A DNA stretch of 64,000 nucleotides from Blautia sp. (lineage in GTDB: Bacteria > Bacillota > Clostridia > Lachnospirales > Lachnospiraceae), in the NCBI GenBank assembly GCA_017515325.1, contig JAFWGA010000019.1, positions 62,001-126,000 of the forward strand. Direction: 5' to 3'. Position numbers and translations under genes: made by a program. This document shows, one piece after another, positions 1-64,000 of this stretch (its first letter is position 1; every line of letters begins with the position of its first letter). Below the pieces are notes generated by a model, which saw nothing but the letters and a program-made list of their open reading frames with translations, was not told the origin of the DNA and ran no database searches.

Positions 1-478
1 GATCTGCATAATAGTAGAAAAAGCCTCGGTTGTAGAGCTGAGTCAGAGAATCGGTCTGGGTCTCGTTGATCAGCTGTCTGCCTTCGCAGAGCGCGACAAC
101 GCGGTTTACCCTGGCAAGGATGATTTCATGTACATCAAAGGGCTTGGGAATAAAATCTGCGGCGCCCATATTAAGGGCGATAAGCTCTGCTTCTTTGTCC
201 GAGGTCAGCACGATAACGGGGATATGCTTTAACTGCTCATTGTCACGGAGATATTCCAGGACATCATAGCCGTTCATGACCGGCATATTCAGGTCGAGCA
301 GGATGACGGCTAAACGATCCAGATTGTCGTGGGCAGCAGTCAAAGCCTCTTTACCATTGCAGGCATAGATCACATCATAGCTATCCTCAAGGATAACCCC
401 AAGCACATCTCGATTGATTTCCTGATCGTCTACGATCAAGGCCAGCCGGGCAAGCTGGATCTGTTTTGCCTGGATCAT
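1..478 (-). CDS. Response regulator with GGDEF domain (N-terminal part)
   Basis: The reading frame starts at an ATG at 478 behind a GAGGAG ribosome site and runs off the left edge, so only about 159 residues are present. It opens with a CheY-like receiver: acidic pair D17-D18 (LIVDDQEIN), phospho-acceptor D62 in ILLDLNMP, and the conserved Thr/Ser and Lys regions in VLTSD and PKPF. A linker (about residues 125-143) leads into TDSLTQLYNRGFF, the typical beginning of a GGDEF diguanylate cyclase domain. The likely product is therefore a PleD/WspR-like phosphorylation-controlled c-di-GMP synthase. The GGDEF active-site loop lies outside the window, so catalytic competence cannot be judged. No partner kinase is visible. 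Confidence 0.85.
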   Translation of the reverse strand, partial: MIQAKQIQLARLALIVDDQEINRDVLGVILEDSYDVIYACNGKEALTAAHDNLDRLAVILLDLNMPVMNGYDVLEYLRDNEQLKHIPVIVLTSDKEAELIALNMGAADFIPKPFDVHEIILARVNRVVALCEGRQLINETQTDSLTQLYNRGFFYYYAD

Positions 479-842
479 AACTCTTTTCTCCTCTAAGAAC
501 GAATGTTCTAGTTTGTTAATTGTCTTCGGATGACGACCTTGATGCCTGGGCAGACGAAGCTGTCAAAGACAAAAAAATCAGTCTCCTTCATTATATAAGA
601 TACGATATATACGGTACTACAAGAAAAAGACCTAGGGAGCTGTTCGGGCACGGATTTCTTCACAGGGAAAGACCTATCTATAATCAATATTCAGTTTATC
701 ATAAAATATAGTAAAAATCCAACAAAAAATCTTTCGAATACAGGACTTTTGTGTTATGATTATTTAGTATTGTCATTCAGACGCTTTTTTGCCTCTTGCA
801 AAAGTCGCAGGAAGCGCTGAAAGCTGTTTCTAAGGAAGGAGA
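479..842. other. Intergenic region between divergent genes
   Basis: This gap separates the divergent receiver-GGDEF gene and the phosphohexomutase gene. It is AT-rich towards the right and holds the extended -10 element listed separately. A 63-codon frame at 520-711 begins with TTG directly after a stop codon, has no ribosome site and no recognisable motif, so I do not call it a gene. No terminator or structured RNA stands out. Confidence 0.5.
747..762 (+). promoter_or_regulatory. Extended -10 promoter element for the phosphohexomutase
   Basis: The 16-mer TTTTGTGTTATGATTA contains an extended -10 (TG-T-TATGAT, -10 hexamer at 755-760). The -35 region is poor, as is common for extended -10 promoters. 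The same 16-mer recurs exactly at 44762-44777, upstream of the MotA/ZorA-like gene. Confidence 0.5.
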
Positions 843-2543
843 ATGATTGATATGAAAGCGATGGAGGTTTACTCAGAGTGGCTGAAAAAGCTGGATCCTG
901 CTGATCCTCTTGCTCAGGAGCTTCAGGCCATTAAATCAGATGAGAAAGAAATCAACGAGAGATTTTACCAGGAAATCGTTTTTGGCACGGCAGGCCTTCG
1001 CGGGATCTGCGGAGCCGGGACAAACCGTATGAACAGGCTTACTGTGGGCAGGGCGACCCAGGGTATCGCAAATTATATCCTCGCTTCCGGCGTAGATCCC
1101 CTCAAGGGTGTGGCAATCGCCTACGACTGCCGCTATCATTCCCAGGAGTTTTCCGAGCTGGCTGCCTGCATTCTGGCCGGAAATGGGATCAAAGCCTATC
1201 TTTTCCCTGATCTGAGGCCGACACCGGAGCTGTCCTTTGCCATCCGCAAGCTGGATTGTGTATCCGGTATCAATATGACTGCCAGCCACAATCCCAAGGA
1301 GTACAATGGCTACAAGGTGTACTGGTCTGACGGAGCCCAGATCTCAGGTGCCGTTTCCGACGGAATGCTGCGTGAGATACAGAAGCTGGATTTCTTTGAT
1401 ACATTCCCGGCCCTTTCCATAGAAGAAGCGATACAGAAGGGGCTGATCGTCATGATCGGAGAGGAGATGGATAAGGAATATCTGGATTATGTCAAGAGCA
1501 TGCGCCAGCACACAGACGACGAGCTGGATCTTGGCGTAAGCCTGGTGTATACCCCTCTGAACGGAGCCGGCGCCATTCCGGTGCGGCGCGTCCTGACAGA
1601 TCTTGGCTTTACCGGTTTTCATCTGGTACCGGAGCAGGAGATGCCTGATCCGGAATTTACCACGGTGGGGTATCCCAATCCGGAGGATCCGAAAGCCTTC
1701 GCCCTGGCCCAGAAGCTGGGCAAGGAGACAGGAGCAGAGGTTCTGATCGCTACAGACCCGGACAGTGACCGTATGGCCATTGAGGTGCGGGGCAAGGACG
1801 GCGAATATCAGTTCCTGAACGGAAACCAGACCGGCGCCATGCTGATCGCCTATATGGCGGAAGGCATGAAGCAGTCCGGAAAGCTTCCTCCCAAAGCAGC
1901 TCTGATCAAATCCATCGTTACCGGTGATATGGGAGCCACCATTGCAAGGGATTATGGAATCCGTGTCTATGAGGCACTTACCGGTTTCAAAAATATCTGC
2001 GGCAGGATCCCGGATGCCAACAAGGACGGCTATGAATACTTCTTTGGCTATGAGGAAAGCATCGGTTGTGCCCCTGGCGAGGCAGTCAGAGACAAGGACG
2101 GCGTTTGCTGTGCCATGCTGATTGCTGAGATGGCCGCATATTACAAGAAAAAGGGTATGTCCCTCATGGACGCTCTGAACCAGCTCTACGAGAAATACGG
2201 TTACTTCAGGGAAGCCCAGGTCTCATTGGTTCGTGAAGGAGCAACTGGCGCAGCCCTGATCGGAAGGATCATGGATGCCTTCCGTGATGGTAAGCCCCAG
2301 GAATTCGGCCCCTTCAAGGTGACGAAGACTACGGACTACATCAATGGTTATGAGGACATTCCGGCTTCCAATGTTCTCCGCTTCGACCTGGGAGACGGAA
2401 CCTGGTTTGCCATGAGGCCCTCAGGCACAGAACCGAAGATCAAATTCTATTATTATGCCGTGGCGGATAATGAAGAACTGGCCCAGTCCAGGGTTGACGA
2501 GATGAAGGCTGCTGTGGATGAGCTGATCCGGAAGGTGGAGTAA
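843..2543 (+). CDS. pgm: Phosphoglucomutase/phosphomannomutase
   Basis: This is an alpha-D-phosphohexomutase that interconverts hexose 1- and 6-phosphates in the cytosol. All four family signatures are present in order: the phosphoserine loop TASHNP (catalytic Ser at about residue 148), the Mg-binding DPDSDR loop, the sugar-specificity GYEESIG loop, and the phosphate-binding RPSGTEPKIKFYY near the C-terminus. Its 566 residues match the long Clostridial PgcA/ManB type. The AAGGAG at 836-841 sits too close to the ATG at 843 and is better spaced for the in-frame ATG at 852, so the true start may be nine bases later. It appears monocistronic, followed by the promoter of the sugar importer. Substrate preference (glucose or mannose) cannot be read from sequence. 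Confidence 0.95.
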   Translation: MIDMKAMEVYSEWLKKLDPADPLAQELQAIKSDEKEINERFYQEIVFGTAGLRGICGAGTNRMNRLTVGRATQGIANYILASGVDPLKGVAIAYDCRYHSQEFSELAACILAGNGIKAYLFPDLRPTPELSFAIRKLDCVSGINMTASHNPKEYNGYKVYWSDGAQISGAVSDGMLREIQKLDFFDTFPALSIEEAIQKGLIVMIGEEMDKEYLDYVKSMRQHTDDELDLGVSLVYTPLNGAGAIPVRRVLTDLGFTGFHLVPEQEMPDPEFTTVGYPNPEDPKAFALAQKLGKETGAEVLIATDPDSDRMAIEVRGKDGEYQFLNGNQTGAMLIAYMAEGMKQSGKLPPKAALIKSIVTGDMGATIARDYGIRVYEALTGFKNICGRIPDANKDGYEYFFGYEESIGCAPGEAVRDKDGVCCAMLIAEMAAYYKKKGMSLMDALNQLYEKYGYFREAQVSLVREGATGAALIGRIMDAFRDGKPQEFGPFKVTKTTDYINGYEDIPASNVLRFDLGDGTWFAMRPSGTEPKIKFYYYAVADNEELAQSRVDEMKAAVDELIRKVE

Positions 2544-2581
2544 AGGCAGGATAAAAAGCGTCGAAAAGTTATAATTTGCTA

Positions 2582-2610
2582 TTTTCACTTTGAAAATAAT
2601 GTGATATACT
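2582..2610 (+). promoter_or_regulatory. Sigma-A-type promoter of the sugar importer operon
   Basis: TTTTCA (2582-2587) and TATACT (2605-2610) are separated by 17 bp and lie about 60 bp ahead of the binding-protein start. No clear operator was seen around it. Confidence 0.6.
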
Positions 2611-2668
2611 TTTTCCATCGTGAAAGATTCACGAAACTCATTGTTAAGTGTTTCATAGGAGGTTAAAA

Positions 2669-3724
2669 ATGAACAAAAGAGGTATCATGCTTATCACCAT
2701 GGCTGTCGCTGTCCTCGCACTGGGCACGACCGTTTTTGCAGAGGGAGAGAAGATCGGCGTCTCCATGCCGACCAAGGATCTTCAGAGATGGAATCAGGAT
2801 GGCGACAACATGAAGGCTGAGCTGGAAGCAGCAGGCTTTGAGGTTGATCTTCAGTATGCATCCAACGATGTTCAGACCCAGCTTTCCCAGATCGAGAACA
2901 TGATCGCCAGCGGCGATGAAGTTCTGGTTATCGCCGCCATCGAAGGCTCTTCCTTAGGAGAGGCTCTTGACATGGCAGCTGAGAATGAGATCCCGGTTAT
3001 CGCTTATGACCGTCTGCTGATGGATTCCGATGCTGTTTCCTACTATGCTACCTTCGATAACTACATGGTAGGTACCGTTCAGGGCAACTATATCGTAGAG
3101 ACCCTGGATCTGGACAATGTTGACGGCCCCTTCAATCTTGAGATCACCGCAGGAGATCCCGGCGACAACAATGCCGGTTACTTCTATCAGGGCGCCATCG
3201 ATGTCCTTATGCCTTATATCGAATCCGGCAAGCTGGTAGTTCCCTCCGGCCAGATCGCTTTCGACGAGGTTGCTACCCCGACCTGGGCTACTGAGACAGC
3301 ACAGACCAGAGCTGAGAACATCCTTTCCTCCAACTATGCAGACGGCGAGACCAACGTTGACGTATGGCTTTGCTCCAACGACTCCACCGCTCTTGGCGTA
3401 GAGAATGCTCTCGCTGCAAACTATAAGGGAAGCTATCCCATCGTTACCGGTCAGGACTGCGACATCGAGAACACCAAGAACATGATCGATGGCAAGCAGG
3501 CTATGTCCGTATTCAAGGATACCCGTACCCTGGCTTCCCAGGTTGTCAAGATGGTCGGCCAGATCGTTGCCGGCGAAGAAGTTGATGTCAATGATACCGA
3601 GACCTATGACAACGGCGTTATCGTTGTTCCGTCCTTCCTCTGCGAGCCGGTATTTGCTGATGCCAACAACTACAAAGAGCTTCTTATCGATTCCGGATAT
3701 TATACCGAGGATCAGCTGCAGTAA
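2669..3724 (+). CDS. Sugar ABC transporter substrate-binding protein (ChvE-like)
   Basis: This exported receptor captures a monosaccharide for the importer encoded next. The start at 2669 is chosen for the AGGAGG six bases upstream; a longer GTG-started frame from 2648 would place that ribosome site inside the gene. Residues 1-24 form a signal peptide ending in TVFA-EG, with no lipobox cysteine. The mature part is a type 1 periplasmic-binding-protein fold of the ribose/galactose class (KIGVSMPTKDLQRWNQDG start, ...VIAYDRL... hinge region). The combination with a double ATPase and two roughly 390-residue permeases matches the ChvE-GguAB/MmsAB type of multiple-monosaccharide importer. Which sugar is bound cannot be determined here. 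A hairpin terminator directly follows the gene. Confidence 0.9.
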   Translation: MNKRGIMLITMAVAVLALGTTVFAEGEKIGVSMPTKDLQRWNQDGDNMKAELEAAGFEVDLQYASNDVQTQLSQIENMIASGDEVLVIAAIEGSSLGEALDMAAENEIPVIAYDRLLMDSDAVSYYATFDNYMVGTVQGNYIVETLDLDNVDGPFNLEITAGDPGDNNAGYFYQGAIDVLMPYIESGKLVVPSGQIAFDEVATPTWATETAQTRAENILSSNYADGETNVDVWLCSNDSTALGVENALAANYKGSYPIVTGQDCDIENTKNMIDGKQAMSVFKDTRTLASQVVKMVGQIVAGEEVDVNDTETYDNGVIVVPSFLCEPVFADANNYKELLIDSGYYTEDQLQ

Positions 3725-3811
3725 ATTTTCCGTTTGCCTGAAGCAGGATATTTTAATGGCCGGATACGGCACAGGTATCATAGACTGAAGGCGCGAAAGG
3801 GGTTTGTGTTG

Positions 3812-3839
3812 CAGGCGGGCTTTTACGCCCGCCTGTTTT
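3812..3839 (+). terminator. Intercistronic hairpin after the binding-protein gene
   Basis: CAGGCGGGC and GCCCGCCTG (3812-3820, 3827-3835) form a perfect 9-bp stem followed by TTTT. It lies inside the operon, between the binding-protein gene and the ATPase gene, so it probably acts as a partial terminator or 3'-end stabiliser giving excess binding protein. Confidence 0.8.
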
Positions 3840-3917
3840 CGGTTTGGTAAGGATCTGTCCTTATACTCCGCTTGTTTTTAGGCGGATCCTGCGAACCTGA
3901 AGAAAGGAGGGAAACAT

Positions 3918-5459
3918 TTGGCAAAGATACTGTTGGAAATGAAAAATATCACCAAAGAATTCCCTGGGGTAAAGGCACTGGACAATGTAAACCTTCAGGT
4001 GGAAGAGGGAGAAATCCACGCTCTTGTAGGTGAGAACGGGGCTGGTAAGTCTACGCTGATGAACGTTCTGTCCGGTATTTATCCTCACGGAACCTACACC
4101 GGAGATATCGTCTATGACGGAAAGGTCTGCAATTTCCATACCATCAAGGACAGCGAGGCCAAGGGAATCGTCATCATTCACCAGGAGCTGGCTCTGGTTC
4201 CTGAGATGTCCATCGGAGAAAATATGTACCTGGGCAACGAGCGTGGCTTTAAAGCGCGGATTGACTGGGATACGACCTATTCCGAAGCTGACAGGTACCT
4301 GAAAATGGTTGGCCTGACAGAGTCATCCAAGGTTTTGGTCAAGGAGATCGGTACCGGCAAGCAGCAGCTGGTCGAGATCGCGAAGGCGTTGGCGAAAAAG
4401 GCTCGTCTTCTGATCCTGGATGAGCCTACCTCCTCCCTGAACGAAGAGGATTCCCGGGCGCTTCTGGATCTGATGCTTGGCTTCAAGAAGCAGGGTATGA
4501 CCATGATCATCATCACCCATAAGCTGAATGAGGTCTCCTATGTGGCGGATAAGATTACGGTAGTCCGTGACGGCTCGACCATTGAAACCATCGATAACGC
4601 AAACCATGATATCGATGAAGACAGGATCATCCGCGGCATGGTTGGCCGTGAGATCACCAACCGCTTCCCCAAGAGAGAGGGAGTGAAGGTCGGCGATATT
4701 AACATGGAGGTTGAGCACTGGACAGTCCATCATCCCCTCTATCCGGAACGTGTGGTGGTAAATGATGCTTCCCTTTACGTGCGAAAGGGCGAGGTCGTGG
4801 GGATCTACGGCCTGATGGGAGCGGGGCGTACCGAGCTGGCCATGAGTATTTTCGGCCAGTCCTATGGACTGCTGACCCAGGGTACTCTTAAGATCGACGG
4901 CAAAGATGTGCGGCTGAAAAAGTCGCCTATGGATGCTATCCGTCACAAGATCGCCTATGTGACAGAGGATCGTAAGGGCAATGGTCTGATCCTTTCCCAA
5001 TCCATCAAGGTAAATACTTCTTTGGCGAACCTGAATGCTCTTTCCACGGCTTCTGTCATCGATAAGGATAAGGAATATCAGGTATCGGAAGAATACAGGG
5101 GGAAGCTGAAAATCAAGACCCCCTCCGTGGAGCAGCTGGTAGGCAACCTGTCAGGCGGCAACCAGCAGAAGGTTCTGCTGGCCAAATGGATGTTCGCAGA
5201 GCCGGATATCCTGATTCTGGACGAGCCGACCCGAGGCATCGATGTCGGCGCCAAGTATGAGATTTACTGTATCATCAACGACCTGGCGGCAGCCGGAAAG
5301 TCTGTGATCGTGATTTCCTCCGAGCTTCCGGAGGTGCTTGGCATGAGCGACAGGATCTATATTATGAACGCATCCCGGATTGTCGGTGAGATGAAGGCAT
5401 CAGAGGCAACCCAGGAGAATATCATGGCTCAGATTCTTAGATCAGGAAGGGGGGATTGA
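3918..5459 (+). CDS. Sugar ABC transporter ATP-binding protein, two ABC domains
   Basis: This is the cytoplasmic motor of the importer, a fused pair of ABC domains (513 residues) as in RbsA, XylG and GguA. The start is TTG, placed seven bases after AAAGGAGGG. Domain 1 has Walker [10 protein letters not shown] and Walker B ILDEPTSS, with the signature replaced by IGTGKQQ. Domain 2 has a degenerate Walker A (GLMGAGRTE), a good LSGGNQQK signature and [14 protein letters not shown]. This asymmetry is normal for the family. The stop codon overlaps the start of the first permease, indicating translational coupling. Confidence 0.93.
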
Positions 5460-6631
5460 TGATGAAAGAAGGTATTAACGTATCATTTTTGAAAAAAAAT
5501 ATGATGGTCATAGCCCTGGTCATAGTCGTCATTTTCTTCTCCATCAGTACAGGCGGTAAAATTCTGTATGCCCAGAATATCAATAACCTGATCTCGCAGA
5601 ACGGCTATGTTTTCGTACTGGCAGCAGGCATGCTGCTGTGTATCCTTACCGGCGGCAATATCGACCTGGCTGTCGGATCTGTGGTCTGCTTTACCGGCGC
5701 TATTGGCGGTGTGATGATGTCCCGTGGTTATTCGGCCGGCATATCTGTTGCAGTTATGCTTCTGGTCGGCCTTGCCATCGGTATGTTCCAGGGATACTGG
5801 ATCGCCTGGATCTCTGTTCCGCCTTTTATTGCTACCCTGGCCGGAATGTATGCCTTCCGCGGCCTTTCCAACGTGGTGCTGAATGGCTATGCGGTGGGTA
5901 TCAACAACGAAACCTTCCTCAGAATCTTCGGCGGCGGGGCAGACTGCTACATCCCGGATTATCTGGGAAGCGGAAGCTTTAATCTTACCTGTATGGTTGT
6001 CGGAATGATCTGTACGGCACTTTTTGTTCTGATGACCTTGCTGGGCTGGGTCAAGAGAAATAAAAGAGGGATCGATCAGGGAAATGCAAGCCTTATGTGG
6101 GCGAGAACCCTGATTATTGCTGCTCTGATCCTCTGGATTTCCTTTGAGCTGGCTTCCTACAAAGGAATTCCCACAGTTTTACTTTGGATCGCTCTGGTAC
6201 TTCTGGTGTATGGCTATATCACCTCCTATACCGCTATCGGCCGGTATTTTTACGCGGTCGGTGGAAACGAGAAGGCAACCCGTCTTTCCGGTATCAATAC
6301 CAAGCTGGTTTATTTCATCGCCTATGCCAATATGGGTTTCCTGGCAGGACTTGCCGGTATTCTGACTGTTGCCAGAGCAAGCTCCTCGCAGCCTACCTAT
6401 GGGCAGGGCTATGAGATGGATGCCATCGCGGCCTGCTTCATCGGCGGAGCCTCTGCTTATGGCGGCGTGGGCAAGATCACAGGAGTCATCATCGGTGCCA
6501 CGCTGATGGGTATCATCAACCAGGGCATGAGTATCATGGGAATATCGGCAAACTATCAAAGAGCTGTCAAGGGCATCGTTCTTCTGGCCGCTGTTCTGGT
6601 GGATGTCATGTTCAAGAAAGAAAAGGCTTAA
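5459..6631 (+). CDS. Sugar ABC transporter permease 1
   Basis: This is a hydrophobic inner-membrane permease of the RbsC/XylH/MmsB family, about 390 residues with 9-10 predicted membrane segments. The conserved C-terminal region includes YAVGGNEKATRLSGI, EMDAIAACFIGG and the ISANYQRAVKGIVLL end. A hydrophilic insertion (WVKRNKRG) sits mid-protein as in the long XylH/MmsB subgroup. Two ATGs (5459 and 5462) follow a GGGGGG ribosome site; a TTG at 5456 is less likely. It overlaps the ATPase gene and should pair with the second permease as a heterodimer. Confidence 0.9.
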   Translation: MMKEGINVSFLKKNMMVIALVIVVIFFSISTGGKILYAQNINNLISQNGYVFVLAAGMLLCILTGGNIDLAVGSVVCFTGAIGGVMMSRGYSAGISVAVMLLVGLAIGMFQGYWIAWISVPPFIATLAGMYAFRGLSNVVLNGYAVGINNETFLRIFGGGADCYIPDYLGSGSFNLTCMVVGMICTALFVLMTLLGWVKRNKRGIDQGNASLMWARTLIIAALILWISFELASYKGIPTVLLWIALVLLVYGYITSYTAIGRYFYAVGGNEKATRLSGINTKLVYFIAYANMGFLAGLAGILTVARASSSQPTYGQGYEMDAIAACFIGGASAYGGVGKITGVIIGATLMGIINQGMSIMGISANYQRAVKGIVLLAAVLVDVMFKKEKA

Positions 6632-6644
6632 AGGGGGGATGACA

Positions 6645-7814
6645 ATGAAAAAGAGTTTTTCTGAGGTATTAAAGGATAATACCATGATCATCGTCCTGGT
6701 TGTGGTCTATCTTTTCTTCATGTGGCAGACGAAAGGCTCCATGTTCCTGCCCATGAACTTTAACGCTTTGATCACACAGAATGCCTATGTTTACATTCTG
6801 GCCTGTGGTATGCTGATGTGCATGCTTACCGGCGGTAATATCGATCTGTCCTGTGGTTCCTTTGTCTGTCTGCTCGGCGCCATCGGTGCGTATTTTATGG
6901 TTGTCCGTGGCTTGAGCGTAGGCCTTTCCATTGCCCTGATGCTGTTGATCGGTATCTTCTATGGCTGTGTTCTGGGTTATCTGGTTGCCTATATCAACAT
7001 TCCGCCGTGGATTGCCACCCTGGCAGGTTATCTGGCATTCCGAGGCCTGGGAACAGCAGTCCTCACCGCAAACAGCAAGACCGGTTCCATCAGCGTAAAA
7101 ACCATGGACAGCTTCCTGAAGGTATTCTCAGGCAAGCTGTTCAGTACAAAGCTGAATGTTCTGAACAAGCCCTGTATGATGGTTGGTCTGGCGGCTGCCG
7201 TCATCATTGTCCTCAGCAATGTGATCAGCAGGGCCATGAAGCTGAAAAAGGGCTATGTTGCCGATTCTGCCAAGGCAGTGTTGATCAAATCCGTTCTTCA
7301 GGCAGCCGTGATTCTTCTGGTTTCCTATAAGTTGGCCATGGCAGGTGGTATCCCGACTGTTCTGATCTGGGTGGTTGCCGCTATCCTGATTTACAGCTTT
7401 ATTACGGAGAAATCCACGATTGGCCGTCATTTCTATGTGGTAGGCGGAAACAGGGAGGCTGCTTTTCTGTCCGGTGTCAATACCAGATGGATTATGTTTG
7501 AAGCCTACCTTAACATGGCAATTCTGACCGTTGTGACCACATGGGTGGTTCTGGCCAGATTCCAGGCCGCCAATTCAACCGCCGGAACCAACTATGAGAT
7601 GGACGCTATCTCTGCCTGCGTCGTGGGTGGTGTTTCCGCATACGGCGGAGCCGGCAAGATCACCGGTATGGTGGTTGGTGCTACTCTGATCGGTGTGATT
7701 AACCTGGGCATGAGCCTGATGAATATTGACGCCAATTATCAGAAGGTCGTCAAGGGCATCGTTCTTCTGGGAGCTGTGGCTTTTGATATCATCTCAAAGA
7801 AACGCGGTCGTTGA
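6645..7814 (+). CDS. Sugar ABC transporter permease 2
   Basis: This is a second permease of the same family as its upstream neighbour (389 residues), sharing YVVGGNREAAFLSGVNT, EMDAISACVVGGVSAYGGAGKITG and NIDANYQKVVKGIVLL. The start at 6645 is preferred because GGGGGG ends six bases upstream; an ATG at 6639 and longer in-frame starts are possible. Two related but distinct permeases in tandem imply a heterodimeric channel, whereas simpler RbsC systems use one. It is the last gene of the operon and is followed by a strong terminator. Confidence 0.9.
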   Translation: MKKSFSEVLKDNTMIIVLVVVYLFFMWQTKGSMFLPMNFNALITQNAYVYILACGMLMCMLTGGNIDLSCGSFVCLLGAIGAYFMVVRGLSVGLSIALMLLIGIFYGCVLGYLVAYINIPPWIATLAGYLAFRGLGTAVLTANSKTGSISVKTMDSFLKVFSGKLFSTKLNVLNKPCMMVGLAAAVIIVLSNVISRAMKLKKGYVADSAKAVLIKSVLQAAVILLVSYKLAMAGGIPTVLIWVVAAILIYSFITEKSTIGRHFYVVGGNREAAFLSGVNTRWIMFEAYLNMAILTVVTTWVVLARFQAANSTAGTNYEMDAISACVVGGVSAYGGAGKITGMVVGATLIGVINLGMSLMNIDANYQKVVKGIVLLGAVAFDIISKKRGR

Positions 7815-7841
7815 TGTTTTTGTAATTGTGTGAATGTCCTA

Positions 7842-7879
7842 TACGCGGCTCGCAGATATTGCGGGCTGCGTATTTTTTT
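7842..7879 (+). terminator. Rho-independent terminator of the sugar importer operon
   Basis: A 13-bp stem (7842-7854 with 7860-7872, two G-U pairs), a GATAT loop and a run of seven T residues lie 28 bp after the last permease stop. Confidence 0.9.
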
Positions 7880-7964
7880 CTACCTGTACGGTTGCAATGC
7901 AAAAACATGGTTTCATGCGATTTATCGCAATGAAACCGTGCTTTTGCATTAGCATCCAGGTAGA
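7879..7964 (+). repeat. Palindromic repeat, copy A of a 75-bp inverted pair
   Basis: The block is bounded by TCTACCTG and CAGGTAGA and folds on itself (AATGCAAAA...TTTTGCATT, GGTTTCAT...ATGAAACC, GCGA...TCGC). Positions 7883-7957 match the reverse complement of 17689-17763 at 72 of 75 bases. It is non-coding and directly abuts the operon terminator. The shape is that of a REP/MITE-like element. Confidence 0.8.
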
Positions 7965-7975
7965 TCATTTTGCAG

Positions 7976-7981
7976 TATAAT
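7976..7981 (+). promoter_or_regulatory. Possible -10 box for the S66 peptidase gene
   Basis: A perfect TATAAT lies 57 bp upstream of the peptidase start, but no good -35 is found at 16-18 bp. Transcription would begin right at the ATTCGTGCGCA hairpin. Confidence 0.35.
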
Positions 7982-7984
7982 CAG

Positions 7985-8012
7985 TTATAGTAAATTCGTG
8001 CGCATACTATAA
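7985..8012 (+). repeat. ATTCGTGCGCA hairpin element, copy 1
   Basis: TTATAGTA and TACTATAA flank a 12-base loop that contains the core ATTCGTGCGCA. The same core with other, partly complementary flanks recurs at 35979, 44672 and 44875. It lies in the presumed leader of the peptidase gene. Confidence 0.65.
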
Positions 8013-8037
8013 GATTTCAGGAGGAGAAGATGAGTCT

Positions 8038-9090
8038 ATGAAGATACCGAAATACATCAGGCCAGGAGATACGATCGGCCTGGTAGCGCCTTCCTTTGGC
8101 GCTACCATTGAGCCATATGTGACCAGACTGGAGGCGGCAATCAGTAACTTTGAAAAGAAGGGATACCATGTGCGGACTGCTCCAAGCTGCTATAAATCAG
8201 ATGGACTGGGGATCAGCACAAACCCTGCGGATGCGGCAAAGGATGTGATGGATTTCTATCTGGATGAAGGGATCGATGCAGTGATCTCTGTCGGAGGTGG
8301 GGAACTGATGAATGAGACGATCTCTCACCTTGATTTTGCAAAGCTTGGTGCGGCGGCTCCAAAATGGTACCTGGGATACTCCGATAATACCAACTTTCTT
8401 TTCCCCATGGCTGCGCTTTATGACATTCCGGGGATATATGGACCATGCGCTACCGGCTTCGGGAAAAAATGGGAGCAGACGGAGGCAGACTCCTTTGCCA
8501 TCCTGGAAGGAAGAGAAGCCTGCTTTGGCGGGTATAGGATGTATGAACTGCCGGATGACGAAACAAGGTCGGAAGATCCGCTGGCTCCTTACCATCTTAC
8601 CCAGAATGCCAGACCACTGGTATTTTTGCCGGACAATGGACAGTTGAAGCCTTCCGCGGAAAATGAAGTACAGCTGGAAGGCCGTCTGATGGGAGGCTGC
8701 CTTGATGTGCTGGAAAATCTGGCAGGCACCCGTTTTGACGGTTCTCATGCCTTTGCACAGCGCTATAAAAAAGAAGGGATCATCTGGATGCTGGAAGCCT
8801 GTGACCTCTCACCGATGATGATCCGGAGGACGATCTGGCATTTGAAGATGCAGGGGTGGTTTGAACACGCATCGGGCTTTCTGATTGGGCGACCCCTGGC
8901 TGCATTTGGGGTAAACCTGATGGGGGTAGACCAGTACAATGCCGTGACAGATATTCTGGCTGATCTGGGTCTTCCCGTCATTATGGACTGTCCCTTTGGG
9001 CACGTTGCTCCTATGATGCCCCTGATCCTGGGGGCAAGGATTTCTGTTCAACTGGCGGGCGACGATTTGAAGGTGAAAATGAAGATCTAA
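8038..9090 (+). CDS. S66 family peptidase (LD-carboxypeptidase/MccF-like)
   Basis: This cytosolic serine peptidase is of the family that trims the tetrapeptide of recycled murein (LdcA) or hydrolyses microcin C-type adenylates (MccF). The family start (PGDTIGLVAPS) is at residues 10-19, the nucleophile is S115 in LGYSDNTNF, and the C-terminal Glu/His region is visible around MLEACDLSP and CPFGH. At 350 residues it is longer than typical LdcA (about 305) and closer to MccF-like proteins. The AGGAGGAG at 8019-8026 fits an ATG at 8030 best, which opens a three-codon frame whose TGA overlaps the real ATG at 8038, a possible coupling device. It is monocistronic, with a terminator 6 bp after the stop. 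Confidence 0.88.
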   Translation: MKIPKYIRPGDTIGLVAPSFGATIEPYVTRLEAAISNFEKKGYHVRTAPSCYKSDGLGISTNPADAAKDVMDFYLDEGIDAVISVGGGELMNETISHLDFAKLGAAAPKWYLGYSDNTNFLFPMAALYDIPGIYGPCATGFGKKWEQTEADSFAILEGREACFGGYRMYELPDDETRSEDPLAPYHLTQNARPLVFLPDNGQLKPSAENEVQLEGRLMGGCLDVLENLAGTRFDGSHAFAQRYKKEGIIWMLEACDLSPMMIRRTIWHLKMQGWFEHASGFLIGRPLAAFGVNLMGVDQYNAVTDILADLGLPVIMDCPFGHVAPMMPLILGARISVQLAGDDLKVKMKI

Positions 9091-9096
9091 GATCGG

Positions 9097-9126
9097 AAAA
9101 CCCCTGCCGATAAAGGCAGGGGTTTT
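9097..9126. terminator. Bidirectional terminator between convergent genes
   Basis: AAAACCCCTGCC and GGCAGGGGTTTT form a 12-bp stem with a GATAAA loop. T-runs occur on both strands, so it can end transcription from the S66 peptidase gene and from the convergent Uma2 operon. Confidence 0.9.
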
Positions 9127-9135
9127 CGAGTATCT

Positions 9136-9705
9136 TTAGATACTGAGGAGATCGTTGATATTGATAATCAGATCAGGGTAAAGGGAGGGGATGATCCTGG
9201 AATCAAAGCTGTATTGTGTAAATTGAAAATCAGGAAAGTAAGTAAAAACACTCACATACCTTCCAGCAGGGTTGACAATCCAGTATTCTTTTACCCCATA
9301 GTCCTGATAAAGGGTCACTTTTTTTGTAAAATCATTTCTTATCGTGGAAGGTGAAGTGACTTCTATGATCCAGTCAGGAGCGCCATAGATACCATCACTA
9401 TGGATTTTGTCTTTATTGCAGATGACGAAAACATCAGGCTCAACCCATTGTTTTTTTGTTTTCTTAGAATCAAGAAAAACAGCGCATGGCGCAACGAAAG
9501 GAGTACAGGTTCCCCCATTTGATTTGATATGGTTGAGTATGGTGTAATACAATAAGCCGATCAGCTGTTGATGAGCGGGCGTAGGTGATCCCATCATATA
9601 GACACAGCCATTGATCAGTTCCGCCCGAACTCCTTCCGGCATTGTTTCAATTTCTTCGATGGTATGTGAACCCATTGCTTCAACGAATTCCTGAAGAGCT
9701 TCCAT
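9136..9705 (-). CDS. Uma2 family protein (putative PD-(D/E)XK nuclease fold)
   Basis: This 189-residue protein matches the Uma2/DUF820 family, a PD-(D/E)XK restriction-like fold of unclear biological role. Visible motifs are EPDVFVI, WIIEVTSPST, and the D...K...Y..GVKEYWIV pattern that carries the putative catalytic Asp, Glu and Lys. A GGAGGGGG ribosome site precedes the ATG at 9705, with an ATGTGA mini-frame in between. It lies 18 bp downstream of the 789-residue gene on the same strand and is probably in the same transcript. Family members are common and scattered; no specific substrate is known. Confidence 0.85.
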   Translation of the reverse strand: MEALQEFVEAMGSHTIEEIETMPEGVRAELINGCVYMMGSPTPAHQQLIGLLYYTILNHIKSNGGTCTPFVAPCAVFLDSKKTKKQWVEPDVFVICNKDKIHSDGIYGAPDWIIEVTSPSTIRNDFTKKVTLYQDYGVKEYWIVNPAGRYVSVFTYFPDFQFTQYSFDSRIIPSLYPDLIININDLLSI

Positions 9706-9723
9706 TCACATTCCCCCTCCTGT

Positions 9724-12093
9724 TTATGCCTCTTCGGGCTCAGCAGCATATTCAACCAAGGCAAGTATCAGCTTATACAGAGCATCCATGTCCAGATTAT
9801 CACTGCTATATTTCACCCCGATCCGCAGCTCCTTCTTCCGGGCATTGGGAGTCCAGTCGATTTCCCGATAGGGCACGGTATTCTTTGCCTTGCCACGGAT
9901 TACCGGAAGAACACCCTCCGTGGTGAAGACAAGGTCGCAGTCCTGCCTGGATCTGTCATCCAAAACAGCCAGAGTACGGCAGCGGATTCCCTGATAGGCC
10001 TGCAGGGCTTTATTATAGAAATACCGGTTCATCCGGGGATCCTCCTGCGTGTAGAATTCCACAACTTCCTTGTTCTGAACGATGGAATCAATCATGGAAC
10101 GGATCAGGCGCAGCATCTCGGCATTCTTTTTGGCGCGTTCGTTCTGCAGCACCGCATTCTCATTGAGAAGGTCAGGGGTAAAGAAGGTAACCTCCTTCTT
10201 CCCCTCAGGAGCATCATCCTTGCGTTTATACAGCCGCTCCGGAAGCTCTAAGCCTTCTTTGGTACAGAAACGGGAAAGGTTTGTCTCAGCAATAGCGAAA
10301 TCCTGCATTTCGTTCTTACTCTCCACGGAGGCCGTTAGTGCGTCCTGCAGACAGCCAAAAAACTCTTCCGTAAGTCCTTTGAAGGTAATCTCCTGGGCTA
10401 AACCGTAAATTTCCGGACTGAAATCCTTCAATCCTTCTTCGATCTGCTGAATTTTATCCCTGGAATCATGCAAAGCCTCTTTGACAGCCTGGGCCAGAAG
10501 AAGCTGTGTGTGTTCCTCCTGGGCACACTCCAGCAGGCATACTGAGGAGAACATCTGGTTGAGGATCTCGATCAGCCGGTAGGAGTAGGAAACATCCGCG
10601 AGCTCCTGCCGGTAGCCCGCTTCGATATTTTTGTTCCCCAGACCCAGCTTTACCTTGCTCAGGCGTTCTTCCCGGGAAGAAGCCAGATCAAGATAAAGCT
10701 GAGAGGAATCATTTTCTTCTGCCTGTTCATCGATGGGATTCTCCTGAGGAGGAAGAGGAATGATCTGATTGACCATGATCTCATATTTTTCTGCAAACTT
10801 TTTCAGAACCAGCCTGTACATATCCTTCAGGACATTTCTCTGGTCAGCCAGGAAATCATCATGAAGGGCGGAAAGATCGACCAGGGAGTTTTCCGGCATC
10901 GGGAACAGATATTCCGGATTCAGGCGCGTGGAAAGAAGCTGGTACTGGGATCTGGCCTGGTCATCCTGCTCGGATATATATTTCTCCACATAGATGGTAC
11001 TCAGAAGCTGGGCATTTATGACACCATTGTAATCTTCGTTGACAAGCTGGCGAAGCTGAAGGGCAGCCTTGTCCATCTGTCCGATTTTCAGATAGCCGAC
11101 AGCACAGAGCTGGCGGACATCCCAGGAATTCCCGGCATGGGAGACAGCCTCATCCAACAGGTCCTCGATCATAGCCTTGTCTGCGACCGGGTCCAGAAGA
11201 TCTGCGTATTCCAGATTGCAGGAGGCCGTAATCTCATCCTCTCTGAGAAGATTGAATTTATTGGACTGGCGGAAATATTCAAAATACAGCTTTGCCTTAT
11301 TTCTGAAGCTCTCCTGAGAAGCGGCATCCAGGCCAAGGTCATCCTGATTGGCGATGGCATTGGCCGTGCTTCCGATATAATACCAGAAGGGCGGATAAGC
11401 CGCAAAATGCTCTTTCATGGATTCAAGCCGCTCGTATTTGCGCACCTCGTCCGTATCCATGAGGATGGCATTGTACTGTTTGATCTGCTTTTCCGTCAGA
11501 CGGAACAGATCCGGAAAATGGTATTTGTCGGCCAGCCGCCAGGCCGTTTCAAAGAGCTGCTGCTGCAGGCCTTCAAACTGCTCCATGGCAGAACGCTGCA
11601 GCTTCCAGAGCTGCTTGTCCCGGTCGAGATTGTACTGATTGCGGTTCTTGCGGTAATTCATGTAACCGATGCCTACCTGGGAGGCCAGAGAAATACCCAT
11701 GGAGACAGGATTTCCTCCTGCCACGAGAAGGGCAAGATTGGGAACCGCTGTCCAGATGGCATTTTTCATTTTCTGCTGATATTCTTTTTCGATGAACTGC
11801 TTTTCTCCTTCCTGGATACGGAAAAAAACAATGGTCTCCAGCAGCCGCTTGAGGATCTCCAGCAGAGCATCGTCTTTGGGGATGTTTTCCAGGTTAAGGT
11901 TGTTCAGGATTGTCTCATATTCCTGCTCCAGGATGGTCAGGTCATTGTAATCGATGATCTGGGATACGGAAACCGTACACAGGTTCAAGGCATAGGCTGC
12001 CTGGATCTGCTCTCGGGTAAAGGGAAGCTCGTCTTCATTTATGGTACTCTCATTGCCAAAGATCTCTTCCGGTACTAATTTGGTGTTTTCCAT
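9724..12093 (-). CDS. Large protein of unknown function coupled to a recombinase
   Basis: I do not recognise this 789-residue protein. It is acidic and mostly helical. A hydrophobic glycine-rich stretch at about residues 115-145 (NLALLVAGGNPVSMGISLA) may insert in or contact the membrane. A charged coiled region (MNYRKNRNQYNLDRDKQLW) follows. The central part has helical repeat character suggestive of TPR-like solenoids (QLCAVGYLKIGQMDKAALQ). The last 80 residues look beta-rich (DLVFTTEGVLPV...VPYREIDW), reminiscent of bacterial PH-like domains. The ribosome site GGAGG lies inside the last codons of the upstream recombinase, and the frames overlap by 19 bp, so translation is coupled. No signal peptide is present. 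Confidence 0.7.
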   Translation of the reverse strand: MENTKLVPEEIFGNESTINEDELPFTREQIQAAYALNLCTVSVSQIIDYNDLTILEQEYETILNNLNLENIPKDDALLEILKRLLETIVFFRIQEGEKQFIEKEYQQKMKNAIWTAVPNLALLVAGGNPVSMGISLASQVGIGYMNYRKNRNQYNLDRDKQLWKLQRSAMEQFEGLQQQLFETAWRLADKYHFPDLFRLTEKQIKQYNAILMDTDEVRKYERLESMKEHFAAYPPFWYYIGSTANAIANQDDLGLDAASQESFRNKAKLYFEYFRQSNKFNLLREDEITASCNLEYADLLDPVADKAMIEDLLDEAVSHAGNSWDVRQLCAVGYLKIGQMDKAALQLRQLVNEDYNGVINAQLLSTIYVEKYISEQDDQARSQYQLLSTRLNPEYLFPMPENSLVDLSALHDDFLADQRNVLKDMYRLVLKKFAEKYEIMVNQIIPLPPQENPIDEQAEENDSSQLYLDLASSREERLSKVKLGLGNKNIEAGYRQELADVSYSYRLIEILNQMFSSVCLLECAQEEHTQLLLAQAVKEALHDSRDKIQQIEEGLKDFSPEIYGLAQEITFKGLTEEFFGCLQDALTASVESKNEMQDFAIAETNLSRFCTKEGLELPERLYKRKDDAPEGKKEVTFFTPDLLNENAVLQNERAKKNAEMLRLIRSMIDSIVQNKEVVEFYTQEDPRMNRYFYNKALQAYQGIRCRTLAVLDDRSRQDCDLVFTTEGVLPVIRGKAKNTVPYREIDWTPNARKKELRIGVKYSSDNLDMDALYKLILALVEYAAEPEEA

Positions 12094-13154
12094 CGCTTTC
12101 CTCCTTCTTCACGCAATCGAACGGCAGAGGCAGCCTTTCTTCTGCGTTCGTCGTCCAAGGCTGCATAGTGTTTCCTGGTTGTATTGACATCCTTGTGGCC
12201 AAGTACCTCTGCGACCAGGTAAATATCTCCCGTTTCCTGGTACAGGGCTGTCCCATAGGTGCTTCTGAGCTTATGTGGAGTAATCTTCTTCGAACCGGTA
12301 ACAGCCTGTGCGTATTTTTTGACCAGGTTTTCCACGGCCTGGATACCAAGTCTCCTTCGTTGCGTGGAATAGAAGAGGGCGTGTTCATGTCCGGCCAGTG
12401 GGGTAATGCTCTCCCGTATGATCAGATAAGAACGCAGAGCCTTCTCCACCTCGTCTCCAAAGTAGACCCGCATCTGATTGCCTCCTTTGCGGGTGACGAT
12501 AATGGCATTATTCTTAAAATCCAGATCCTCCACATCCAGGCCTACACATTCGGAAACCCGGATTCCTGTTCCCAGAAGCAGGGTGATCAGGGCCAGATCT
12601 CTTTCCTTGGTTTTTTCAAAATACCGTTTTTTCTGCCCCGTGAGGCTGTCACCGGCATGCTCAATATAGTCCAGCAAAAGGGCGGTTTCATCTGTGTCCA
12701 GCCGGATGATGGACTTTTGGTGGATTTTTGGCATATCTACCAGGACAGTAGGGTTCGTGCTGATCTGCTCTCTCTTGTAAAAGTAAGCGTAAAAGCTGCG
12801 CAGAGCGGACATTTTCCTCTTCAGGCCTCGCTCCCCGTTCGTCTCAAGTCTGTCGTGACTGGTGTAGACCTTGAGATATTCCTCGAACTCTTCCAGATCC
12901 TGTGCCTTTACCTGATCCAGGATATCTACGGTCAGATCCTGCATAGATTTGCTTTTCAGAGAAGGATTTTCGGTCATGAGATATTCAAAAAAAATCCGGA
13001 TGTCGTAAGCATAGGAGATACGTGTTTTGGTGGAGGTTCGGACCTCGATGGCGCGGAAAAACTCCTTGCAGAAGGGGGGCAGGGTTTTGAGCACCTCCCT
13101 GAGCCTGAGAGTATTCTCGATGTCTGTCTGTTCATGGTAGGTCATTTTCGCCAA
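12075..13154 (-). CDS. Tyrosine recombinase (XerC/XerD-like)
   Basis: This is a site-specific DNA recombinase of 359 residues. An N-terminal SAM-like core-binding domain (about residues 30-150) precedes the catalytic domain. Expected active-site residues are present: Arg in TGIRVSE, Lys in VTRKGG, HKLR, LGHKD and the nucleophile Tyr in TRKHYAAL. It is longer than XerC/D (about 300), with an extra N-terminal segment and a basic C-terminal tail (DERRRKAASAVRLREEGGKRWKTPN region). TTG at 13154 is chosen because a perfect AAGGAGGTGA lies seven bases upstream; the ATG at 13145 is too far away. It forms an operon with the 789-residue protein. It may be a chromosomal Xer enzyme or a domesticated integrase; no attachment sites were found. 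Confidence 0.9.
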   Translation of the reverse strand: MAKMTYHEQTDIENTLRLREVLKTLPPFCKEFFRAIEVRTSTKTRISYAYDIRIFFEYLMTENPSLKSKSMQDLTVDILDQVKAQDLEEFEEYLKVYTSHDRLETNGERGLKRKMSALRSFYAYFYKREQISTNPTVLVDMPKIHQKSIIRLDTDETALLLDYIEHAGDSLTGQKKRYFEKTKERDLALITLLLGTGIRVSECVGLDVEDLDFKNNAIIVTRKGGNQMRVYFGDEVEKALRSYLIIRESITPLAGHEHALFYSTQRRRLGIQAVENLVKKYAQAVTGSKKITPHKLRSTYGTALYQETGDIYLVAEVLGHKDVNTTRKHYAALDDERRRKAASAVRLREEGGKRWKTPN

Positions 13155-13200
13155 AGACCGGTCACCTCCTTCCGATACAATCAGGCTTCTTTCTTGTATC

Positions 13201-13229
13201 ATAATAACAGTAATGTTTTTAATTTGCAA
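13201..13229 (-). promoter_or_regulatory. Promoter of the recombinase operon
   Basis: On the minus strand TTGCAA (13229-13224) and an extended -10, TG-T-TATTAT (hexamer 13206-13201), are separated by 17 bp. Confidence 0.7.
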
Positions 13230-13255
13230 GAGAACCTGTCGCGTGATAAAATGGA

Positions 13256-13301
13256 GACAGGGGGACGGTTCTGGTGGCTCACCGGAACCGTCCCCCCTGT
13301 C
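13256..13301. repeat. Inverted repeat of the GACAGGGGGACGGTT type
   Basis: GACAGGGGGACGGTTC and its complement flank a short loop. This class of G-rich palindrome is widespread between genes in Clostridia. It lies between the divergent recombinase and response-regulator genes; no T-run makes it a standard terminator. Confidence 0.7.
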
Positions 13302-13311
13302 AGCTCTGTTA

Positions 13312-13395
13312 TGACAGGAGCCGCGCACAAGCTGTAGTCGTTGTGCAGCCTGGCGGGAGGGCAGAGAGTCGGCTGTTCCTTCCTCTGCCCTGATT
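13312..13395. repeat. Two-hairpin intergenic element, copy 1
   Basis: This element has a first hairpin (GCGCACAA...TTGTGC) and a second hairpin (GGGCAGAG...CTCTGCCC). Its order and sequence resemble the element at 25092-25180. It ends 30 bp before the response-regulator start. Confidence 0.5.
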
Positions 13396-13425
13396 TCGAA
13401 TAAAAAAGGAAAAGGAGAATCAAGG

Positions 13426-14112
13426 ATGGATGCATTGAAAATCCTCGTTGTGGATGATGAACCGCGCATGAGAAAACTGGTCAGGGATTTTCTTTCCAAG
13501 AAAAATTATGAGGTCCTTGAAGCCGGAGACGGAGAAGAGGCGATGGATATCTTCTATCGGGAGAAGGATATCGCCCTGATTATATTGGATATCATGATGC
13601 CAAAGATGGATGGCTGGGAGGTCTGCCGGGAGATCCGCAAAATCTCTCAGGTGCCTATCATCATGCTGACGGCAAGAGCAGGCGAGAGGGATGAATTGCT
13701 TGGCTTCGAGCTTGGCGTGGATGAATACGTGGCAAAAACAGTCAGTCCCAGCATTATCGTTGCCCGCGTTGAGGCAATTCTGCGGCGGTCCGGTGCAGGT
13801 TCTGCCCAGGATATCCTCAGCGCAGGCGGCATCGTGATTGACAAGGCTGCTCACCAGGCTTTTGTCGATGACAAACCGATGGAGTTAAGCTTCAAAGAAT
13901 TTGAGCTTCTGACCTATTTCCTGGAAAACCAGGGCATTGCTTTGTCCCGGGAAAAGATCCTCAATTCTGTCTGGAATTATGATTATTATGGTGATGCCCG
14001 GACCATTGACACCCATGTGAAAAAGCTCAGAAGCAAGATGGGAGCCAAGGGAGAATACATCCATACTGTATGGGGAATGGGTTACAAGTTTGACTGTACC
14101 GGGAATGCCTGA
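13426..14112 (+). CDS. OmpR/PhoB-family response regulator (orphan)
   Basis: This is a DNA-binding response regulator of 228 residues: receiver domain (1-120) with acidic D10-D11 and phospho-acceptor D55, then a winged-helix output domain (about 130-225) with the RTIDTHVKKLRSK recognition region. An oddity is that the conserved Lys-Pro pair of the receiver is K104-T105 (VAKTVSP), so the usual cis-proline is missing and phosphorylation signalling may be altered. No histidine kinase is adjacent. The stop codon abuts the stop of the convergent permease gene (TGA/TCA) with no terminator between. The start follows AAAGGAGA. Confidence 0.92.
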   Translation: MDALKILVVDDEPRMRKLVRDFLSKKNYEVLEAGDGEEAMDIFYREKDIALIILDIMMPKMDGWEVCREIRKISQVPIIMLTARAGERDELLGFELGVDEYVAKTVSPSIIVARVEAILRRSGAGSAQDILSAGGIVIDKAAHQAFVDDKPMELSFKEFELLTYFLENQGIALSREKILNSVWNYDYYGDARTIDTHVKKLRSKMGAKGEYIHTVWGMGYKFDCTGNA

Positions 14113-14973
14113 TCAGCCCTTTACGGCGCCCGCCATCATGCCTTTGACCAGTTTATCCTGGAAAATGATAAAGAGAATGATCATGGGGAGGGCGGAAAGC
14201 ACCAGGACAGCAAGCATCAGGGGCATATCCGCGGAATGCTCACCCTTAAACTGGCCCAGAGCCAGGGGAAGGGTTTTCTGGTTTGCGCTGGTCAGGAGGG
14301 TGTTGGCAAATGCGAATTCATTCCACATGGAAACGCCGTTGTAGATGGCCAGGGTGGAGAGACCGGATTTGGAAAGAGGAAGGATGATCTGGAAAAAGTT
14401 GCTGAACTTATTGCATCCATCGATCTGGGCGGACTCCTCCACCTCCTTGGGGATAGTCATCATAAAGGCTGTCAGGATGAAAATCGACATGGGCAGGGCA
14501 AAGGTGACATAAGGACCCAGCAGGGCAAAAAGATTATCCCTCAGCCCCATTTTGTTGGTCATCTTAAAAATGGGAATCAGGGTCACATGCATCGGGATAG
14601 ACATGCAGGCCACGATCCCTGCGTAGATCAGATTCCTGAGCCGGAAACTCATCCTGGAAAGCGGGTAGGCGGCAAAGGAGGAGATAATCAGCATGAGAAC
14701 GAGGGAGATACCTACGATGAGCACACTCCGGAAGAAATACCCAAAAAATCCGTTTTTGACGATATTGGGATAGTTGTCGAAAAACCAGGGATCCGGGAAA
14801 TGGAAAACGCCCTGGGACAGCATGTCAAACTGCTTGCGGAAAGAATTCAGGATCATGAAGGCAAAGGGGATCAGGGCGACCAGAAGCCAGAAGATGGCAA
14901 AGAAAATGGCGACACCCCAGGCAAGCCTGCTTTTCGCTTTTTGCTTGCGGTAATCGGTTTCCTGCTGATTCAT
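14113..14973 (-). CDS. CUT1 sugar ABC transporter permease (MalG-like)
   Basis: This inner-membrane permease of 286 residues has six predicted membrane segments and the EAA loop (EVEESAQIDGCNKFSNFFQIILP) that docks on the ATPase. It is the second permease of a carbohydrate importer of the oligosaccharide (CUT1) class. It begins one base after the stop of the MalF-like gene, with its ribosome site inside that gene, so expression is coupled. Confidence 0.92.
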   Translation of the reverse strand: MNQQETDYRKQKAKSRLAWGVAIFFAIFWLLVALIPFAFMILNSFRKQFDMLSQGVFHFPDPWFFDNYPNIVKNGFFGYFFRSVLIVGISLVLMLIISSFAAYPLSRMSFRLRNLIYAGIVACMSIPMHVTLIPIFKMTNKMGLRDNLFALLGPYVTFALPMSIFILTAFMMTIPKEVEESAQIDGCNKFSNFFQIILPLSKSGLSTLAIYNGVSMWNEFAFANTLLTSANQKTLPLALGQFKGEHSADMPLMLAVLVLSALPMIILFIIFQDKLVKGMMAGAVKG

Positions 14974-14974
14974 T

Positions 14975-15883
14975 TTAATAGTCCTCCTTTACCACAAAGA
15001 TTCTGTTGAAGAGCAGAGCAATGAAGGTAATCAAAATAAACATACCGGCTGCCACACAGGATCCATATCCCATGTTGAATTCCGAGAAGGACAGACGGTA
15101 CATATAGGTTGCCATCAGCTCCGTTCCCCTGGCAGGTCCGCCCTGTGTCATATTAAAGACCAGGTCGAAATACTTTAATGAGCCGATCAGGGACATGGTG
15201 CAGGCTGTTTTGAAAATCGGCCCCAAAAGGGGGATGGCGATTTTAAAAAGATAGTCCTTGCGGGTACAGCCGTCGATGATGGCTGCTTCATACAAGGTGG
15301 TATCAATATTACTGTAGCCGGCGATGAAATATACCATGTAGAATGGCGTAAACTGCCAGGCCATGACCCCGATAACGGCAAACAGAGCCTGGGGATTTTT
15401 GCCCAGAAGGTCTACCAGGGTTCTTTTTCCGTTAATGAGGGTCGCTATAGAGGAAAACAGACCTCCGTTTGTGGCCAGAATATAGTTAAAGAGGAAAGCA
15501 ATGGCGACGGAGCTCATCAGGTAAGGGAAAAACCAGATGATCTTGAAAATATTGGCTTTTCTCCCACTGGCATCCAGGAATGTGGCCAGAAGAAGGCCGA
15601 TCGGGATCTGGAGCAGGATGGAAAAGATCATGACGATGATATTATGGGAGAAGGAGGACCAGAAAACCTTGTCTGCCAGAAGGGTTTTCCAGTTTGCCAG
15701 GCCGACATAGATTCGGTCCGCAGATATTCCATTCCATTTAAAAGCTCCGGTGCGGAAGGTGTCGAAAATGGGATAGATCATATAGATGGCAATGAGGATC
15801 AGGGCAGGGAGAAGGAAAACAGTAGCCGCAAATGCTGTACTCCTGGCATTCTCCCTGGCAAGAGTATTCTTTTTCTTCGACAA
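14975..15883 (-). CDS. CUT1 sugar ABC transporter permease (MalF-like)
   Basis: This is a membrane permease of 302 residues with the EAA motif (LYEAAIIDGCTRKDYLFKI) and the conserved GGPARGTELMATYMY end. The start chosen is TTG at 15883, seven bases after AAAGGAGG; a longer upstream frame would have no ribosome site and would contain it. No ATPase gene accompanies the operon, so the importer presumably shares a general MsmK/UgpC-type ATPase encoded elsewhere. Confidence 0.92.
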   Translation of the reverse strand: MSKKKNTLARENARSTAFAATVFLLPALILIAIYMIYPIFDTFRTGAFKWNGISADRIYVGLANWKTLLADKVFWSSFSHNIIVMIFSILLQIPIGLLLATFLDASGRKANIFKIIWFFPYLMSSVAIAFLFNYILATNGGLFSSIATLINGKRTLVDLLGKNPQALFAVIGVMAWQFTPFYMVYFIAGYSNIDTTLYEAAIIDGCTRKDYLFKIAIPLLGPIFKTACTMSLIGSLKYFDLVFNMTQGGPARGTELMATYMYRLSFSEFNMGYGSCVAAGMFILITFIALLFNRIFVVKEDY

Positions 15884-15937
15884 GAAAATGCCTCCTTTCC
15901 GGCAGACTTTTCGTCTGCATGCTGAAAAATAGGAAAG

Positions 15938-15965
15938 AGCCCGCAGGAAATACATCCTGCGGGCT
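15938..15965 (-). terminator. Intercistronic hairpin between binding protein and permease genes
   Basis: AGCCCGCAGGA and TCCTGCGGGCT form an 11-bp stem with a 6-base loop. On the minus strand it is followed by an interrupted U-rich tract. Its place right after the binding-protein gene mirrors the hairpin at 3812-3839 in the other importer. Confidence 0.7.
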
Positions 15966-16036
15966 TTTGATCAGCTATTGTTTATGAATCTGGGTTCCAC
16001 AGGCAGTAAAAATAAAGTACCTGACTAAAGCTCGGG

Positions 16037-17380
16037 TTATTCTGCCAGGGCAGCCTTCATGGCTGCGTCATGCTCTTCACCGATCTCCAGCGGTGTTTTC
16101 TCCAGGCCAAAGAGCTCGGTCATGCAGTTTTTGTGAACTTCTGTAACGGAAGCCGGCAGATACTGGTCGTACCAGAGCTGTACATTGGAAGCGTTGAAGA
16201 ATACGTCGATCACGACCTTGTTATTGGGATCCTCTACCTGAGTCTCAAATCCCTTGATGGAGGGGATAGTGCTGTTCTCTTTCATCTGTCTTTCATTGTA
16301 GATATCATCATTGTAATACTGGGTTGCCAGCACATAGCAGGCATTGAGCATATCCTCATCGACGGAACCGTCCTCCTTGAAGCAATTGAAAGAAAAGCCG
16401 TTTCCGATGGCGGTACCAACCTCGACATCCTGGGGAACACCCTTTGCCTCAGCCTCGGCATCTTTTGGGAAACGGAAGGTTCCCAGATGCTCCTGGGCCC
16501 ATTCAGCGCTGTCAGAGGTGATCGAACGGATCTGCCAGGAGCCGTGCAGCATCATGGCACAGGTATTGTCATAAAGCAGAGCGCGGTCTTCTCCATTGTC
16601 TGTGACCAGGGAGTTGAAGCCGTCGTTGAAATAGCCCTTCTTTACCCAATCCTGGATCTTTTCTCCTGCCCAGATGAAGGCCTCGGAGGTGAAGGAACCG
16701 GTCTGGTCATAGGCGGCGGCAAATTCGTCATTGCCGGAGTGACGGGCTACCAGATACATATAGTACATGGAACCGGTCCACTTGGAGCCGTTGGCAAGGG
16801 AGAAGGGAACATAGCCAGCCTCTATCAGCTTGTCACAGACCTCTTCAAGCTCATCGATTGTCTCAGGAACCTCTAAGCCTACTTCCTCAAAGATAACCTT
16901 GTTATAGAAGATGTCACAGCCGGAAAGCCCTCCGAAGGGGATGGCCAGGATCTTGTCGTCATAGGAAGCCTGGGCAATGGCAGCATCGATAAAATCCGGA
17001 TGGTCATAGGTATTGTAAAGATCGGTCAGATCATTGACAAAACCTGATTTATAGTATTCCGCCATCGGGCCGCCGCTCCAGTGGATATACATGTTCGGGC
17101 ATTCGTTTGCCGCCATAGCCACGATGAGCTGCTGTTTGTAATTGTCATTCATCTGATGGACCTGGTTGACGGTGATGTTAGGATAATCCGCCATGAAGCG
17201 CTGGACGGCATCCTCCTGGATGCTCTTGGTGGGGTCTTCCGTTGCAATGTCCCAAAGGGTGATAGTGAGAGGCTCGCTGGTAAGCTCGGGGATGTTTTTT
17301 GCTTCCTCAGCAGCGGCGCCGACAGAAAACATGGATAAGGTCATTGCTGCTGTAATGATTGTTGCCAGTAATCTTTTCAT
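16037..17380 (-). CDS. CUT1 extracellular sugar-binding protein
   Basis: This family 1 solute-binding protein (447 residues) delivers an oligosaccharide to the MalF/MalG-like permeases. The ATG at 17380 follows AAGGAGG; upstream in-frame starts are not supported. A signal peptide covers residues 1-24 (MKRLLATIITAAMTLSM..., cut near AAA-EEA). There is no lipobox cysteine, so anchoring is unclear. The mature region contains the typical LTITLWDIATEDPT opening, IPFGGLSGCDIFYNK and NGSKWTGSMYYMYLVAR motifs. The ligand cannot be assigned from sequence. Confidence 0.9.
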   Translation of the reverse strand: MKRLLATIITAAMTLSMFSVGAAAEEAKNIPELTSEPLTITLWDIATEDPTKSIQEDAVQRFMADYPNITVNQVHQMNDNYKQQLIVAMAANECPNMYIHWSGGPMAEYYKSGFVNDLTDLYNTYDHPDFIDAAIAQASYDDKILAIPFGGLSGCDIFYNKVIFEEVGLEVPETIDELEEVCDKLIEAGYVPFSLANGSKWTGSMYYMYLVARHSGNDEFAAAYDQTGSFTSEAFIWAGEKIQDWVKKGYFNDGFNSLVTDNGEDRALLYDNTCAMMLHGSWQIRSITSDSAEWAQEHLGTFRFPKDAEAEAKGVPQDVEVGTAIGNGFSFNCFKEDGSVDEDMLNACYVLATQYYNDDIYNERQMKENSTIPSIKGFETQVEDPNNKVVIDVFFNASNVQLWYDQYLPASVTEVHKNCMTELFGLEKTPLEIGEEHDAAMKAALAE

Positions 17381-17492
17381 AGTGTCCCTCCTTCGCTTTG
17401 GTGAAATGCCATAAGGCTCCCTCCGGAAAATGGGGAAAGGATTTGAACATAATAGCCTATATGGCTGGCCTGACATGGTTACTTACCCGAAA

Positions 17493-17521
17493 AGTATAAC
17501 AATTTTATTCTGACTCGTCAA
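17493..17521 (-). promoter_or_regulatory. Strong promoter of the CUT1 sugar operon
   Basis: On the minus strand TTGACG (17521-17516) and TATACT (17498-17493) are 17 bp apart. The leader to the binding-protein start is about 105 bases. No clear operator was seen. Confidence 0.75.
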
Positions 17522-17565
17522 CTCATTTGTTGTCAATTTGCCGATCTGACTTGAAAAAGATTCGA

Positions 17566-17763
17566 CCTGTACGGTTGGAGCACCTCTGGTGCTCCAACCC
17601 TGCCACCTGCATTCGCAAAACCGCACACTTCGTGTGCTCAAAGATTTGTTTCGCTTCGCTCACAAATCGTTTTGCTCATTTGGGGGCAGGATGCTAATGC
17701 AAAAGCACGGTTTCATTGTGATAAATCGCATAAAACCATGCTTTTGCATTGCAACCGTACAGG
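17566..17763 (+). repeat. Multi-hairpin element with 12-bp terminal inverted repeats; contains copy B
   Basis: CCTGTACGGTTG (17566-17577) and CAACCGTACAGG (17752-17763) bound a 198-bp block. Inside are a 12-bp hairpin (17573-17599), an outer stem CCTGCC/GGCAGG (17599-17604, 17685-17690), a nested stem GCAAAAC/GTTTTGC (17615-17621, 17669-17675) and two hairpins within it (17623-17637, 17643-17668). The right part (17689-17763) is the inverted copy of 7883-7957. It is non-coding and sits between divergent genes. The overall form is MITE-like or that of a branched RNA. Confidence 0.75.
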
Positions 17764-17894
17764 CAGAAAATATTGCCCTTTGTTTTCGGCCCGCAATGTG
17801 GTATTCTGTTAAAGAGTTTTCCACGGTGTACAGCGCCGGGATTGCCGAGAAAAAGATGCCGGAGACCGGCATCCTGGATGAGGAGAGGTATGTC

Positions 17895-18812
17895 ATGGGT
17901 AAAAAGCTTCTTTTTATCGTAAATCCTAAGGCTGGGATGGGAAAGATCCGTCAGTCGATTCTGGGAATCACGGATATCTTTACCAGGCATGGATATGAGG
18001 TGCTCCTGCATCCGACCCAGTCTGCAGGAGATGCTATCGAAAAGACCATAGAATATGCGGACCAGATGGATCTCATTGTATGCAGCGGGGGCGATGGGAC
18101 TCTTGACGAGGTCGTGACCGGGCTGATGCTCAAGGAAAGCAAAACTCCGATCGGGTATATTCCGGCGGGCAGTACCAATGACTTTGCCAATAGCCTCTTC
18201 ATGCCCAAGGATCCCCTCCTCCTGGCAGAAAACATCATGCAGGAAAACATCTACCGATGTGATGTGGGCCGCTTTAATAACAAGACTTTTGCCTATGTGG
18301 CTGCTTTTGGGCTCTTTACAGATGTTTCCTACAATACTCCACAGGATATGAAAAATATCCTTGGGCATCTGGCTTATGTCATGGAAGGAGCCAGAAAGCT
18401 CTTTGACATCAGATCCTACCCTCTTAGGGTCAGGGCTGATGATATCGAGATTGAGGGCGACTTTATCTATGGGATGGTAACCAATTCCCGTTCTGTCGGA
18501 GGCTTTAAGACCTTGACCCATAATGTGGATATGGACGATGGGCTCTTCGAGGTCACTCTCATAGAGATGCCCAAAAATCCCCTGGAGCTGCAGCAGATCG
18601 TCACAGCCCTGATGATGGCTGAGGATAATATTGATCTGATTCATTCCTTCAAGACCGGCAGAATTACCTTTGAAGCCGAAGAACTGATTCCCTGGACCCT
18701 GGACGGAGAATATGGAGGCAGCTACAGGCTGGCGGAGGTGGAAAACCGTCACCAGGCTCTTTCCTTATACCTGACCAGCCGCCATAGAAAAACACCGGGA
18801 CAAGAGGAATGA
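17895..18812 (+). CDS. Diacylglycerol/lipid kinase family protein
   Basis: This 305-residue protein belongs to the DagK/YegS/LCB5 kinase family, which phosphorylates membrane lipids with ATP. The catalytic signature GGDGTLDEV and IPAGSTNDFA are present, and KLLFIVNPKAGMGK forms the typical N-terminus. The ATG at 17895 follows GGAGAGG; the open frame continues upstream into the repeat element, but that part reads through hairpins and is not coding. The C-terminal ends in RHRKTPGQEE. It lies 92 bp before the glutamine synthetase gene on the same strand. Substrate (diacylglycerol or another lipid) is not determinable. Confidence 0.9.
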   Translation: MGKKLLFIVNPKAGMGKIRQSILGITDIFTRHGYEVLLHPTQSAGDAIEKTIEYADQMDLIVCSGGDGTLDEVVTGLMLKESKTPIGYIPAGSTNDFANSLFMPKDPLLLAENIMQENIYRCDVGRFNNKTFAYVAAFGLFTDVSYNTPQDMKNILGHLAYVMEGARKLFDIRSYPLRVRADDIEIEGDFIYGMVTNSRSVGGFKTLTHNVDMDDGLFEVTLIEMPKNPLELQQIVTALMMAEDNIDLIHSFKTGRITFEAEELIPWTLDGEYGGSYRLAEVENRHQALSLYLTSRHRKTPGQEE

Positions 18813-18904
18813 AAAAGGTCATTTGAAAAGGAACACATGAACATATGGAAGGGTTTCGAAAGAGCGACTGTGACGGAAGAGTGAAGAAAACAGAAAGGAT
18901 ATGG

Positions 18905-21019
18905 ATGGAAGAGTATATAAATGTAGTGGAATTGTTTGGCTGTGATGTTTTTAATGATTCTGTCATGCAGGCCAGGCTGCCCAAAAAGGTTTACCGGGAG
19001 CTGAAGCAGACGATAGAAGAGGGGAAGGAGCTTTCCCTGGAAATCGCTGACGTGGTTGCCCATGAGATGAAGGAGTGGGCCATCGAAAAGGGAGCGACCC
19101 ATTTCAGCCATTGGTTTCAGCCCTTGACCGGCGTTACGGCAGAAAAACATGATGCCTTTCTTTCCCCCCCCATGGATAATGGAAGGGTACTGATGTCCTT
19201 TTCCGGCAAAGAGCTCATCAAAGGCGAGCCGGATGCTTCCTCCTTTCCTTCCGGCGGCCTGAGGGCTACCTTTGAGGCCAGAGGCTACACCACCTGGGAT
19301 TGCACCTCGCCGGCCTTTGTCCGTCACGATGCGGCAGGGGGAACCTTGTGCATTCCCACAGCCTTCTGCTCCTATACAGGGGAATCCCTGGATCAGAAAA
19401 CTCCTCTGCTGAGATCCATGCAGGCGGTGGGGGAGCAGGCTTTGCGTTTGATCCGGCTTCTTGGAAATCAGACATCAAGGCGGGTGATCCCGTCTGTCGG
19501 GGCGGAGCAGGAATATTTTCTGATTGACAGAGAGCATTTTGAGCAGCGCAAGGATCTGGTCTATACCGGCCGTACTCTCTTCGGGGCCATGCCGCCTAAG
19601 GGACAGGAAATGGATGACCACTACCTGGGAACAATCCGCCAACGGGTGTCGGCTTACATGAAGGAGGTTAATGAAGAATGCTGGCGTCTGGGAGTGCCGG
19701 CCAAAACCCAGCACAATGAGGTGGCTCCCTCTCAGCATGAGCTGGCGCCCATCTACGAGCCGGTAAATCTGGCAGCAGATCATAATCAGATCATGATGCG
19801 GATCCTCAAAAAGGTAGCTACCCGGCATGGACTGCGCTGCCTGCTTCATGAGAAGCCCTTTGCCGGTCTGAGCGGATCCGGCAAGCACAACAATTGGTCT
19901 TTGAATACGGACGATGGAATCAACCTTCTGGACCCGGGAACCACGCCCCATGACAATCTGCAGTTTCTGCTGATCCTGACCTGTATTCTGAAGGCAGTGG
20001 ATACTCATGCCGATCTTCTGCGGGAATCCGCTGCCGATGTGGGGAATGACCTGCGTCTGGGCGGAGACGAGGCTCCGCCTGCGATCCTTTCGGTTTTTCT
20101 GGGAGAACAGCTGCAGGATGTGATTGAGCAGCTGGTGAGCAACGGTACGGCTACCCACAGTAAAGAAGGGACAAAGCTTGAGACAAGGGTAAAGACTCTG
20201 CCTGACTTTATGAAGGACGCCACCGACCGTAACCGTACTTCTCCTTTTGCTTTTACGGGGAACAAGTTTGAATTTCGAATGGTAGGAGCAAGGGATTCCA
20301 TTTCCGCCTGCAATGTGGTTCTCAATACCATTGCGGCCGAAGCTTTTCAGGAAGCGGCAGACAGGATCGAGGCTTCTGACTGTTATGAGCAGACTGTCCA
20401 TGATCTGATCAAGGAATATGCCATCCGGCATCAGAGGATCATTTTTAACGGCAACGCTTATGCGCCGGAATGGGAAGAGGAGGCTGCGAAGCGAGGTCTT
20501 TTTAACCTTCCCTCCATGGTGGATGCTATTCCTGCCATGCTGACAGACAAGTCTGTCGCCCTTTTTGAGAAATTTCAGGTCTTTACCCGCGCTGAGCTGG
20601 AATCCAGGGCGGAGATAAAATATGATATCTATGCAAAGGCTGTCAATATTGAGGCGAAGACCATGATCGATATGACCACCAAGCAGTTTATCCCTGCTGT
20701 GGCCAGATATACAACAGTGCTGGCCAAATCAGTCAACGAGGTGAGGACAGCGGGAGCCTTTGACGTAGGGGTACAGCTGGAGCTGCTGGAAAAGACTTCC
20801 CTTCTTCTGAAAGAGACCAGTTCCTGCATGAAGGTTCTGGAGGGGCTGGTAGCCCAGGTTCATCATTACCCTGAGGGAAGGCAGCGGGCTCTTTTCTGCC
20901 GTCAGGAGCTGGTACCTGCCATGGCTTCCCTGCGAAAACCGGTGGATGAGCTGGAGATGCTTGTTGACAAGGAAATGTGGCCGATGCCGTCATATGGAGA
21001 CATTATTTTTGAGGTTTAA
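18905..21019 (+). CDS. glnN: Type III glutamine synthetase
   Basis: This enzyme makes glutamine from glutamate, ammonia and ATP in the cytosol. At 704 residues it has the size and sequence of the GlnN/GSIII class, not the GlnA class (about 450). Recognisable regions include [31 protein letters not shown] (metal-binding Glu residues), [13 protein letters not shown], and [10 protein letters not shown]. The ATG at 18905 follows AAAGGA at suitable spacing; an earlier ATG at 18845 would add 20 atypical residues. It begins a compact operon with the MoxR ATPase (2 bp gap) and VWA protein. Confidence 0.95.
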
Positions 21020-21021
21020 GC

Positions 21022-21954
21022 ATGGTTGATCCGTTACGATTTTTGGAGGAACAAAAGATTGATCCCGGACTGATCAAAGCCCTGAGGGCTTTCCGGGATC
21101 GGTATGAGGTGGAGAGCAAAGCCCAGAACAGACTGGCCTCTCCCATGATCCCTTTCTACGGCAAGGATATCCTGGAGATGGCGATTGCGGGTCTTCTTGA
21201 GGGGGAGAATCTGCTTCTTTCCGGTCCAAAGGCGACGGGGAAAAATATACTGGCGGAAAATCTTGCCTATGCTTTCGGCAGGCCGGTTTACAATGTTTCC
21301 TTTCATGTGAATACCAACAGCGCTGATCTGATCGGAACAGACACCTTTATTGACAATGAGGTGCGTCTGCGCCAGGGAAGCATCTCTTTGTGCGCCCGGT
21401 ACGGCGGCTTCGGGATCCTGGATGAAATCAATATGGCCAAAAATGATGCGGTATCGGTTCTTCACGCCACTTTGGATTTCAGGCGTTCCATCGATGTTCC
21501 GGGCTATGATAAAATAGACCTCCACCCTGCCGCTCGCTTTATCGGAACCATGAACTACGGCTATGCGGGTACCAAGGAGCTGAATGAAGCCCTGGTTTCC
21601 CGTTTCCTGGTGATCGATATGCCGCCCCAGACACAGGAGACCCTGTATTTTATCTTTGAAAAACTCTTTCCCGGACTGAAGGAGAAGGCTCTGGAGCAGT
21701 TTATCGGGGTTTTCCTTGATCTGCAGATGAAGTCTGCCAATGGGGAGATTTCCACCAAAGCCCTGGATCTAAGGGGGCTGCTGGCTGCAGTCAAGATCGT
21801 GCAGACAGGGCTTGCGCCCGCCAAGGCAGTCCGGATGGGAATCGTCAATAAAACCTTTGATATATTTGAAAAGGAAATCGTAGAGGATACCGTGAATACA
21901 CGGATCCCGGAGGAATGGACCAGGGAAGATGTCTATGAGCCCGATCAACAATGA
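21022..21954 (+). CDS. MoxR-family AAA+ ATPase
   Basis: This 310-residue ATPase carries Walker A GPKATGKN (near residue 70), Walker B GILDEINMAK and the MoxR/NorQ-type arginine region (NEALVSRFLVIDMP). MoxR proteins act with VWA-domain partners as chaperones that insert cofactors or activate enzymes. The gene starts 2 bp after glnN and its end overlaps the VWA gene. The context suggests that the pair matures or regulates the glutamine synthetase or another enzyme; this is inference from gene order. Confidence 0.88.
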   Translation: MVDPLRFLEEQKIDPGLIKALRAFRDRYEVESKAQNRLASPMIPFYGKDILEMAIAGLLEGENLLLSGPKATGKNILAENLAYAFGRPVYNVSFHVNTNSADLIGTDTFIDNEVRLRQGSISLCARYGGFGILDEINMAKNDAVSVLHATLDFRRSIDVPGYDKIDLHPAARFIGTMNYGYAGTKELNEALVSRFLVIDMPPQTQETLYFIFEKLFPGLKEKALEQFIGVFLDLQMKSANGEISTKALDLRGLLAAVKIVQTGLAPAKAVRMGIVNKTFDIFEKEIVEDTVNTRIPEEWTREDVYEPDQQ

Positions 21955-23800
21955 GGAAGCTCTGATTGATGAATATCAGCTGGAGCTGGAAAACAGGATC
22001 AGGAACCTTCTTTGGACAGTCAGCGGGGATTACCGGCTGGATATGAAGCCGGATCTTTCCCTCTTTCTGCGCTCGGAGGCCATCGCTTTGTACGATGGGG
22101 TAAAGCAGGGGGCGCTGGCCTGTTTTTTCGACAGAGACGAGCTGGGAATGTACCTGGTAAAGAAGGTGTATCTCGGGGCGGATGAGCAAGCCCTTACCAT
22201 GCTGGCCAGCCTTTGTGTGGAGACCGCGATAGGCGACCGTCTTCTCCTGAGGCGGCCGGGTCTTCGCACCATGCAGAAAAAAGCCATTGAGGATATCCTG
22301 GATCAGGAATTTGAGATAATGCCGGATGCTTCTGACCGGATGGGGCAGCTCAGGCTGATGGTACTTCGAGACAGACTCGAAGAGCTTGAGGGAAGAAAAA
22401 CGACAAAACCGTCATCCGAAGAGCCTGCGTCAAAGGATCATACTGCTCCACGGGAAGAGAAAAAGCGTTTTACTCTGCAGGATTTCAAGAACATCGTGTA
22501 TGAGTCCAGGCAGGCCGACTCAGCCAGGGAGCTGGCGGCCGTTATCGACCGGTTGTATAACGGCATGGTTGATCCTGACTTTGTACGCAGGCACGGCAGT
22601 CTGGAAAGGGTCCTGTCGGTGACCCTGGAGGAGCTTGCCTCCTCCGACTGGCAGGATTATCTCTCGGAGGAGCTTTACGAGGATGCCCTGGAAAGCTATC
22701 TTCAGCAGATGGCAGCCGGAATGACAAAGCTGGAAAATGAAGAAGTGACCCAGGACATGGAGCAGGAAAGGCAGAAGAAAAGGAAGGTCAGAGTGCTGAC
22801 GCCTGAGATGCTTCAGAAGGCCCATACCTATGTGGAGCTGAATTTTGGGCGCTCCTATCTGTCTGAAACAGAAGAGAAGAAGATGAATTATCTGATGTGC
22901 CGTGATGTTCATGCGGACTGTTCTCTGTATTTTACGGAAGGGATCCTGAAAAACCCGGTAAAGCGCAATTATCAGTATGAATATGCCATACGCCTCAAGA
23001 AAAAGAACCTATGGACCTATCATGATAAACACAGGATTGCGAAGCAGAACATTGCCAGTCTGACACAAACGCTAAAGAAATCTCTCACCATGCGTTCCGA
23101 AATCCTGGAAGTCCTTTCCGACAGGGGCAGGATCATTCCCGCCCGACTCTGGCGAATCGGCAGAAGCCGGGAGGCGAGAGTTTTTTCCCGTCAGATTCAG
23201 GCAGAGACAACGGAATTTGTGGTGGATGTTCTGATCGATGCCAGTGGTTCCCAAATGTCCCGACAGGGTGAGGTGGCACTGCAGGCTTATATCATCAGCC
23301 GAGCCCTCAGCAATGTGGACATTCCCCATCGAGTCATGAGCTACTGCACCTTCTGGGATTATACCGTCATGCACCGTTTCCGGGAGTACGATGATTCTCC
23401 TCAGGAGGATGAAAATATCTTCAACTATGTGACTTCCTCCAACAATCGGGACGGGCTGGCGATCCGTACGGTAGGACTGGGTCTTCTGGCCAGACAGGAG
23501 GAAAAGAAAATCCTGATCATATTAAGTGACGGGAAACCCTATGATGTGATCATAGGACGTCCGAACGCTAAAAATCCCGCTCCCTATCATGGGGACTATG
23601 CCGTATCGGATACGGCTATGGCAGTCCGACGCCTCAGAAGGGAGGGAGTCAGTGTTTTGGGTGTTTTCGCCGGGGAGGACAAGGATCTTGCCGCTGAAAG
23701 AAAAATATTCGGTAAGGATTTTGCCTTTATCCGGAGCATGGAGAATTTCTCCCGCATTGTCGGCAGATACCTGATGAAGCTCCTTGAAAGAGAAGAGTGA
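21929..23800 (+). CDS. VWA-domain protein, MoxR partner (NorD-like)
   Basis: This 623-residue protein ends in a von Willebrand A domain (about residues 430-620) with a MIDAS motif DASGS in VVDVLIDASGSQMS and ILSDGKPYD further on. This is the layout of NorD-like partners of MoxR/NorQ ATPases. The N-terminal 400 residues are helical, with a charged region (KPSSEEPASKDHTAPREEKKR section) that may be a flexible linker. The frame overlaps the moxR gene by 26 bp. Of two ATGs, 21929 and 21935, the latter is better spaced from AGGGAAG. No signal peptide is present. Confidence 0.85.
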   Translation: MSMSPINNEEALIDEYQLELENRIRNLLWTVSGDYRLDMKPDLSLFLRSEAIALYDGVKQGALACFFDRDELGMYLVKKVYLGADEQALTMLASLCVETAIGDRLLLRRPGLRTMQKKAIEDILDQEFEIMPDASDRMGQLRLMVLRDRLEELEGRKTTKPSSEEPASKDHTAPREEKKRFTLQDFKNIVYESRQADSARELAAVIDRLYNGMVDPDFVRRHGSLERVLSVTLEELASSDWQDYLSEELYEDALESYLQQMAAGMTKLENEEVTQDMEQERQKKRKVRVLTPEMLQKAHTYVELNFGRSYLSETEEKKMNYLMCRDVHADCSLYFTEGILKNPVKRNYQYEYAIRLKKKNLWTYHDKHRIAKQNIASLTQTLKKSLTMRSEILEVLSDRGRIIPARLWRIGRSREARVFSRQIQAETTEFVVDVLIDASGSQMSRQGEVALQAYIISRALSNVDIPHRVMSYCTFWDYTVMHRFREYDDSPQEDENIFNYVTSSNNRDGLAIRTVGLGLLARQEEKKILIILSDGKPYDVIIGRPNAKNPAPYHGDYAVSDTAMAVRRLRREGVSVLGVFAGEDKDLAAERKIFGKDFAFIRSMENFSRIVGRYLMKLLEREE

Positions 23801-23954
23801 GAGGATTCAACAAGAGGTTTTTTGTTAAAAAAATCAAAATTTACTCTTTTAATTTTGGGCAATTTGTTATAAAATGCTGTTAGTAAATAGGAATGGGAGC
23901 AGATGGTTTGTCACGTCTTACAGATAAAAAACGTGTCAACGGAAAGGATACAAT

Positions 23955-25043
23955 ATGATTTCTAATCAGGTGCTGCAGAATACATTGGAAGGACTAAAGG
24001 AAATTTCCAGGACAGAGTTTTGTGTCATTGATACGGATGGCAAGACACTTGCTTCGACATTCAGCGATTTTGAGATTGCCCCCACAGATATTCAGGCGTT
24101 CGCTGAGTCACAGGCAGAAAGCCAGCTGGTCAAAGGGCATCAGTATTTTAAGGTCAGTGATGACTATCAGCTGGTTTATATCCTGGTGGTTCACGGGGAG
24201 GATGAGGATACCTATATGGTAGGAAAGCTTGCCGCTTTCCAGCTCCAGAGTCTGATTGTTGCCTACAGAGAGCGCTTTGATAAGGACAGCTTTATCAAGA
24301 ATCTTCTCCTGGACAATCTGCTCCTTGTAGATATTTACAACCGGGCAAAGAAGCTTCACATAGAGGCAGATATCCGGCGCTGCGTCATGATCATAGAGCT
24401 GGCCCAGGAACGGGAGCACAGTTCCATGGAAAATATCCGCAACCTGTTCGGAACCAGGAGCAAGGACTTCATCACAGCTGTGGATGAGAAGAGCATCATC
24501 ATTGTGAAGGAGCTCGAGGGAGAAGAGGGTTATGAGGTCATGGACAGCCTGGCAGACACCGTTTTGGCCACGTTTGGCTTTAGCCGGGAGGACGGCGTCC
24601 ATATCGCCTACGGCACGATCGTTCAGGAGCTGAAGGAGGTTTCCCGTTCCTACAAGGAAGCCCGCATGGCCCTGGATGTGGGTAAGATTTTCTTTGCGGA
24701 AAAGGACGCCATCGCCTACAGCTCGCTTGGCATCGGCCGCTTGATCTATCAGCTTCCCATCCCTCTGTGCAAGATGTTTATCAAAGAGATCTTCGGTCAG
24801 AAGTCTCCGGATGACTTTGACGAGGAAACACTGACGACCATCGATAAATTCTTCGAGAACAGCCTGAATGTCTCCGAGACGTCACGGCAGCTCTATATTC
24901 ACAGAAACACTCTGGTCTATCGCCTGGATAAGCTGCAGAAGAGCACTGGCTTGGATCTGCGCATTTTTGAGGATGCCATCACCTTTAAGATTGCTCTCAT
25001 GGTTGTACGTTATATGAAGTATATGGAAACTCTGGAATACTGA
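23955..25043 (+). CDS. CdaR/PucR-family transcriptional regulator
   Basis: This 362-residue regulator has an N-terminal sensor region (FCVIDTDGKTLAS), a GGDEF-like middle domain (about 130-240) and a C-terminal PucR-type helix-turn-helix: NVSETSRQLYIHRNTLVYRLDKLQ. The family responds to sugar diacids, purines or other small molecules; the effector here is unknown. It is monocistronic, between the VWA gene and a strong terminator. An AAAGGA site precedes the ATG. A TATAAA-like -10 lies near 23870 without a clear -35. Confidence 0.88.
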   Translation: MISNQVLQNTLEGLKEISRTEFCVIDTDGKTLASTFSDFEIAPTDIQAFAESQAESQLVKGHQYFKVSDDYQLVYILVVHGEDEDTYMVGKLAAFQLQSLIVAYRERFDKDSFIKNLLLDNLLLVDIYNRAKKLHIEADIRRCVMIIELAQEREHSSMENIRNLFGTRSKDFITAVDEKSIIIVKELEGEEGYEVMDSLADTVLATFGFSREDGVHIAYGTIVQELKEVSRSYKEARMALDVGKIFFAEKDAIAYSSLGIGRLIYQLPIPLCKMFIKEIFGQKSPDDFDEETLTTIDKFFENSLNVSETSRQLYIHRNTLVYRLDKLQKSTGLDLRIFEDAITFKIALMVVRYMKYMETLEY

Positions 25044-25065
25044 TATACCAGTTATGCTTTTTGAA

Positions 25066-25090
25066 GCCCTCCGCAAGGAGGGCTTTTTTT
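25066..25090 (+). terminator. Terminator after the CdaR-type regulator
   Basis: GCCCTCC and GGAGGGC form a 7-bp stem with a GCAA tetraloop followed by seven T residues. Confidence 0.92.
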
Positions 25091-25091
25091 C

Positions 25092-25180
25092 ACCCGAGCC
25101 GCCCACAGGAGCTTGTCTCCGGTGGTGGCGTGCGGCTCGGGGAGAAGGCAGAGGGGAGGCTTGTCTTTCCTCTGTCTGAC
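25092..25180. repeat. Two-hairpin intergenic element, copy 2
   Basis: CCCGAGCCGC pairs with GCGGCTCGGG around an inner AGGAG/CTCC hairpin. A second hairpin, GGCAGAG...CTCTGTC, follows. The layout and parts of the sequence match 13312-13395. It lies between the terminator and the ftsE promoter. Confidence 0.5.
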
Positions 25181-25204
25181 TGGCTGTGGCGCCTTTTCCA
25201 CCCC

Positions 25205-25233
25205 TTGACTTGGTTTTCCCCAGATGATATGAT
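25205..25233 (+). promoter_or_regulatory. Promoter of the ftsEX-ctpA operon
   Basis: TTGACT (25205-25210) and TATGAT (25228-25233) are separated by 17 bp, about 69 bp upstream of ftsE. Confidence 0.8.
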
Positions 25234-25301
25234 ACGCAGACAGAAGCGGGTAATTGTTTCGATATGTGTTATGTGTATTCGTTGTTTAATGGAGGCCGTA
25301 T

Positions 25302-25985
25302 ATGATTGATCTGATTGACGTCACCAAGTCCTATGGAAAAGGGCTTCCTGCTTTGAACCATGCCAATATTCATGTGGATAAAGGAGAGTTTGTCTTTGTG
25401 GTAGGAAGCAGCGGATCCGGGAAATCCACCCTGATTAAGCTTCTTCTGAAGGAGATTGATTCCACCTCCGGCAAGATCATTGTCAGTGGGGAACAGCTCG
25501 AGGGGATGAAGCATGCCAGGATTCCCAAATTCCGGCGCAAGCTGGGGGTTGTTTTCCAGGATTTTCGCCTCTTGCGGGACCGCAATGTCTATGAAAATGT
25601 GGCTTTTGCCCAACATGTGCTGAACCGGCCTAATCGTGTCATTAAAAAAAGGGTTCCGGAAGTGCTCACGGAGGTGGGACTGGCGGGTAAATACAAATCC
25701 ATGCCGGATGAGCTTTCGGGTGGGGAGCAGCAGAGAGTAGCCCTGGCGAGGGCCCTTGTGAACAGGCCGGAGATCCTGCTGGCCGATGAGCCGACAGGCA
25801 ACCTGGATCCCAAAACATCCGTAGAGATCATGAAGCTGATCGAGCAGATCAATAACCGGGGCACGACCGTTTTGGTTGTTACCCACAATCGTGAGATCGT
25901 CAATTACATGAGGAAACGCGTGATTATGATGAATCAGGGCGTAATCCTCAGCGATGAACGGGAGGGAGGATATCGTGAGGCCTAG
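25302..25985 (+). CDS. ftsE: Cell division ATP-binding protein FtsE
   Basis: This is a 227-residue ABC ATPase that with FtsX forms a divisome complex transmitting ATP hydrolysis across the membrane to peptidoglycan hydrolases. Walker A GSSGSGKST, Q-loop VFQDFRLL, signature LSGGEQQR and Walker B ILLADEPTGNLD are all intact. FtsE-typical features include the short length and YENVAF region. It overlaps ftsX by 11 bp. Confidence 0.96.
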   Translation: MIDLIDVTKSYGKGLPALNHANIHVDKGEFVFVVGSSGSGKSTLIKLLLKEIDSTSGKIIVSGEQLEGMKHARIPKFRRKLGVVFQDFRLLRDRNVYENVAFAQHVLNRPNRVIKKRVPEVLTEVGLAGKYKSMPDELSGGEQQRVALARALVNRPEILLADEPTGNLDPKTSVEIMKLIEQINNRGTTVLVVTHNREIVNYMRKRVIMMNQGVILSDEREGGYREA

Positions 25986-26880
25986 TACGCTATGGTTTAC
26001 CCTGAAATCCGGGTTTAAGAATATCCGGAGAAACTGGATGTTCTCCGCTGCCTCTGTTCTGACGATGGCAGCCTGTATTTTTTTGTTTGGTATTTTTTAT
26101 TCCATTGTGAATAATGTCAGCTATCTCACCAGACGGCTGGAAGAAGAAGTGCCGATTACTGTCTTTTTTGTAGAGGGAGCAACACCGGATCAGATGTCGG
26201 AGGTCGGAAAACAGATCGAGACAAGACCGGAGGTGGCCCGGATGGAATTCGAGTCGGCGGATGAAGCCTGGGAAAAAATGAAGGAGGATTATTTCGGCGG
26301 ATCTTCTCTGGCAGAAGGCTTTAAGGATGACAATCCACTGATCAATTCTTCGAATTATCGTATCTACCTGAATGATATCACAAAACAGAATGCCCTGGTA
26401 AGCTTCATAGAAGGACTCGATTATGTCCGGGAGGTAAACCAGTCCGAACAGGCGGCAAATACCTTGGGCAATATCAACCGTATTGTCTCCTATGTTTCCA
26501 TCTCGCTGATCGTCATTCTCTTGCTGATCAGTATCTTTTTAATCAGCAATACGATCTCTGTAGGAATTGCTGTCAGAAGTGAGGAAATAGGGATCATGAA
26601 ATACATCGGAGCTACCGACCATTTTGTCCGGGCTCCTTTTGTCCTGGAGGGGATACTGCTGGGGCTGGTAGGAGCCGCCATTCCTCTTGTGGTTTTGTAT
26701 CTGGTTTATAACCGGGCCGTTTCCTATATCCTTACCCGGTTTTCCGTTCTGAATAATGTGGTGGAATTTATTCCGGTCACGGCCATTTTTCGGACTCTGA
26801 TTCCGGTAGGATTGGTGCTGGGGCTGGGAATCGGCTTGTTCGGAAGCTTTTTCAGCACCAGAAAGCATCTGCAGGTATAA
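25975..26880 (+). CDS. ftsX: Cell division membrane protein FtsX
   Basis: This protein is the membrane partner of FtsE. It has four membrane segments (about residues 20-42, 170-195, 220-245 and 265-290) and a large extracellular loop (about 45-165) that contacts hydrolases. GTG at 25975 is chosen because GGAGGGAGG lies five bases upstream; a longer ATG-started frame at 25954 would include the ribosome site. ctpA follows after 62 bp, as in many Gram-positive bacteria. Confidence 0.94.
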   Translation: MRPSTLWFTLKSGFKNIRRNWMFSAASVLTMAACIFLFGIFYSIVNNVSYLTRRLEEEVPITVFFVEGATPDQMSEVGKQIETRPEVARMEFESADEAWEKMKEDYFGGSSLAEGFKDDNPLINSSNYRIYLNDITKQNALVSFIEGLDYVREVNQSEQAANTLGNINRIVSYVSISLIVILLLISIFLISNTISVGIAVRSEEIGIMKYIGATDHFVRAPFVLEGILLGLVGAAIPLVVLYLVYNRAVSYILTRFSVLNNVVEFIPVTAIFRTLIPVGLVLGLGIGLFGSFFSTRKHLQV

Positions 26881-26942
26881 AAATGGATGCGCACGGATAG
26901 TTACACAGTTTTGCAATATGAACATATGAAAAGAGATGATTT

Positions 26943-28142
26943 ATGGCAAAAAACAGATTATTTAAGGGAATGATGGCCGGAGTCAGCTTTTTGGTCATTT
27001 TATCCATGTCCGCTTATGCCGGCTATCACGCAGCGGAAATGGCTGATCAGGAAAATGTGTTGACTGATGAGTACCATGTGGAAAAGCTCCTCTACCTGGA
27101 GGAGATGATCGATGAACTGTACCTGTATGACAAGGATGAGGAGCAGCTGGCAGAGGGCATTTACACCGGTCTGGTCTATGGATTGGGAGATCCCTATTCC
27201 TGCTATTATACCGCAGAGGAATATGAGGCAGAGTTCCAGGCGAATGAGGGAACCTTTTATGGAATCGGCATTTCGATGGAGGGAACACAAGACGGCTACC
27301 AGGAGGTGATCGAGGTCTATGAAGGGGCTCCTGCCGATGAGGCCGGAATGCTGCCCGGAGACATTATCCTTGAGGTGAACGGTGAGGATATCTGTGGTAT
27401 GCCAGGGGATGAAGTCGTTCATGCGATCCGTGACAGCGAGGATGAGGTCCAGATCACGGTCAACCGTCCTGATACAGAGAAAGAGCTGGAATTCACCATG
27501 ACTCCCACAGATGTGGAGATTTCATCCGTTTATTATGGCATGCTTAACAGCCGGATGGGTTATATCCAGATTACGGAATTCACCGCTGTGACCCCGGCTC
27601 AGTATCAGGTGGCTTTTGAGGAACTGACCAAAGAAGGAATGCAGACCCTGGTTGTAGATCTCAGAAACAATCCAGGCGGACTTGTGGATGCTGTGTGCGA
27701 GATTCTCAGAAATATTCTTCCTGAAGGCAAGATCGTTTATACTGAGGATAAGAATGGGGAAAGGCAGGAAGAGTTTTGCGACGGAAAGAATGAACTGCAG
27801 CTTCCTCTGGCGGTTTTGGTCAATTCGGAGAGCGCCAGTGCGGCGGAGATATTTGCCGGAGCGGTTCAGGATTATAAAAAGGGGATCATTATCGGGACAA
27901 ACACCTATGGAAAAGGGATTGTCCAGTCCATTCTTTCTCTGTCTGACGGCAGCGCCATTAAACTGACGACAGCCCAGTATTTTACGGCAAAGGGAAATAT
28001 CATCAACGGGAAAGGGATCTGCCCGGATCTTCTGGTTGAACTGAACTATCAGCCACAGGAGCTGCTTGATGATAAGCAGGTTCTGGCAGCTATGGAATTC
28101 CTGGCGGGTAAAACGGCTCAGAATGCCTATCCGGCAGCCTGA
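26943..28142 (+). CDS. ctpA: Carboxy-terminal processing peptidase (S41)
   Basis: This membrane-anchored or exported serine protease has 399 residues. It has an N-terminal hydrophobic anchor (about 8-28), a PDZ domain (about 110-180; GIGISMEG, AGMLPGDIILEVNG) and the S41 catalytic domain with nucleophile Ser in NSESASAAEIFA and the base Lys in TYGKGIVQ. It resembles CtpA/CtpB proteases. The position behind ftsEX suggests a role in cleaving envelope or division proteins. The reading frame ends 25 bp before rarA. Confidence 0.93.
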   Translation: MAKNRLFKGMMAGVSFLVILSMSAYAGYHAAEMADQENVLTDEYHVEKLLYLEEMIDELYLYDKDEEQLAEGIYTGLVYGLGDPYSCYYTAEEYEAEFQANEGTFYGIGISMEGTQDGYQEVIEVYEGAPADEAGMLPGDIILEVNGEDICGMPGDEVVHAIRDSEDEVQITVNRPDTEKELEFTMTPTDVEISSVYYGMLNSRMGYIQITEFTAVTPAQYQVAFEELTKEGMQTLVVDLRNNPGGLVDAVCEILRNILPEGKIVYTEDKNGERQEEFCDGKNELQLPLAVLVNSESASAAEIFAGAVQDYKKGIIIGTNTYGKGIVQSILSLSDGSAIKLTTAQYFTAKGNIINGKGICPDLLVELNYQPQELLDDKQVLAAMEFLAGKTAQNAYPAA

Positions 28143-28167
28143 CTGCTGTCGGCAGGAGGAGAGCAGA

Positions 28168-29496
28168 ATGGATCAGCTGTCTTTATTTGACAGGGAGATA
28201 GTACAGCCGCTGGCAGCAAGGCTGCGTCCGGACGATCTGGACGGATATGTAGGCCAGACACATCTGCTGGGGAAGGGAAAGGTTCTTCGCCGTCTGATTG
28301 ACCAGGATCAGGTCTGTTCCATGATCTTCTGGGGACCGCCGGGCGTTGGGAAAACCACTCTGGCCCAGATTATCGCAAAGAGAACCAAGGCGGAATTTAT
28401 CGAGTTTTCTGCTGTAACCAGCGGAATAAAGGAGATTCGCACCGTCATGCAGCAGGCCGAGGCGAATAAGAGCTTTGGCCAAAAGACCATTGTTTTTGTA
28501 GACGAGATTCATCGATTCAATAAAGCCCAGCAGGATGCCTTCCTGCCTTTTGTGGAGAAGGGGAGTATCATCCTGATCGGGGCGACCACGGAAAATCCTT
28601 CCTTTGAGATCAATGGAGCTTTGCTTTCCCGTTGTAAGGTTTTTGTTCTCCAGGCGCTGGATCAGAAGGAACTGATTCAGCTCCTGCAGCATGCCTTAAA
28701 GGATCCCAGAGGCTTCGGAGGACAGGATATTTTCATTGAGGATGATCTTTTGTCCATGATCGCTTCCTTCGCCAATGGAGATGCCAGGATTGCCCTGTCA
28801 ACGCTGGAGATGGTGGTTCTGAACGGACAGATCGACAAAAATGGCAGGGTAAGGGTAACCAGGGAAATCCTGGAGCAGTGTATTTCCCGCAAATCCCTCC
28901 TCTATGATAAGGACGGGGAGGAACATTACAATCTGATATCAGCCCTGCACAAGTCTATGCGCAATTCCGATCCGGACGCGGCAGTTTATTGGCTGGCGCG
29001 TATGCTGGAGGCAGGGGAGGATCCCATCTATATTGCCCGCAGAGTGACCCGCTTTGCCAGTGAAGATGTGGGCATGGCTGATTCCCGAGGGCTTGAGATA
29101 GCTGTGGCGGCCTATCAGGCCTGTCATTTGATTGGCATGCCGGAATGCAGTGTTCATCTAACCCATGCCGTTGTGTATCTGAGCCTGGCTCCCAAATCCA
29201 ATGCTCTGGAGTCCGCTTATTTTGCGGCACGGGACGAAGCATTAAAAAGCCTGGCAGAGCCTGTGCCGCTCCATCTTCGCAATGCTCCCACTCGTCTGAT
29301 GTCTGAGCTGTCCTATGGCAAGGGATATCAGTATGCTCACGATTATGAAGGGCATATCACTGCCATGCAGTGTCTGCCACCCTCCTTGGAGGGCAGGGAA
29401 TTCTATGTTCCTTCTGATCAGGGGAACGAGCCTCGATACAGGGAACGGCTGGATCAGATCAAAGCATGGAAAAAACAACATCGGGAGAAGAAATAA
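28168..29496 (+). CDS. rarA: Replication-associated recombination protein A (RarA/MgsA)
   Basis: This AAA+ ATPase of 442 residues, related to clamp-loader subunits, acts at stalled replication forks. Visible are Walker [10 protein letters not shown], Walker [16 protein letters not shown], sensor [10 protein letters not shown] and the MgsA C-terminal tetramerisation region ([22 protein letters not shown]). ATG at 28168 follows AGGAGGAG. The gene ends in TAATG, sharing one base with cbiK. Confidence 0.95.
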
Positions 29497-30284
29497 TGGA
29501 TAATACAAAAAAAGCGATTTTGCTGGTCAGCTTCGGCACAACGCATGCGGATACCAGGCAAAAGACAATAGGGGCTTTACGGGATGAAATGGAAAAAGCC
29601 TTTCCGGATTGGACTGTGAGGGAAGCTTTTACCAGCAAAATCGTGATCCGTATTTTGAAAAGCAGAGACGGCATCCTGGTAGATAGTCCCGCTGAAGGGC
29701 TCAGACGCCTGGCGAAAGAAGGCTACAGCCAGGTGGTTGTCCAACCGACCCTTCTCACTGCAGGGGTGGAGTTTGACCTGTTAAAGGAAGTCGTCTGGGA
29801 GTATCGTCAGTGCTTTGACAGTCTTTCTCTGGGTTGGCCTTTATTTGAGACGGAGAAGGATTATCAGGATGTGATTGATATTCTGAAGGAAAGCTACCGG
29901 ATCGAGGAGAATGGGCAGAATGCCTATGTCTTTATGGGGCATGGGAGCAAACACCCGGCGGATGCCGTCTATTCCTCCCTGGACTATCGGATGAAGCATG
30001 TCGGTCTGGAAAATGCTTTCATCGCCACAGTGGAGGGATACCCCGGACTTGATCTGATTCGCCAGGAACTGAAGGACAGACAGCCGGAAAAGGTCTTCCT
30101 GATTCCCTTGCTGATTGTAGCCGGAGACCATGCCAAAAACGATATGGCTTCCGATGAGCCGGATTCCTGGAAAACGATCCTCTCAAAAGACGGCCTTCTC
30201 ACGGAGGCGATAGTAAAAGGCCTTGGCGAGGTGGAAGGAATCCGCAAAATCTTTGTCCGTCATGCCTGTAATGCCATGTCATGA
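29496..30284 (+). CDS. cbiK: Sirohydrochlorin cobaltochelatase (CbiK)
   Basis: This enzyme inserts cobalt into sirohydrochlorin in the anaerobic cobalamin pathway. The 262-residue protein has the CbiK opening AILLVSFGTTHADTR and both metal/base histidine regions, FMGHGSKHPAD and IVAGDHAKNDM. The ATG at 29496 overlaps the rarA stop and follows GGGAG. No other corrinoid biosynthesis gene is near, which is unusual because cbi genes are normally clustered. Corrinoid is needed by the Wood-Ljungdahl corrinoid protein, which fits the CODH genes at the right edge. There is no signal peptide, so a cytosolic enzyme is likely. Confidence 0.92.
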   Translation: MDNTKKAILLVSFGTTHADTRQKTIGALRDEMEKAFPDWTVREAFTSKIVIRILKSRDGILVDSPAEGLRRLAKEGYSQVVVQPTLLTAGVEFDLLKEVVWEYRQCFDSLSLGWPLFETEKDYQDVIDILKESYRIEENGQNAYVFMGHGSKHPADAVYSSLDYRMKHVGLENAFIATVEGYPGLDLIRQELKDRQPEKVFLIPLLIVAGDHAKNDMASDEPDSWKTILSKDGLLTEAIVKGLGEVEGIRKIFVRHACNAMS

Positions 30285-30344
30285 GGGAATAGGCCTGGGA
30301 ATCGGATTGGGAATCGGATTTACTAAAAAAGAATCGAAAAGAAA

Positions 30345-30376
30345 AAAGAAAAAACCACCCGGAGATTTCCGGGTGG
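30345..30376 (-). terminator. Terminator of the dapF/tRNA-Ser transcript
   Basis: On the minus strand CCACCCGGA and TCCGGGTGG form a 9-bp stem, followed by a U-rich tract (complement of the A-run at 30345-30354). It lies 5 bp beyond the tRNA 3' end. Confidence 0.85.
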
Positions 30377-30380
30377 CAAG

Positions 30381-30466
30381 CGGAGAGTGTGGGATTCGAA
30401 CCCACGTGCCCTTGCGGACAACCGCATTTCGAGTGCGGCGCGTTACGACCACTTCGCTAACTCTCC
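30381..30466 (-). tRNA. tRNA-Ser (anticodon CGA)
   Basis: The 86-base gene folds as a class II tRNA: 7-bp acceptor GGAGAGT/ACTCTCC, discriminator G, anticodon stem CCGCA/TGCGG with loop CTCGAAA (anticodon CGA), long variable arm and T-arm GTGGG-TTCGAAT-CCCAC. The 3' CCA is not encoded. It lies 79 bp downstream of dapF on the same strand and may be read from the same transcript. Confidence 0.97.
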
Positions 30467-30545
30467 GAGCTGAAGCCTATTATATAGGCATTCATGAAAA
30501 AGGGCAAGGGAAAATAGAAAAAAATTTTATGTCGAAAACTTTTGA

Positions 30546-31412
30546 TTATTCGGGACGGTCGAAAGGCAGCAGAATCTCACCTTGATAAACCTCCACGGCA
30601 GGTCCTGTCATGAAGACCTGATCACTTGGCTGATCCCAGAATATTTCTAAGCTGCCGCCGGCCAGCTCCACAGTTACTGGGGAGCTGGCTGTTGCTCTTT
30701 TGGTGAGAATTGCCGCAACGGCAACTGCGCAGGCACCTGTCCCACAGGCCAAGGTTTCTCCTGAGCCTCTTTCCCACACACGCATACGCATCCTGTTTTG
30801 CTCCAGTACCTGAACGAATTCTGTATTCACACGGTCGGGAAAAGCGGGATGGTTTTCAAAGAGGGGTCCGATTGATTCGATCTGCAGTCCATCCAGACTG
30901 TCCATAAATGTGACGGCATGAGGATTTCCCATTGAGACTGCAGTGATATCCCAACTCTGCCCATTCACTTCCAGAGGAAGGCTGATGACAGGGCTATTGG
31001 GAAAATAAACGGAATTTACCGGTATCTTTTCTGCATCCAGAATAGGATTGCCCATATTTACCTTAACCTGAGAAACCTTCCCTCCTTCGATCAATAGGTC
31101 CACTTTCTTAATCCCACTGCCGGTAGCTATGGTAAGAGGGGTCTTCCTGGCAATGCCATGGTCAAAAACATACTTTGCGACACAGCGGATCCCGTTGCCG
31201 CACATGGCTCCTTTTGAACCATCGAGGTTGTACATTTCCATTTCGCAGTCGGCCAGAGGGGAAGGCTTGATCAGGATCAATCCGTCTGACCCGATTCCGA
31301 AATGACGGTCACTGACAAAACGGGCAATCTCTGACGGGTGGCTGATCGTTTCCTCAAAGCAATTCACATAGACATAATCATTTCCTATCCCGTGCATTTT
31401 CGTAAATTTCAT
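30546..31412 (-). CDS. dapF: Diaminopimelate epimerase
   Basis: This enzyme converts LL- to meso-diaminopimelate for lysine and peptidoglycan synthesis. The 288-residue form starting at ATG 31412 has the usual opening FTKMHGIGNDYVYV. Both catalytic cysteines are present in MCGNGIRC and ACGTGACAV. An oddity is that the best ribosome site (CGGAGGAAAC) precedes an in-frame ATG at 31475, which would add 21 basic, Tyr/Arg-rich residues not typical of the family. The open frame continues further upstream only by reading through tRNA-Ala. tRNA-Ala and its terminator lie upstream, tRNA-Ser downstream. Confidence 0.95.
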   Translation of the reverse strand: MKFTKMHGIGNDYVYVNCFEETISHPSEIARFVSDRHFGIGSDGLILIKPSPLADCEMEMYNLDGSKGAMCGNGIRCVAKYVFDHGIARKTPLTIATGSGIKKVDLLIEGGKVSQVKVNMGNPILDAEKIPVNSVYFPNSPVISLPLEVNGQSWDITAVSMGNPHAVTFMDSLDGLQIESIGPLFENHPAFPDRVNTEFVQVLEQNRMRMRVWERGSGETLACGTGACAVAVAAILTKRATASSPVTVELAGGSLEIFWDQPSDQVFMTGPAVEVYQGEILLPFDRPE

Positions 31413-31554
31413 TTGGGAATCCCTGACCCTTTCCAAAGCAGGTGAGTACCTGTAGCGGTAACGGCTCGGCCACATGTTTCCTCCGGCTATGTGACAGGGA
31501 TTGTGTCTTCTGCTGTAACGGCGAAGGAAAAATAGCCGAATCGTTACAAAAAGT

Positions 31555-31582
31555 AAAAAACCCTGAGGCAATAACCCCAGGG
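31555..31582 (-). terminator. Terminator behind tRNA-Ala
   Basis: On the minus strand CCCTGGGG and CCTCAGGG form an 8-bp stem (one G-U pair) followed by TTTTTT. It separates the tRNA from dapF. Confidence 0.85.
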
Positions 31583-31588
31583 TAACAG

Positions 31589-31661
31589 TGGAGCATATGG
31601 GACTCGAACCCACGGCCTCCACACTGCCAGTGTGGCGCGCTCCCAGCTGCGCTAATGCCCC
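31589..31661 (-). tRNA. tRNA-Ala (anticodon GGC)
   Basis: The 73-base cloverleaf has acceptor GGGGCAT/ATGCTCC with the G3-U70 wobble that marks alanine tRNAs, discriminator A, D-arm GCGC-AGCTGGGA-GCGC, and anticodon stem CCACA/TGTGG with loop CTGGCAG (anticodon GGC). CCA is not encoded. Confidence 0.98.
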
Positions 31662-31671
31662 GCTGGAATGT

Positions 31672-31700
31672 ATATTACTACAATTCTTCGCGAAAAGCAA
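31672..31700 (-). promoter_or_regulatory. Promoter of tRNA-Ala
   Basis: On the minus strand TTGCTT (31700-31695) and TAATAT (31677-31672) are 17 bp apart and end 10 bp before the tRNA 5' end. Confidence 0.65.
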
Positions 31701-31803
31701 TAACGAATATTTATTAATTATTCTCAAATTATCAAACAATTTAATGTGGTGACCAGTCCTGTCTTTAAGAATCTGGTTGGAATATTTATGTACAAGTTGC
31801 CCA

Positions 31804-31832
31804 TTGTTTATCCTGTCATAATATGGTAGAAT
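31804..31832 (+). promoter_or_regulatory. Promoter of the alpha-galactosidase gene
   Basis: TTGTTT (31804-31809) and an extended -10 TG-G-TAGAAT (hexamer 31827-31832) are 17 bp apart. The predicted leader is about 210 bases and holds a palindrome GCTCAAAGCTTTGAGC (31863-31878) and the element at 31961-32021. Confidence 0.65.
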
Positions 31833-31960
31833 AGTCCCGTTTTTAGGCAGTCATTTTATGAAGCTCAAAGCTTTGAGCAGATATGTTTCTGAAAAAATGA
31901 TTCCAGGATTGTGGAAGTTCTTGCGTAGAACAATACGGTAGGAATTGTTTTTTACCGTAG

Positions 31961-32021
31961 ACAGCCTGTGCGTGCTGCGAGCAGCATGTTTGACAATATG
32001 GGTAGTGGGCAGTTGGCACAC
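31961..32021 (+). promoter_or_regulatory. Leader element shared with the cooC upstream region, copy 1
   Basis: This 61-base block aligns without gaps to 61307-61367 at about 45 of 61 positions. It contains the hairpin TGCTGC-GA-GCAGCA. It lies 28 bases ahead of the alpha-galactosidase start on the same strand. It may be a cis-acting RNA, a dispersed repeat, or the decayed end of a common ancestral sequence; one frame reads a similar peptide in both copies (LRAA..T.WVV). Confidence 0.45.
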
Positions 32022-32049
32022 TTTCATTGCGACGATAGGAGCCCTCGTT

Positions 32050-34245
32050 ATGGAGAGTATTTATTATCATAGAGAAACTCAGGTTTTTACCCTTCGTACA
32101 AAGCATACCATGTATCAGATGCAGGTAAGGCAGTTCGGGATCCTAGTTCATCTTTATTATGGCCCGGATCTGGGTCATACAGAGCTGGATTACAGAATCG
32201 TGGAACAGGATCACGGCTTTTCACCGAATCCCTATGAGGCTGATACAGACAGAACGATTACACTTGACATACTGCCGCAGGAGTATTCCAGCTATGGGAT
32301 CGGAGATTACCGCATTTGTGCTTCGGAAATACTTAGCCAGGATGGGAGTGATGTCGCGGATTTCCGCTATAAAAGCTACGAGATATGGGAAGGCAAGTAT
32401 TCTCTGAAGGGTCTTCCTTCTATGTTCGGAACACCCTCTGAGGCGCAGACCCTTTCGATCCGGCTTGAGGATTCAGTGACGGGGGTCACGGCAGTCCTTT
32501 TGTACAGTGTTTTCCCGGAGCTTGACGTGATCACGAGGGCGGTTCGATTTGAAAATGATGGTGACCGTTCCTACAGACTCAGAAAAGGGATGTCGGCGCA
32601 GCTTGATTTTTTGGACGGTCCTTTGGATATGATCCATTTCCATGGACGTCATATGATGGAGAGAATGCCGGAGCGGGAAAGGCTTAGCCATGGTGTGACT
32701 CAGGTCGGCAGCAGACGAGGGGCGTCCAGCCACCAGCAGAATCCGTTTGTGATTCTATGCCGGCCGGAGACTCAGGAGGACTACGGACTATGCTATGGTT
32801 TGTCTTTGGTTTACAGTGGCAATTTCCTTCTGGAAGCCGAGGTAGATCAGATGAATCAGACCAGGGTTCTGATGGGAATCCATCCTGCCCAGTTCTGGCA
32901 TGAGATTCAGTGCGGGGATTTTTTTGAGACGCCTGAAGTGATCATGACCTGCACGACTGAAGGTTTTTCCCGCCTCTCCATTCAGCTGCATGATGCTTTA
33001 CGCTCAAATCTGATGCGTTCACCCTTTGTTTCAAAGCAACGGCCGATTTTGTTGAATAATTGGGAAGCCACCTACTTTGATTTTGACGAGGAGAAGCTTT
33101 TCCGGATTGCTGAACAGGCAAAGAAATTGGGCGTGGATTTATTTGTCCTGGACGATGGATGGTTTGGCAGAAGAAATTCTGATTTTTCCGGCCTGGGTGA
33201 TTGGTGGGTCAATGAAGAAAAAATAAAAGGTGGTCTGCCTCTTCTTGCAAAGAGGATTCAGGATCTTGGCATGAAGCTGGGCTTATGGATCGAACCTGAG
33301 ATGATTTCTGAGGATAGCGCACTGTATCGGGAGCATCCGGATTGGTGCCTGCATTTTCCGCACAGAAATCCGGTACGGGGAAGGTATCAGCTGAACCTGG
33401 ACATCACCAGGAAGGAAGTCCGGGACCATGTCATGAAGGAAATCTTTCAGGTTATCGAATCCTGCCGGATTTCCTATATCAAATGGGATATGAACCGCAG
33501 CCTCGGCAACGTCTATTCAACAGCGCTTGCCCCGGAAAAGCAAGGGGATGTTTACCATCAATATGTCCTTGCGCTTTACGAAATGCAGGAAAGTCTTATA
33601 TCCCGTTTTCCGGAACTGCTTTTTGAGAACTGCGCCGGCGGCGGCGGACGTTTTGATGCAGGTATGCTTTACTATTCTCCGCAGATCTGGTGCAGTGACA
33701 ATACGGACGCGATTGACCGTCTGAAGATCCAGTATGGAACTTCCTTTGGTTATCCGGTTTCGGCTATGGGAGCTCATATCAGTGTATGCCCTAATCATCA
33801 GACCGGACGCAGTGTTCCTTTTGAGGCCAGGGCAGTAGTAGCTTCAGCCGGAACCTTCGGCTTTGAATTGGATCCTGTGAATCTGTCCGAGGAGGAAGCG
33901 GCAAAGGCTCGTGAGGCAATGTCCTTTTACCGCCAGACATGGAAGCTGCGCCAGCTTGGAGACTATTACAGGCTTTCAGATCCCTTCTCCAATCAGGACT
34001 ATGTGATCTGGGAGTTTGTATCCAAATCGAAAGATGAAGCCCTGACAGAGGGAGTGATTCTTCGTCACCAGCCAAATTCTCCCGTTTTTTTCCTTCATCT
34101 GAGAGGTCTTGACGCAGGGAGAGAGTACAGAGAAATTGAATCCGGAAAGGTCTATACAGGGGCTGCTCTTATGACAGCTGGACTACCTTTGCCGCTTAAT
34201 TACGGTGATTTTTGTGCATTTCGTCTTCATTTCATTGTTGCATAA
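32050..34245 (+). CDS. Alpha-galactosidase, GH36
   Basis: This retaining glycoside hydrolase removes alpha-1,6-galactose from raffinose-type sugars, inside the cell since no signal peptide is present. The 731-residue protein has the N-terminal beta-sandwich (1-300), the LDDGWFG and GLWIEPEM barrel motifs, the nucleophile Asp in YIKWDMNR and the acid/base Asp in WCSDNTDAIDR. ATG 32050 follows AGGAG at eight bases; the longer open frame upstream reads through the leader element. It is monocistronic. It could also be an alpha-N-acetylgalactosaminidase, but the sequence around WDMNR and CAGGGGRFD is standard alpha-galactosidase. Confidence 0.95.
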   Translation: MESIYYHRETQVFTLRTKHTMYQMQVRQFGILVHLYYGPDLGHTELDYRIVEQDHGFSPNPYEADTDRTITLDILPQEYSSYGIGDYRICASEILSQDGSDVADFRYKSYEIWEGKYSLKGLPSMFGTPSEAQTLSIRLEDSVTGVTAVLLYSVFPELDVITRAVRFENDGDRSYRLRKGMSAQLDFLDGPLDMIHFHGRHMMERMPERERLSHGVTQVGSRRGASSHQQNPFVILCRPETQEDYGLCYGLSLVYSGNFLLEAEVDQMNQTRVLMGIHPAQFWHEIQCGDFFETPEVIMTCTTEGFSRLSIQLHDALRSNLMRSPFVSKQRPILLNNWEATYFDFDEEKLFRIAEQAKKLGVDLFVLDDGWFGRRNSDFSGLGDWWVNEEKIKGGLPLLAKRIQDLGMKLGLWIEPEMISEDSALYREHPDWCLHFPHRNPVRGRYQLNLDITRKEVRDHVMKEIFQVIESCRISYIKWDMNRSLGNVYSTALAPEKQGDVYHQYVLALYEMQESLISRFPELLFENCAGGGGRFDAGMLYYSPQIWCSDNTDAIDRLKIQYGTSFGYPVSAMGAHISVCPNHQTGRSVPFEARAVVASAGTFGFELDPVNLSEEEAAKAREAMSFYRQTWKLRQLGDYYRLSDPFSNQDYVIWEFVSKSKDEALTEGVILRHQPNSPVFFLHLRGLDAGREYREIESGKVYTGAALMTAGLPLPLNYGDFCAFRLHFIVA

Positions 34246-34555
34246 TTATTACGGATGTGTTAAACTAAGTGCCGAACACAACTGGTTATCAAATAGAGTC
34301 TTTGTATGGTTGAGCGCGGAAGCTTTTATTTGTGGCAATATGATTTTGTGAATCTTACGTTTGTATTTCTTTCTTTCATGTTCCATGAAATGGCGGATTA
34401 TTTATTGAATCTTCGTCATAGTTTTGCAGCAGCTCCTATAGAGAGACCGATCAGAAGCGGAAGGATGTATGACATAACATGAACCATCATCCTCTTTCCT
34501 TTTCAGGAAAAGGAAAGCTTCTGTAGTTTATTCGACAAGGGGTGGAAAGTTTTTT
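34246..34555. other. Intergenic region with a perfect inverted repeat
   Basis: This 310-bp AT-rich gap carries CTTTCCTTTT and AAAAGGAAAG (34494-34517) around a CAGG loop, 40 bp before the next start. The hairpin has no T-run on either strand, so it is not a standard terminator. No ORF or clear promoter was identified. Confidence 0.5.
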
Positions 34556-35551
34556 ATGGATTTACAAGATAAGCATTCTCGGGTTCAGTCTTCCCTAATC
34601 ATTATTCTTTTGGTCACAGCCTTGGTTTTATCTATGGTTACGCCGGTTTCGGCAGCGTCTGTTTCGCTGAACAAGATTCAGACGAATATTTACGTAGGGA
34701 ATTCCACAGTGCTCAGGCCGACGAGAGGTACGGCTACCAATTGGCAGAGTTCTAATCCGTCAATTGCATCCGTTTCCGGTTCCGGAGTGGTTTTGGGAAG
34801 GAGAAGAGGAACCTGTGTGATTGCTTGCCGTGTTTCAGGTGTAGTACTCCGGTGTACGGTCAATGTGCGTACCAGACAGGTTAGTCGATATATTTCAAAT
34901 GCTTATTCAACAGTTTGGAAAAATATCCTCGGTGCAGTTGAGAGTGGAGGACAGGTATATGGCAGAAGGGATTATGCAGCTTTTGCCGGACCTGGTGCGA
35001 ATTCGCCAAATGAATACAGCTGTACGGCAGGTGCCTATCAGGAGTATGGCGAGAACCTTCGTCAGCTTTTGGTTCGTATCCGGATAGAGTTTCCCTATTC
35101 TTTCTATGGACGTGACGGCGCCGGTATTATCTCTGATTTGAGAAGGACCTGGTCGGATTCCAATCCGTATCGGGTTTATTCCGGAAGTACCAAGGCGAGA
35201 GTGATTCAGAAAATTATTTCTTCCAGTGTAGGACAATATGTTCAGGATCTGCGTGCTGTTGAGCTCATGGATCTTTATTTCAGGGATATTCGCAATCTTG
35301 GCGTCCGGAATCTGCAGGCGGCCATGTTTATGGCAGAGTGTTATCATCTTGGTGGATTTGCGGCTGTCAGACGTGTTGTGAACCGTGCCTCCAATAAAAA
35401 CAGCATCAGTTCTCTCAGAACCTCTTTGTACCAGGATCAATATGATTACAGCAACAGTTATCAGATCGGAGACAGCTTTTACAGATCTCGTCATGAGCTG
35501 GTCTATCGTTGGCTGACGCAGTATATTCCTGCCAGTGTTATGATCCGCTGA
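34556..35551 (+). CDS. Secreted Big2-domain protein with lysozyme-like C-terminal region
   Basis: This is a 331-residue exported protein. A signal peptide (about residues 13-34, VTPVSA-AS) is followed by a bacterial Ig-like Big2 domain (about 35-105; WQSSNPSIASVSGSGVV, the usual core). The C-terminal 200 residues contain AVESGGQVYGRRDYAAF, a pattern reminiscent of the catalytic Glu region of lysozyme/transglycosylase-like folds, and SCTAGAYQEYGENLRQLL. A peptidoglycan-acting role is inference. There is no cell-wall sorting signal. A GGGGTGG ribosome-like site lies upstream. It is monocistronic, ending in a terminator. Confidence 0.75.
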   Translation: MDLQDKHSRVQSSLIIILLVTALVLSMVTPVSAASVSLNKIQTNIYVGNSTVLRPTRGTATNWQSSNPSIASVSGSGVVLGRRRGTCVIACRVSGVVLRCTVNVRTRQVSRYISNAYSTVWKNILGAVESGGQVYGRRDYAAFAGPGANSPNEYSCTAGAYQEYGENLRQLLVRIRIEFPYSFYGRDGAGIISDLRRTWSDSNPYRVYSGSTKARVIQKIISSSVGQYVQDLRAVELMDLYFRDIRNLGVRNLQAAMFMAECYHLGGFAAVRRVVNRASNKNSISSLRTSLYQDQYDYSNSYQIGDSFYRSRHELVYRWLTQYIPASVMIR

Positions 35552-35589
35552 TGATTTGTATTTTTTCGGTTTTCCCAAAAGTATAATGG

Positions 35590-35616
35590 GCCTGCCTTTT
35601 TGGCAGGCTTTTTTTT
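35590..35616 (+). terminator. Terminator after the Big2-domain gene
   Basis: GCCTGCC and GGCAGGC form a 7-bp stem with a T5 loop and are followed by eight T residues. Confidence 0.93.
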
Positions 35617-35664
35617 ATGGCAGGGGCGCCGAAAGGAAGATGCATAAATGAAATAAAAAATAAC

Positions 35665-35693
35665 TTGACATTCTAATCGGCCTGTGCTATCTT
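35665..35693 (+). promoter_or_regulatory. Promoter of the surface-protein operon
   Basis: A consensus TTGACA (35665-35670) and TATCTT (35688-35693) are separated by 17 bp. Transcription from here gives a leader of about 325 bases before the first gene. Confidence 0.7.
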
Positions 35694-35699
35694 AATTTC

Positions 35700-36024
35700 A
35701 CGTCAAATCAAAAGATATTTATTCAAATATCTAATTCCACATTTATTTGCCTATTATTAACAGACAAAAACTGACAAAATATGTCAAAGGAGACAGATTT
35801 TTGGCTTTGCCGATTCTAAGGCCGAAGCAATAGCATCGTAATCCGAAGATCTTGCGTCAGTGTCCGAGCCTATATTCCGGAAGGAGGCGATGCCCTTGAG
35901 CTGATCATACTGTCACAATGACAGATCTGTCCACAATCAGGAAAGGTTATATGATTATACTGCAAGAATCATATAGGAATTCGTGCGCATATGAAAAAGG
36001 ACTGCATAAAAAGCAGGAAAAAAG
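35700..36024 (+). promoter_or_regulatory. Long untranslated leader of the surface-protein operon
   Basis: The leader contains several hairpins: AGATATTT/AAATATCT (35713-35732), GCTTTGCC/GGCCGAAGC (35804-35828, imperfect) and CTGTCA/TGACAG (around 35910-35924). A strong AAGGAGG at 35881-35887 is followed by a tiny frame ATG-CCC-TTG-AGC-TGA at 35890. I could not match it to a known riboswitch class; the c-di-GMP classes were considered and do not fit. Confidence 0.4.
35969..35994 (+). repeat. ATTCGTGCGCA hairpin element, copy 2
   Basis: The core ATTCGTGCGCATA lies at 35979-35991, enclosed by TCATAT (35969-35974) and ATATGA (35989-35994). It is located 30 bp before the first gene of the surface operon. 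Confidence 0.55.
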
Positions 36025-36540
36025 ATGAAGAGAAGAAGGACTGTAGTACTCCTGCTTGCCGTAATGGGATTTGCCGGGATGACATCTTCTCCTTCCAGGG
36101 CTTCGCTCATTGTTAAGGAGGATGTTGATAATCGGATTATCATTCCGGAAGTGAATATCCATATAGAGGAGGATTATGTACCACCTGTTTCACCTGATCC
36201 GGGGGACAGGTTTCGTAAATGCCCTCAGGTTGTGAACGATTCTGTTATAACCTGTTATATTCGGGCGAGGATCTTTAGCCTCCAGGGATTTTTCGGCTTT
36301 TATGGTACCGGCGATTTATGGACATATCAAGACGACGGGTGGTGGTATTATCGAAAGCCACTCTCGCCGGGAGAAGCGACCCAGCCTTTATTTGAAGAAG
36401 TCGAGATATCCAATGAGATTTTCAAGGAGAATTGGGGGAAATTGTTTCCTTTGGACATAGGGATCTATGCTGAAGCCACAGGCAATGCTGACAAAAGCCT
36501 GAAAGAGGCCTGGGACATTATGGATGGAGAAAGCATATGA
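36025..36540 (+). CDS. TasA/camelysin-like exported protein 1
   Basis: This 171-residue protein has a signal peptide (1-26, MKRRRTVVLLLAVMGFAGM...SRA-S). It continues with NRIIIPEVNIHIEEDYVPP and an Ig-like beta region with PQVVNDSVITCYIRARI, WTYQDDGWWYYRKPLSPGEA and QPLFEEVEIS. The YY...L..GE.T.PLF pattern is shared by all four small proteins and the 490-residue protein of this operon and is typical of TasA/camelysin family domains that form extracellular fibres. An AGGAAA site precedes the ATG. Its stop overlaps the next start (ATGA). Confidence 0.7.
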   Translation: MKRRRTVVLLLAVMGFAGMTSSPSRASLIVKEDVDNRIIIPEVNIHIEEDYVPPVSPDPGDRFRKCPQVVNDSVITCYIRARIFSLQGFFGFYGTGDLWTYQDDGWWYYRKPLSPGEATQPLFEEVEISNEIFKENWGKLFPLDIGIYAEATGNADKSLKEAWDIMDGESI

Positions 36541-37238
36541 AGGGTAAGATCGTATTGGCAATTGCATTGCTGAATACTGTGGCAGGCTGTATTTTGGCGG
36601 GTAAACTCGAGGAGCCTATGGTAACGATGGCCTATATGACAGACAGCTGCAGCCTGGAGAACGGTTTTTCCTTTCAGGAAATGCTCCAGCCTGCCGGTCG
36701 GCTGGAGGAAAAAAGCTGGAAGGAGGAATCGGCCCAGAATATTCTTCCCGGGGCAGTCCTGCCAAAGGATCCGGTTCTGACCAATATTTCGGAGGGAGAT
36801 ATAAATGTATTGGCTGCGCTGCGTCTGACATTTATCTATCCGGAAGACTGTCCTGATGCATCAAAAGCAGGAACCCCCTTATCAGAAGAGGATATGAACA
36901 CCGTTGTCGGTCTGTTTGATATCGATTATGAGGCAGACACCGGTTCACAGTGGAAACGGTATAGCGGTGAAACAGATCTGGACAATATTCAGCACTTCTA
37001 TTACAGCCATATTTTACAAAGACATTTTCCGTTTGACGGGGACAGTACAGTCCCGCTGTTTACGAGGCTTATTCTGTCTTCGGATACGGATTATGAAGCT
37101 TTTGAGAGGTTACAGAATGTGGGAGGATTTGACCTTCTCATAGAAGGAGCAGTATTGGCGGCAGAAGGAGAGGATGGGGAGGAGAAAGCCAGGGAAGCAG
37201 CTACGGCCGGATTCTTTCGTTTTGCATCGGAGGAATAG
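36537..37238 (+). CDS. TasA/camelysin-like exported protein 2, possible lipoprotein
   Basis: This 233-residue protein begins with a hydrophobic segment containing VAGC (Cys18), a perfect lipobox, followed by MAYMTDSCSLENGFSFQEML, which resembles the AYFTDTDTATNTFTVG region after SipW-type signal peptides. The later part has ILPGAVLPKDPVLTNISEGDINVLAALR and VPLFTRLILSSD, both TasA-family patterns. It may be a lipid-anchored fibre component or initiator, by analogy with TapA-like partners; this is inference. It overlaps the previous gene by 4 bp. Confidence 0.65.
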   Translation: MKGKIVLAIALLNTVAGCILAGKLEEPMVTMAYMTDSCSLENGFSFQEMLQPAGRLEEKSWKEESAQNILPGAVLPKDPVLTNISEGDINVLAALRLTFIYPEDCPDASKAGTPLSEEDMNTVVGLFDIDYEADTGSQWKRYSGETDLDNIQHFYYSHILQRHFPFDGDSTVPLFTRLILSSDTDYEAFERLQNVGGFDLLIEGAVLAAEGEDGEEKAREAATAGFFRFASEE

Positions 37239-37266
37239 AAATCATAGTACAGAAAGGGTAATGAGT

Positions 37267-37995
37267 ATGAAAAAAAGTTTTGTATTAGCAGCAGCGGCAC
37301 TGACCTTAACTGCATTTATTGCGGGAACCACACTATCGTATTTTACTGATACAGATGTAGCAACCAATACCTTTACCGTGGGAGATCTTGCCATTGAAGA
37401 AGTGGAAACGGACTGGAACAACTCCGAGGACGGGAAGGATCTTTATCCTGGCGCGACCCGCTACAAGAATCCGACTGTGAGGAATATCACAGATGTCGAG
37501 GGGGGAAACGAGCCGGGATATGTCCGTATGATTGTAGAGGTCTTGGATGCACAGGAGAATGCGATAACAAATCAGGAGGCATTAGATCTGATCTGGACAA
37601 CCATCAGATATGATGCGGACTATAATGGAACCGGGACAAAAAAAGCGACAAGGGCAAAGCTGGAAGAGAATCACGTGCCTGGCTACAGCCTGGCAGAGCT
37701 TGGAGGGTACGACCTATATAACAAACGGGATTTCACAGAGGCTTCCGATTATACCGGCGGAAACAAGAGGATTTTTTTGTATACGGCAAATAATGGGAAG
37801 CTGCAGGCCGGAGAAGAAGCAACCCTGTTTTCGACGATTGTAATCCCGACTGACTGGACACAGACGCAGATACAGAAGGTTGGCAACTATCAACTCAAGG
37901 TCTCGGCAGAGGCAATTCAGGCAAAGGGGTTTCATACTCAGGCGGAAGCCTTCCGTGCTCTTGATGAAGAAAAGGCTAAGGCAGGTAATTCCTGA
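37267..37995 (+). CDS. TasA-like protein with SipW-type signal peptide (putative major fibre subunit)
   Basis: This 242-residue protein has the clearest SipW-dependent signal: MKKSFVLAAAALTLTAFIAGTT, then LSYFTDTDVATNTFTVGDL. The mature domain shows the family pattern LYPGATRYKNPTVRNI, EPGYVRMIVEVLD and GEEATLFSTIVIPTDWTQ. It is likely the principal substrate of the SipW-type peptidase encoded 1.5 kb downstream and a candidate matrix or fibre protein. The ATG at 37267 is eight bases after AAAGGG; an ATG two codons earlier (37261) is possible. Confidence 0.8.
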   Translation: MKKSFVLAAAALTLTAFIAGTTLSYFTDTDVATNTFTVGDLAIEEVETDWNNSEDGKDLYPGATRYKNPTVRNITDVEGGNEPGYVRMIVEVLDAQENAITNQEALDLIWTTIRYDADYNGTGTKKATRAKLEENHVPGYSLAELGGYDLYNKRDFTEASDYTGGNKRIFLYTANNGKLQAGEEATLFSTIVIPTDWTQTQIQKVGNYQLKVSAEAIQAKGFHTQAEAFRALDEEKAKAGNS

Positions 37996-38006
37996 TCAGA
38001 TAGAAA

Positions 38007-39479
38007 GTGAATCCGCTTATGAGACAAAACAAAAAGAAAGGACATAGTCTCAGTGGACTGCTCCTCCTCCTTTTTTTTCCGGTACTGGCTGCCATTATCC
38101 CGATCCGGGCAGACTGGCATATCCAGGCTCCGGCTGATAATCGGATATCGACAGGTCTTTTCCGGACGAGGATAGAAGAGGAATATATTCGTCCGGGGAA
38201 GCTCTTGCCCTCTCAGTCCGTAAAAAAGATCGTACATGTTCGGAATTCAGGCAGTGTCGATGCTATTGTTCGCCTTAGGGTGGAAAAGTCTTTTGGGCGG
38301 ATAGACCAGGAAGGGAAATTTCAGATAACCCCATGGCTGGATCCGGAATGGATACAGATTCAATATGACGAAAGCGGAGTATGGGCATATCAGGATGATG
38401 GCTATTATTATTATACCGAGGTGCTTAAAGCTGGAGAAAGAAGCAGGGAGCCGTTGATGACTGCTTTTACCCTCAGTGCTGATGCAGCTAACAGCGTAAA
38501 GGGTCAGGAGGGACGGATCCTTATTACTTTGGAAAGTGTTCAGGCGGAGGCGGATGCAGTATCCCTCTGGAACAAGGAAAAGGAAGATCTGATAAGCGCT
38601 TATGAAGCTGCGGTAGAGGAGTCTCGAACCAGGGTATGGTTTAAGGGAGAAAAACAAGGATTTGGCTTTCACCCCAAAAGCACAGATCTTTTTGCCGGTT
38701 TTAAGAATATGTGCCCGGGAAGCGCCCGGACACAGACAATAGAGCTGAGCAATCAATCATCTGAGAAGATTGCCATTTATCTACAGGCGGAGGCTGTCAG
38801 TCAGGATCAAATGTCTGGGGAAGACAAAGAGAAACTGCAAAAGCTCCTTACCGAATATGGAAGGATACAGGTCAGGACCAGGGAGGATAACCTTTATGAA
38901 GGAGCTCCGGACGGAAATCTTCAGGGAAGAAGCGAGGAAGCCTCCTTGGGAACAAAAATATGCCTGGGAGAATGGGAAACGGATGAAACAAAGGAGTTGG
39001 TTGTCAGTCTGCATTTGTCTCCTGAAATGGATAATTCCTTTATGGCTTTGTCAGGAAAAATCCGTTGGATATTTTCAGCAGAAGGCAGGGAGCCTTATTC
39101 TGAGACTATTTTAACCCCCTCTCCGCTTCCACTCCAAACGGCAACGCCATCTCCTGTGCCTGGTTCATCCACAACAGGAATACCGTCGCCCACACCACAT
39201 CCATCCCAAACGGCAACACCTTCTCCTGTGCCTGGTTCTACTGGAACAGGAATACCAACGAGCACACAGATTCCGCCTTTGAACTCATATCGGACCGCAA
39301 CACTTTCGCCGAAACCATTGGGGACAGAAAAACGGATGCCTACTCCATCGATAATCCGGACAGAGTATCCGGATACTTCGGATCCCTTCGACGCTGAAGG
39401 GTTTTTCCTGGTATTTCTGTTGGCAGGGTTAATCATGATGTGGGCTTTCGGAAAAATGATGCGGCAAAGGGAGATTTGA
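38007..39479 (+). CDS. Membrane-anchored two-domain TasA-like surface protein
   Basis: This 490-residue protein has a signal peptide (about 12-37), a first TasA-like domain (40-175; SVKKIVHVRNSGSVDAIVRLRV, VWAYQDDGYYYYTEVLKAGE), a second related domain (225-360; ARTQTIELSNQSSEKIAIYL), a Pro/Thr/Ser-rich stalk (365-455) with a 24-residue tandem repeat, and a C-terminal membrane segment (about 462-482) with a basic tail KMMRQREI. The layout suggests a stalked protein fixed in the membrane and reaching across the wall, a possible anchor for the fibre. GTG at 38007 or ATG at 38019 may be the start; neither has a strong ribosome site. Confidence 0.75.
   Translation: MNPLMRQNKKKGHSLSGLLLLLFFPVLAAIIPIRADWHIQAPADNRISTGLFRTRIEEEYIRPGKLLPSQSVKKIVHVRNSGSVDAIVRLRVEKSFGRIDQEGKFQITPWLDPEWIQIQYDESGVWAYQDDGYYYYTEVLKAGERSREPLMTAFTLSADAANSVKGQEGRILITLESVQAEADAVSLWNKEKEDLISAYEAAVEESRTRVWFKGEKQGFGFHPKSTDLFAGFKNMCPGSARTQTIELSNQSSEKIAIYLQAEAVSQDQMSGEDKEKLQKLLTEYGRIQVRTREDNLYEGAPDGNLQGRSEEASLGTKICLGEWETDETKELVVSLHLSPEMDNSFMALSGKIRWIFSAEGREPYSETILTPSPLPLQTATPSPVPGSSTTGIPSPTPHPSQTATPSPVPGSTGTGIPTSTQIPPLNSYRTATLSPKPLGTEKRMPTPSIIRTEYPDTSDPFDAEGFFLVFLLAGLIMMWAFGKMMRQREI
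39134..39277 (+). repeat. 72-bp tandem repeat, two copies
   Basis: Two units starting at CCAAACGGCAAC (39134 and 39206) encode QTATPSPVPGS..TGIP.. repeats in the Pro/Thr/Ser stalk. The period of 72 bp keeps the reading frame, so copy-number change would alter stalk length. Confidence 0.85.
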
Positions 39480-39480
39480 C

Positions 39481-39993
39481 ATGAAAAAGCTTGGAGCATC
39501 ATTTGTCAAAGCGGGTTCCATTCTGTATCTAACCTTGGCCTGTGCCATTGTACTGCCTGGTTTTTGGGGATTGCATTGCTACACAGTCACCTCCGGCAGT
39601 ATGGAACCTTCTATTCCTATTGGTTCTGCTGTTTATGTGAAAGCCTGCAGCTTCGAAAGAATTAAGGTGGGACAGGTTGTCACCTTTACCCTGGCTGGCT
39701 CCGCTCTCACGGTAACACATAGAGTGGTTTCTGTGGATCAACACAAGCGCTGTCTACGGACTCAGGGAGATGCCAACGAAGAGATGGATGCGTTTTGGGT
39801 GGATGAGAGCATGCTGGTGGGGGTTGTCATGCTGACGGTGAAGGGATTTGGACGGCTTCTGCTCTTTTTGGGTACGGTGAAGGGGAGGGTCAGTGCTTGT
39901 CTGACCGGACTATTCTTATTCGCTACTGCCGAATGGGAGGAAAATGCAGAACATGGGGAGGGAAAAAGCATTGTCAGAAAAAGAAACAGATAG
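39481..39993 (+). CDS. sipW: SipW-type signal peptidase I
   Basis: This is a membrane signal peptidase of the archaeal/ER-like class (170 residues). The nucleophile Ser is in TSGSMEPSIPIG, and the general base region VTHRVVS has His where bacterial LepB has Lys. QGDANEEMDAFWV carries the conserved acidic residues. Membrane segments lie near residues 12-32 and 122-145. Enzymes of this class process TasA-type proteins in Bacillus. Its place inside the operon supports dedicated processing of the TasA-like products. It begins one base after the preceding stop; the following gene overlaps it by 50 bp. Confidence 0.9.
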   Translation: MKKLGASFVKAGSILYLTLACAIVLPGFWGLHCYTVTSGSMEPSIPIGSAVYVKACSFERIKVGQVVTFTLAGSALTVTHRVVSVDQHKRCLRTQGDANEEMDAFWVDESMLVGVVMLTVKGFGRLLLFLGTVKGRVSACLTGLFLFATAEWEENAEHGEGKSIVRKRNR

Positions 39994-40618
39994 GGGGCAG
40001 AAAAAACGGTGGAATGTTTGCCAGATAGGGAAGGTACTTTTGTCTGTCATGATTTTTACCACGATTTTGTCCGGAAAGGTAAGGGGCGAAGCTCTTGCAT
40101 CTGTGGCAACAAACAGTATCATCAACCATATCCGTCCGGGAAACATTTGTATATCCCTGACAGAAGAGCATTTTCTCCCGGATACTCCTGCCGAGCCTGG
40201 TGCCGGCATAGCAAAGGATCCTGCTGTCATCAATACCGGGCTTAATCCAGTCAGAGTATTTCTGGAAATTGCGATCCCCATGAGAGAGTTTCAGACATCT
40301 ATAGAAGGCGGGAAAACAGAAAAGAGGATGCACGAAATGTTTTCTTTTACTGCGGATGCCTCATGGAGACTGTTAGGTGCCAGAGAGTCTCAGGGGAGAA
40401 TGCTGTATGTTTATGTTTATCATCAGCTGTTGGATCCCTCTGGGAAAACACGTCCCCTTTTTGAAGAAGTCAAAACCGCCAGTTTCCTGGAAGGAGATCT
40501 TCTTGCCTCGGAGGTACTCCACATCGGTGCCAGAGCCTATGCCATACAGGCCGATGCCGGTGAAACGGATGAGGAAGCTTTGGCAATGATTCTGCAGCAG
40601 GAGAGGGGGCAAGGATGA
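39944..40618 (+). CDS. TasA/camelysin-like exported protein 3
   Basis: This 224-residue protein has a charged N-terminus (about 26 residues), a hydrophobic segment (29-44, KVLLSVMIFTTILSG) and a TasA-like domain with IAKDPAVINTGLNPVRVFLEIAIP, YVYVYHQLLDPSGKTRPLFEEV. The frame overlaps sipW by 50 bp and uses GGGAGG at 39935 as ribosome site, so the two are coupled. The stop overlaps the next start (ATGA). The exact role is unknown; an accessory fibre subunit is plausible. Confidence 0.65.
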   Translation: MQNMGREKALSEKETDRGQKKRWNVCQIGKVLLSVMIFTTILSGKVRGEALASVATNSIINHIRPGNICISLTEEHFLPDTPAEPGAGIAKDPAVINTGLNPVRVFLEIAIPMREFQTSIEGGKTEKRMHEMFSFTADASWRLLGARESQGRMLYVYVYHQLLDPSGKTRPLFEEVKTASFLEGDLLASEVLHIGARAYAIQADAGETDEEALAMILQQERGQG

Positions 40619-43600
40619 GGAAGAACAAGATCAGGAAAAGAAGGTTGAAAGGCGTCCATAAAAAAGTGGCGCAGCTTACATTGGCAGTAGTGCTCTGCTT
40701 CGGCAAAATCGCTTTTTCCGCAGGTGAAGAGGAAACAGATGTTTTTGTCTGCGGAAGCTGGCCGGATTCATACAGCGTCGAGATCGCGGAGGATGCTCTC
40801 TCCCCTTGCCAGGATGCGGAGGAGGCTCCCCCTCCGGGGGATGGTATATTGGAGGAAGCGCCTGTTTCCCTGTATGATATAGGGGGAGAAGAGCCCTTTA
40901 CAGTCTTTGACGCTGGGAAAGAAGAGGAGGAGAAGGAAGCAGCCCCGGTTTATGATGACGGGAAGGAAGAAGAGCCGCTTCCCGGTGATGGCTTCGCGGA
41001 GAAGCAAGAAGATATTTTTGTCGGTGGAGAAGACAATGCGCTGCAGCCTGTCCGGAAAAATGAAGAAATACCCGTGTCTGCCGATGATGAATTGTTTACC
41101 GCCGGCGATGAAGAGCTATTTCTGGCAGGGGAGCCGGCAGAGGAAGGTAAGGATCCCCCTCAGCTCTTTCAGGTTGGCGGGGCTTCGGATTCCTGGACAG
41201 TCAGCCTTGTCTATTATGATTCTGCCGTTGGCGGTGGGAACCGTGTGGTATATCCCTCCACTCCGGTTACCTGGACTGCCGTTTCCTCCCTGGAGCAGCG
41301 GGTGATCACCTTTCAGATCAATTATAAAAACAACAATTCTTCGGTCGATTATTCCCCGGGAAGTGTTGTCATGAGAGTCCCGGATCTGGCCACCTACTTT
41401 TCCGGTACCCGGTCTGTTGGCAGTATGCAGGCCTTGGTGTCTGCTGATGCCATGGACAGCTCAGTAAAAGTGCATGACTGGTCTTACCGGCGCAGAACAG
41501 ATCCGAATACCGGGTATGCCGAATTTGAGCTGACCAATAATTTCAGGATCGAAGCAGGGACAAATTTCGAGGGAAGTGTCCAGCTTTCCTGGACACTATA
41601 CCCTATTTACGGAGAACCCTTTCATCAGTTTTCTTTGTCTGCCAGCATTCTGGATCAATTCTATACGGATGCCATTCAGTTCCGATATTCCTCAACAGAA
41701 AAGAAATATGATATGAGCAAAGAAGCAGTCAGGCTTATGGTAAGAGACGGCCTTCCCTCAGGGGATTATATCTGGGTAAAATATCGGTTTTCCGCAAGAG
41801 CCGACACTGATTCTGAGGGGGTACGGTTTGCAGATCCTCATTCTATGTATTTTCTTGATACGCTTCCTATGGATGTTCTGGTGTTGGATGAAAGAATGAA
41901 TCCTGTCTCTCCGGAAGAAGGCTCCGGCGGAACATACCGGTTTTTTCCCACGCAAAGCGCATTACCCGAATACTATTCCATACAGCTTGTGACAGGAGAA
42001 TGCTATGTAGGCTATCCTCCAGAGCTGTATCAGGACAGAAGCTTTACCAATACGGCAAAGCTCTACGGGGGGTATTATGTAACGGATGCCTGCCATGGAG
42101 ATCATGATACGGTAAAGCTTCTGGCTCAGGCCTCCTGCACGATTGCAGTTGCAGACTTTGCCTTTACCTATGACGGAGAGCTTTACAGTTTGAGCAAAAG
42201 CGGAGTGAATTACGCCGTAAACAGTTCCCTGATCCGGGACAGGGATGATCTTGTGCCCTTTATTTTTGGAGCAAGCGCCCAGTATACCGGAACTCCGTTT
42301 ACCATCAGGATTGGAGATGACCTGGCTGGCATTTTGTATGAAAACGGCGATTTTCATCTTTTCCAGTCGGGGGAAGCCTGGTTTGACAGCATTACGCTGC
42401 CCCGATTTAAAAATCTGAACGGGGCATATCTGCCCACAGATCGCTATCGCTATTGCCTTTATGTAAAAGAATATGGGCAGGAGGAATATTCTCTCTTTCT
42501 TTCTTATACGGATAATGGCAAAAAAACGATTACCTTTCCGGAGAGCAGCCATGTGACAGCCTGGTATCTTGAGTTGGAAAACCTGACGGAATCCCTTTCC
42601 GTTGCCGGGATCAAGGATAAAAATGACCGGATCCTGGTAAATATGAGGGTTCATGATGAGAATGTGACAGATACGGGGAGCATCTACAATTTCGGCTATA
42701 TGCAGGTCTATATGGATTCTGTAGAACAGATTGAGGCAGGCCTGGCGAACTATGACAATGAACTGACCAGGGAAATGATCGCCTCCTTCGACAGACAGAC
42801 CTATGGAAAATATCAGTTCAGAGCCTGGGCCTGCAATTCCTTCTATCCTGAGATCAATGGATTGAATATAGGAAAAGTAATGTTCTCGGTTTCAAAGGAT
42901 GAATCAAACGAACGCTTTATTTTCCCTAATACAATCAATATCAATGTATCTCGTCGGCAGGTCAATTCTTTTAATACCGTTTTTCGAGGCTTTGAGATAT
43001 ATGATCTTCTTCCGCTGGGGATGGAACCTTCAGGAAGATGGGAAGCAGATGATATTGTATTCAAAATGATCAATTGGCAGAATACCAAGGTGATCCAAAA
43101 GAGTAATGGGGAAATCTTTCCGACCCAGAGGGATTTTCTCACCTATATCAAAAACCATACAAAGCTGGAGAAAGTAGCCAACTGGAGAGGAAGCGGGAGA
43201 ACCTGGCTGAGAATCACCGTGGATCTTTCTGACGAACCGTTGGATCTGTCCGGATTGAGAAGGTTGAAATCAGAGGTAAATAATTCCTGGTGGCAGTCCT
43301 TTACCATATTTAGAATAGATTTTAATACCGAAATTTCTTTTGACGCCTTTCTGGAATACGGCAAGGTTTGGAAAAACAGGGCATATGCCAGAGCCTTGGG
43401 GGAGTCTTTGACAGAGCACAAACCCTGGAGGTTTGAGCAGAGCTACTATGTACGTGATTCGGGCTTGTATGATGCGGAGGAAATGGATATCGACGGAAAC
43501 GGAGACTGCACTGAGTGGTTGTCCAGTTCTGCAGACAGTATCTCGATCTCAGATGTAGTGGCAACCCATCAGGATGTAACCAAATTCGTACAGACAGACC

Positions 43601-44574
43601 ATGACAGCTTTACCAGGGAGACTGCCTTGGCCAGCTGTGAATCCGAATATACCTATAAGCTTAGGGTCAGAACCGGAAACGATGAGGTGACAAACCTGGT
43701 GATTTATGACCTTCTGGAAACGGCATATGGGGATAACCTTCATTGGCAGGGGATCTTTGTGGGAACAGATACCTCTTATGCGGCACAAAAGGGCTGGAGG
43801 ATTCAGATCTTCTTCTCTGAGAATCCGGCTCCGCAAAGGCTGGGTGAGGATGATAGCTGGCAGCCGCTGTCTTCCGAAATTCCTCCGGAAAGGGTGAAAG
43901 CCCTTGCCTTCCGTTTCCTGAATGCGCAAGGAGCTCCCGCTGTTTTGCCTGCCAATACCATGACTTATGTGCTGATCACGATGAGGGCGCCGTTGGCTTC
44001 GGCCAGCGCCGGACTGGCATACAACAGCTGCTTCACCGAATGGAACGCCCTGGATCCGTTCGGTCAACTGGTATATGATATCACCGGGATCAATTCAAAT
44101 ACCGTCAGGGTCACCACAGGAAATGAAATAGATCCCAACAGAATGGCCATGATCACCCTGAAAAAAAGGATTTTTGAGAACGAAGTCGTCTGGGCTCATG
44201 GTAATCCTACCTTCACCTTCAGGATAACAAGACGGGAGGATCAGGACTCCGTATTGAGCTTTTATAAAACAATTATCTTTTCCGGGGAGGATATTGCCCA
44301 GAATGGCATTTTGGCAAAAGAGATCAGCTTTCAGGTTCCTCCCGGCTGTTATCAGGTAGAAGAGGAACCTGTCATGCGCTACCGCCTGAAAGAAATCCAG
44401 GATGTGGAAAACGGAACCGTCCAGAATAAAACCGTCTGTTTCTGTTTGGGATATGTTGATGGAGTGCTGTATCCTTATCAGGGAGCAGCCGCCTTTGTCA
44501 ATGAAAAAGAATCCTACCATGGTTTGTCCGATTGCTGCTATGTTCTCAATCAGGTGTCCGGTCAGTCTTCCTGA
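40615..44574 (+). CDS. 1319-residue secreted surface protein of unknown function
   Basis: I do not recognise a full-length family. A strongly basic N-terminus (RKNKIRKRRLKGVHKK) and hydrophobic core form a long signal peptide to about residue 36. Residues about 40-185 are extremely acidic and loosely repeated (GDG..EE, YD.G.EE, FDAGKEEE). The centre is a long beta-rich region with many Tyr, Asn and Ser residues. The C-terminal 130 residues (MITLKKRIFENEVVWAHGNPTFTF, VPPGCYQVEEEPVMRY) look like a Cna-B/SpaA-like pilin domain. There is no LPXTG motif or C-terminal membrane segment. It is the last gene of the TasA-like operon, coupled by ATGA overlap, and may be its adhesin or tip protein; this is inference. 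Confidence 0.7.
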   Translation: MRKNKIRKRRLKGVHKKVAQLTLAVVLCFGKIAFSAGEEETDVFVCGSWPDSYSVEIAEDALSPCQDAEEAPPPGDGILEEAPVSLYDIGGEEPFTVFDAGKEEEEKEAAPVYDDGKEEEPLPGDGFAEKQEDIFVGGEDNALQPVRKNEEIPVSADDELFTAGDEELFLAGEPAEEGKDPPQLFQVGGASDSWTVSLVYYDSAVGGGNRVVYPSTPVTWTAVSSLEQRVITFQINYKNNNSSVDYSPGSVVMRVPDLATYFSGTRSVGSMQALVSADAMDSSVKVHDWSYRRRTDPNTGYAEFELTNNFRIEAGTNFEGSVQLSWTLYPIYGEPFHQFSLSASILDQFYTDAIQFRYSSTEKKYDMSKEAVRLMVRDGLPSGDYIWVKYRFSARADTDSEGVRFADPHSMYFLDTLPMDVLVLDERMNPVSPEEGSGGTYRFFPTQSALPEYYSIQLVTGECYVGYPPELYQDRSFTNTAKLYGGYYVTDACHGDHDTVKLLAQASCTIAVADFAFTYDGELYSLSKSGVNYAVNSSLIRDRDDLVPFIFGASAQYTGTPFTIRIGDDLAGILYENGDFHLFQSGEAWFDSITLPRFKNLNGAYLPTDRYRYCLYVKEYGQEEYSLFLSYTDNGKKTITFPESSHVTAWYLELENLTESLSVAGIKDKNDRILVNMRVHDENVTDTGSIYNFGYMQVYMDSVEQIEAGLANYDNELTREMIASFDRQTYGKYQFRAWACNSFYPEINGLNIGKVMFSVSKDESNERFIFPNTININVSRRQVNSFNTVFRGFEIYDLLPLGMEPSGRWEADDIVFKMINWQNTKVIQKSNGEIFPTQRDFLTYIKNHTKLEKVANWRGSGRTWLRITVDLSDEPLDLSGLRRLKSEVNNSWWQSFTIFRIDFNTEISFDAFLEYGKVWKNRAYARALGESLTEHKPWRFEQSYYVRDSGLYDAEEMDIDGNGDCTEWLSSSADSISISDVVATHQDVTKFVQTDHDSFTRETALASCESEYTYKLRVRTGNDEVTNLVIYDLLETAYGDNLHWQGIFVGTDTSYAAQKGWRIQIFFSENPAPQRLGEDDSWQPLSSEIPPERVKALAFRFLNAQGAPAVLPANTMTYVLITMRAPLASASAGLAYNSCFTEWNALDPFGQLVYDITGINSNTVRVTTGNEIDPNRMAMITLKKRIFENEVVWAHGNPTFTFRITRREDQDSVLSFYKTIIFSGEDIAQNGILAKEISFQVPPGCYQVEEEPVMRYRLKEIQDVENGTVQNKTVCFCLGYVDGVLYPYQGAAAFVNEKESYHGLSDCCYVLNQVSGQSS

Positions 44575-44666
44575 CAGATCAAAGCAGTGATCCCAGCCCT
44601 TTACAGCGGTTCAGTCATGGATTTCTTTCCGGCTATCCCCCCTTCCTATTCCCTTTATCAACCATC

Positions 44667-44686
44667 CGTAGATTCGTGCGCATACG
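44667..44686 (+). repeat. ATTCGTGCGCA hairpin element, copy 3
   Basis: CGTA and TACG flank the loop carrying the core ATTCGTGCGCATA (44672-44684). It is about 95 bp downstream of the surface operon. Confidence 0.5.
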
Positions 44687-44761
44687 ATACAAGCAGCTGT
44701 AGCCCCTGCATAGTAACAGAGATTCTTTGAAAATCCTGTGAAAAATTACACAGCCGTTGGA

Positions 44762-44777
44762 TTTTGTGTTATGATTA
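44762..44777 (+). promoter_or_regulatory. Extended -10 promoter of the MotA/OmpA pair
   Basis: The 16-mer TTTTGTGTTATGATTA (TG-T-TATGAT at 44768-44775) is identical to that at 747-762. The transcribed leader would contain the 103-bp element. Confidence 0.5.
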
Positions 44778-44789
44778 AAGATATCTTTT

Positions 44790-44892
44790 TATAGTAAACG
44801 AACAGAATGCATGTATTTTGAGTCGTTTGCTGCGCCGAATTAACGCCGCTGCAAGCGGCATGATTCCGCAGTAGATTCGTGCGCATACTATA
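44790..44892 (+). repeat. 103-bp element with TATAGTA/TACTATA ends, ATTCGTGCGCA copy 4
   Basis: TATAGTA (44790-44796) and TACTATA (44886-44892) bound the block. The right end carries the core ATTCGTGCGCATA (44875-44887), and an internal hairpin GCCGCT..AGCGGC lies around 44843-44859. Copy 1 (7985-8012) has the same ends with only the core between them, like an internal deletion derivative. Confidence 0.6.
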
Positions 44893-44927
44893 GTACGGAT
44901 CCTTTTATATGGGAATAGGAGGGTTTT

Positions 44928-46562
44928 ATGGGGAAAAAGTTTACAGATACTTTGTTCTTTCTTTTGGTAGTCTGTGCTGCGGCTGCAATTACCTTTTATA
45001 TTGGGAAGGATCAACCGCTAGTCATGATGTACAACTTTGTTTTCCTCGGGATCATGGTTCTGGTATATCTGATCGGGATGTTTGAGGGAATGTTCCGCCT
45101 GAACAATCTCAGCGGTGCTCTGAAGCGTGCTGCGGATGAGGTGAAGAATATATTCAAAAAACCGGGAAAAGCGGATCTTTCCCATCTTCAGGTTTTGGAA
45201 GGTATCTTTGACAACCGGTATCTGGACAGGAGAATGGACAATTTTTCCAGCAATGTTTCATCGACTCTTATCGGCCTGGGGGATATCGAGGATTATATCA
45301 GTGAGGAAGAGATTGACATATATGTACACAAAAGGCTCCTGGAAATGGTACCGGATATTTTTACCAGTCTTGGTATCCTGGGAACCTTTGTTGGCCTGGT
45401 ATGGGGGTTAAAGGACTTTAATCCCACCGGCTATGAAGCCATGACTACCTCGGTAGCCTCTCTGGTTGACGGAATTAAAGTCGCTTTCCTCACATCGATC
45501 TATGGAATCGCTTTTTCCATTGTATATACCACCTGTATGAAAACAGAGTATTCCGCTATGTCTCAGAATCTCACCATCTTTCTGGAGAGATTTCACGCCT
45601 ATGTATTGCCTTCTGCGGAAAATGAATCAAGAAATCTGCTGGTGGCAAGCCAGAAGGTTCAGACCAACGCCATGCATACCTTGGCTCAGCAGTTCTCAAC
45701 ACAGCTGGCGGGAAGCTTTGAAAAGGTCATCACCCCAACCTTTGAAAAGATGAATTCTTCCATGGATGTCATGCTGTCCACAGTGACGCAATGCCAGGAG
45801 GAGGCGGTTCGGCAGATTGTGGACGAATTCCTGCGGCAGATGAATGAGAATTTCCGCCTTCAGATGGAGGATTTCAATGAAACGCTGATTGCCCTGAACG
45901 AGGCGCAAAGACAGATGGCAGAGTATTCCCGCTCTTTGTACCAGTCCCTTTCCACAGAGCTTTCCAATTCCTTTGTCAGCCAGGAAAAGATCCTTCAGGA
46001 TATCGTGGAAAAGATGGCCAGTGCCCAGACTGAGTTTACAGAATCGGCCGGTCAGATCCTGAAACAGAACCAGGAGATTCAGAAGGCGCAGCAGTCGGAT
46101 TATGAGCAGGTGGTTAAGTTCCTCCGAGAGTCTGAAGCTTCGGCTGCAAAATTCTGGGTTGCCTGCAACCAGACCATGCAGAAATACCTGGATTCCGCGG
46201 CGGAAGAGATGGAAAAGGCGTCTCAGATCGAATCGAAGAATGAGGAGCTTATCAGCTCAAGTCAGGAGATCGCCAAAACCTTCAGTGAAACAATGAAGGA
46301 ATATGCCCAGTATCAGGCCCTTAATTATAAGACAATGGAAAAGGTGCGTGTCCTTCTTTCAGATATTTCTGTGGCAAAAAAGGGTGATCAGGATGTATTT
46401 CTGGTGGGGAACTCGTCAAGGAATGAAAGCCTTACCAGGATTGAAAGACTTTTGACGGAACAGTCTGAAGCCACCCAGCAGGGACTGAACGAGATCAATA
46501 AAACCTTAAGAGAAGCCACCAGAGGTTCTCAGAAGGGAAAACTTGGAGGTCTGTTCAAATAA
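44928..46562 (+). CDS. MotA/TolQ/ExbB-family channel with long coiled-coil tail (ZorA-like)
   Basis: This 544-residue protein has membrane segments near residues 8-24, 33-50, 144-165 and 188-206. The TolQ/MotA signature is visible in SLGILGTFVGLVWGLKDF and GIKVAFLTSIYGIAFSIVY. A cytoplasmic tail of more than 300 residues, rich in Gln, Glu and Ser and predicted coiled coil, follows. This architecture (short MotA core plus long tail) is that of ZorA in Zorya anti-phage systems. With the OmpA-like partner it should form an ion-driven rotary stator. Neither ZorC, ZorD nor ZorE is adjacent. ATG 44928 follows AGGAGGG. Confidence 0.8.
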   Translation: MGKKFTDTLFFLLVVCAAAAITFYIGKDQPLVMMYNFVFLGIMVLVYLIGMFEGMFRLNNLSGALKRAADEVKNIFKKPGKADLSHLQVLEGIFDNRYLDRRMDNFSSNVSSTLIGLGDIEDYISEEEIDIYVHKRLLEMVPDIFTSLGILGTFVGLVWGLKDFNPTGYEAMTTSVASLVDGIKVAFLTSIYGIAFSIVYTTCMKTEYSAMSQNLTIFLERFHAYVLPSAENESRNLLVASQKVQTNAMHTLAQQFSTQLAGSFEKVITPTFEKMNSSMDVMLSTVTQCQEEAVRQIVDEFLRQMNENFRLQMEDFNETLIALNEAQRQMAEYSRSLYQSLSTELSNSFVSQEKILQDIVEKMASAQTEFTESAGQILKQNQEIQKAQQSDYEQVVKFLRESEASAAKFWVACNQTMQKYLDSAAEEMEKASQIESKNEELISSSQEIAKTFSETMKEYAQYQALNYKTMEKVRVLLSDISVAKKGDQDVFLVGNSSRNESLTRIERLLTEQSEATQQGLNEINKTLREATRGSQKGKLGGLFK

Positions 46563-46583
46563 GCTTCTGGAAAGGAGGTCCAC

Positions 46584-47573
46584 ATGCAAAAGAAAAGGCA
46601 GTCGAAGGATAGTGGCTTTAATGTCTGGCGCTCTTATTCTGATATGATGGCTGGCGTATTGCTGCTGTTTGTCCTCATCATGTGTGTGACTCTTTTTCAG
46701 GCTCAAAAGAGCTATGAGGAGGCACAAGCAAATTACGACGCGATCATCAAGGAGCGGGATGACCGTATCGCTCTTCAGGAGCGGTATACGGCAGAGCTTT
46801 TGGCTCAGCAGAATGAGCTGGATGAGCAGGCAAGCACAATTCAGGATCAGGATGACCAGATTCTGAAACAGAATCTTTTGCTGGCGGAGAGAGCGGCTCA
46901 GCTGGAGGAGCTGAAAAAGCAGCTTGAGGCCCAGGCTGCTACTTTGAATATCCAGTCTCGGGAGTTGGATGCGGCCAAGGCGGATATTACGGAAAAGACA
47001 AATCTATTGAATCTTCAGCAGATCCGCATTGATAATATTATCGGCGTAAAGGCTGAAGTGATTGAATCCCTGCAGGAGGAATTCAAATCCAATCATGTCA
47101 ACGTGAACATCGACAGAGCAACAGGCGCTTTGACACTTGACGCAAATGTTATGTTTGACTATAATGAGTTCGAATTAACTGATGAAGGACGTGTGGCTCT
47201 CTATGAGGTTCTGCCCATCTATTGCAAGGTGCTGCTGTCAGATCAGTACCGGCCTTATCTGGCTGAGATTGTCATCGATGGATATACAGATCCCACCGGT
47301 GGCTATTCCTACAATCTTGAGTTGTCCCAGCAGCGCTCCATGGCTGTGGCACAATATCTATTGGATGTAGAAGGGGATTTCCTTACCAGGGAAGAAAGCA
47401 CTCTTTTGGAGGGCTATCTGACTGTAAACGGTCATTCCTCTGCCAATCCTGTCATTCGGGAAGACGGATCTGTAGATGACGACGCATCACGGCGTGTGGA
47501 AGTCAAATTCCGGCTAAAGGATGACGAGATGATCCAGGAATTGAGCACAATCCTTTCGGAAGGGCAGGCATAA
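46584..47573 (+). CDS. MotB/OmpA-family protein (ZorB-like)
   Basis: This 329-residue partner of the channel gene has one membrane segment (about 21-38) preceded by RSYSDMMAGVLLLF, where D20 occupies the place of the ion-coupling Asp of MotB, ExbD and ZorB. A coiled coil (about 45-150) and a C-terminal OmpA-like peptidoglycan-binding domain (about 170-315; DGYTDPTGGYSYNLELSQQRS, RRVEVKF) follow. The gene starts 21 bp after the ZorA-like gene behind AAAGGAGG. The following map gene is unrelated. Confidence 0.83.
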   Translation: MQKKRQSKDSGFNVWRSYSDMMAGVLLLFVLIMCVTLFQAQKSYEEAQANYDAIIKERDDRIALQERYTAELLAQQNELDEQASTIQDQDDQILKQNLLLAERAAQLEELKKQLEAQAATLNIQSRELDAAKADITEKTNLLNLQQIRIDNIIGVKAEVIESLQEEFKSNHVNVNIDRATGALTLDANVMFDYNEFELTDEGRVALYEVLPIYCKVLLSDQYRPYLAEIVIDGYTDPTGGYSYNLELSQQRSMAVAQYLLDVEGDFLTREESTLLEGYLTVNGHSSANPVIREDGSVDDDASRRVEVKFRLKDDEMIQELSTILSEGQA

Positions 47574-47621
47574 TATGCCTGTACCAGATTCGAGCTTAAG
47601 GGAACAGGAGCAGGAGAAGAG

Positions 47622-48497
47622 ATGGCGCTGAAAATTGGGAGAAATGACCCCTGCTGGTGCGGCAGCGGATTGAAATACAAAAAATGCCATGAAGCCTTTG
47701 ACCTAAAACTGGAGAGGCTTAGGAACCAAGGGGTTCCTTTGGTGGATCACAGCCTGTTAAAAAGCCCTTTGCAGGTAGAAAGAATAAAAGAGAGCTCCAG
47801 GATCAACATTGGCATTCTCGATTATGTCCAGGAGAAAATCAGGGCAGGCATTACAACGGAGGAGATCGATCATTGGGTGCATGAGTATACTATCAGTCAC
47901 GGGGCGGTTCCGGCTCCTCTTCATTTTGAAGGCTTTCCCAAAAGCGTGTGTACTTCCATCGATGATGTGGTCTGTCATGGCATACCCAGTAAGGATGTCA
48001 TTTTAAAGGATGGAGATATTATCAATGTGGATGTCTCCACAAATTATCAGGGTTGTTTTTCCGATTCCTCCAGGATGTTCTGCATCGGGCAGGTAAGCCC
48101 AGAGAAGGAAAAGCTTGTCCGGGTCTGCAAGGAATGCGTAGAAATCGGCATTGAGCATGTAAAGCCTTGGGAACCGTTGGGAAATATGAGCCATGCCATC
48201 CATGAACACGCCAAGAAAAACGGATTTTCCATTGTAAGAGAAATCGGTGGACATGGAATAGGCTTTGCCTTTCACGAAGATCCCTGGGTGGGCTATACCG
48301 GTGAGCCTGGAACAGGGGTACTCATGGTGCCTGGCATGATGTTCACCATAGAGCCGATGGTTAATATGGGGCGGGAGGATATTGTGACTGACGCTGATGA
48401 TGGCTGGACGGTACGCACGGAAGACGGGCTTCCTTCTGCTCAGTGGGAAGTTACCGTCTATGTTACAGAGGAGGGGTGCCAGGTGATCACCTGGTAA
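47622..48497 (+). CDS. map: Methionine aminopeptidase with SEC-C zinc motif
   Basis: This enzyme removes initiator methionine from nascent proteins. The 291-residue protein carries an N-terminal SEC-C motif (NDPCWCGSGLKYKKCH), thought to contact the ribosome, then the type I MetAP domain with metal ligands Asp in INVDVST, Asp in CFSDSS, His in GGHGIG, Glu in TIEPM and Glu in AQWEVT. An AGGAG site precedes the ATG. It lies 48 bp downstream of the ZorB-like gene and could be co-transcribed with it. Confidence 0.95.
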   Translation: MALKIGRNDPCWCGSGLKYKKCHEAFDLKLERLRNQGVPLVDHSLLKSPLQVERIKESSRINIGILDYVQEKIRAGITTEEIDHWVHEYTISHGAVPAPLHFEGFPKSVCTSIDDVVCHGIPSKDVILKDGDIINVDVSTNYQGCFSDSSRMFCIGQVSPEKEKLVRVCKECVEIGIEHVKPWEPLGNMSHAIHEHAKKNGFSIVREIGGHGIGFAFHEDPWVGYTGEPGTGVLMVPGMMFTIEPMVNMGREDIVTDADDGWTVRTEDGLPSAQWEVTVYVTEEGCQVITW

Positions 48498-48569
48498 GAT
48501 CCTTTCTTTTATACAATGCTGTCAAGCCGCCCAGGGTGTTGAGCCATTCTGCTGATTATAAAAAAACTG

Positions 48570-48598
48570 TTGCAATCCCAGCCATCTTATAGTATAGT
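48570..48598 (+). promoter_or_regulatory. Promoter of rplS
   Basis: TTGCAA (48570-48575) and TATAGT (48593-48598) are 17 bp apart. The leader of about 110 bases contains GGGAG...CTCCC (around 48634-48662) and may be an L19 autoregulatory leader, as known upstream of rplS in Bacillota; the match was not checked. Confidence 0.6.
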
Positions 48599-48716
48599 AG
48601 TGGGGCTAAAAAAACGATGGTCCTCTGTTATCTGTGGGAGAATTCTTTTTCATGACGCTCCCGGGTTGCCTGGATAATAAGAACATCCAAAAAATAATCA
48701 GGAGAGACAACACAAC

Positions 48717-49064
48717 ATGAATGACATTATCAAATCAATCGAAAACGAGCAGCTGAAGGCAGAGATTCCGGAGTTCAGAGTGGGTGACACCGTTCGTGTT
48801 CATGCTCTGATCAAGGAAGGAAACCGTGAGAGGATTCAGATCTTCGAGGGTACAGTATTAAAGAGACAGGGCGGAGGCAATCGTGAGACATTTACTGTCC
48901 GTAAGACTTCCAATGGTGTCGGGGTGGAAAAGACCTGGCCCCTTCATTCTCCGCATGTTAAGGGCATCGATGTGATCCGCTTTGGCAAAGCGCGCCGTGC
49001 CAAGCTTTATTATCTCAGAGACCGCGTTGGAAAAGCAGCCAAGGTCAAAGAGCGCGTAAAATAA
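48717..49064 (+). CDS. rplS: Ribosomal protein L19
   Basis: This 115-residue protein of the large ribosomal subunit lies at the 30S-50S interface. The sequence is canonical: [34 protein letters not shown] and [11 protein letters not shown]. An AGGAG lies about twelve bases upstream. A terminator follows before lepB. Confidence 0.98.
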
Positions 49065-49082
49065 TCAAAGAATCTTTGCTTG

Positions 49083-49120
49083 AGGGACAAACGCAGTTCA
49101 AATGTGCTTGTCCCTTTTTT
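49083..49120 (+). terminator. Terminator/attenuator between rplS and lepB
   Basis: AGGGACAA and TTGTCCCT form an 8-bp stem around a 17-base loop, ending in TTTTTT. Since no promoter is obvious after it, partial read-through into lepB is likely. Confidence 0.75.
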
Positions 49121-49145
49121 CAACATCTTTATCGTAGGTGAGAGA

Positions 49146-49781
49146 GTGGCAAAAAAAAGAAAACTGAAAAACTCCGTTACCCGTTATGGCCTTAGAACCC
49201 AGGAGAGATGGTACGAGAAGGTAGATATATCCGGCGCGGTAAGAAAGCTGGAGGACCAAAGGGTACGAAGCAGGCTGAATTTTATATTTCTGATCGCTCT
49301 GGCTGCTGTTCTGGGAGCTCTGGCTGCTATTCTTTTTTTTCAGGAGGTTTCTGTATTGGATAATTCCATGGAGCCGACAATACAGACAGGGGATTCCTAT
49401 TTTATGAACCAGATGGTTTATCAGTTCTCAAATCCTGACAGGGGAGACCTGGTCGTATTCAAGACAAGCGGAAGTGACGATGCGGCTTTGCATGTCAGCC
49501 GGGTGATCGGTCTGCCAGGGGAAGATATCCTGATCGAGAACGGACGGATCTATATTGACGATAAACTGTTTGGGGAGAACGGAAAGTATCCGACCATAGC
49601 AAACCCTGGTTTGGCTGCGGAGACCATCTCTTTAGGAAGCGACGAGTTTTTTGTCCTGGGAGACAACCGAAACAACAGTCAGGACAGCAGATACTCGGAT
49701 ATTGGCAGTGTAAAGAAAAAGTATCTTGTCGGCCGGATATGGTTCCGTTTCCGGCCTTCAAACCGTATGGGATTTGTGTGA
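49146..49781 (+). CDS. lepB: Signal peptidase I family protein with missing catalytic lysine
   Basis: This S26 signal peptidase of 211 residues has one N-terminal membrane segment (about 45-65). The nucleophile Ser is intact in VLDNSMEPTIQTGD, and FFVLGDNRNNSQDSRYS is the conserved late box. However, at the catalytic Lys position of the VKR-VIGLPG box it reads HVSRVIGLPGE, so Lys is replaced by Ser. The base may be supplied differently, or the protein may be inactive. GTG at 49146 follows AGGTG; a longer ATG-started frame from 49080 begins inside the terminator region. The gene lies 6 bp before rbgA. Confidence 0.88.
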   Translation: MAKKRKLKNSVTRYGLRTQERWYEKVDISGAVRKLEDQRVRSRLNFIFLIALAAVLGALAAILFFQEVSVLDNSMEPTIQTGDSYFMNQMVYQFSNPDRGDLVVFKTSGSDDAALHVSRVIGLPGEDILIENGRIYIDDKLFGENGKYPTIANPGLAAETISLGSDEFFVLGDNRNNSQDSRYSDIGSVKKKYLVGRIWFRFRPSNRMGFV

Positions 49782-49787
49782 TCATAT

Positions 49788-50657
49788 ATGGAGAAAAAGT
49801 CAAATATACAATGGTATCCGGGACATATGACTAAGGCAAAACGGCAGATGCAAGAGGATATCCGCCTGGTAGATCTCTTGATCGAGATGTTGGATGCCAG
49901 AGTTCCTTCCTCCAGCCGCAATCCGGATATCAATGAACTGGGTAAGGGGAAATACCGTTTGGTTCTGTTGAATAAGGCGGATCTTTCAGACGAAAGAAAA
50001 AACCGGCAATGGACGCAGTATTTTGAAAAGCAGGGAATACAGGCTTTGCTGCTGGATGCCCGCACCCGCAATCAGATAAAGGATATAACCGCTGCCATTC
50101 GCGAGATCTGTGCGGAGAAATCAGAAAGAGACAGAAGACGGGGAATTCTGAACCGCCCTGTCCGAGCCATGGTGGCAGGAATCCCCAATGTGGGAAAGTC
50201 GACTCTGATCAATTCCTTTGCGGGAAGAGCTGTCACAAAGACAGGAAATAAGCCGGGTGTCACAAAGGGGAAACAGTGGATCCGCCTGAATAAGGAAGTG
50301 GAGTTACTGGATACGCCTGGTATCCTCTGGCCTAAATTTGATGATCCCATGGCCGGAGAGAGACTGTCAATGATCGGAAGCATTCGCGACGAGATCCTGA
50401 ACCTGGAGGAACCTGCTCTTTCTTTGCTGGACTATCTCAGACAAGAGTATCCCAAGGCTCTTGCCACACGATATGGGATTGATGAGGACGGACAGACGGT
50501 AACGATTCTTTCCCGGATCGCAGTGAGCAGGGGCTGTTTCCGGAAAGGGGAGGAGCTTGATTACGGTAAGGCTGCCCGTTTGCTGCTGGATGATTTCCGG
50601 CAGGGAAAGCTGGGAAGAATTACTCTGGAATACCCTGAAACGGATAAAACAGACTGA
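49788..50657 (+). CDS. rbgA: Ribosome biogenesis GTPase RbgA (YlqF)
   Basis: This circularly permuted GTPase (289 residues) is needed for late 50S subunit assembly. The G4 motif LLNKADL precedes G1 (AGIPNVGKST) and G3 (LLDTPG), as expected for the permuted YlqF family. QWYPGHMTKAKRQ at the N-terminus is diagnostic. The stop overlaps the rnhB start by one base (TGATG). Confidence 0.97.
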   Translation: MEKKSNIQWYPGHMTKAKRQMQEDIRLVDLLIEMLDARVPSSSRNPDINELGKGKYRLVLLNKADLSDERKNRQWTQYFEKQGIQALLLDARTRNQIKDITAAIREICAEKSERDRRRGILNRPVRAMVAGIPNVGKSTLINSFAGRAVTKTGNKPGVTKGKQWIRLNKEVELLDTPGILWPKFDDPMAGERLSMIGSIRDEILNLEEPALSLLDYLRQEYPKALATRYGIDEDGQTVTILSRIAVSRGCFRKGEELDYGKAARLLLDDFRQGKLGRITLEYPETDKTD

Positions 50658-51436
50658 TGAGCAGAAAAATTCAGGAAATAAGGGCGGAATTTGAACAGGC
50701 TTCCTATGCTGATTATGAAGCTTTGTTCCGATTGTATGGCGATGATACCCGGGTGGGGGTTCAGTCTCTGATCAAAAAATACAAAAGGAGAACCGAAGAA
50801 TATCTAGAGGAGCTTTCCCGCACAGAGCATATGAAGTATTATGAGCATAAATATGAAGAGCATGGCTTGATCTGCGGGGTTGACGAGGTAGGCAGAGGCC
50901 CTCTGGCGGGACCGGTAGTGGCAGGGGCTGTTATTCTTCCCCGGGACTGTAATATCCTCTATCTGGATGATTCAAAAAAGCTGACGGCTAAGAAACGCGA
51001 GGAGTTGGATCTCGTGATCAGGGAGAATTGCGTTTCTTTTGCTTTGGGACAAGTCGAGGCGGAGCAGATCGATCAATGGAACATTCTTCAGGCTACCTAT
51101 GAAGCGATGAGAAGAGCCCTGAATGGACTAAACGTGAAAGCGGATCTTGTCCTGGTAGATGCAGTTACCATTCCGGACCTGATGATTCCTCAGGTTCCCC
51201 TGGTGAAAGGGGATGCAAGGAGCGTATCTATCGCTGCGGCAAGCATCATAGCTAAGGTAGCCAGGGACGCTTTGATGGACGAATATGACAGCATTTACCC
51301 GGAATACGGCTTTGCCTCCCATAAGGGCTATGGAACCCAGGCGCATATTGAGGCGATCCGTAAATACGGCCCTTGTCCAATCCATAGAAGAAGCTTCATT
51401 CGGAAATTTACAGGAGAGGGGGAGATGCTTGAATAA
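50657..51436 (+). CDS. rnhB: Ribonuclease HII
   Basis: This enzyme cleaves RNA of RNA-DNA hybrids and single misincorporated ribonucleotides. The 259-residue protein has VDEVGRGPLAGPVV with the first catalytic Asp-Glu, LYLDDSKKL, and the later Asp residues in LVDAV and ARDALMDEYD. An N-terminal extension of about 70 residues is common in Clostridial RnhB. It overlaps yraN by 8 bp. Confidence 0.97.
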   Translation: MSRKIQEIRAEFEQASYADYEALFRLYGDDTRVGVQSLIKKYKRRTEEYLEELSRTEHMKYYEHKYEEHGLICGVDEVGRGPLAGPVVAGAVILPRDCNILYLDDSKKLTAKKREELDLVIRENCVSFALGQVEAEQIDQWNILQATYEAMRRALNGLNVKADLVLVDAVTIPDLMIPQVPLVKGDARSVSIAAASIIAKVARDALMDEYDSIYPEYGFASHKGYGTQAHIEAIRKYGPCPIHRRSFIRKFTGEGEMLE

Positions 51437-51782
51437 GCGCCAGACAGGTAGCTATTATGAAGAGAGGGCGACACAATTCCTCAAAGAGCAGGGAATGACG
51501 GTGCTGGAGAGAAATTTTCGATGCAGGCAGGGCGAGATCGATATCATCGGTAAGGACAAAGACAGTTTGGTTTTTGTCGAAGTGAAGTTCAGGACGGGAG
51601 ATAACTGCGGGAGTCCTTTTCATGCTGTCGGTTCTGCAAAGCAAAAGGTGATCAGCAGGGTAGCCATGTATTATCTGACAAGCAGATGTCGAAATACGGA
51701 TATCCCTTGCCGGTTTGACGTAATCGGGATAGAAGGGAACAAGATTACATGGCTGCAAAATGCTTTTGATTACAGACTATAA
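51429..51782 (+). CDS. yraN: YraN family protein (UPF0102)
   Basis: This 117-residue protein of the YraN family, a predicted endonuclease-like (PD-(D/E)XK) fold, has NFRCRQGEIDIIGKD and VFVEVKFRT. It usually accompanies rnhB. The start is TTG at 51429, five bases after a GGGGGAG site inside the end of rnhB; longer in-frame starts would overlap rnhB extensively. The biological role is not established. Confidence 0.92.
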   Translation: MNKRQTGSYYEERATQFLKEQGMTVLERNFRCRQGEIDIIGKDKDSLVFVEVKFRTGDNCGSPFHAVGSAKQKVISRVAMYYLTSRCRNTDIPCRFDVIGIEGNKITWLQNAFDYRL

Positions 51783-51798
51783 CACAGGAGGAAGCATC

Positions 51799-52971
51799 AT
51801 GCAAATGTCAGATACCCTTGAGTATTCCAGACCAATCGCTCCCATCAGGATCGCGGCTTTGGCAGGCTGCCAGGAGCTTGCCCAGGAGGTAGACCATAAG
51901 CTGGCGAAGATCCGAAGGGATTCTTATCAGAATAAAAAGCAGGCTGCGGCGCCTCAGGGAGCTGCGGAAAAAAGTTTTCTGGTTGGCTGTGAATGCCCCA
52001 GGTTTGGGACGGGCGAGGGCAGAGGCTATCTGAAGGAGTCAGTGAGAGGCGCGGATCTTTTCCTGATCGTGGATATCACAAATTACAGTCTTACCTATCA
52101 TGTATGCGGTCATGAAAACCATATGTCGCCGGACAATCATTTCCAGGATCTGAAACGGATTATCTCGGCCGCTACAGGAAAGGCTCATCGCATCAATGTG
52201 GTTATGCCCTTCCTTTATGAGGGACGGCAGCACAGACGGACGAAGAGGGAGTCCATGGACTGCGCCTTGGCTCTGAGGGAGCTTTCCATGATGGGAGTCA
52301 GCAATCTGATTACTTTTGATGCTCACGATCCCAGGGTTCAGAATTCGATTCCTCTTAACGGCTTCGATAATTTTTACCCCACCTATCAGTTTTTGAAGGC
52401 TTTGATGAAAAGTGTGCCGGATTTCAAGGTAGACAATGACCACCTGATGGTCATCAGTCCTGATGAGGGAGCTATGAGCCGTGCGGTGTATTTCTCGAAT
52501 ATCCTGCAGGTAGATATGGGCATGTTCTATAAAAGAAGGGATTATTCCACCGTAGTGAATGGCAAAAATCCTATTGTGGCCCATGAATTCCTGGGAGCCT
52601 CGGTGAAGGGGAAGGACGTCGTAATCATAGACGATATGATTTCTTCGGGGGAAAGCATGCTTGATGTCGCCAGGCAGATAAAAGAGCGTGGAGCAAACCG
52701 TGTCTTTATCTGTTGTACCTATGGACTTTTTACCGACGGGATGGCGAAGTTTGATGAGTATCACAAGAAGGGTTGGATCGATAAAGTGATCACGACGAAT
52801 CTGAACTATCGGATTCCGGAGCTGCTGGACCGTCCTTATTATGTAGAAGCTAATATGAGCAAATATCTGGCAAGTATCATGGACCTGATCAACAGGGATA
52901 TGTCTACGGACAAGGTACGTTCCAGCAACCAGAAGATCCTCAACCTGATCAAAGGAAAAGCTGAGGATTAA
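51799..52971 (+). CDS. prs: Ribose-phosphate pyrophosphokinase, long divergent form
   Basis: This enzyme makes PRPP from ribose 5-phosphate and ATP. The PRPP-binding loop DVVIIDDMISSGESMLDVA is canonical, as are FDAHDPRVQN and VISPDEGAMSRA. The protein has 390 residues against about 315 for classical Prs, with an extended N-terminal region (residues 1-75) and an altered flexible loop (FLYEGRQHRRTKRES). It is probably a second, divergent paralogue. ATG 51799 follows AGGAGG. Its stop overlaps that of pgeF on the other strand, with no terminator. Confidence 0.9.
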   Translation: MQMSDTLEYSRPIAPIRIAALAGCQELAQEVDHKLAKIRRDSYQNKKQAAAPQGAAEKSFLVGCECPRFGTGEGRGYLKESVRGADLFLIVDITNYSLTYHVCGHENHMSPDNHFQDLKRIISAATGKAHRINVVMPFLYEGRQHRRTKRESMDCALALRELSMMGVSNLITFDAHDPRVQNSIPLNGFDNFYPTYQFLKALMKSVPDFKVDNDHLMVISPDEGAMSRAVYFSNILQVDMGMFYKRRDYSTVVNGKNPIVAHEFLGASVKGKDVVIIDDMISSGESMLDVARQIKERGANRVFICCTYGLFTDGMAKFDEYHKKGWIDKVITTNLNYRIPELLDRPYYVEANMSKYLASIMDLINRDMSTDKVRSSNQKILNLIKGKAED

Positions 52972-53852
52972 AGCAGTCCTAAAAACGCTGCCATGGATCC
53001 TCTTTTTCCGGCAGAAGCACGATGTGAAAAGAGGAAAGAGGGATTGCAGCAGGTGCATAGATTGGGTAAGTAAATAGAAGATGCCGGGATGCCAGCAGAA
53101 GAAAGGATAAGGCTATTGGCCATCCAGAGATCCAGCTGGTATTTTCCCGGCTCTTTTTTGCGTGTATACAGATGATGCCACAAGCTCTGGGGAAAAACGG
53201 TGCGGAAGCGATCCAGGACATCCTTTTCTACTTCATAGCAGTCCGGGCAGATGGAAGGACCGATACAGGCAATCAGATTTGCTGGGTCTGTGCCATAGGT
53301 TTCCTGCATCAGGATGATAGCATTCCTGGCAATTTGGCCTACGGTACCTTTCCAGCCGGCATGAACCAGACCAATGGATTTTTGTACAGGATCTGCCAGG
53401 AATACGGGTACGCAGTCGGCGAAAAACGCAGCAAGGACAAGCCCGGGTTCATTGGTTACCATACCGTCGACATCCATAAAAGCCTGTTCTTTTGTGACGC
53501 CGTTTCCGGCATCCTGCCTGGTGACAATTCGGACGTTTGCGGTATGGGTTTGTTTGGAGCAGACAATCTGCTCCGGGGAGAAGCCGATCGCAGCCGATAT
53601 TCTGCGATAATTTTCCCTTACCGCCTCAGGATCGTCACCCTGGGAAAAGCTCAGATTCATCGAGGCCTGGTCTCCCTCGCTGACTCCTCCCAGCCTGGTA
53701 GTAAAGCCATGGATTACATCGGGGATTTCTTTCAGGGCCTGGTACTCTAAAAATGTGACATCCTTCCTGGTACAGAGTCCGACTCCTGGCTTTTGTCCGC
53801 GGAACCATTTGATATCTTCTGACGATGGCTTTCCTGCCATGATTTTTATCAT
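52968..53852 (-). CDS. pgeF: Peptidoglycan editing factor / YfiH family multicopper-type protein
   Basis: This 294-residue protein of the YfiH (laccase-domain) family has zinc/purine-nucleoside active-site motifs: His in SKQTHTANV, Cys in FADCVPVFL and His in LVHAGWKGT. The family includes PgeF, which corrects L-Ser misincorporation in peptidoglycan precursors, and purine nucleosidases/adenosine deaminases (FAMIN-like). ATG 53852 is preferred; GGAGAA precedes it. It stands alone between convergent prs and divergent radical-SAM gene. Confidence 0.9.
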   Translation of the reverse strand: MIKIMAGKPSSEDIKWFRGQKPGVGLCTRKDVTFLEYQALKEIPDVIHGFTTRLGGVSEGDQASMNLSFSQGDDPEAVRENYRRISAAIGFSPEQIVCSKQTHTANVRIVTRQDAGNGVTKEQAFMDVDGMVTNEPGLVLAAFFADCVPVFLADPVQKSIGLVHAGWKGTVGQIARNAIILMQETYGTDPANLIACIGPSICPDCYEVEKDVLDRFRTVFPQSLWHHLYTRKKEPGKYQLDLWMANSLILSSAGIPASSIYLPNLCTCCNPSFLFSHRASAGKRGSMAAFLGLL

Positions 53853-53936
53853 TTCTCCAAACACACTCCTTTCACATCCCATTCGGATGAGCAATGGTCA
53901 TGCAAGGTGCTGACTGAACCGTTAGTGTCAAAATGC

Positions 53937-53965
53937 ATTATACTACACGATAATTCTTAAATCCA
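53937..53965 (-). promoter_or_regulatory. Promoter of pgeF
   Basis: On the minus strand a perfect TATAAT (53942-53937) has a weak TGGATT (53965-53960) 17 bp upstream. Confidence 0.5.
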
Positions 53966-53993
53966 TCCTATTTTTGAGACTCTGATCCAATGC

Positions 53994-54022
53994 TTGATTT
54001 TTAACTTCAGAATTGCTATGAT
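53994..54022 (+). promoter_or_regulatory. Promoter of the PDZ/radical-SAM gene
   Basis: TTGATT (53994-53999) and an extended -10 TG-C-TATGAT (hexamer 54017-54022) are 17 bp apart. Confidence 0.75.
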
Positions 54023-54068
54023 AAGCTGATATAAAAAGAGAGAAGTTACGAAAGGAGACCTTTTCCTC

Positions 54069-55448
54069 GTGGAAAAAAAGCACCTGATATCACGTGTTCT
54101 GCCTGGCAGCATTGCTCAAGAGCTTCAGGTCTGTCCGGGAGATTTTCTGATCAGCGTAAATGATCAGCCCATAGAGGATATTTTCGATTATCGCTATCAG
54201 GTTAACGATGAGTTTATCACTGTTGTTGTCGAGAAGGCTGACGGAGAAATCTGGGAGCTGGAAGTGGAAAAGGAGTTCGAAGAGGATCTGGGTATCGAAT
54301 TTGCCAATGGCCTGATGGATGACTATCGTTCCTGCCGCAATCGCTGTATCTTCTGTTTTATCGACCAGATGCCTCCCGGTATGAGAAAAACCCTGTATTT
54401 TAAGGATGATGACGCCAGGCTTTCCTTTCTTCAGGGAAACTATGTGACTCTCACCAATATGAGTGATTCTGATATAGACCGGATCATCCGTTTTCATCTG
54501 GAGCCGATCAATATTTCTTTTCAGGCTATGGATCCCGCGCTGCGCTGCCAGATGCTGCGCAACCGTTTTGCCGGTGAAGCCCTGAAAAAGGTGGAAAAAC
54601 TATTTGAGGCAGGGATAAGGATGAACGGCCAGATCGTTCTGTGCCGAGGAGTCAATGACGGCGATAACCTGGAATATTCCCTTTCCCGTCTGGCTGAGTA
54701 TGCCCCGGTTTTGGAAAGTGTTTCCATTGTCCCTGTGGGGCTGACCAGATACAGGGAGGGGCTTTATCCTTTGGAGCTTTTTACTCCGGAGGATGCTGCC
54801 CGCCTGCTCAGTCAGGTCAGGAGATGGCAGAACAGAATGGTAAAAAAAACAGGCATGCATTTTGTGCATGCCTCGGATGAATGGTATATTCTGGCCGGAC
54901 AGCCTCTGCCTGAAGCTGAAACCTATGATGGGTATCTTCAACTGGAGAACGGTGTCGGTATGCTTCGTCTTCAGGAGGAGGAGTTTCTGGAAAGCCTTTC
55001 CAGGAGAAAGCCGGATGGGCGCAGCTTTACTGCCTCCATCGGCACCGGCCTTTTGGCGGCACCCTATCTGGAAGGATTGATGGAAGCAGTCAGGAAAAGC
55101 TTTCCCCATGTGCATATTACGGTTCATGCCATTCAAAATGAGTTTTTCGGGGAAACAATCACGGTTTCGGGATTGATCACAGGGCAGGATCTGATCAGGC
55201 AGCTGAAAGGACTTCCCCTGGGAGAGGCGCTTTTGCTCCCCTGCAATATGTTTCGCAGCCAGGAGGCTGTCTTTTTGGACGATGTAACAGTAGACGAGGT
55301 GGAAGAAGCCCTTGGCCTTCCCATCCGCATTGTGGAGGAAGGCGGTGAAGAGCTGCTAAAGGCTGTTTTGGGAGAACAAGCGCCAGAGCACAGAAAAAGG
55401 AGACAGATATATGAACAAACCGGTTGTGGCGATCGTGGGGAGACCTAA
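54069..55448 (+). CDS. DUF512 family PDZ/radical-SAM-like protein
   Basis: This 459-residue protein matches the DUF512 family: an N-terminal PDZ-like domain (about 1-60; [22 protein letters not shown]), a radical-SAM-like core with [14 protein letters not shown] (cluster cysteines) and the C-terminal DUF512 domain with [15 protein letters not shown] and [11 protein letters not shown]. The function is unknown; co-occurrence with der is common in Bacillota. GTG 54069 follows AAAGGAGACC. Its end overlaps der by 38 bp. Confidence 0.88.
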
Positions 55449-56736
55449 TGTAGGAAAGTCTACCCTCTTTAACGCACTGGCAGGAAGCAAAATCGCTATC
55501 GTACAGGATACGCCTGGCGTGACAAGGGATCGGATCTATGCGGATGTGAATTGGCTGAATTATTCCTTTACCTTGGTGGATACCGGTGGAATAGAGCCGG
55601 ACAGCAGCGATATTATTCTGGCTCAGATGCGGGAACAGGCCCAGATCGCTATCGATACAGCAGATGTCATTGTCTTTATGACGGATGTACGCCAGGGACT
55701 GGTGGACGACGACGCGAAGGTGGCAGATTTGCTACGCAGGAGCAAAAAGCCTGTCGTCCTGGTTGTCAACAAGGTGGACAGTTATCAGAAATTTCAGATG
55801 GATACCTATGAATTCTATAAACTTGGCATAGGTGATCCGGTCGCTATCTCCTCCGCCAATATGCAAGGGTTGGGAGACATGCTGGATGAAATAGTCAGAT
55901 ATTTTCCTGCCCCTGATGAAAATGGGGAGGAGGAAGAGATACCAAAGGTGGCTGTGATCGGCAGACCCAACGTAGGGAAATCATCCCTGATCAATAAGAT
56001 TCTGGGAGAGGATCGGCTGATTGTATCGGAGATCGCCGGAACCACCAGGGACGCCGTCGATACCCGTATCAGCTATGAGGGCAGGGAGTATCTCTTTATT
56101 GACACTGCAGGCCTGCGCCGGAAGGGGAAGATTCAGGAGGAGATTGAAAAGTATTCTGTTATCCGTACCGTAACGGCAGTCGAAAGAGCAGATATCGCGG
56201 TGCTGATGATAGACGCTGTTATGGGGGTGACCGAACAGGACGCCAAGATAGCCGGGATCGCCCATGAGAAGGGAAAGGGCATCATCATTGCCGTCAATAA
56301 GTGGGATGCCATAGAAAAGGATGATAAAACCATATACCGTCAGACCGAAAAGATCCGGCAGGTTCTGTCCTTCATTCCCTATGCCCAGCTGGTCTTCGTT
56401 TCCGCGAAGACGGGATTGAGAATCGGCCGTCTCTTTGAGACGCTGGACGCGGTGATTGAAAACCATTCCCTGCGGGTCGCTACCGGCGTGCTCAATGAGA
56501 TTTTGAGCGAGGCGGTAGCTATGCAGCAGCCTCCTTCTGACAGAGGGAGAAGGCTGAAGATCTATTATATGACGCAGGTCGGCGTAAAGCCTCCTACTTT
56601 TGTCATATTTGTTAATGATAAGGAGCTGATGCATTTTTCCTATCAGCGCTATCTGGAAAACAAGCTGCGCGAGGCCTTTGGCTTTGGCGGAACACCACTG
56701 AAATTTATCATTCGGGAACGGAAAGGGAAGGAATAA
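55411..56736 (+). CDS. der: Ribosome-associated GTPase Der (EngA)
   Basis: This 441-residue protein with two tandem GTPase domains is required for 50S assembly. G1 motifs GRPNVGKST (near residue 8) and GRPNVGKSS (near 183), DTGG and DTAG G3 motifs, NKVD and NKWD G4 motifs are all present, and the C-terminal KH-like domain ends in [10 protein letters not shown]. The start follows AAGGAGAC inside the upstream gene. Confidence 0.98.
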
Positions 56737-56742
56737 GCTATT

Positions 56743-57408
56743 ATGATGGAACGGTTTATCTGTCTGATTATTGGCTATGCATTTGGACTTTTTCAGACAT
56801 CCTATATTATCGGCAAGGCTCACCATATCGATATTAGGGAGGTGGGCAGCGGAAATGCCGGTTCGACCAATACTCTTCGTACCTTCGGCACGAAGGCGGG
56901 ACTGCTCACTCTTCTGCTGGATATGCTCAAATGCCTGCTGGCTGTGGGAACGGTGCATTTCCTTTTTCAGAAAAGCGGACATGATATTCTGCCTCTTTTG
57001 AAGATCTACGCGTCTGCCGGCTGTATTCTGGGACACAATTATCCTTTCTATCTGAATTTCAGAGGAGGAAAAGGCATTGCCGCTTCCTGTGGCATGATCC
57101 TGGCTTTGGACTGGAGACTTTTCTTTACCGTGATGCCCCTTTTCTTCCTGATTTTCTTTACCACTCATTATGTGTCGCTGGCTTCTTTGATTTCCTATGC
57201 TTTTGCCTTTCTGGTGCTTACCTTTTTCGGCGCACTGGGCTGGTATGGGATGAATCTGGCCCATACGATCGAAATGGATGTGGTGATGCTGTGCCTGGTG
57301 CTTCTTGCCGTCTTCAAGCATAGGGAAAACATCAGGCGGTTAATGACAGGAACAGAGAGAAAAACCTATCTGGGACATAAAAAAACGGATACCGGTTCCG
57401 AAAAATAA
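56743..57408 (+). CDS. plsY: Acyl-phosphate glycerol-3-phosphate acyltransferase PlsY
   Basis: This membrane enzyme makes lysophosphatidic acid from acyl-phosphate and glycerol 3-phosphate, the first step in phospholipid synthesis. The three conserved cytosolic motifs are visible: SGNAGSTNTLR, GHNYPFYLNFRGGKG and the VSLASL region. The 221-residue protein has five predicted membrane segments. It lies between der (6 bp) and gpsA (15 bp), which makes its glycerol 3-phosphate substrate. Confidence 0.96.
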   Translation: MMERFICLIIGYAFGLFQTSYIIGKAHHIDIREVGSGNAGSTNTLRTFGTKAGLLTLLLDMLKCLLAVGTVHFLFQKSGHDILPLLKIYASAGCILGHNYPFYLNFRGGKGIAASCGMILALDWRLFFTVMPLFFLIFFTTHYVSLASLISYAFAFLVLTFFGALGWYGMNLAHTIEMDVVMLCLVLLAVFKHRENIRRLMTGTERKTYLGHKKTDTGSEK

Positions 57409-57423
57409 GGGAGGGGAAAAAGA

Positions 57424-58431
57424 ATGGCAAAAATCAGTATTATGGGGGCAGGCAGCTGGGGGATGGCTCTTGCCATCCTGTTGGATTCGAACGGTCATGA
57501 AGTGAAGCTCTGGTCAGCTCTCGCGGACGAGGTCAGGATGTTAGATGAGACCAGGCAAAGTCCGGGCAAGCTGCCGGGGGTGATACTGCCTGAGAAGATC
57601 CAGGTTGTTTCTGACGCGGAAAATGCCTTGACGGATGCGGATGTTGTCGTGATGGCTGTACCTTCCCCCTTTACCAGAAGCACTTCCCGCCAGATTGCCT
57701 CTTTTGTCCGTGAAGGGCAGATCATTGTGGATGTGGCAAAGGGCATCGAGGAGACTACGCTGATGACGCTCAGCCAGATTATCAGACAGGAGATTCCTCA
57801 GGCGAATGTCTGTGTCCTTTCGGGTCCGAGCCATGCAGAGGAGGTCAGCCGTGGTCTGCCGACGACGGTTGTCATCAGTGCTGAGCAAAAGGATACCGCA
57901 GAATATCTGCAGGGGATTTTTATGAGTCCGGTCTTTCGGGTTTATATCACTCCGGATATGCTGGGAGTAGAGCTGGGAGGATCCTTAAAAAATGTCATTG
58001 CCCTGGCGGCAGGCACGGCGGATGGGCTTGGCTACGGGGACAATACCAAAGCTGCCCTTATCACAAGGGGGATGTCTGAGATCGCACGCCTTGGCATCAA
58101 GATGGGGGCAAAACAGGAGACTTTTTATGGATTGTCAGGAATGGGAGACCTGATTGTGACCTGTGCCAGTGTCCATAGCAGAAACCGCAAGGCAGGCTAT
58201 CTGATGGGGCAGGGAAGAACCATGAAGGAAGCAATGGAAGAGGTTCAGATGGTGGTGGAGGGTGTTTACTCCGCCAAGGCTGCCAAGCAGCTTGCCGAGA
58301 AGTATGAGGTGGAGATGCCGATTGTCATGGAGATCAACAAGGTGCTATTTGAGGACAAACCGGCGGCTGAGGCAGTGAAAGATCTCATGCAGCGAGACAG
58401 GAAGGTGGAAGCACCTATGCTTCCCTGGTGA
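57424..58431 (+). CDS. gpsA: Glycerol-3-phosphate dehydrogenase [NAD(P)+]
   Basis: This cytosolic dehydrogenase reduces dihydroxyacetone phosphate to glycerol 3-phosphate. The 335-residue protein has the Rossmann motif GAGSWGMALA, AKGIEETTLMTLSQII, LSGPSHAEEV, the catalytic Lys in GGSLKNVIALAAG and YGLSGMGDLIVT. GGAGGGG precedes the ATG. A weak GGAGGC/GCCTCC hairpin (58443-58468) follows the stop and may end transcription. Confidence 0.97.
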   Translation: MAKISIMGAGSWGMALAILLDSNGHEVKLWSALADEVRMLDETRQSPGKLPGVILPEKIQVVSDAENALTDADVVVMAVPSPFTRSTSRQIASFVREGQIIVDVAKGIEETTLMTLSQIIRQEIPQANVCVLSGPSHAEEVSRGLPTTVVISAEQKDTAEYLQGIFMSPVFRVYITPDMLGVELGGSLKNVIALAAGTADGLGYGDNTKAALITRGMSEIARLGIKMGAKQETFYGLSGMGDLIVTCASVHSRNRKAGYLMGQGRTMKEAMEEVQMVVEGVYSAKAAKQLAEKYEVEMPIVMEINKVLFEDKPAAEAVKDLMQRDRKVEAPMLPW

Positions 58432-58537
58432 ATAGGGTAGAGGGAGGCTTGGCCGAATCCTTGCCTCCTTTCTGAGATTAAGGGTCACCACTGGGGACAA
58501 CATCAGTTATGCGGCTCTAACCCTATCCTATAAATTG

Positions 58538-59365
58538 TTAATAGTGCAGAATATCTATCAGGTCCTCAGGAATTCCGGAGGTGTGAAGATCCGCGTTCAG
58601 GCTGTCAAGGATCTGCATATCCTCCGGCTCAATGGAAAAGTTCCACAGATCTGCATTCTGTACGATACGAGCCGGATTGGCAGACTTGGGGATCACGCTG
58701 ATCCCCTTCTGGACAGCCCATCGAAGTCCGATCTGAGCCGGGGTCTTTGCGTATTTGGTAGCGAGAACACACAGTACGTCATGATCCAGGTAAGCCCCTC
58801 TGGCCAGAGGCGCGTAAGCTTGAACGACGATACCTCGGGACTGGCAGTATTCGATCAGTTTCTGGGGATAGCACAGGGGATGTACTTCAATCTGATTGAC
58901 CACCGGGACTATGCCTGAAATGGAAGACAGCTCCTCCAGGTTCTGCATGGAAAAGTTACATACTCCGAGGGAAAGCACCTTGTGACTTTCCAACAGGTCA
59001 GCCATGGCAGTCCAGGTATTGAGATAGCAACCGGGAACAGGCCAGTGGATCATGTACATATCGATATAGTCAAGCTTCAGTCGTTCCAGGCTGCGGTCAA
59101 GGGCTCCTTCCACATCGGCCAGCCTTTGCGCTGTGTTCCAGATCTTGCTGGTGATAAAAAGCCGATCTCTCGGAATGCCGCATCGCGAAAGAGCGCGGCC
59201 AATGATCTCTTCATTTTTATAGACAGAGGCGGTATCAAAAAGGCGGTATCCTGCTTTTACAGCAGCAGAAACCGCATGCTGAGCCTGGTGATTTTCTATT
59301 TTGTAAACCCCTAAGCCTAAAAGCGGCATGGTTCTTCCGTTATTAAGGGTAACTGTCTGTATCAA
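58538..59365 (-). CDS. Aldo/keto reductase
   Basis: This is a 275-residue NAD(P)H-dependent oxidoreductase. The catalytic tetrad is visible: Asp and Tyr in LFDTASVYKNE, Lys in ITSKIW and His in YMIHWPVPG; the cofactor loop is ISVIPKSANPARI. TTG at 59365 is taken as the start because AGGAGG lies eight bases upstream. The substrate is unknown. It is divergent from the CODH cluster across a 474-bp regulatory region and might respond to the same redox signal. Confidence 0.92.
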   Translation of the reverse strand: MIQTVTLNNGRTMPLLGLGVYKIENHQAQHAVSAAVKAGYRLFDTASVYKNEEIIGRALSRCGIPRDRLFITSKIWNTAQRLADVEGALDRSLERLKLDYIDMYMIHWPVPGCYLNTWTAMADLLESHKVLSLGVCNFSMQNLEELSSISGIVPVVNQIEVHPLCYPQKLIEYCQSRGIVVQAYAPLARGAYLDHDVLCVLATKYAKTPAQIGLRWAVQKGISVIPKSANPARIVQNADLWNFSIEPEDMQILDSLNADLHTSGIPEDLIDILHY

Positions 59366-59400
59366 ACGAATAACCTCCTGAATCCGATCTTTAATGCATC

Positions 59401-59409
59401 ATTATAGCA
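59401..59409 (-). promoter_or_regulatory. Extended -10 of the aldo/keto reductase gene
   Basis: On the minus strand TG-C-TATAAT (59409-59401) is a consensus extended -10, 36 bp ahead of the start. The -35 is weak. Confidence 0.6.
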
Positions 59410-59588
59410 TTCAGTATCGTTCTGTATCCTAACATAATTATATGAAAGAACGTCATCAATTGTATTACAAATCTGTGTTTTTCCCTCGGTAATTCTTTTA
59501 ACATTATATAAAATTCTTCCATTGTTTTTGACTGACGGAAAAGAGGAAAATGAAGGTCTGGTATCCTACATAGTGTAGGAAAAATATT

Positions 59589-59606
59589 TGTTATTTTTGT
59601 AACAAT
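59589..59606. promoter_or_regulatory. Rex-like operator
   Basis: TTGTTA-N6-TAACAA (18 bp) matches the Clostridial Rex consensus TTGTTAAN4TTAACAA at 12 of 14 fixed positions. It overlaps the -35 box of the promoter at 59598-59626. Rex represses fermentation and redox genes at low NADH/NAD+. Confidence 0.5.
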
Positions 59607-59626
59607 GGCTGAGAATAAGGATAATC
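59598..59626 (+). promoter_or_regulatory. Promoter 1 of the CODH cluster
   Basis: TTGTAA (59598-59603) and GATAAT (59621-59626) are 17 bp apart. The -35 lies within the Rex-like palindrome, an ideal position for repression. The leader would be about 205 bases. Confidence 0.55.
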
Positions 59627-59696
59627 TATAAATAGACCTACCTTCAGTTTGTCTGGAACTGTCGACAAGCTTTTTCATAAAATACCAATAATAAAC

Positions 59697-59725
59697 TTGC
59701 GCTGTATAGTGAAACGATGTATAAT
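59697..59725 (+). promoter_or_regulatory. Promoter 2 of the CODH cluster
   Basis: TTGCGC (59697-59702) and a perfect TATAAT (59720-59725) are 17 bp apart, 114 bp before the first gene. Confidence 0.6.
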
Positions 59726-59745
59726 AGATAGGATTGATAAATTCT

Positions 59746-59761
59746 TGTCAGTTTCATGACA
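59746..59761. promoter_or_regulatory. CRP/CooA-family-like palindrome
   Basis: TGTCA-N6-TGACA is a 16-bp inverted repeat of the type bound by CRP/FNR-family dimers; the Rhodospirillum CO sensor CooA uses TGTCA-N6-CGACA. It lies downstream of promoter 2 and about 62 bp upstream of a possible third start (TAGAAT at 59804-59809). Confidence 0.35.
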
Positions 59762-59839
59762 TGTCACGGTTTCGATGGTCTGATGGCTGACGGATTGTAG
59801 AAGTAGAATAACGGTAGATTCGGGAAGGAAGGTATTGGA

Positions 59840-60154
59840 ATGCATTTGATCAAGGATGAGAATGGAAATCTGATCGAGCATAGTCACCACGAGCACGACC
59901 ATGACCATCATTGCGGTTCCTGCGAGGCAAGCCAGGAGGACTGTATGAAGGAGACAAAGGCTCTTTTGGAATATATGCTGCATCATAACGAGCATCATGC
60001 GGCAGAGTTGGATCAGATGGCAGATAATCTGAAAAAACTCGGTCTCGAGGCGGCCTGCAAGACCATTAAGGAAGCCGTATCTGATTTCCAGAAGGGGAAC
60101 ATGAGGCTTTCATTGGCACTGACCCTGGTTAAGGAAGAGGGAAAGGAGGCCTGA
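59840..60154 (+). CDS. Small His-rich protein of the CODH cluster
   Basis: This 104-residue protein has an N-terminal metal-binding stretch rich in His (HSHHEHDHDHHCGSC), with Cys residues at the end, then a helical region (EYMLHHNEHHAAELDQMADNLKKLG). Its place directly before cooT suggests nickel storage or delivery to CODH/ACS. This is inferred from composition and context; I know of no characterised function. It starts behind GGGAAGGAAGG and ends 5 bp before cooT. Confidence 0.75.
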   Translation: MHLIKDENGNLIEHSHHEHDHDHHCGSCEASQEDCMKETKALLEYMLHHNEHHAAELDQMADNLKKLGLEAACKTIKEAVSDFQKGNMRLSLALTLVKEEGKEA

Positions 60155-60159
60155 CGATC

Positions 60160-60342
60160 ATGTGTCTGGCTACTGTCTACAAAGAATCTGACAATACAGT
60201 GATTCTCAGAAACACCTCCCGGATTGACGTAGACGGTGAGAAGCTTCATCTCACTGATGTCATGGGAGACGAGAGAGAAATCCTTGGGAAAATCCTGATG
60301 GTTGATCTGGCAAACAGCATTGTTAAAATCGAGTGCGATTAA
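60160..60342 (+). CDS. cooT: CooT-type nickel-binding protein
   Basis: This 60-residue protein begins Met-Cys (MCLATVY), with Cys2 as the nickel ligand in CooT-family dimers, and is otherwise beta-rich. CooT assists nickel supply for carbon monoxide dehydrogenase. An AAAGGAGG follows for the next gene, 18 bp downstream. Confidence 0.88.
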   Translation: MCLATVYKESDNTVILRNTSRIDVDGEKLHLTDVMGDEREILGKILMVDLANSIVKIECD

Positions 60343-60359
60343 AAAGGAGGCGGTGCAAC

Positions 60360-61283
60360 ATGAAACTGGCAAAGGCTATGCAGGAAAAAATGCTACTATC
60401 GTTTGAATTGTTTCCCCCGAAGACAGAAAAGGGTATGGCAAATCTTCCGGGAACGATTGAACATCTCTGCAAGTATAAACCGGAATATATCTCCTGTACC
60501 TATGGGGCCGGTGGAGGCAATGTAGGCGCAAACAGAGAGGTATGCCAGATGATCCTGAAAGCCGGAACCATTCCGGTTACCCACTTTACGGTCATCAAGA
60601 ATACCAAAGAGGGAATGAAGGAGCAGATGGATCAGTATCTTGCAGAGGGCGTAGATCATATCCTTGCCCTGCGCGGCGATATTCCCCGCGGAGAAACGAC
60701 AACCTGCGGTGATTTCCAGTATGCGACGGATCTGGTCAAATTCATCAAGGATACTTATGGCGACAGGTTTGAGATTGCTGTAGCCGGCTCTCCGGAAGGA
60801 CATATTGCCTGCCGGTCCCTGGAGTCGGATATCGCTGTTCTCAAGCAGAAGCAGGATAATGGCGCAGACTATATCATGACTCAGCTCTGCTGGGATATGG
60901 AGCAGTTCAAGCGCTGGCTGGACATGATCCGCCAGGCGGGTGTTACCATGCCGGTGGATGTTGGCGTTATGCCGATCCTGGATATGAAGGCTACCATCAA
61001 CATGGCACTGTCCCGTAACGGCTGTGTCATGGACCGTGAGCTTTCCAGGCTGATTTCCAGATATTGGATATTCCCGGATCCCTTTGATTCCAACCCGCCT
61101 TTCGTGGATGAGGAGCGTGAGCGCAAGCTGGCTGACTTTAAACAGGCAGGTATTGAATATACGATCCGCCAGATCGATGCTTACCGCGCCCTCGGCGTGA
61201 ACGGAATCCATCTGTATGCACTGAACAAGTGGAAGGATGTTTCCGAGATCGTAGACCGCACTGGTCTGCGTACCCTTATCTGA
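60360..61283 (+). CDS. metF: Methylenetetrahydrofolate reductase
   Basis: This flavoprotein reduces methylene-THF to methyl-THF, the last step of the methyl branch of the Wood-Ljungdahl pathway (and methionine synthesis). The 307-residue protein has SFELFPPKTEKG, CTYGAGGG, HILALRGD and AVAGSPEGH. No fused MetV-type zinc domain is present, and no metV gene is next to it here. ATG 60360 follows AAAGGAGG by nine bases. Confidence 0.94.
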   Translation: MKLAKAMQEKMLLSFELFPPKTEKGMANLPGTIEHLCKYKPEYISCTYGAGGGNVGANREVCQMILKAGTIPVTHFTVIKNTKEGMKEQMDQYLAEGVDHILALRGDIPRGETTTCGDFQYATDLVKFIKDTYGDRFEIAVAGSPEGHIACRSLESDIAVLKQKQDNGADYIMTQLCWDMEQFKRWLDMIRQAGVTMPVDVGVMPILDMKATINMALSRNGCVMDRELSRLISRYWIFPDPFDSNPPFVDEERERKLADFKQAGIEYTIRQIDAYRALGVNGIHLYALNKWKDVSEIVDRTGLRTLI

Positions 61284-61306
61284 CATTTTGGTAACTGTTC
61301 AGGTCA

Positions 61307-61367
61307 GCAGCCTGCACTTGCTGCGGGCTGCCTATGTCACAGTATGGGTGGTGAGCAGAAGGCGCAC
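61307..61367 (+). promoter_or_regulatory. Leader element shared with the alpha-galactosidase leader, copy 2
   Basis: This block aligns without gaps with 31961-32021 (about 45 of 61 identical). It is in the metF-cooC spacer, 24 bp before the cooC start. GCAGCC...GGGCTGC can form a hairpin. Its function is unknown. Confidence 0.45.
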
Positions 61368-61391
61368 TCCCCAGTAGGAGGTTGATTTTTC

Positions 61392-62162
61392 ATGGCACAT
61401 GTGATCGCCGTTGCCGGGAAGGGCGGCGTGGGAAAAACTACTCTTTGCGGAATGTTGATCCAGTATCTGTGCGAGCTGGGAAAAGGACCTATCCTTGCGG
61501 TGGATGCCGATGCAAACGCAAATCTGAATGAAGTCCTTGGGGTAGAGGTTCAGACCACCTTGGGGGATGTCAGAGAAGAGATCGCCAGGGCTGAAATGGC
61601 AAAGGAAAATCCGATTCCTGCCGGCATGTCGAAGGCGGATTATGCCGAGATGCGTTTTGAAGACGCTCTGACGGAGGAGGATGATTTTGATCTCCTTGTT
61701 ATGGGACGGACCCAGGGAAAAGGCTGTTACTGCTTTGTCAATGGCCTTCTTCAGAATCAGCTGGCAAAGTACCAGAACAATTATCCATATATTGTTGTGG
61801 ACAATGAAGCCGGGATGGAGCATATCAGCAGAGGAGTTCTGCCTTCCATGCAGACGGCGATCCTGGTCAGTGACTGTTCCCGCCGTGGAATACAGGCTGT
61901 GGGGCGTATCGCTGAGCTGATCAAGGAATGCGATATGCATCCGGACATGGTGGGTCTTATCGTAAACAGAGCCCCCGGCGGAAGATTAAACGAAGGCATT
62001 CTGGAGGAGATACAGATTCAGGGGCTTAACCTGCTGGGGGTGGTTCCTCAGGACGAGTCGGTATACGAGTACGATTGCAGCGGAAAGCCCACATCAAAAC
62101 TTCCTGCAGACAATCCGGTGAAACAGGCATTAAGGACTATTGTGGATAAAATGAATCTGTAA
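61392..62162 (+). CDS. cooC: CODH maturation ATPase CooC
   Basis: This P-loop ATPase inserts nickel into the C-cluster of CODH or into acetyl-CoA synthase (AcsF). The 256-residue protein has the deviant Walker A GKGGVGKTT (residues 9-17), the MinD-like VDADANANLNE, and the nickel-binding CxC motif in GKGCYCFVNGLL. AGGAGG precedes the ATG. cooS follows after a 347-bp structured spacer. Confidence 0.94.
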   Translation: MAHVIAVAGKGGVGKTTLCGMLIQYLCELGKGPILAVDADANANLNEVLGVEVQTTLGDVREEIARAEMAKENPIPAGMSKADYAEMRFEDALTEEDDFDLLVMGRTQGKGCYCFVNGLLQNQLAKYQNNYPYIVVDNEAGMEHISRGVLPSMQTAILVSDCSRRGIQAVGRIAELIKECDMHPDMVGLIVNRAPGGRLNEGILEEIQIQGLNLLGVVPQDESVYEYDCSGKPTSKLPADNPVKQALRTIVDKMNL

Positions 62163-62509
62163 GTACAATGGCGGCATCATGATTCGGCAGGCAGCGGCTG
62201 AGAACAGATGACCGGGCTGGCTGCCTGTTGGCCGCTGTATTCTGCCGTCATTGCATGAATGACAGAAATGTAAGGATACGCTCAGCCGGATCAGGCGGAG
62301 GCTGGCCGGATCTTTATATATATCAGACCGTGTTGCTGCGGATGTTCCCTGACGGGGGCAGCGGTCTGCAAAAGGGCGGAGAATGAAGGCATACCTTTGT
62401 CCTGCCCTGGCAAGCATAGATATAGACGAGCGGTATTTGTTCAGTCATCCTGCATGAAGCAGCGAAAAAGTATGGCTGAACGGTTACCAGGTGTGTAAGG
62501 AGGACAAGA
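62163..62509 (+). promoter_or_regulatory. Structured spacer between cooC and cooS
   Basis: This 347-bp non-coding spacer has stems that exclude each other: CAGGCAGC (62188-62195)/GCTGCCTG (62220-62227) and CAGCGGC (62192-62198)/GCCGCTG (62231-62237). A long hairpin CAGACC...GCTGC/GCAGC...GGTCTG spans 62324-62368. GCCGGATC is repeated at 62285 and 62304. No terminator or known riboswitch was recognised; no cobalamin box was found. Confidence 0.45.
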
Positions 62510-64000
62510 ATGAGTGAATTTACGTTAACGACTGTAGAAGAGTTTGAGGCGGCTACCAACCGGCTCCTCGAGACAGGCGCGAAGGTCGGCGCGGACAGCT
62601 GGCAGATGCGTGTCAAGAATCAGACACCCCACTGCAAATTCGGTGAGAATGGTGTATGCTGCCGTATCTGTTCCATGGGTCCCTGCCGTATCACCCCGAA
62701 GGCTCCGAGAGGAATCTGCGGATGTGACGCTCATGGTATAGTAGGTAGAAACTTCCTTCGTTTTGTGGCCGGCGGCGCTGCCACCCATTCTGATCATGGC
62801 CGTGAGATCTGCAATACACTGGGTCACACCGAGGCAGGCGGAACCTATCAGGTCAAGGATCCCGCCAAGCTGATCCGTATTGCCAAGGAATGGGGCGTGG
62901 AGACAGAAGGCAAGGACATCTACGATCTGGCTCATGAGATGAGTGAGATCGCTCTGTCAGAATATGGAAAGAACCATGGCATTTCCCGCTGGCTTTCCCG
63001 TGCTCCCGAGCATACCAGGGAAATCTGGCACAGAGAAGGAATCGAGCCCCGCGCCATTGACCGTGAGGTATCCTGCGCCATGCATATGACCCATATGGGC
63101 AATTCCTGCAAGCCGGAGGCGCTGATTCGCCAGTCACTGAGAAACGGCCTTTCCGACGGCTGGGGAGGCTCCATGTGCGGTACGGAATTCTCTGATGTTC
63201 TCTTTGGCACCCCCAAGGAGATTCAGACAGAAGCCAATCTTGGCGTTATGGTAGAGGAGAACGTCAATATCGTCGTTCATGGTCATGATCCGAGTCTTTC
63301 CGAGATTATCTGCGACCTGGCCGACAGCAAGGAAATGCAGGATTATGCCAAGACGTTCGGAGCCAAGGGCATTACTGTTTCCGGTGTCTGCTGTACCTCC
63401 AATGAGGTAGCCATGAGACGCGGTATACCCATGGCCGGAAATTTCCTGCAGCAGGAAAATGTGGTTCTGACCGGTGCATGTGAAGCGATTGTCGTTGATG
63501 TGCAGTGCATCTTCCCGGCACTTGGACCTCTTTCCAAATGCTTCCATACCAAGTTCATCACCACTTCTCCCATCTGCCAGATGCCGGATTCAGAATTCAT
63601 TGAGTTTGATACTGGATCTGCCGCCGAAAAAGCGAAGAAAATTGTCATGCTGGCCTGCGAGAACTTCCAGAACAGAAAGAAAGAGCTGGTTTACATTCCG
63701 CAGATGAAGCATAAGGCATGGGTCGGTTATTCGGTTGAGGAGATTGTCCACAAGCTTGACGGTGTAACAAACAGCCAGGTAGATACCACAGGCTCCACCC
63801 GTCCTCTGCTCGAGTGCGTGACCTCCGGTGTTCTTCGCGGAGCGGTCGCCATGGTTGGCTGCAACAATCCCAAGGTACGTCCGGACACGGCTCATATCGA
63901 GATGATGAAGAAGCTGATCGCCAAGGATATCATCATTATTGCCTCAGGATGTTCTGCGCAGGCCGCTGCCAAGGCAGGCCTTATGGACAAGGCAGCCAAG
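62510..64000 (+). CDS. cooS: Carbon monoxide dehydrogenase catalytic subunit (partial)
   Basis: The gene starts at ATG 62510 behind AAGGAGG and runs off the right edge (497 codons visible of about 630). It catalyses reversible CO oxidation/CO2 reduction at a Ni-Fe-S C-cluster. Visible are the N-terminal D- and B-cluster cysteines (HCKFGENGVCCRICSMGPCRI section, GICGCDAHG), the C-cluster His region VHGHDPSLSE, Cys in GVCCTSNE and TGACEAIVVDVQC, and MVGCNNPKV. Whether it is the ACS-bound AcsA or a monofunctional CODH cannot be decided, since the downstream genes are outside the window. Confidence 0.96.
   Translation, partial: MSEFTLTTVEEFEAATNRLLETGAKVGADSWQMRVKNQTPHCKFGENGVCCRICSMGPCRITPKAPRGICGCDAHGIVGRNFLRFVAGGAATHSDHGREICNTLGHTEAGGTYQVKDPAKLIRIAKEWGVETEGKDIYDLAHEMSEIALSEYGKNHGISRWLSRAPEHTREIWHREGIEPRAIDREVSCAMHMTHMGNSCKPEALIRQSLRNGLSDGWGGSMCGTEFSDVLFGTPKEIQTEANLGVMVEENVNIVVHGHDPSLSEIICDLADSKEMQDYAKTFGAKGITVSGVCCTSNEVAMRRGIPMAGNFLQQENVVLTGACEAIVVDVQCIFPALGPLSKCFHTKFITTSPICQMPDSEFIEFDTGSAAEKAKKIVMLACENFQNRKKELVYIPQMKHKAWVGYSVEEIVHKLDGVTNSQVDTTGSTRPLLECVTSGVLRGAVAMVGCNNPKVRPDTAHIEMMKKLIAKDIIIIASGCSAQAAAKAGLMDKAAK

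Follow-up and report, generated by a model that had tools for sequence, protein, structure and literature searches.

In a 64,000-nucleotide stretch of a Blautia sp. genome (the window), we identified a seven-gene operon in which five genes (A, B, C, D and E) encode SipW-type exported proteins that, on the basis of sequence comparison, are homologous and belong to the TasA/camelysin/BsaA superfamily, accompanied by a signal peptidase gene (W) and a gene for a giant secreted protein (F; Table 1). We consider it about evenly probable that this operon builds a surface fibre by donor-strand exchange, with D at the wall end and F as an adhesin-carrying end piece.

All seven frames are genuine and make up a single operon: consistent with the earlier note, the ORF coordinates confirm that they either overlap or are spaced by at most 30 bases, and that the 1319-residue secreted protein closes the series. 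For gene C, the ORF list also holds a longer form starting at 37174. The promoter- and terminator-like sites ahead of the operon are weak evidence, since similar sites arise in shuffled sequence (24 promoter-like sites in the region versus 11.9 in shuffles, and 8 terminator-like sites versus 9.0). Rfam searches yielded nothing convincing in the operon leader, with two tRNAs the only matches in the window at gathering scores.

Table 1. Features of the operon and its leader (positions within the window).
Feature	Position	Strand	Description
Terminator-like hairpin	35588-35610		Upstream of promoter-like site
Promoter-like TTGACA-17-TATCTT (weak)	35665..35693	+	5' of operon; consensus scan
Gene A	36025..36540	+	BsaA-like SipW-type exported protein, 171 aa; core set
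Gene B	36537..37238	+	TasA/BsaA-like exported protein, 233 aa; lipobox-like VAGC
Gene C	37267..37995	+	Camelysin/TasA-like protein, 242 aa; candidate major subunit
Gene D	38007..39479	+	Two TasA/BsaA-like domains, stalk, C-terminal anchor, 490 aa; core set
D C-terminus	39366..39476	+	PDTSD, hydrophobic stretch, basic end; degenerate sorting-type signal
Gene W	39481..39993	+	SipW-like signal peptidase, 170 aa; core set
Gene E	39944..40618	+	TasA/BsaA-like, 224 aa counted from first start; core set
Gene F	40615..44574	+	Secreted, 1319 aa, exchangeable body; core set
F C-terminal domain	44146..44502	+	K1184, E1250, N1296 invariant in 18/18; CnaB isopeptide-type candidate
F tail	44503..44571	+	Resembles N-terminal donor strand of subunits; N1312 invariant

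Profile comparisons with hhalign interrelated A, B, C, the D domain D1 and E at 88.9-99.9% probability (e.g. A to D1, 99.9%; B to E, 98.9%), with the D domain D2 matching D1 at 88.1%. In single-sequence searches, D scored above the NCBIfam BsaA cut-off (TIGR04090; 64.1 vs 60 bits), and C above those for the SipW-type signal peptide (TIGR04088; 29.8 vs 19 bits) and Pfam camelysin (PF12389; 25.7 vs 22.5 bits). A reached 23 bits to TIGR04090, below its cut-off of 60, and all 16 of 16 members of the A family match this model. The window copy of E scored 11.1 bits to BsaA, with no model above cut-off, and its family matches BsaA in 13/15, camelysin in 11/15 and TasA in 7/15 members. B returned no single-sequence family match beyond chance level. 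BsaA is a nearer named family than TasA for these proteins, and C and E are the candidates for the major subunit. A PDB sequence search with a profile combining C and E with class-level SipW substrates (alignment A11) gave as its best match the TasA fibre 8aur, a weak match (E 0.0067) followed by an unrelated chain at E 0.074; searches with alignments A2, A4 and A7, and with one single protein, gave no relevant match. The earlier note had also described a motif common to all five proteins, YY..L..G..T.PLF..V..S. A loosened form, which we composed from this pattern, matches four of the five (A, B, D and E), against a background of one occurrence in 141 ORFs (33,765 residues) and a mean of 0.005 of five proteins upon shuffling; C was excepted, possessing a related form by eye only (FLYTANNGKLQAGEEATLF).

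Given that PF12389 is named a camelysin metallo-endopeptidase, the matches to this model by C and by 11 of the 15 E proteins might be read as indicating that the small proteins act as metalloproteases of the camelysin type instead of structural subunits. This is highly improbable: within this superfamily, TasA serves as a fibre subunit that polymerises by donor-strand exchange (PMC9674648), and several paralogues together with an anchor better suit a structural role. W scored above the cut-off for archaeal-type signal peptidases (TIGR02228; 72.8 vs 51.85 bits) and at 49.4 bits to the Bacillus SipW equivalog, for which the cut-off is 190; its S40 and H80 are invariant in 18 sequences. The family match and invariant residues support the earlier assignment of a dedicated SipW-type peptidase within the operon and, together with the homology of A to E, the broader proposal that this is a TasA-like fibre operon, expanded and carrying a SipW gene of its own.

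Conservation of the gene set in other genomes had been set beforehand as a test of this proposal, and the outcome bears it out: a core set comprising SipW, the three BsaA-like proteins E, A and D, and F was found co-located in five gene orders across Blautia and other Lachnospiraceae. Among 51 named loci, gathered through one peptide pattern (WAHG[NI]PxFxF) and including same-genome pairs (L088/L108, L123/L124 and L125/L127), all five core genes are present in 40; of the remaining 11, contig ends truncate 9. Further loci were drawn from 44 match rows, consisting of two already included (our own and G005), 32 neighbourhoods examined and ten left out; W adjoins F in 29 of these 32, at least 5 of which lie on contigs equal in size to those of named loci. 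B and C are additions to the core set. Homologues of B were identified in L032, L039 and L142, and B was met only with window-type operons. The reading of B as a lipoprotein was first dropped on the basis of two homologues; upon checking four proteins, the lipobox was found to be strict in two (window and L142), loose in L039 and absent from L032. B may be the lipobox-bearing initiator suggested earlier; it lies outside the wider core.

Among A to E, only D has a sorting-type C-terminus; by eye, A, B, C and E show none. Across 53 D proteins this signal takes the form KTGD in 25, while 7 have a different xxTGD, with no signal detected by regex in 6; that of the window is the degenerate PDTSD. 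Stalked D had previously been proposed as a simple membrane anchor. With two TasA-like domains and a frequent KTGD-type end, it instead resembles a wall anchor of the sortase type. The operon nevertheless lacks both hallmarks of a sortase-assembled pilus, namely an accompanying pilin-specific sortase gene and shaft subunits that bear sorting signals: no sortase is encoded within it, and the two sortase matches of the genome lie elsewhere.

F proteins combine exchangeable bodies with a shared C-terminal domain, in which a Lys, a Glu and an Asn are invariant. Thioester adhesion domains were matched in 9 of 18 F proteins and SpaA in 13 of 18; single-sequence searches of the window F found no named domain and no family match beyond chance, including no Pfam thioester domain and no SpaA match. 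We dropped the idea that TED_2 domains had lost their thioester Gln (TH.ALS motif), because the Gln of the TQ motif is, in the published account, not the bond-forming one. In the open-access literature, we found no paper joining SipW with Blautia and none joining the thioester domain with Blautia; thioester domain and SipW occur jointly in one general review. An LPXTG-type C-terminal sorting signal was detected in 0 of 48 F proteins outside the 18-protein alignment A8, and by eye the window F also ends without one.

In place of such a signal, the F tail resembles the donor segments of the subunits, ranking first of 875 F alignment columns for this likeness (6.26; next 1.42). True donor segments, left out in turn, score 5.4-12.4 on the same matrix test. 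In a separate matrix scan, the window tail scores 5.5 (rank 5 of 1271). With a matrix fixed beforehand, 48 tails outside A8, which are not independent (e.g. the L116 tail is identical to that of L048 in A8), gave a median of 6.1 compared to 0.8 in 417 control ORFs. By rank, the tail was the best place in the protein for 14/48 F proteins versus 28/417 controls, and among the best five for 29/48 versus 116/417, representing a shift instead of a clean split. A regex composed after the tails had been seen matched 34/48 tails outside A8, 13/18 in A8 and 5/417 control tails, and 1/48 in the 130 residues ahead of the tail; it misses those of the window, L032 and L034. Together with the conserved C-terminal domain, the likeness suggests that F may be a fibre end piece, perhaps its starter. 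Were F instead an independent adhesin, sharing the operon but not the structure, its tail likeness would reflect chance or a signal for something else. Consistent with this, hhalign revealed no significant relationship between the F C-terminal domain and the subunits, with a wider donor matrix the tail came out at a poor rank in many of the F proteins (the widest was not scorable by column), and F occurs without the operon in L086 and L108, where there is room around it. However, the same small tail region stands out in F proteins from many genera, and F keeps beside SipW through changes in gene order, such that we judge independence to be quite improbable.

For F as an end piece, a mechanism can be outlined. 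By analogy with its family, W would cleave all five subunit precursors (A to E) at their unusual signal peptides, and mature subunits, by homology to TasA, would polymerise through an exposed N-terminal strand completing the beta-sandwich of the next subunit. D, with two subunit domains and a sorting-type C-terminus, would form the base fixed to the wall. F would fill the empty groove at one fibre end, carrying its large exchangeable body outward, because its tail imitates a donor strand though F has no detectable subunit domain; in Bacillus, TapA is proposed to fill the fibre-end groove with its N-terminus (PMC9674648). In the window variant, the addition of B and C would give a mixed fibre with its own F body. 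Alternatively, the operon may produce a BsaA-style biofilm matrix of released filaments, with F a separate secreted protein binding filament sides, or binding via its C-terminal domain, and not the end. BsaA is mostly extracellular and makes pellicles (PMC7395162), and F has no anchor of its own. Set against the sorting-type ends of D and the donor-like tail of F, this alternative is, in our estimation, unlikely.

Residue conservation further suggests how joints of the proposed fibre might be stabilised. In A11 (16 rows), N11 and K43 are invariant and E24 nearly so, with TasA possessing Ala at the donor Asn position. Asn invariance in A11 is partly a product of selection, because 8 of the 16 rows were chosen by a regex demanding this residue; the donor Asn is also invariant in alignments A2, A3 and A4, which involved no selection on Asn, and present at 90% or more in the 53-row D alignment. 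Conceivably, the donor-strand Asn of one subunit could bond spontaneously with the conserved Lys of the next, the conserved Glu acting as catalyst. Such an isopeptide lock would explain why BsaA produced in E. coli, where no sortase was involved, forms ladders that resist SDS and formic acid (PMC7395162). We tentatively raise the possibility, of rather low probability, of a separate Lachnospiraceae class of Gram-positive pilus, with each donor-strand joint isopeptide-locked, a sortase-fixed D base and, at the tip, a giant adhesin that can be swapped and frequently has a thioester domain; here F would be plugged in by its C-terminal copy of the donor strand.

The donor-strand principle is best known from Gram-negative chaperone-usher pili. 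If the proposed reading is right, common gut bacteria carry a donor-strand pilus whose base is fixed to the wall and which bears an exchangeable adhesin; this adhesin in many species would have a domain type able to bond covalently to host proteins. TasA-like fibres would gain a tip and a base, the starter-strand idea would become testable in other bacteria, and a reason would be offered for BsaA polymers surviving boiling in SDS.

The closest characterised system is sipW-bsaABCRSD of Clostridium perfringens, in which, as in the Blautia operon, SipW lies beside a BsaA-family protein, there known to form filaments, and further secreted proteins; that operon holds the two-component genes bsaRS, whereas none of the seven genes here is of this type, and its BsaA mostly leaves the cell and its polymer requires neither sortase nor bsaB/bsaC (PMC7395162). 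The tapA-sipW-tasA operon of B. subtilis likewise pairs SipW with subunits of the TasA superfamily, and its non-subunit partner carries a donor-like strand to which the F tail would correspond; the Blautia operon differs in its five superfamily members and wall-anchor candidate (PMC9674648; PMC10151520), and the B. subtilis strand is located at the N-terminus of a small protein rather than, as proposed here, the C-terminus of a giant one (PMC9674648). The TasA/CalY/CapP system of Bacillus cereus involves a mixed SipW-processed fibre, as proposed here, and a helper protein, and the available portion of its report describes no giant adhesin or sorting-type anchor (PMC13082335). Many F relatives share an N-terminal thioester domain and SpaA-type repeats with the TIE adhesins (thioester, isopeptide and ester domains), but F possesses a shared C-terminal domain and donor-like tail in place of their LPXTG end (PMC4450167). 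Archaeal threads, like the fibre proposed here, are donor-strand filaments with a covalent bond proposed between subunits, although they differ in subunits, and the covalent bond here is purely hypothetical (PMC9715654). The new points are the wall-anchor candidate D, the shared C-terminal domain of F with its exchangeable bodies, and the donor-like tail of F.

The seven overlapping or tightly spaced frames described in the earlier note are borne out, all lying on the + strand and overlapping or at most 30 bases apart, in a host genome of 3.3 Mb and 68 contigs. The genes were labelled A, B, C, D, W, E and F in operon order, with A, B, C and E encoding small exported proteins, D a stalked protein with domains D1 and D2, W a SipW-like signal peptidase and F a secreted protein of 1319 residues. 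Scanned as single sequences, D scored above the cut-off of the NCBIfam model of BsaA, a family of matrix proteins that depend on SipW, and C did so for two models, SipW-type signal peptide and Pfam camelysin; W exceeded that for archaeal-type signal peptidase, in keeping with the SipW peptidase first proposed, though its 49.4 bits against the Bacillus SipW model fall far below the cut-off of 190. Single-sequence matches of A, B and E were weak or absent. Among family members scanned (E ≤ 0.01), the BsaA model was matched by 16/16 A, 13/15 E and 9/19 D proteins, and E proteins also matched TasA (7/15) and camelysin (11/15). Profile comparison interlinked A, B, C, D1 and E at 88.9-99.9% and tied D2 to D1 (88.1%) and to C (59.0%), with no link between D2 and A, B or E (2.6-7.3%); W and the F C-terminal domain, as negative controls, stayed below 4% against A-E throughout. 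A query profile of C, E and class-wide SipW substrates ranked the TasA fibre 8aur first among PDB sequences (E 0.0067, or 0.16 for the best stretch by itself), monomeric TasA 5of1 second (E 0.044) and an unrelated chain third (0.074), the TasA alignment running from the donor strand (the N-terminal strand filling the next subunit's groove) onward. Given these family matches, profile links and structure-database matches, sequence comparison places the five proteins A-E in one superfamily, very likely that of TasA, which sustains their earlier description as TasA/camelysin-like.

F was found in 30 of 61 relatives, mostly through its C-terminal domain alone and always within its own genus (30/37 there), and most of the 19 neighbourhoods mapped showed a five-gene form, W-E-A-D-F. 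A scan of named genomes yielded 51 loci, including Blautia, Fusicatenibacter, Oliverpabstia, Hominisplanchenecus, Lacrimispora and Marvinbryantia. With one profile per gene and a score of at least 60, SipW was called in 42 loci and all five core genes in 40, so that the core of the gene set, whose joint conservation the earlier note had proposed to check, is kept together in several genera. Core content is kept while gene order is fluid, with five orders among the 40 (WEADF 28, EADWF 5, ACDWEF 3, FWEAD 2, EADFW 2). Of the 11 loci without the full set, nine are cut by a contig end that falls within the operon, SipW being present in two of the nine; in L086 and L108 the operon is absent despite room around F. 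The window form with both B and C recurs in L032, L039 and L142, and C occurs without B in L082-L084. In a family-wide sample, the F C-terminal domain was present in 41/397 genomes and 35/334 genera; of its 44 matches, 32 were examined, and SipW adjoined the domain in 29 of these but not in L149, L170 or L171. Contigs equal in length to those of named loci carry at least five of the 32 matches (L145, L147, L150, L160, L176), so that the two sets overlap. In one genome, G034, several loci of the F type and the BsaA family are spread over different contigs (L035, L088, L108), F standing alone in one of them. In some other genera (L165-L169, L172) a weakly matching F adjoins several BsaA-like genes and SipW, which is present twice in L165; the system may therefore be broader than the core described here.

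The C-terminal domain is common to 18/18 F proteins, with K1184, E1250 and N1296 (window numbering) invariant; CnaB-type isopeptide domains are described as using Lys, Asn and a catalytic Glu (PMC12617251). The thioester domain TED_2 was matched in 9/18 F proteins and SpaA in 13/18 (E ≤ 0.01), compared with 0/4 and 2/4 among window-type F proteins scanned singly, and family-model scans of the window's F found no named domain. In the TED_2 thioester-type domains of L036, L040, L047 and other F relatives, a conserved TH.ALS replaces the TQ..W helix motif, a loss that need not affect the thioester bond (PMC4450167). The window-type body also occurs in other large proteins (L033, L141, L143, L144), beside which no operon gene was found, and, as a weak match, with an F C-terminal domain in L163. 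L143 (G169:C43) is a 4,998-residue open frame containing parts of the window's F body. Because the C-terminal domain is shared by all while the bodies vary and the window-type body recurs elsewhere, F is, judged by its sequence, a carrier module with exchangeable bodies.

TasA subunits join through an N-terminal strand, which the N-terminus of TapA, thought to start the fibre, resembles (PMC9674648). A donor matrix was built from the A-E segments corresponding to this strand, centred on a conserved Asn that is invariant in family alignments A2, A3 and A4 and present in at least 90% of 53 D proteins. Over alignment columns, the F tail (N1312) was the top-scoring of 875 F columns (6.26; next 1.42), compared with averages of 5.4 to 12.4 by family for true donor segments left out in turn, 2.54 for the best non-donor column of E, A or D, and -0.02 for the best of 149 SipW columns; other F C-terminal-domain columns, Asn ones included, stayed below 1.8 at each of the four scorable widths. 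Applied unchanged to 48 F tails not in the alignment, the matrix gave a median of 6.1, against 0.8 in 417 control ORFs (control 95th percentile 6.1, 99th 7.7). The tail ranked first within its protein in 14/48 F proteins versus 28/417 controls, and among the five top-scoring places in 29/48 versus 116/417, these statistics coming from sequences related to one another. Tails of 16 F proteins with a weaker C-terminal domain had a median of 4.85, and a wider matrix ranked the F tail weakly. The window's own tail scored 5.5 (rank 5 of 1271) and did not fit a regex written later. In hhalign comparisons with the F domain, the best alignments of A, C and D1, themselves insignificant, fall exactly on the donor segment and F tail; the best alignments of B and E lie elsewhere. 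The picture is made less clean by the control ranks of the tail test and by a mixed lipobox result for B.

With homology, co-location, module exchange and motif likeness shown, we infer polymerisation, anchoring, plugging and direction: W would mature the subunits, which would join by donor strands; D would hold the fibre on the wall; and the F tail would fill the terminal groove, making F starter and tip at once. We see about an even chance that the operon makes such a D-anchored donor-strand fibre, plugged by an F whose body varies by species. A C-terminal VKTGD, PKTGD, IKTGD or AKTGD was seen in 25 of the 53 D proteins and another xxTGD before the C-terminal end in seven; by regex, 15 have other variants and six none. 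The window has PDTSD and L032 PDTAD, and 1/19 D proteins scanned matched an LPXTG-anchor model. Sortases cut KTGD-type signals; the operon contains no sortase, both sortase matches of the host genome lying elsewhere. A further idea is a candidate isopeptide bond from the conserved Asn to a conserved Lys across each joint, suggested by the invariance of N11 and K43 and the presence of E24 in at least 90% of a 16-row alignment (eight rows chosen with Asn required), and by BsaA, which when made in E. coli forms ladders without sortase that survive SDS and formic acid (PMC7395162). Aligned to the profile, TasA keeps the Lys and Glu and has Ala in place of the Asn.

No Zorya effector was seen by the ZorA/ZorB-like pair in the window, and the gene after the pair is followed by ribosomal protein L19-like and signal-peptidase-like genes. 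A relative of the upstream secreted protein, at 66% identity, is also encoded ahead of the L032 operon; in the window, a terminator-like hairpin separates the protein's gene from the operon. Over 46 bp, the window's leader matches L032 at 80% identity; the leader there carries a 97-bp tandem repeat in 2.3 copies (L032:3977-4197).

Features of the operon and its flanks in the window
Feature	Position	Strand	Remark
Secreted 331-aa protein	34556-35551		upstream of operon
Seven-gene operon	36025-44574	+	
F tail	44503-44571	+	last residues of F
ZorA-like (64 bits) and ZorB-like (222 bits) pair	44928-47573		downstream of operon
Third gene after the pair	47622-48497		weak matches only

In the open-licence literature, "SipW-dependent" returned Bacillus papers, and no paper was found for SipW with Blautia or for a thioester domain with Blautia. 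By regex, 0/48 F proteins carry a sorting signal at the C-terminal end; in this F differs from thioester adhesins, which PMC4450167 describes as almost always ending in one.
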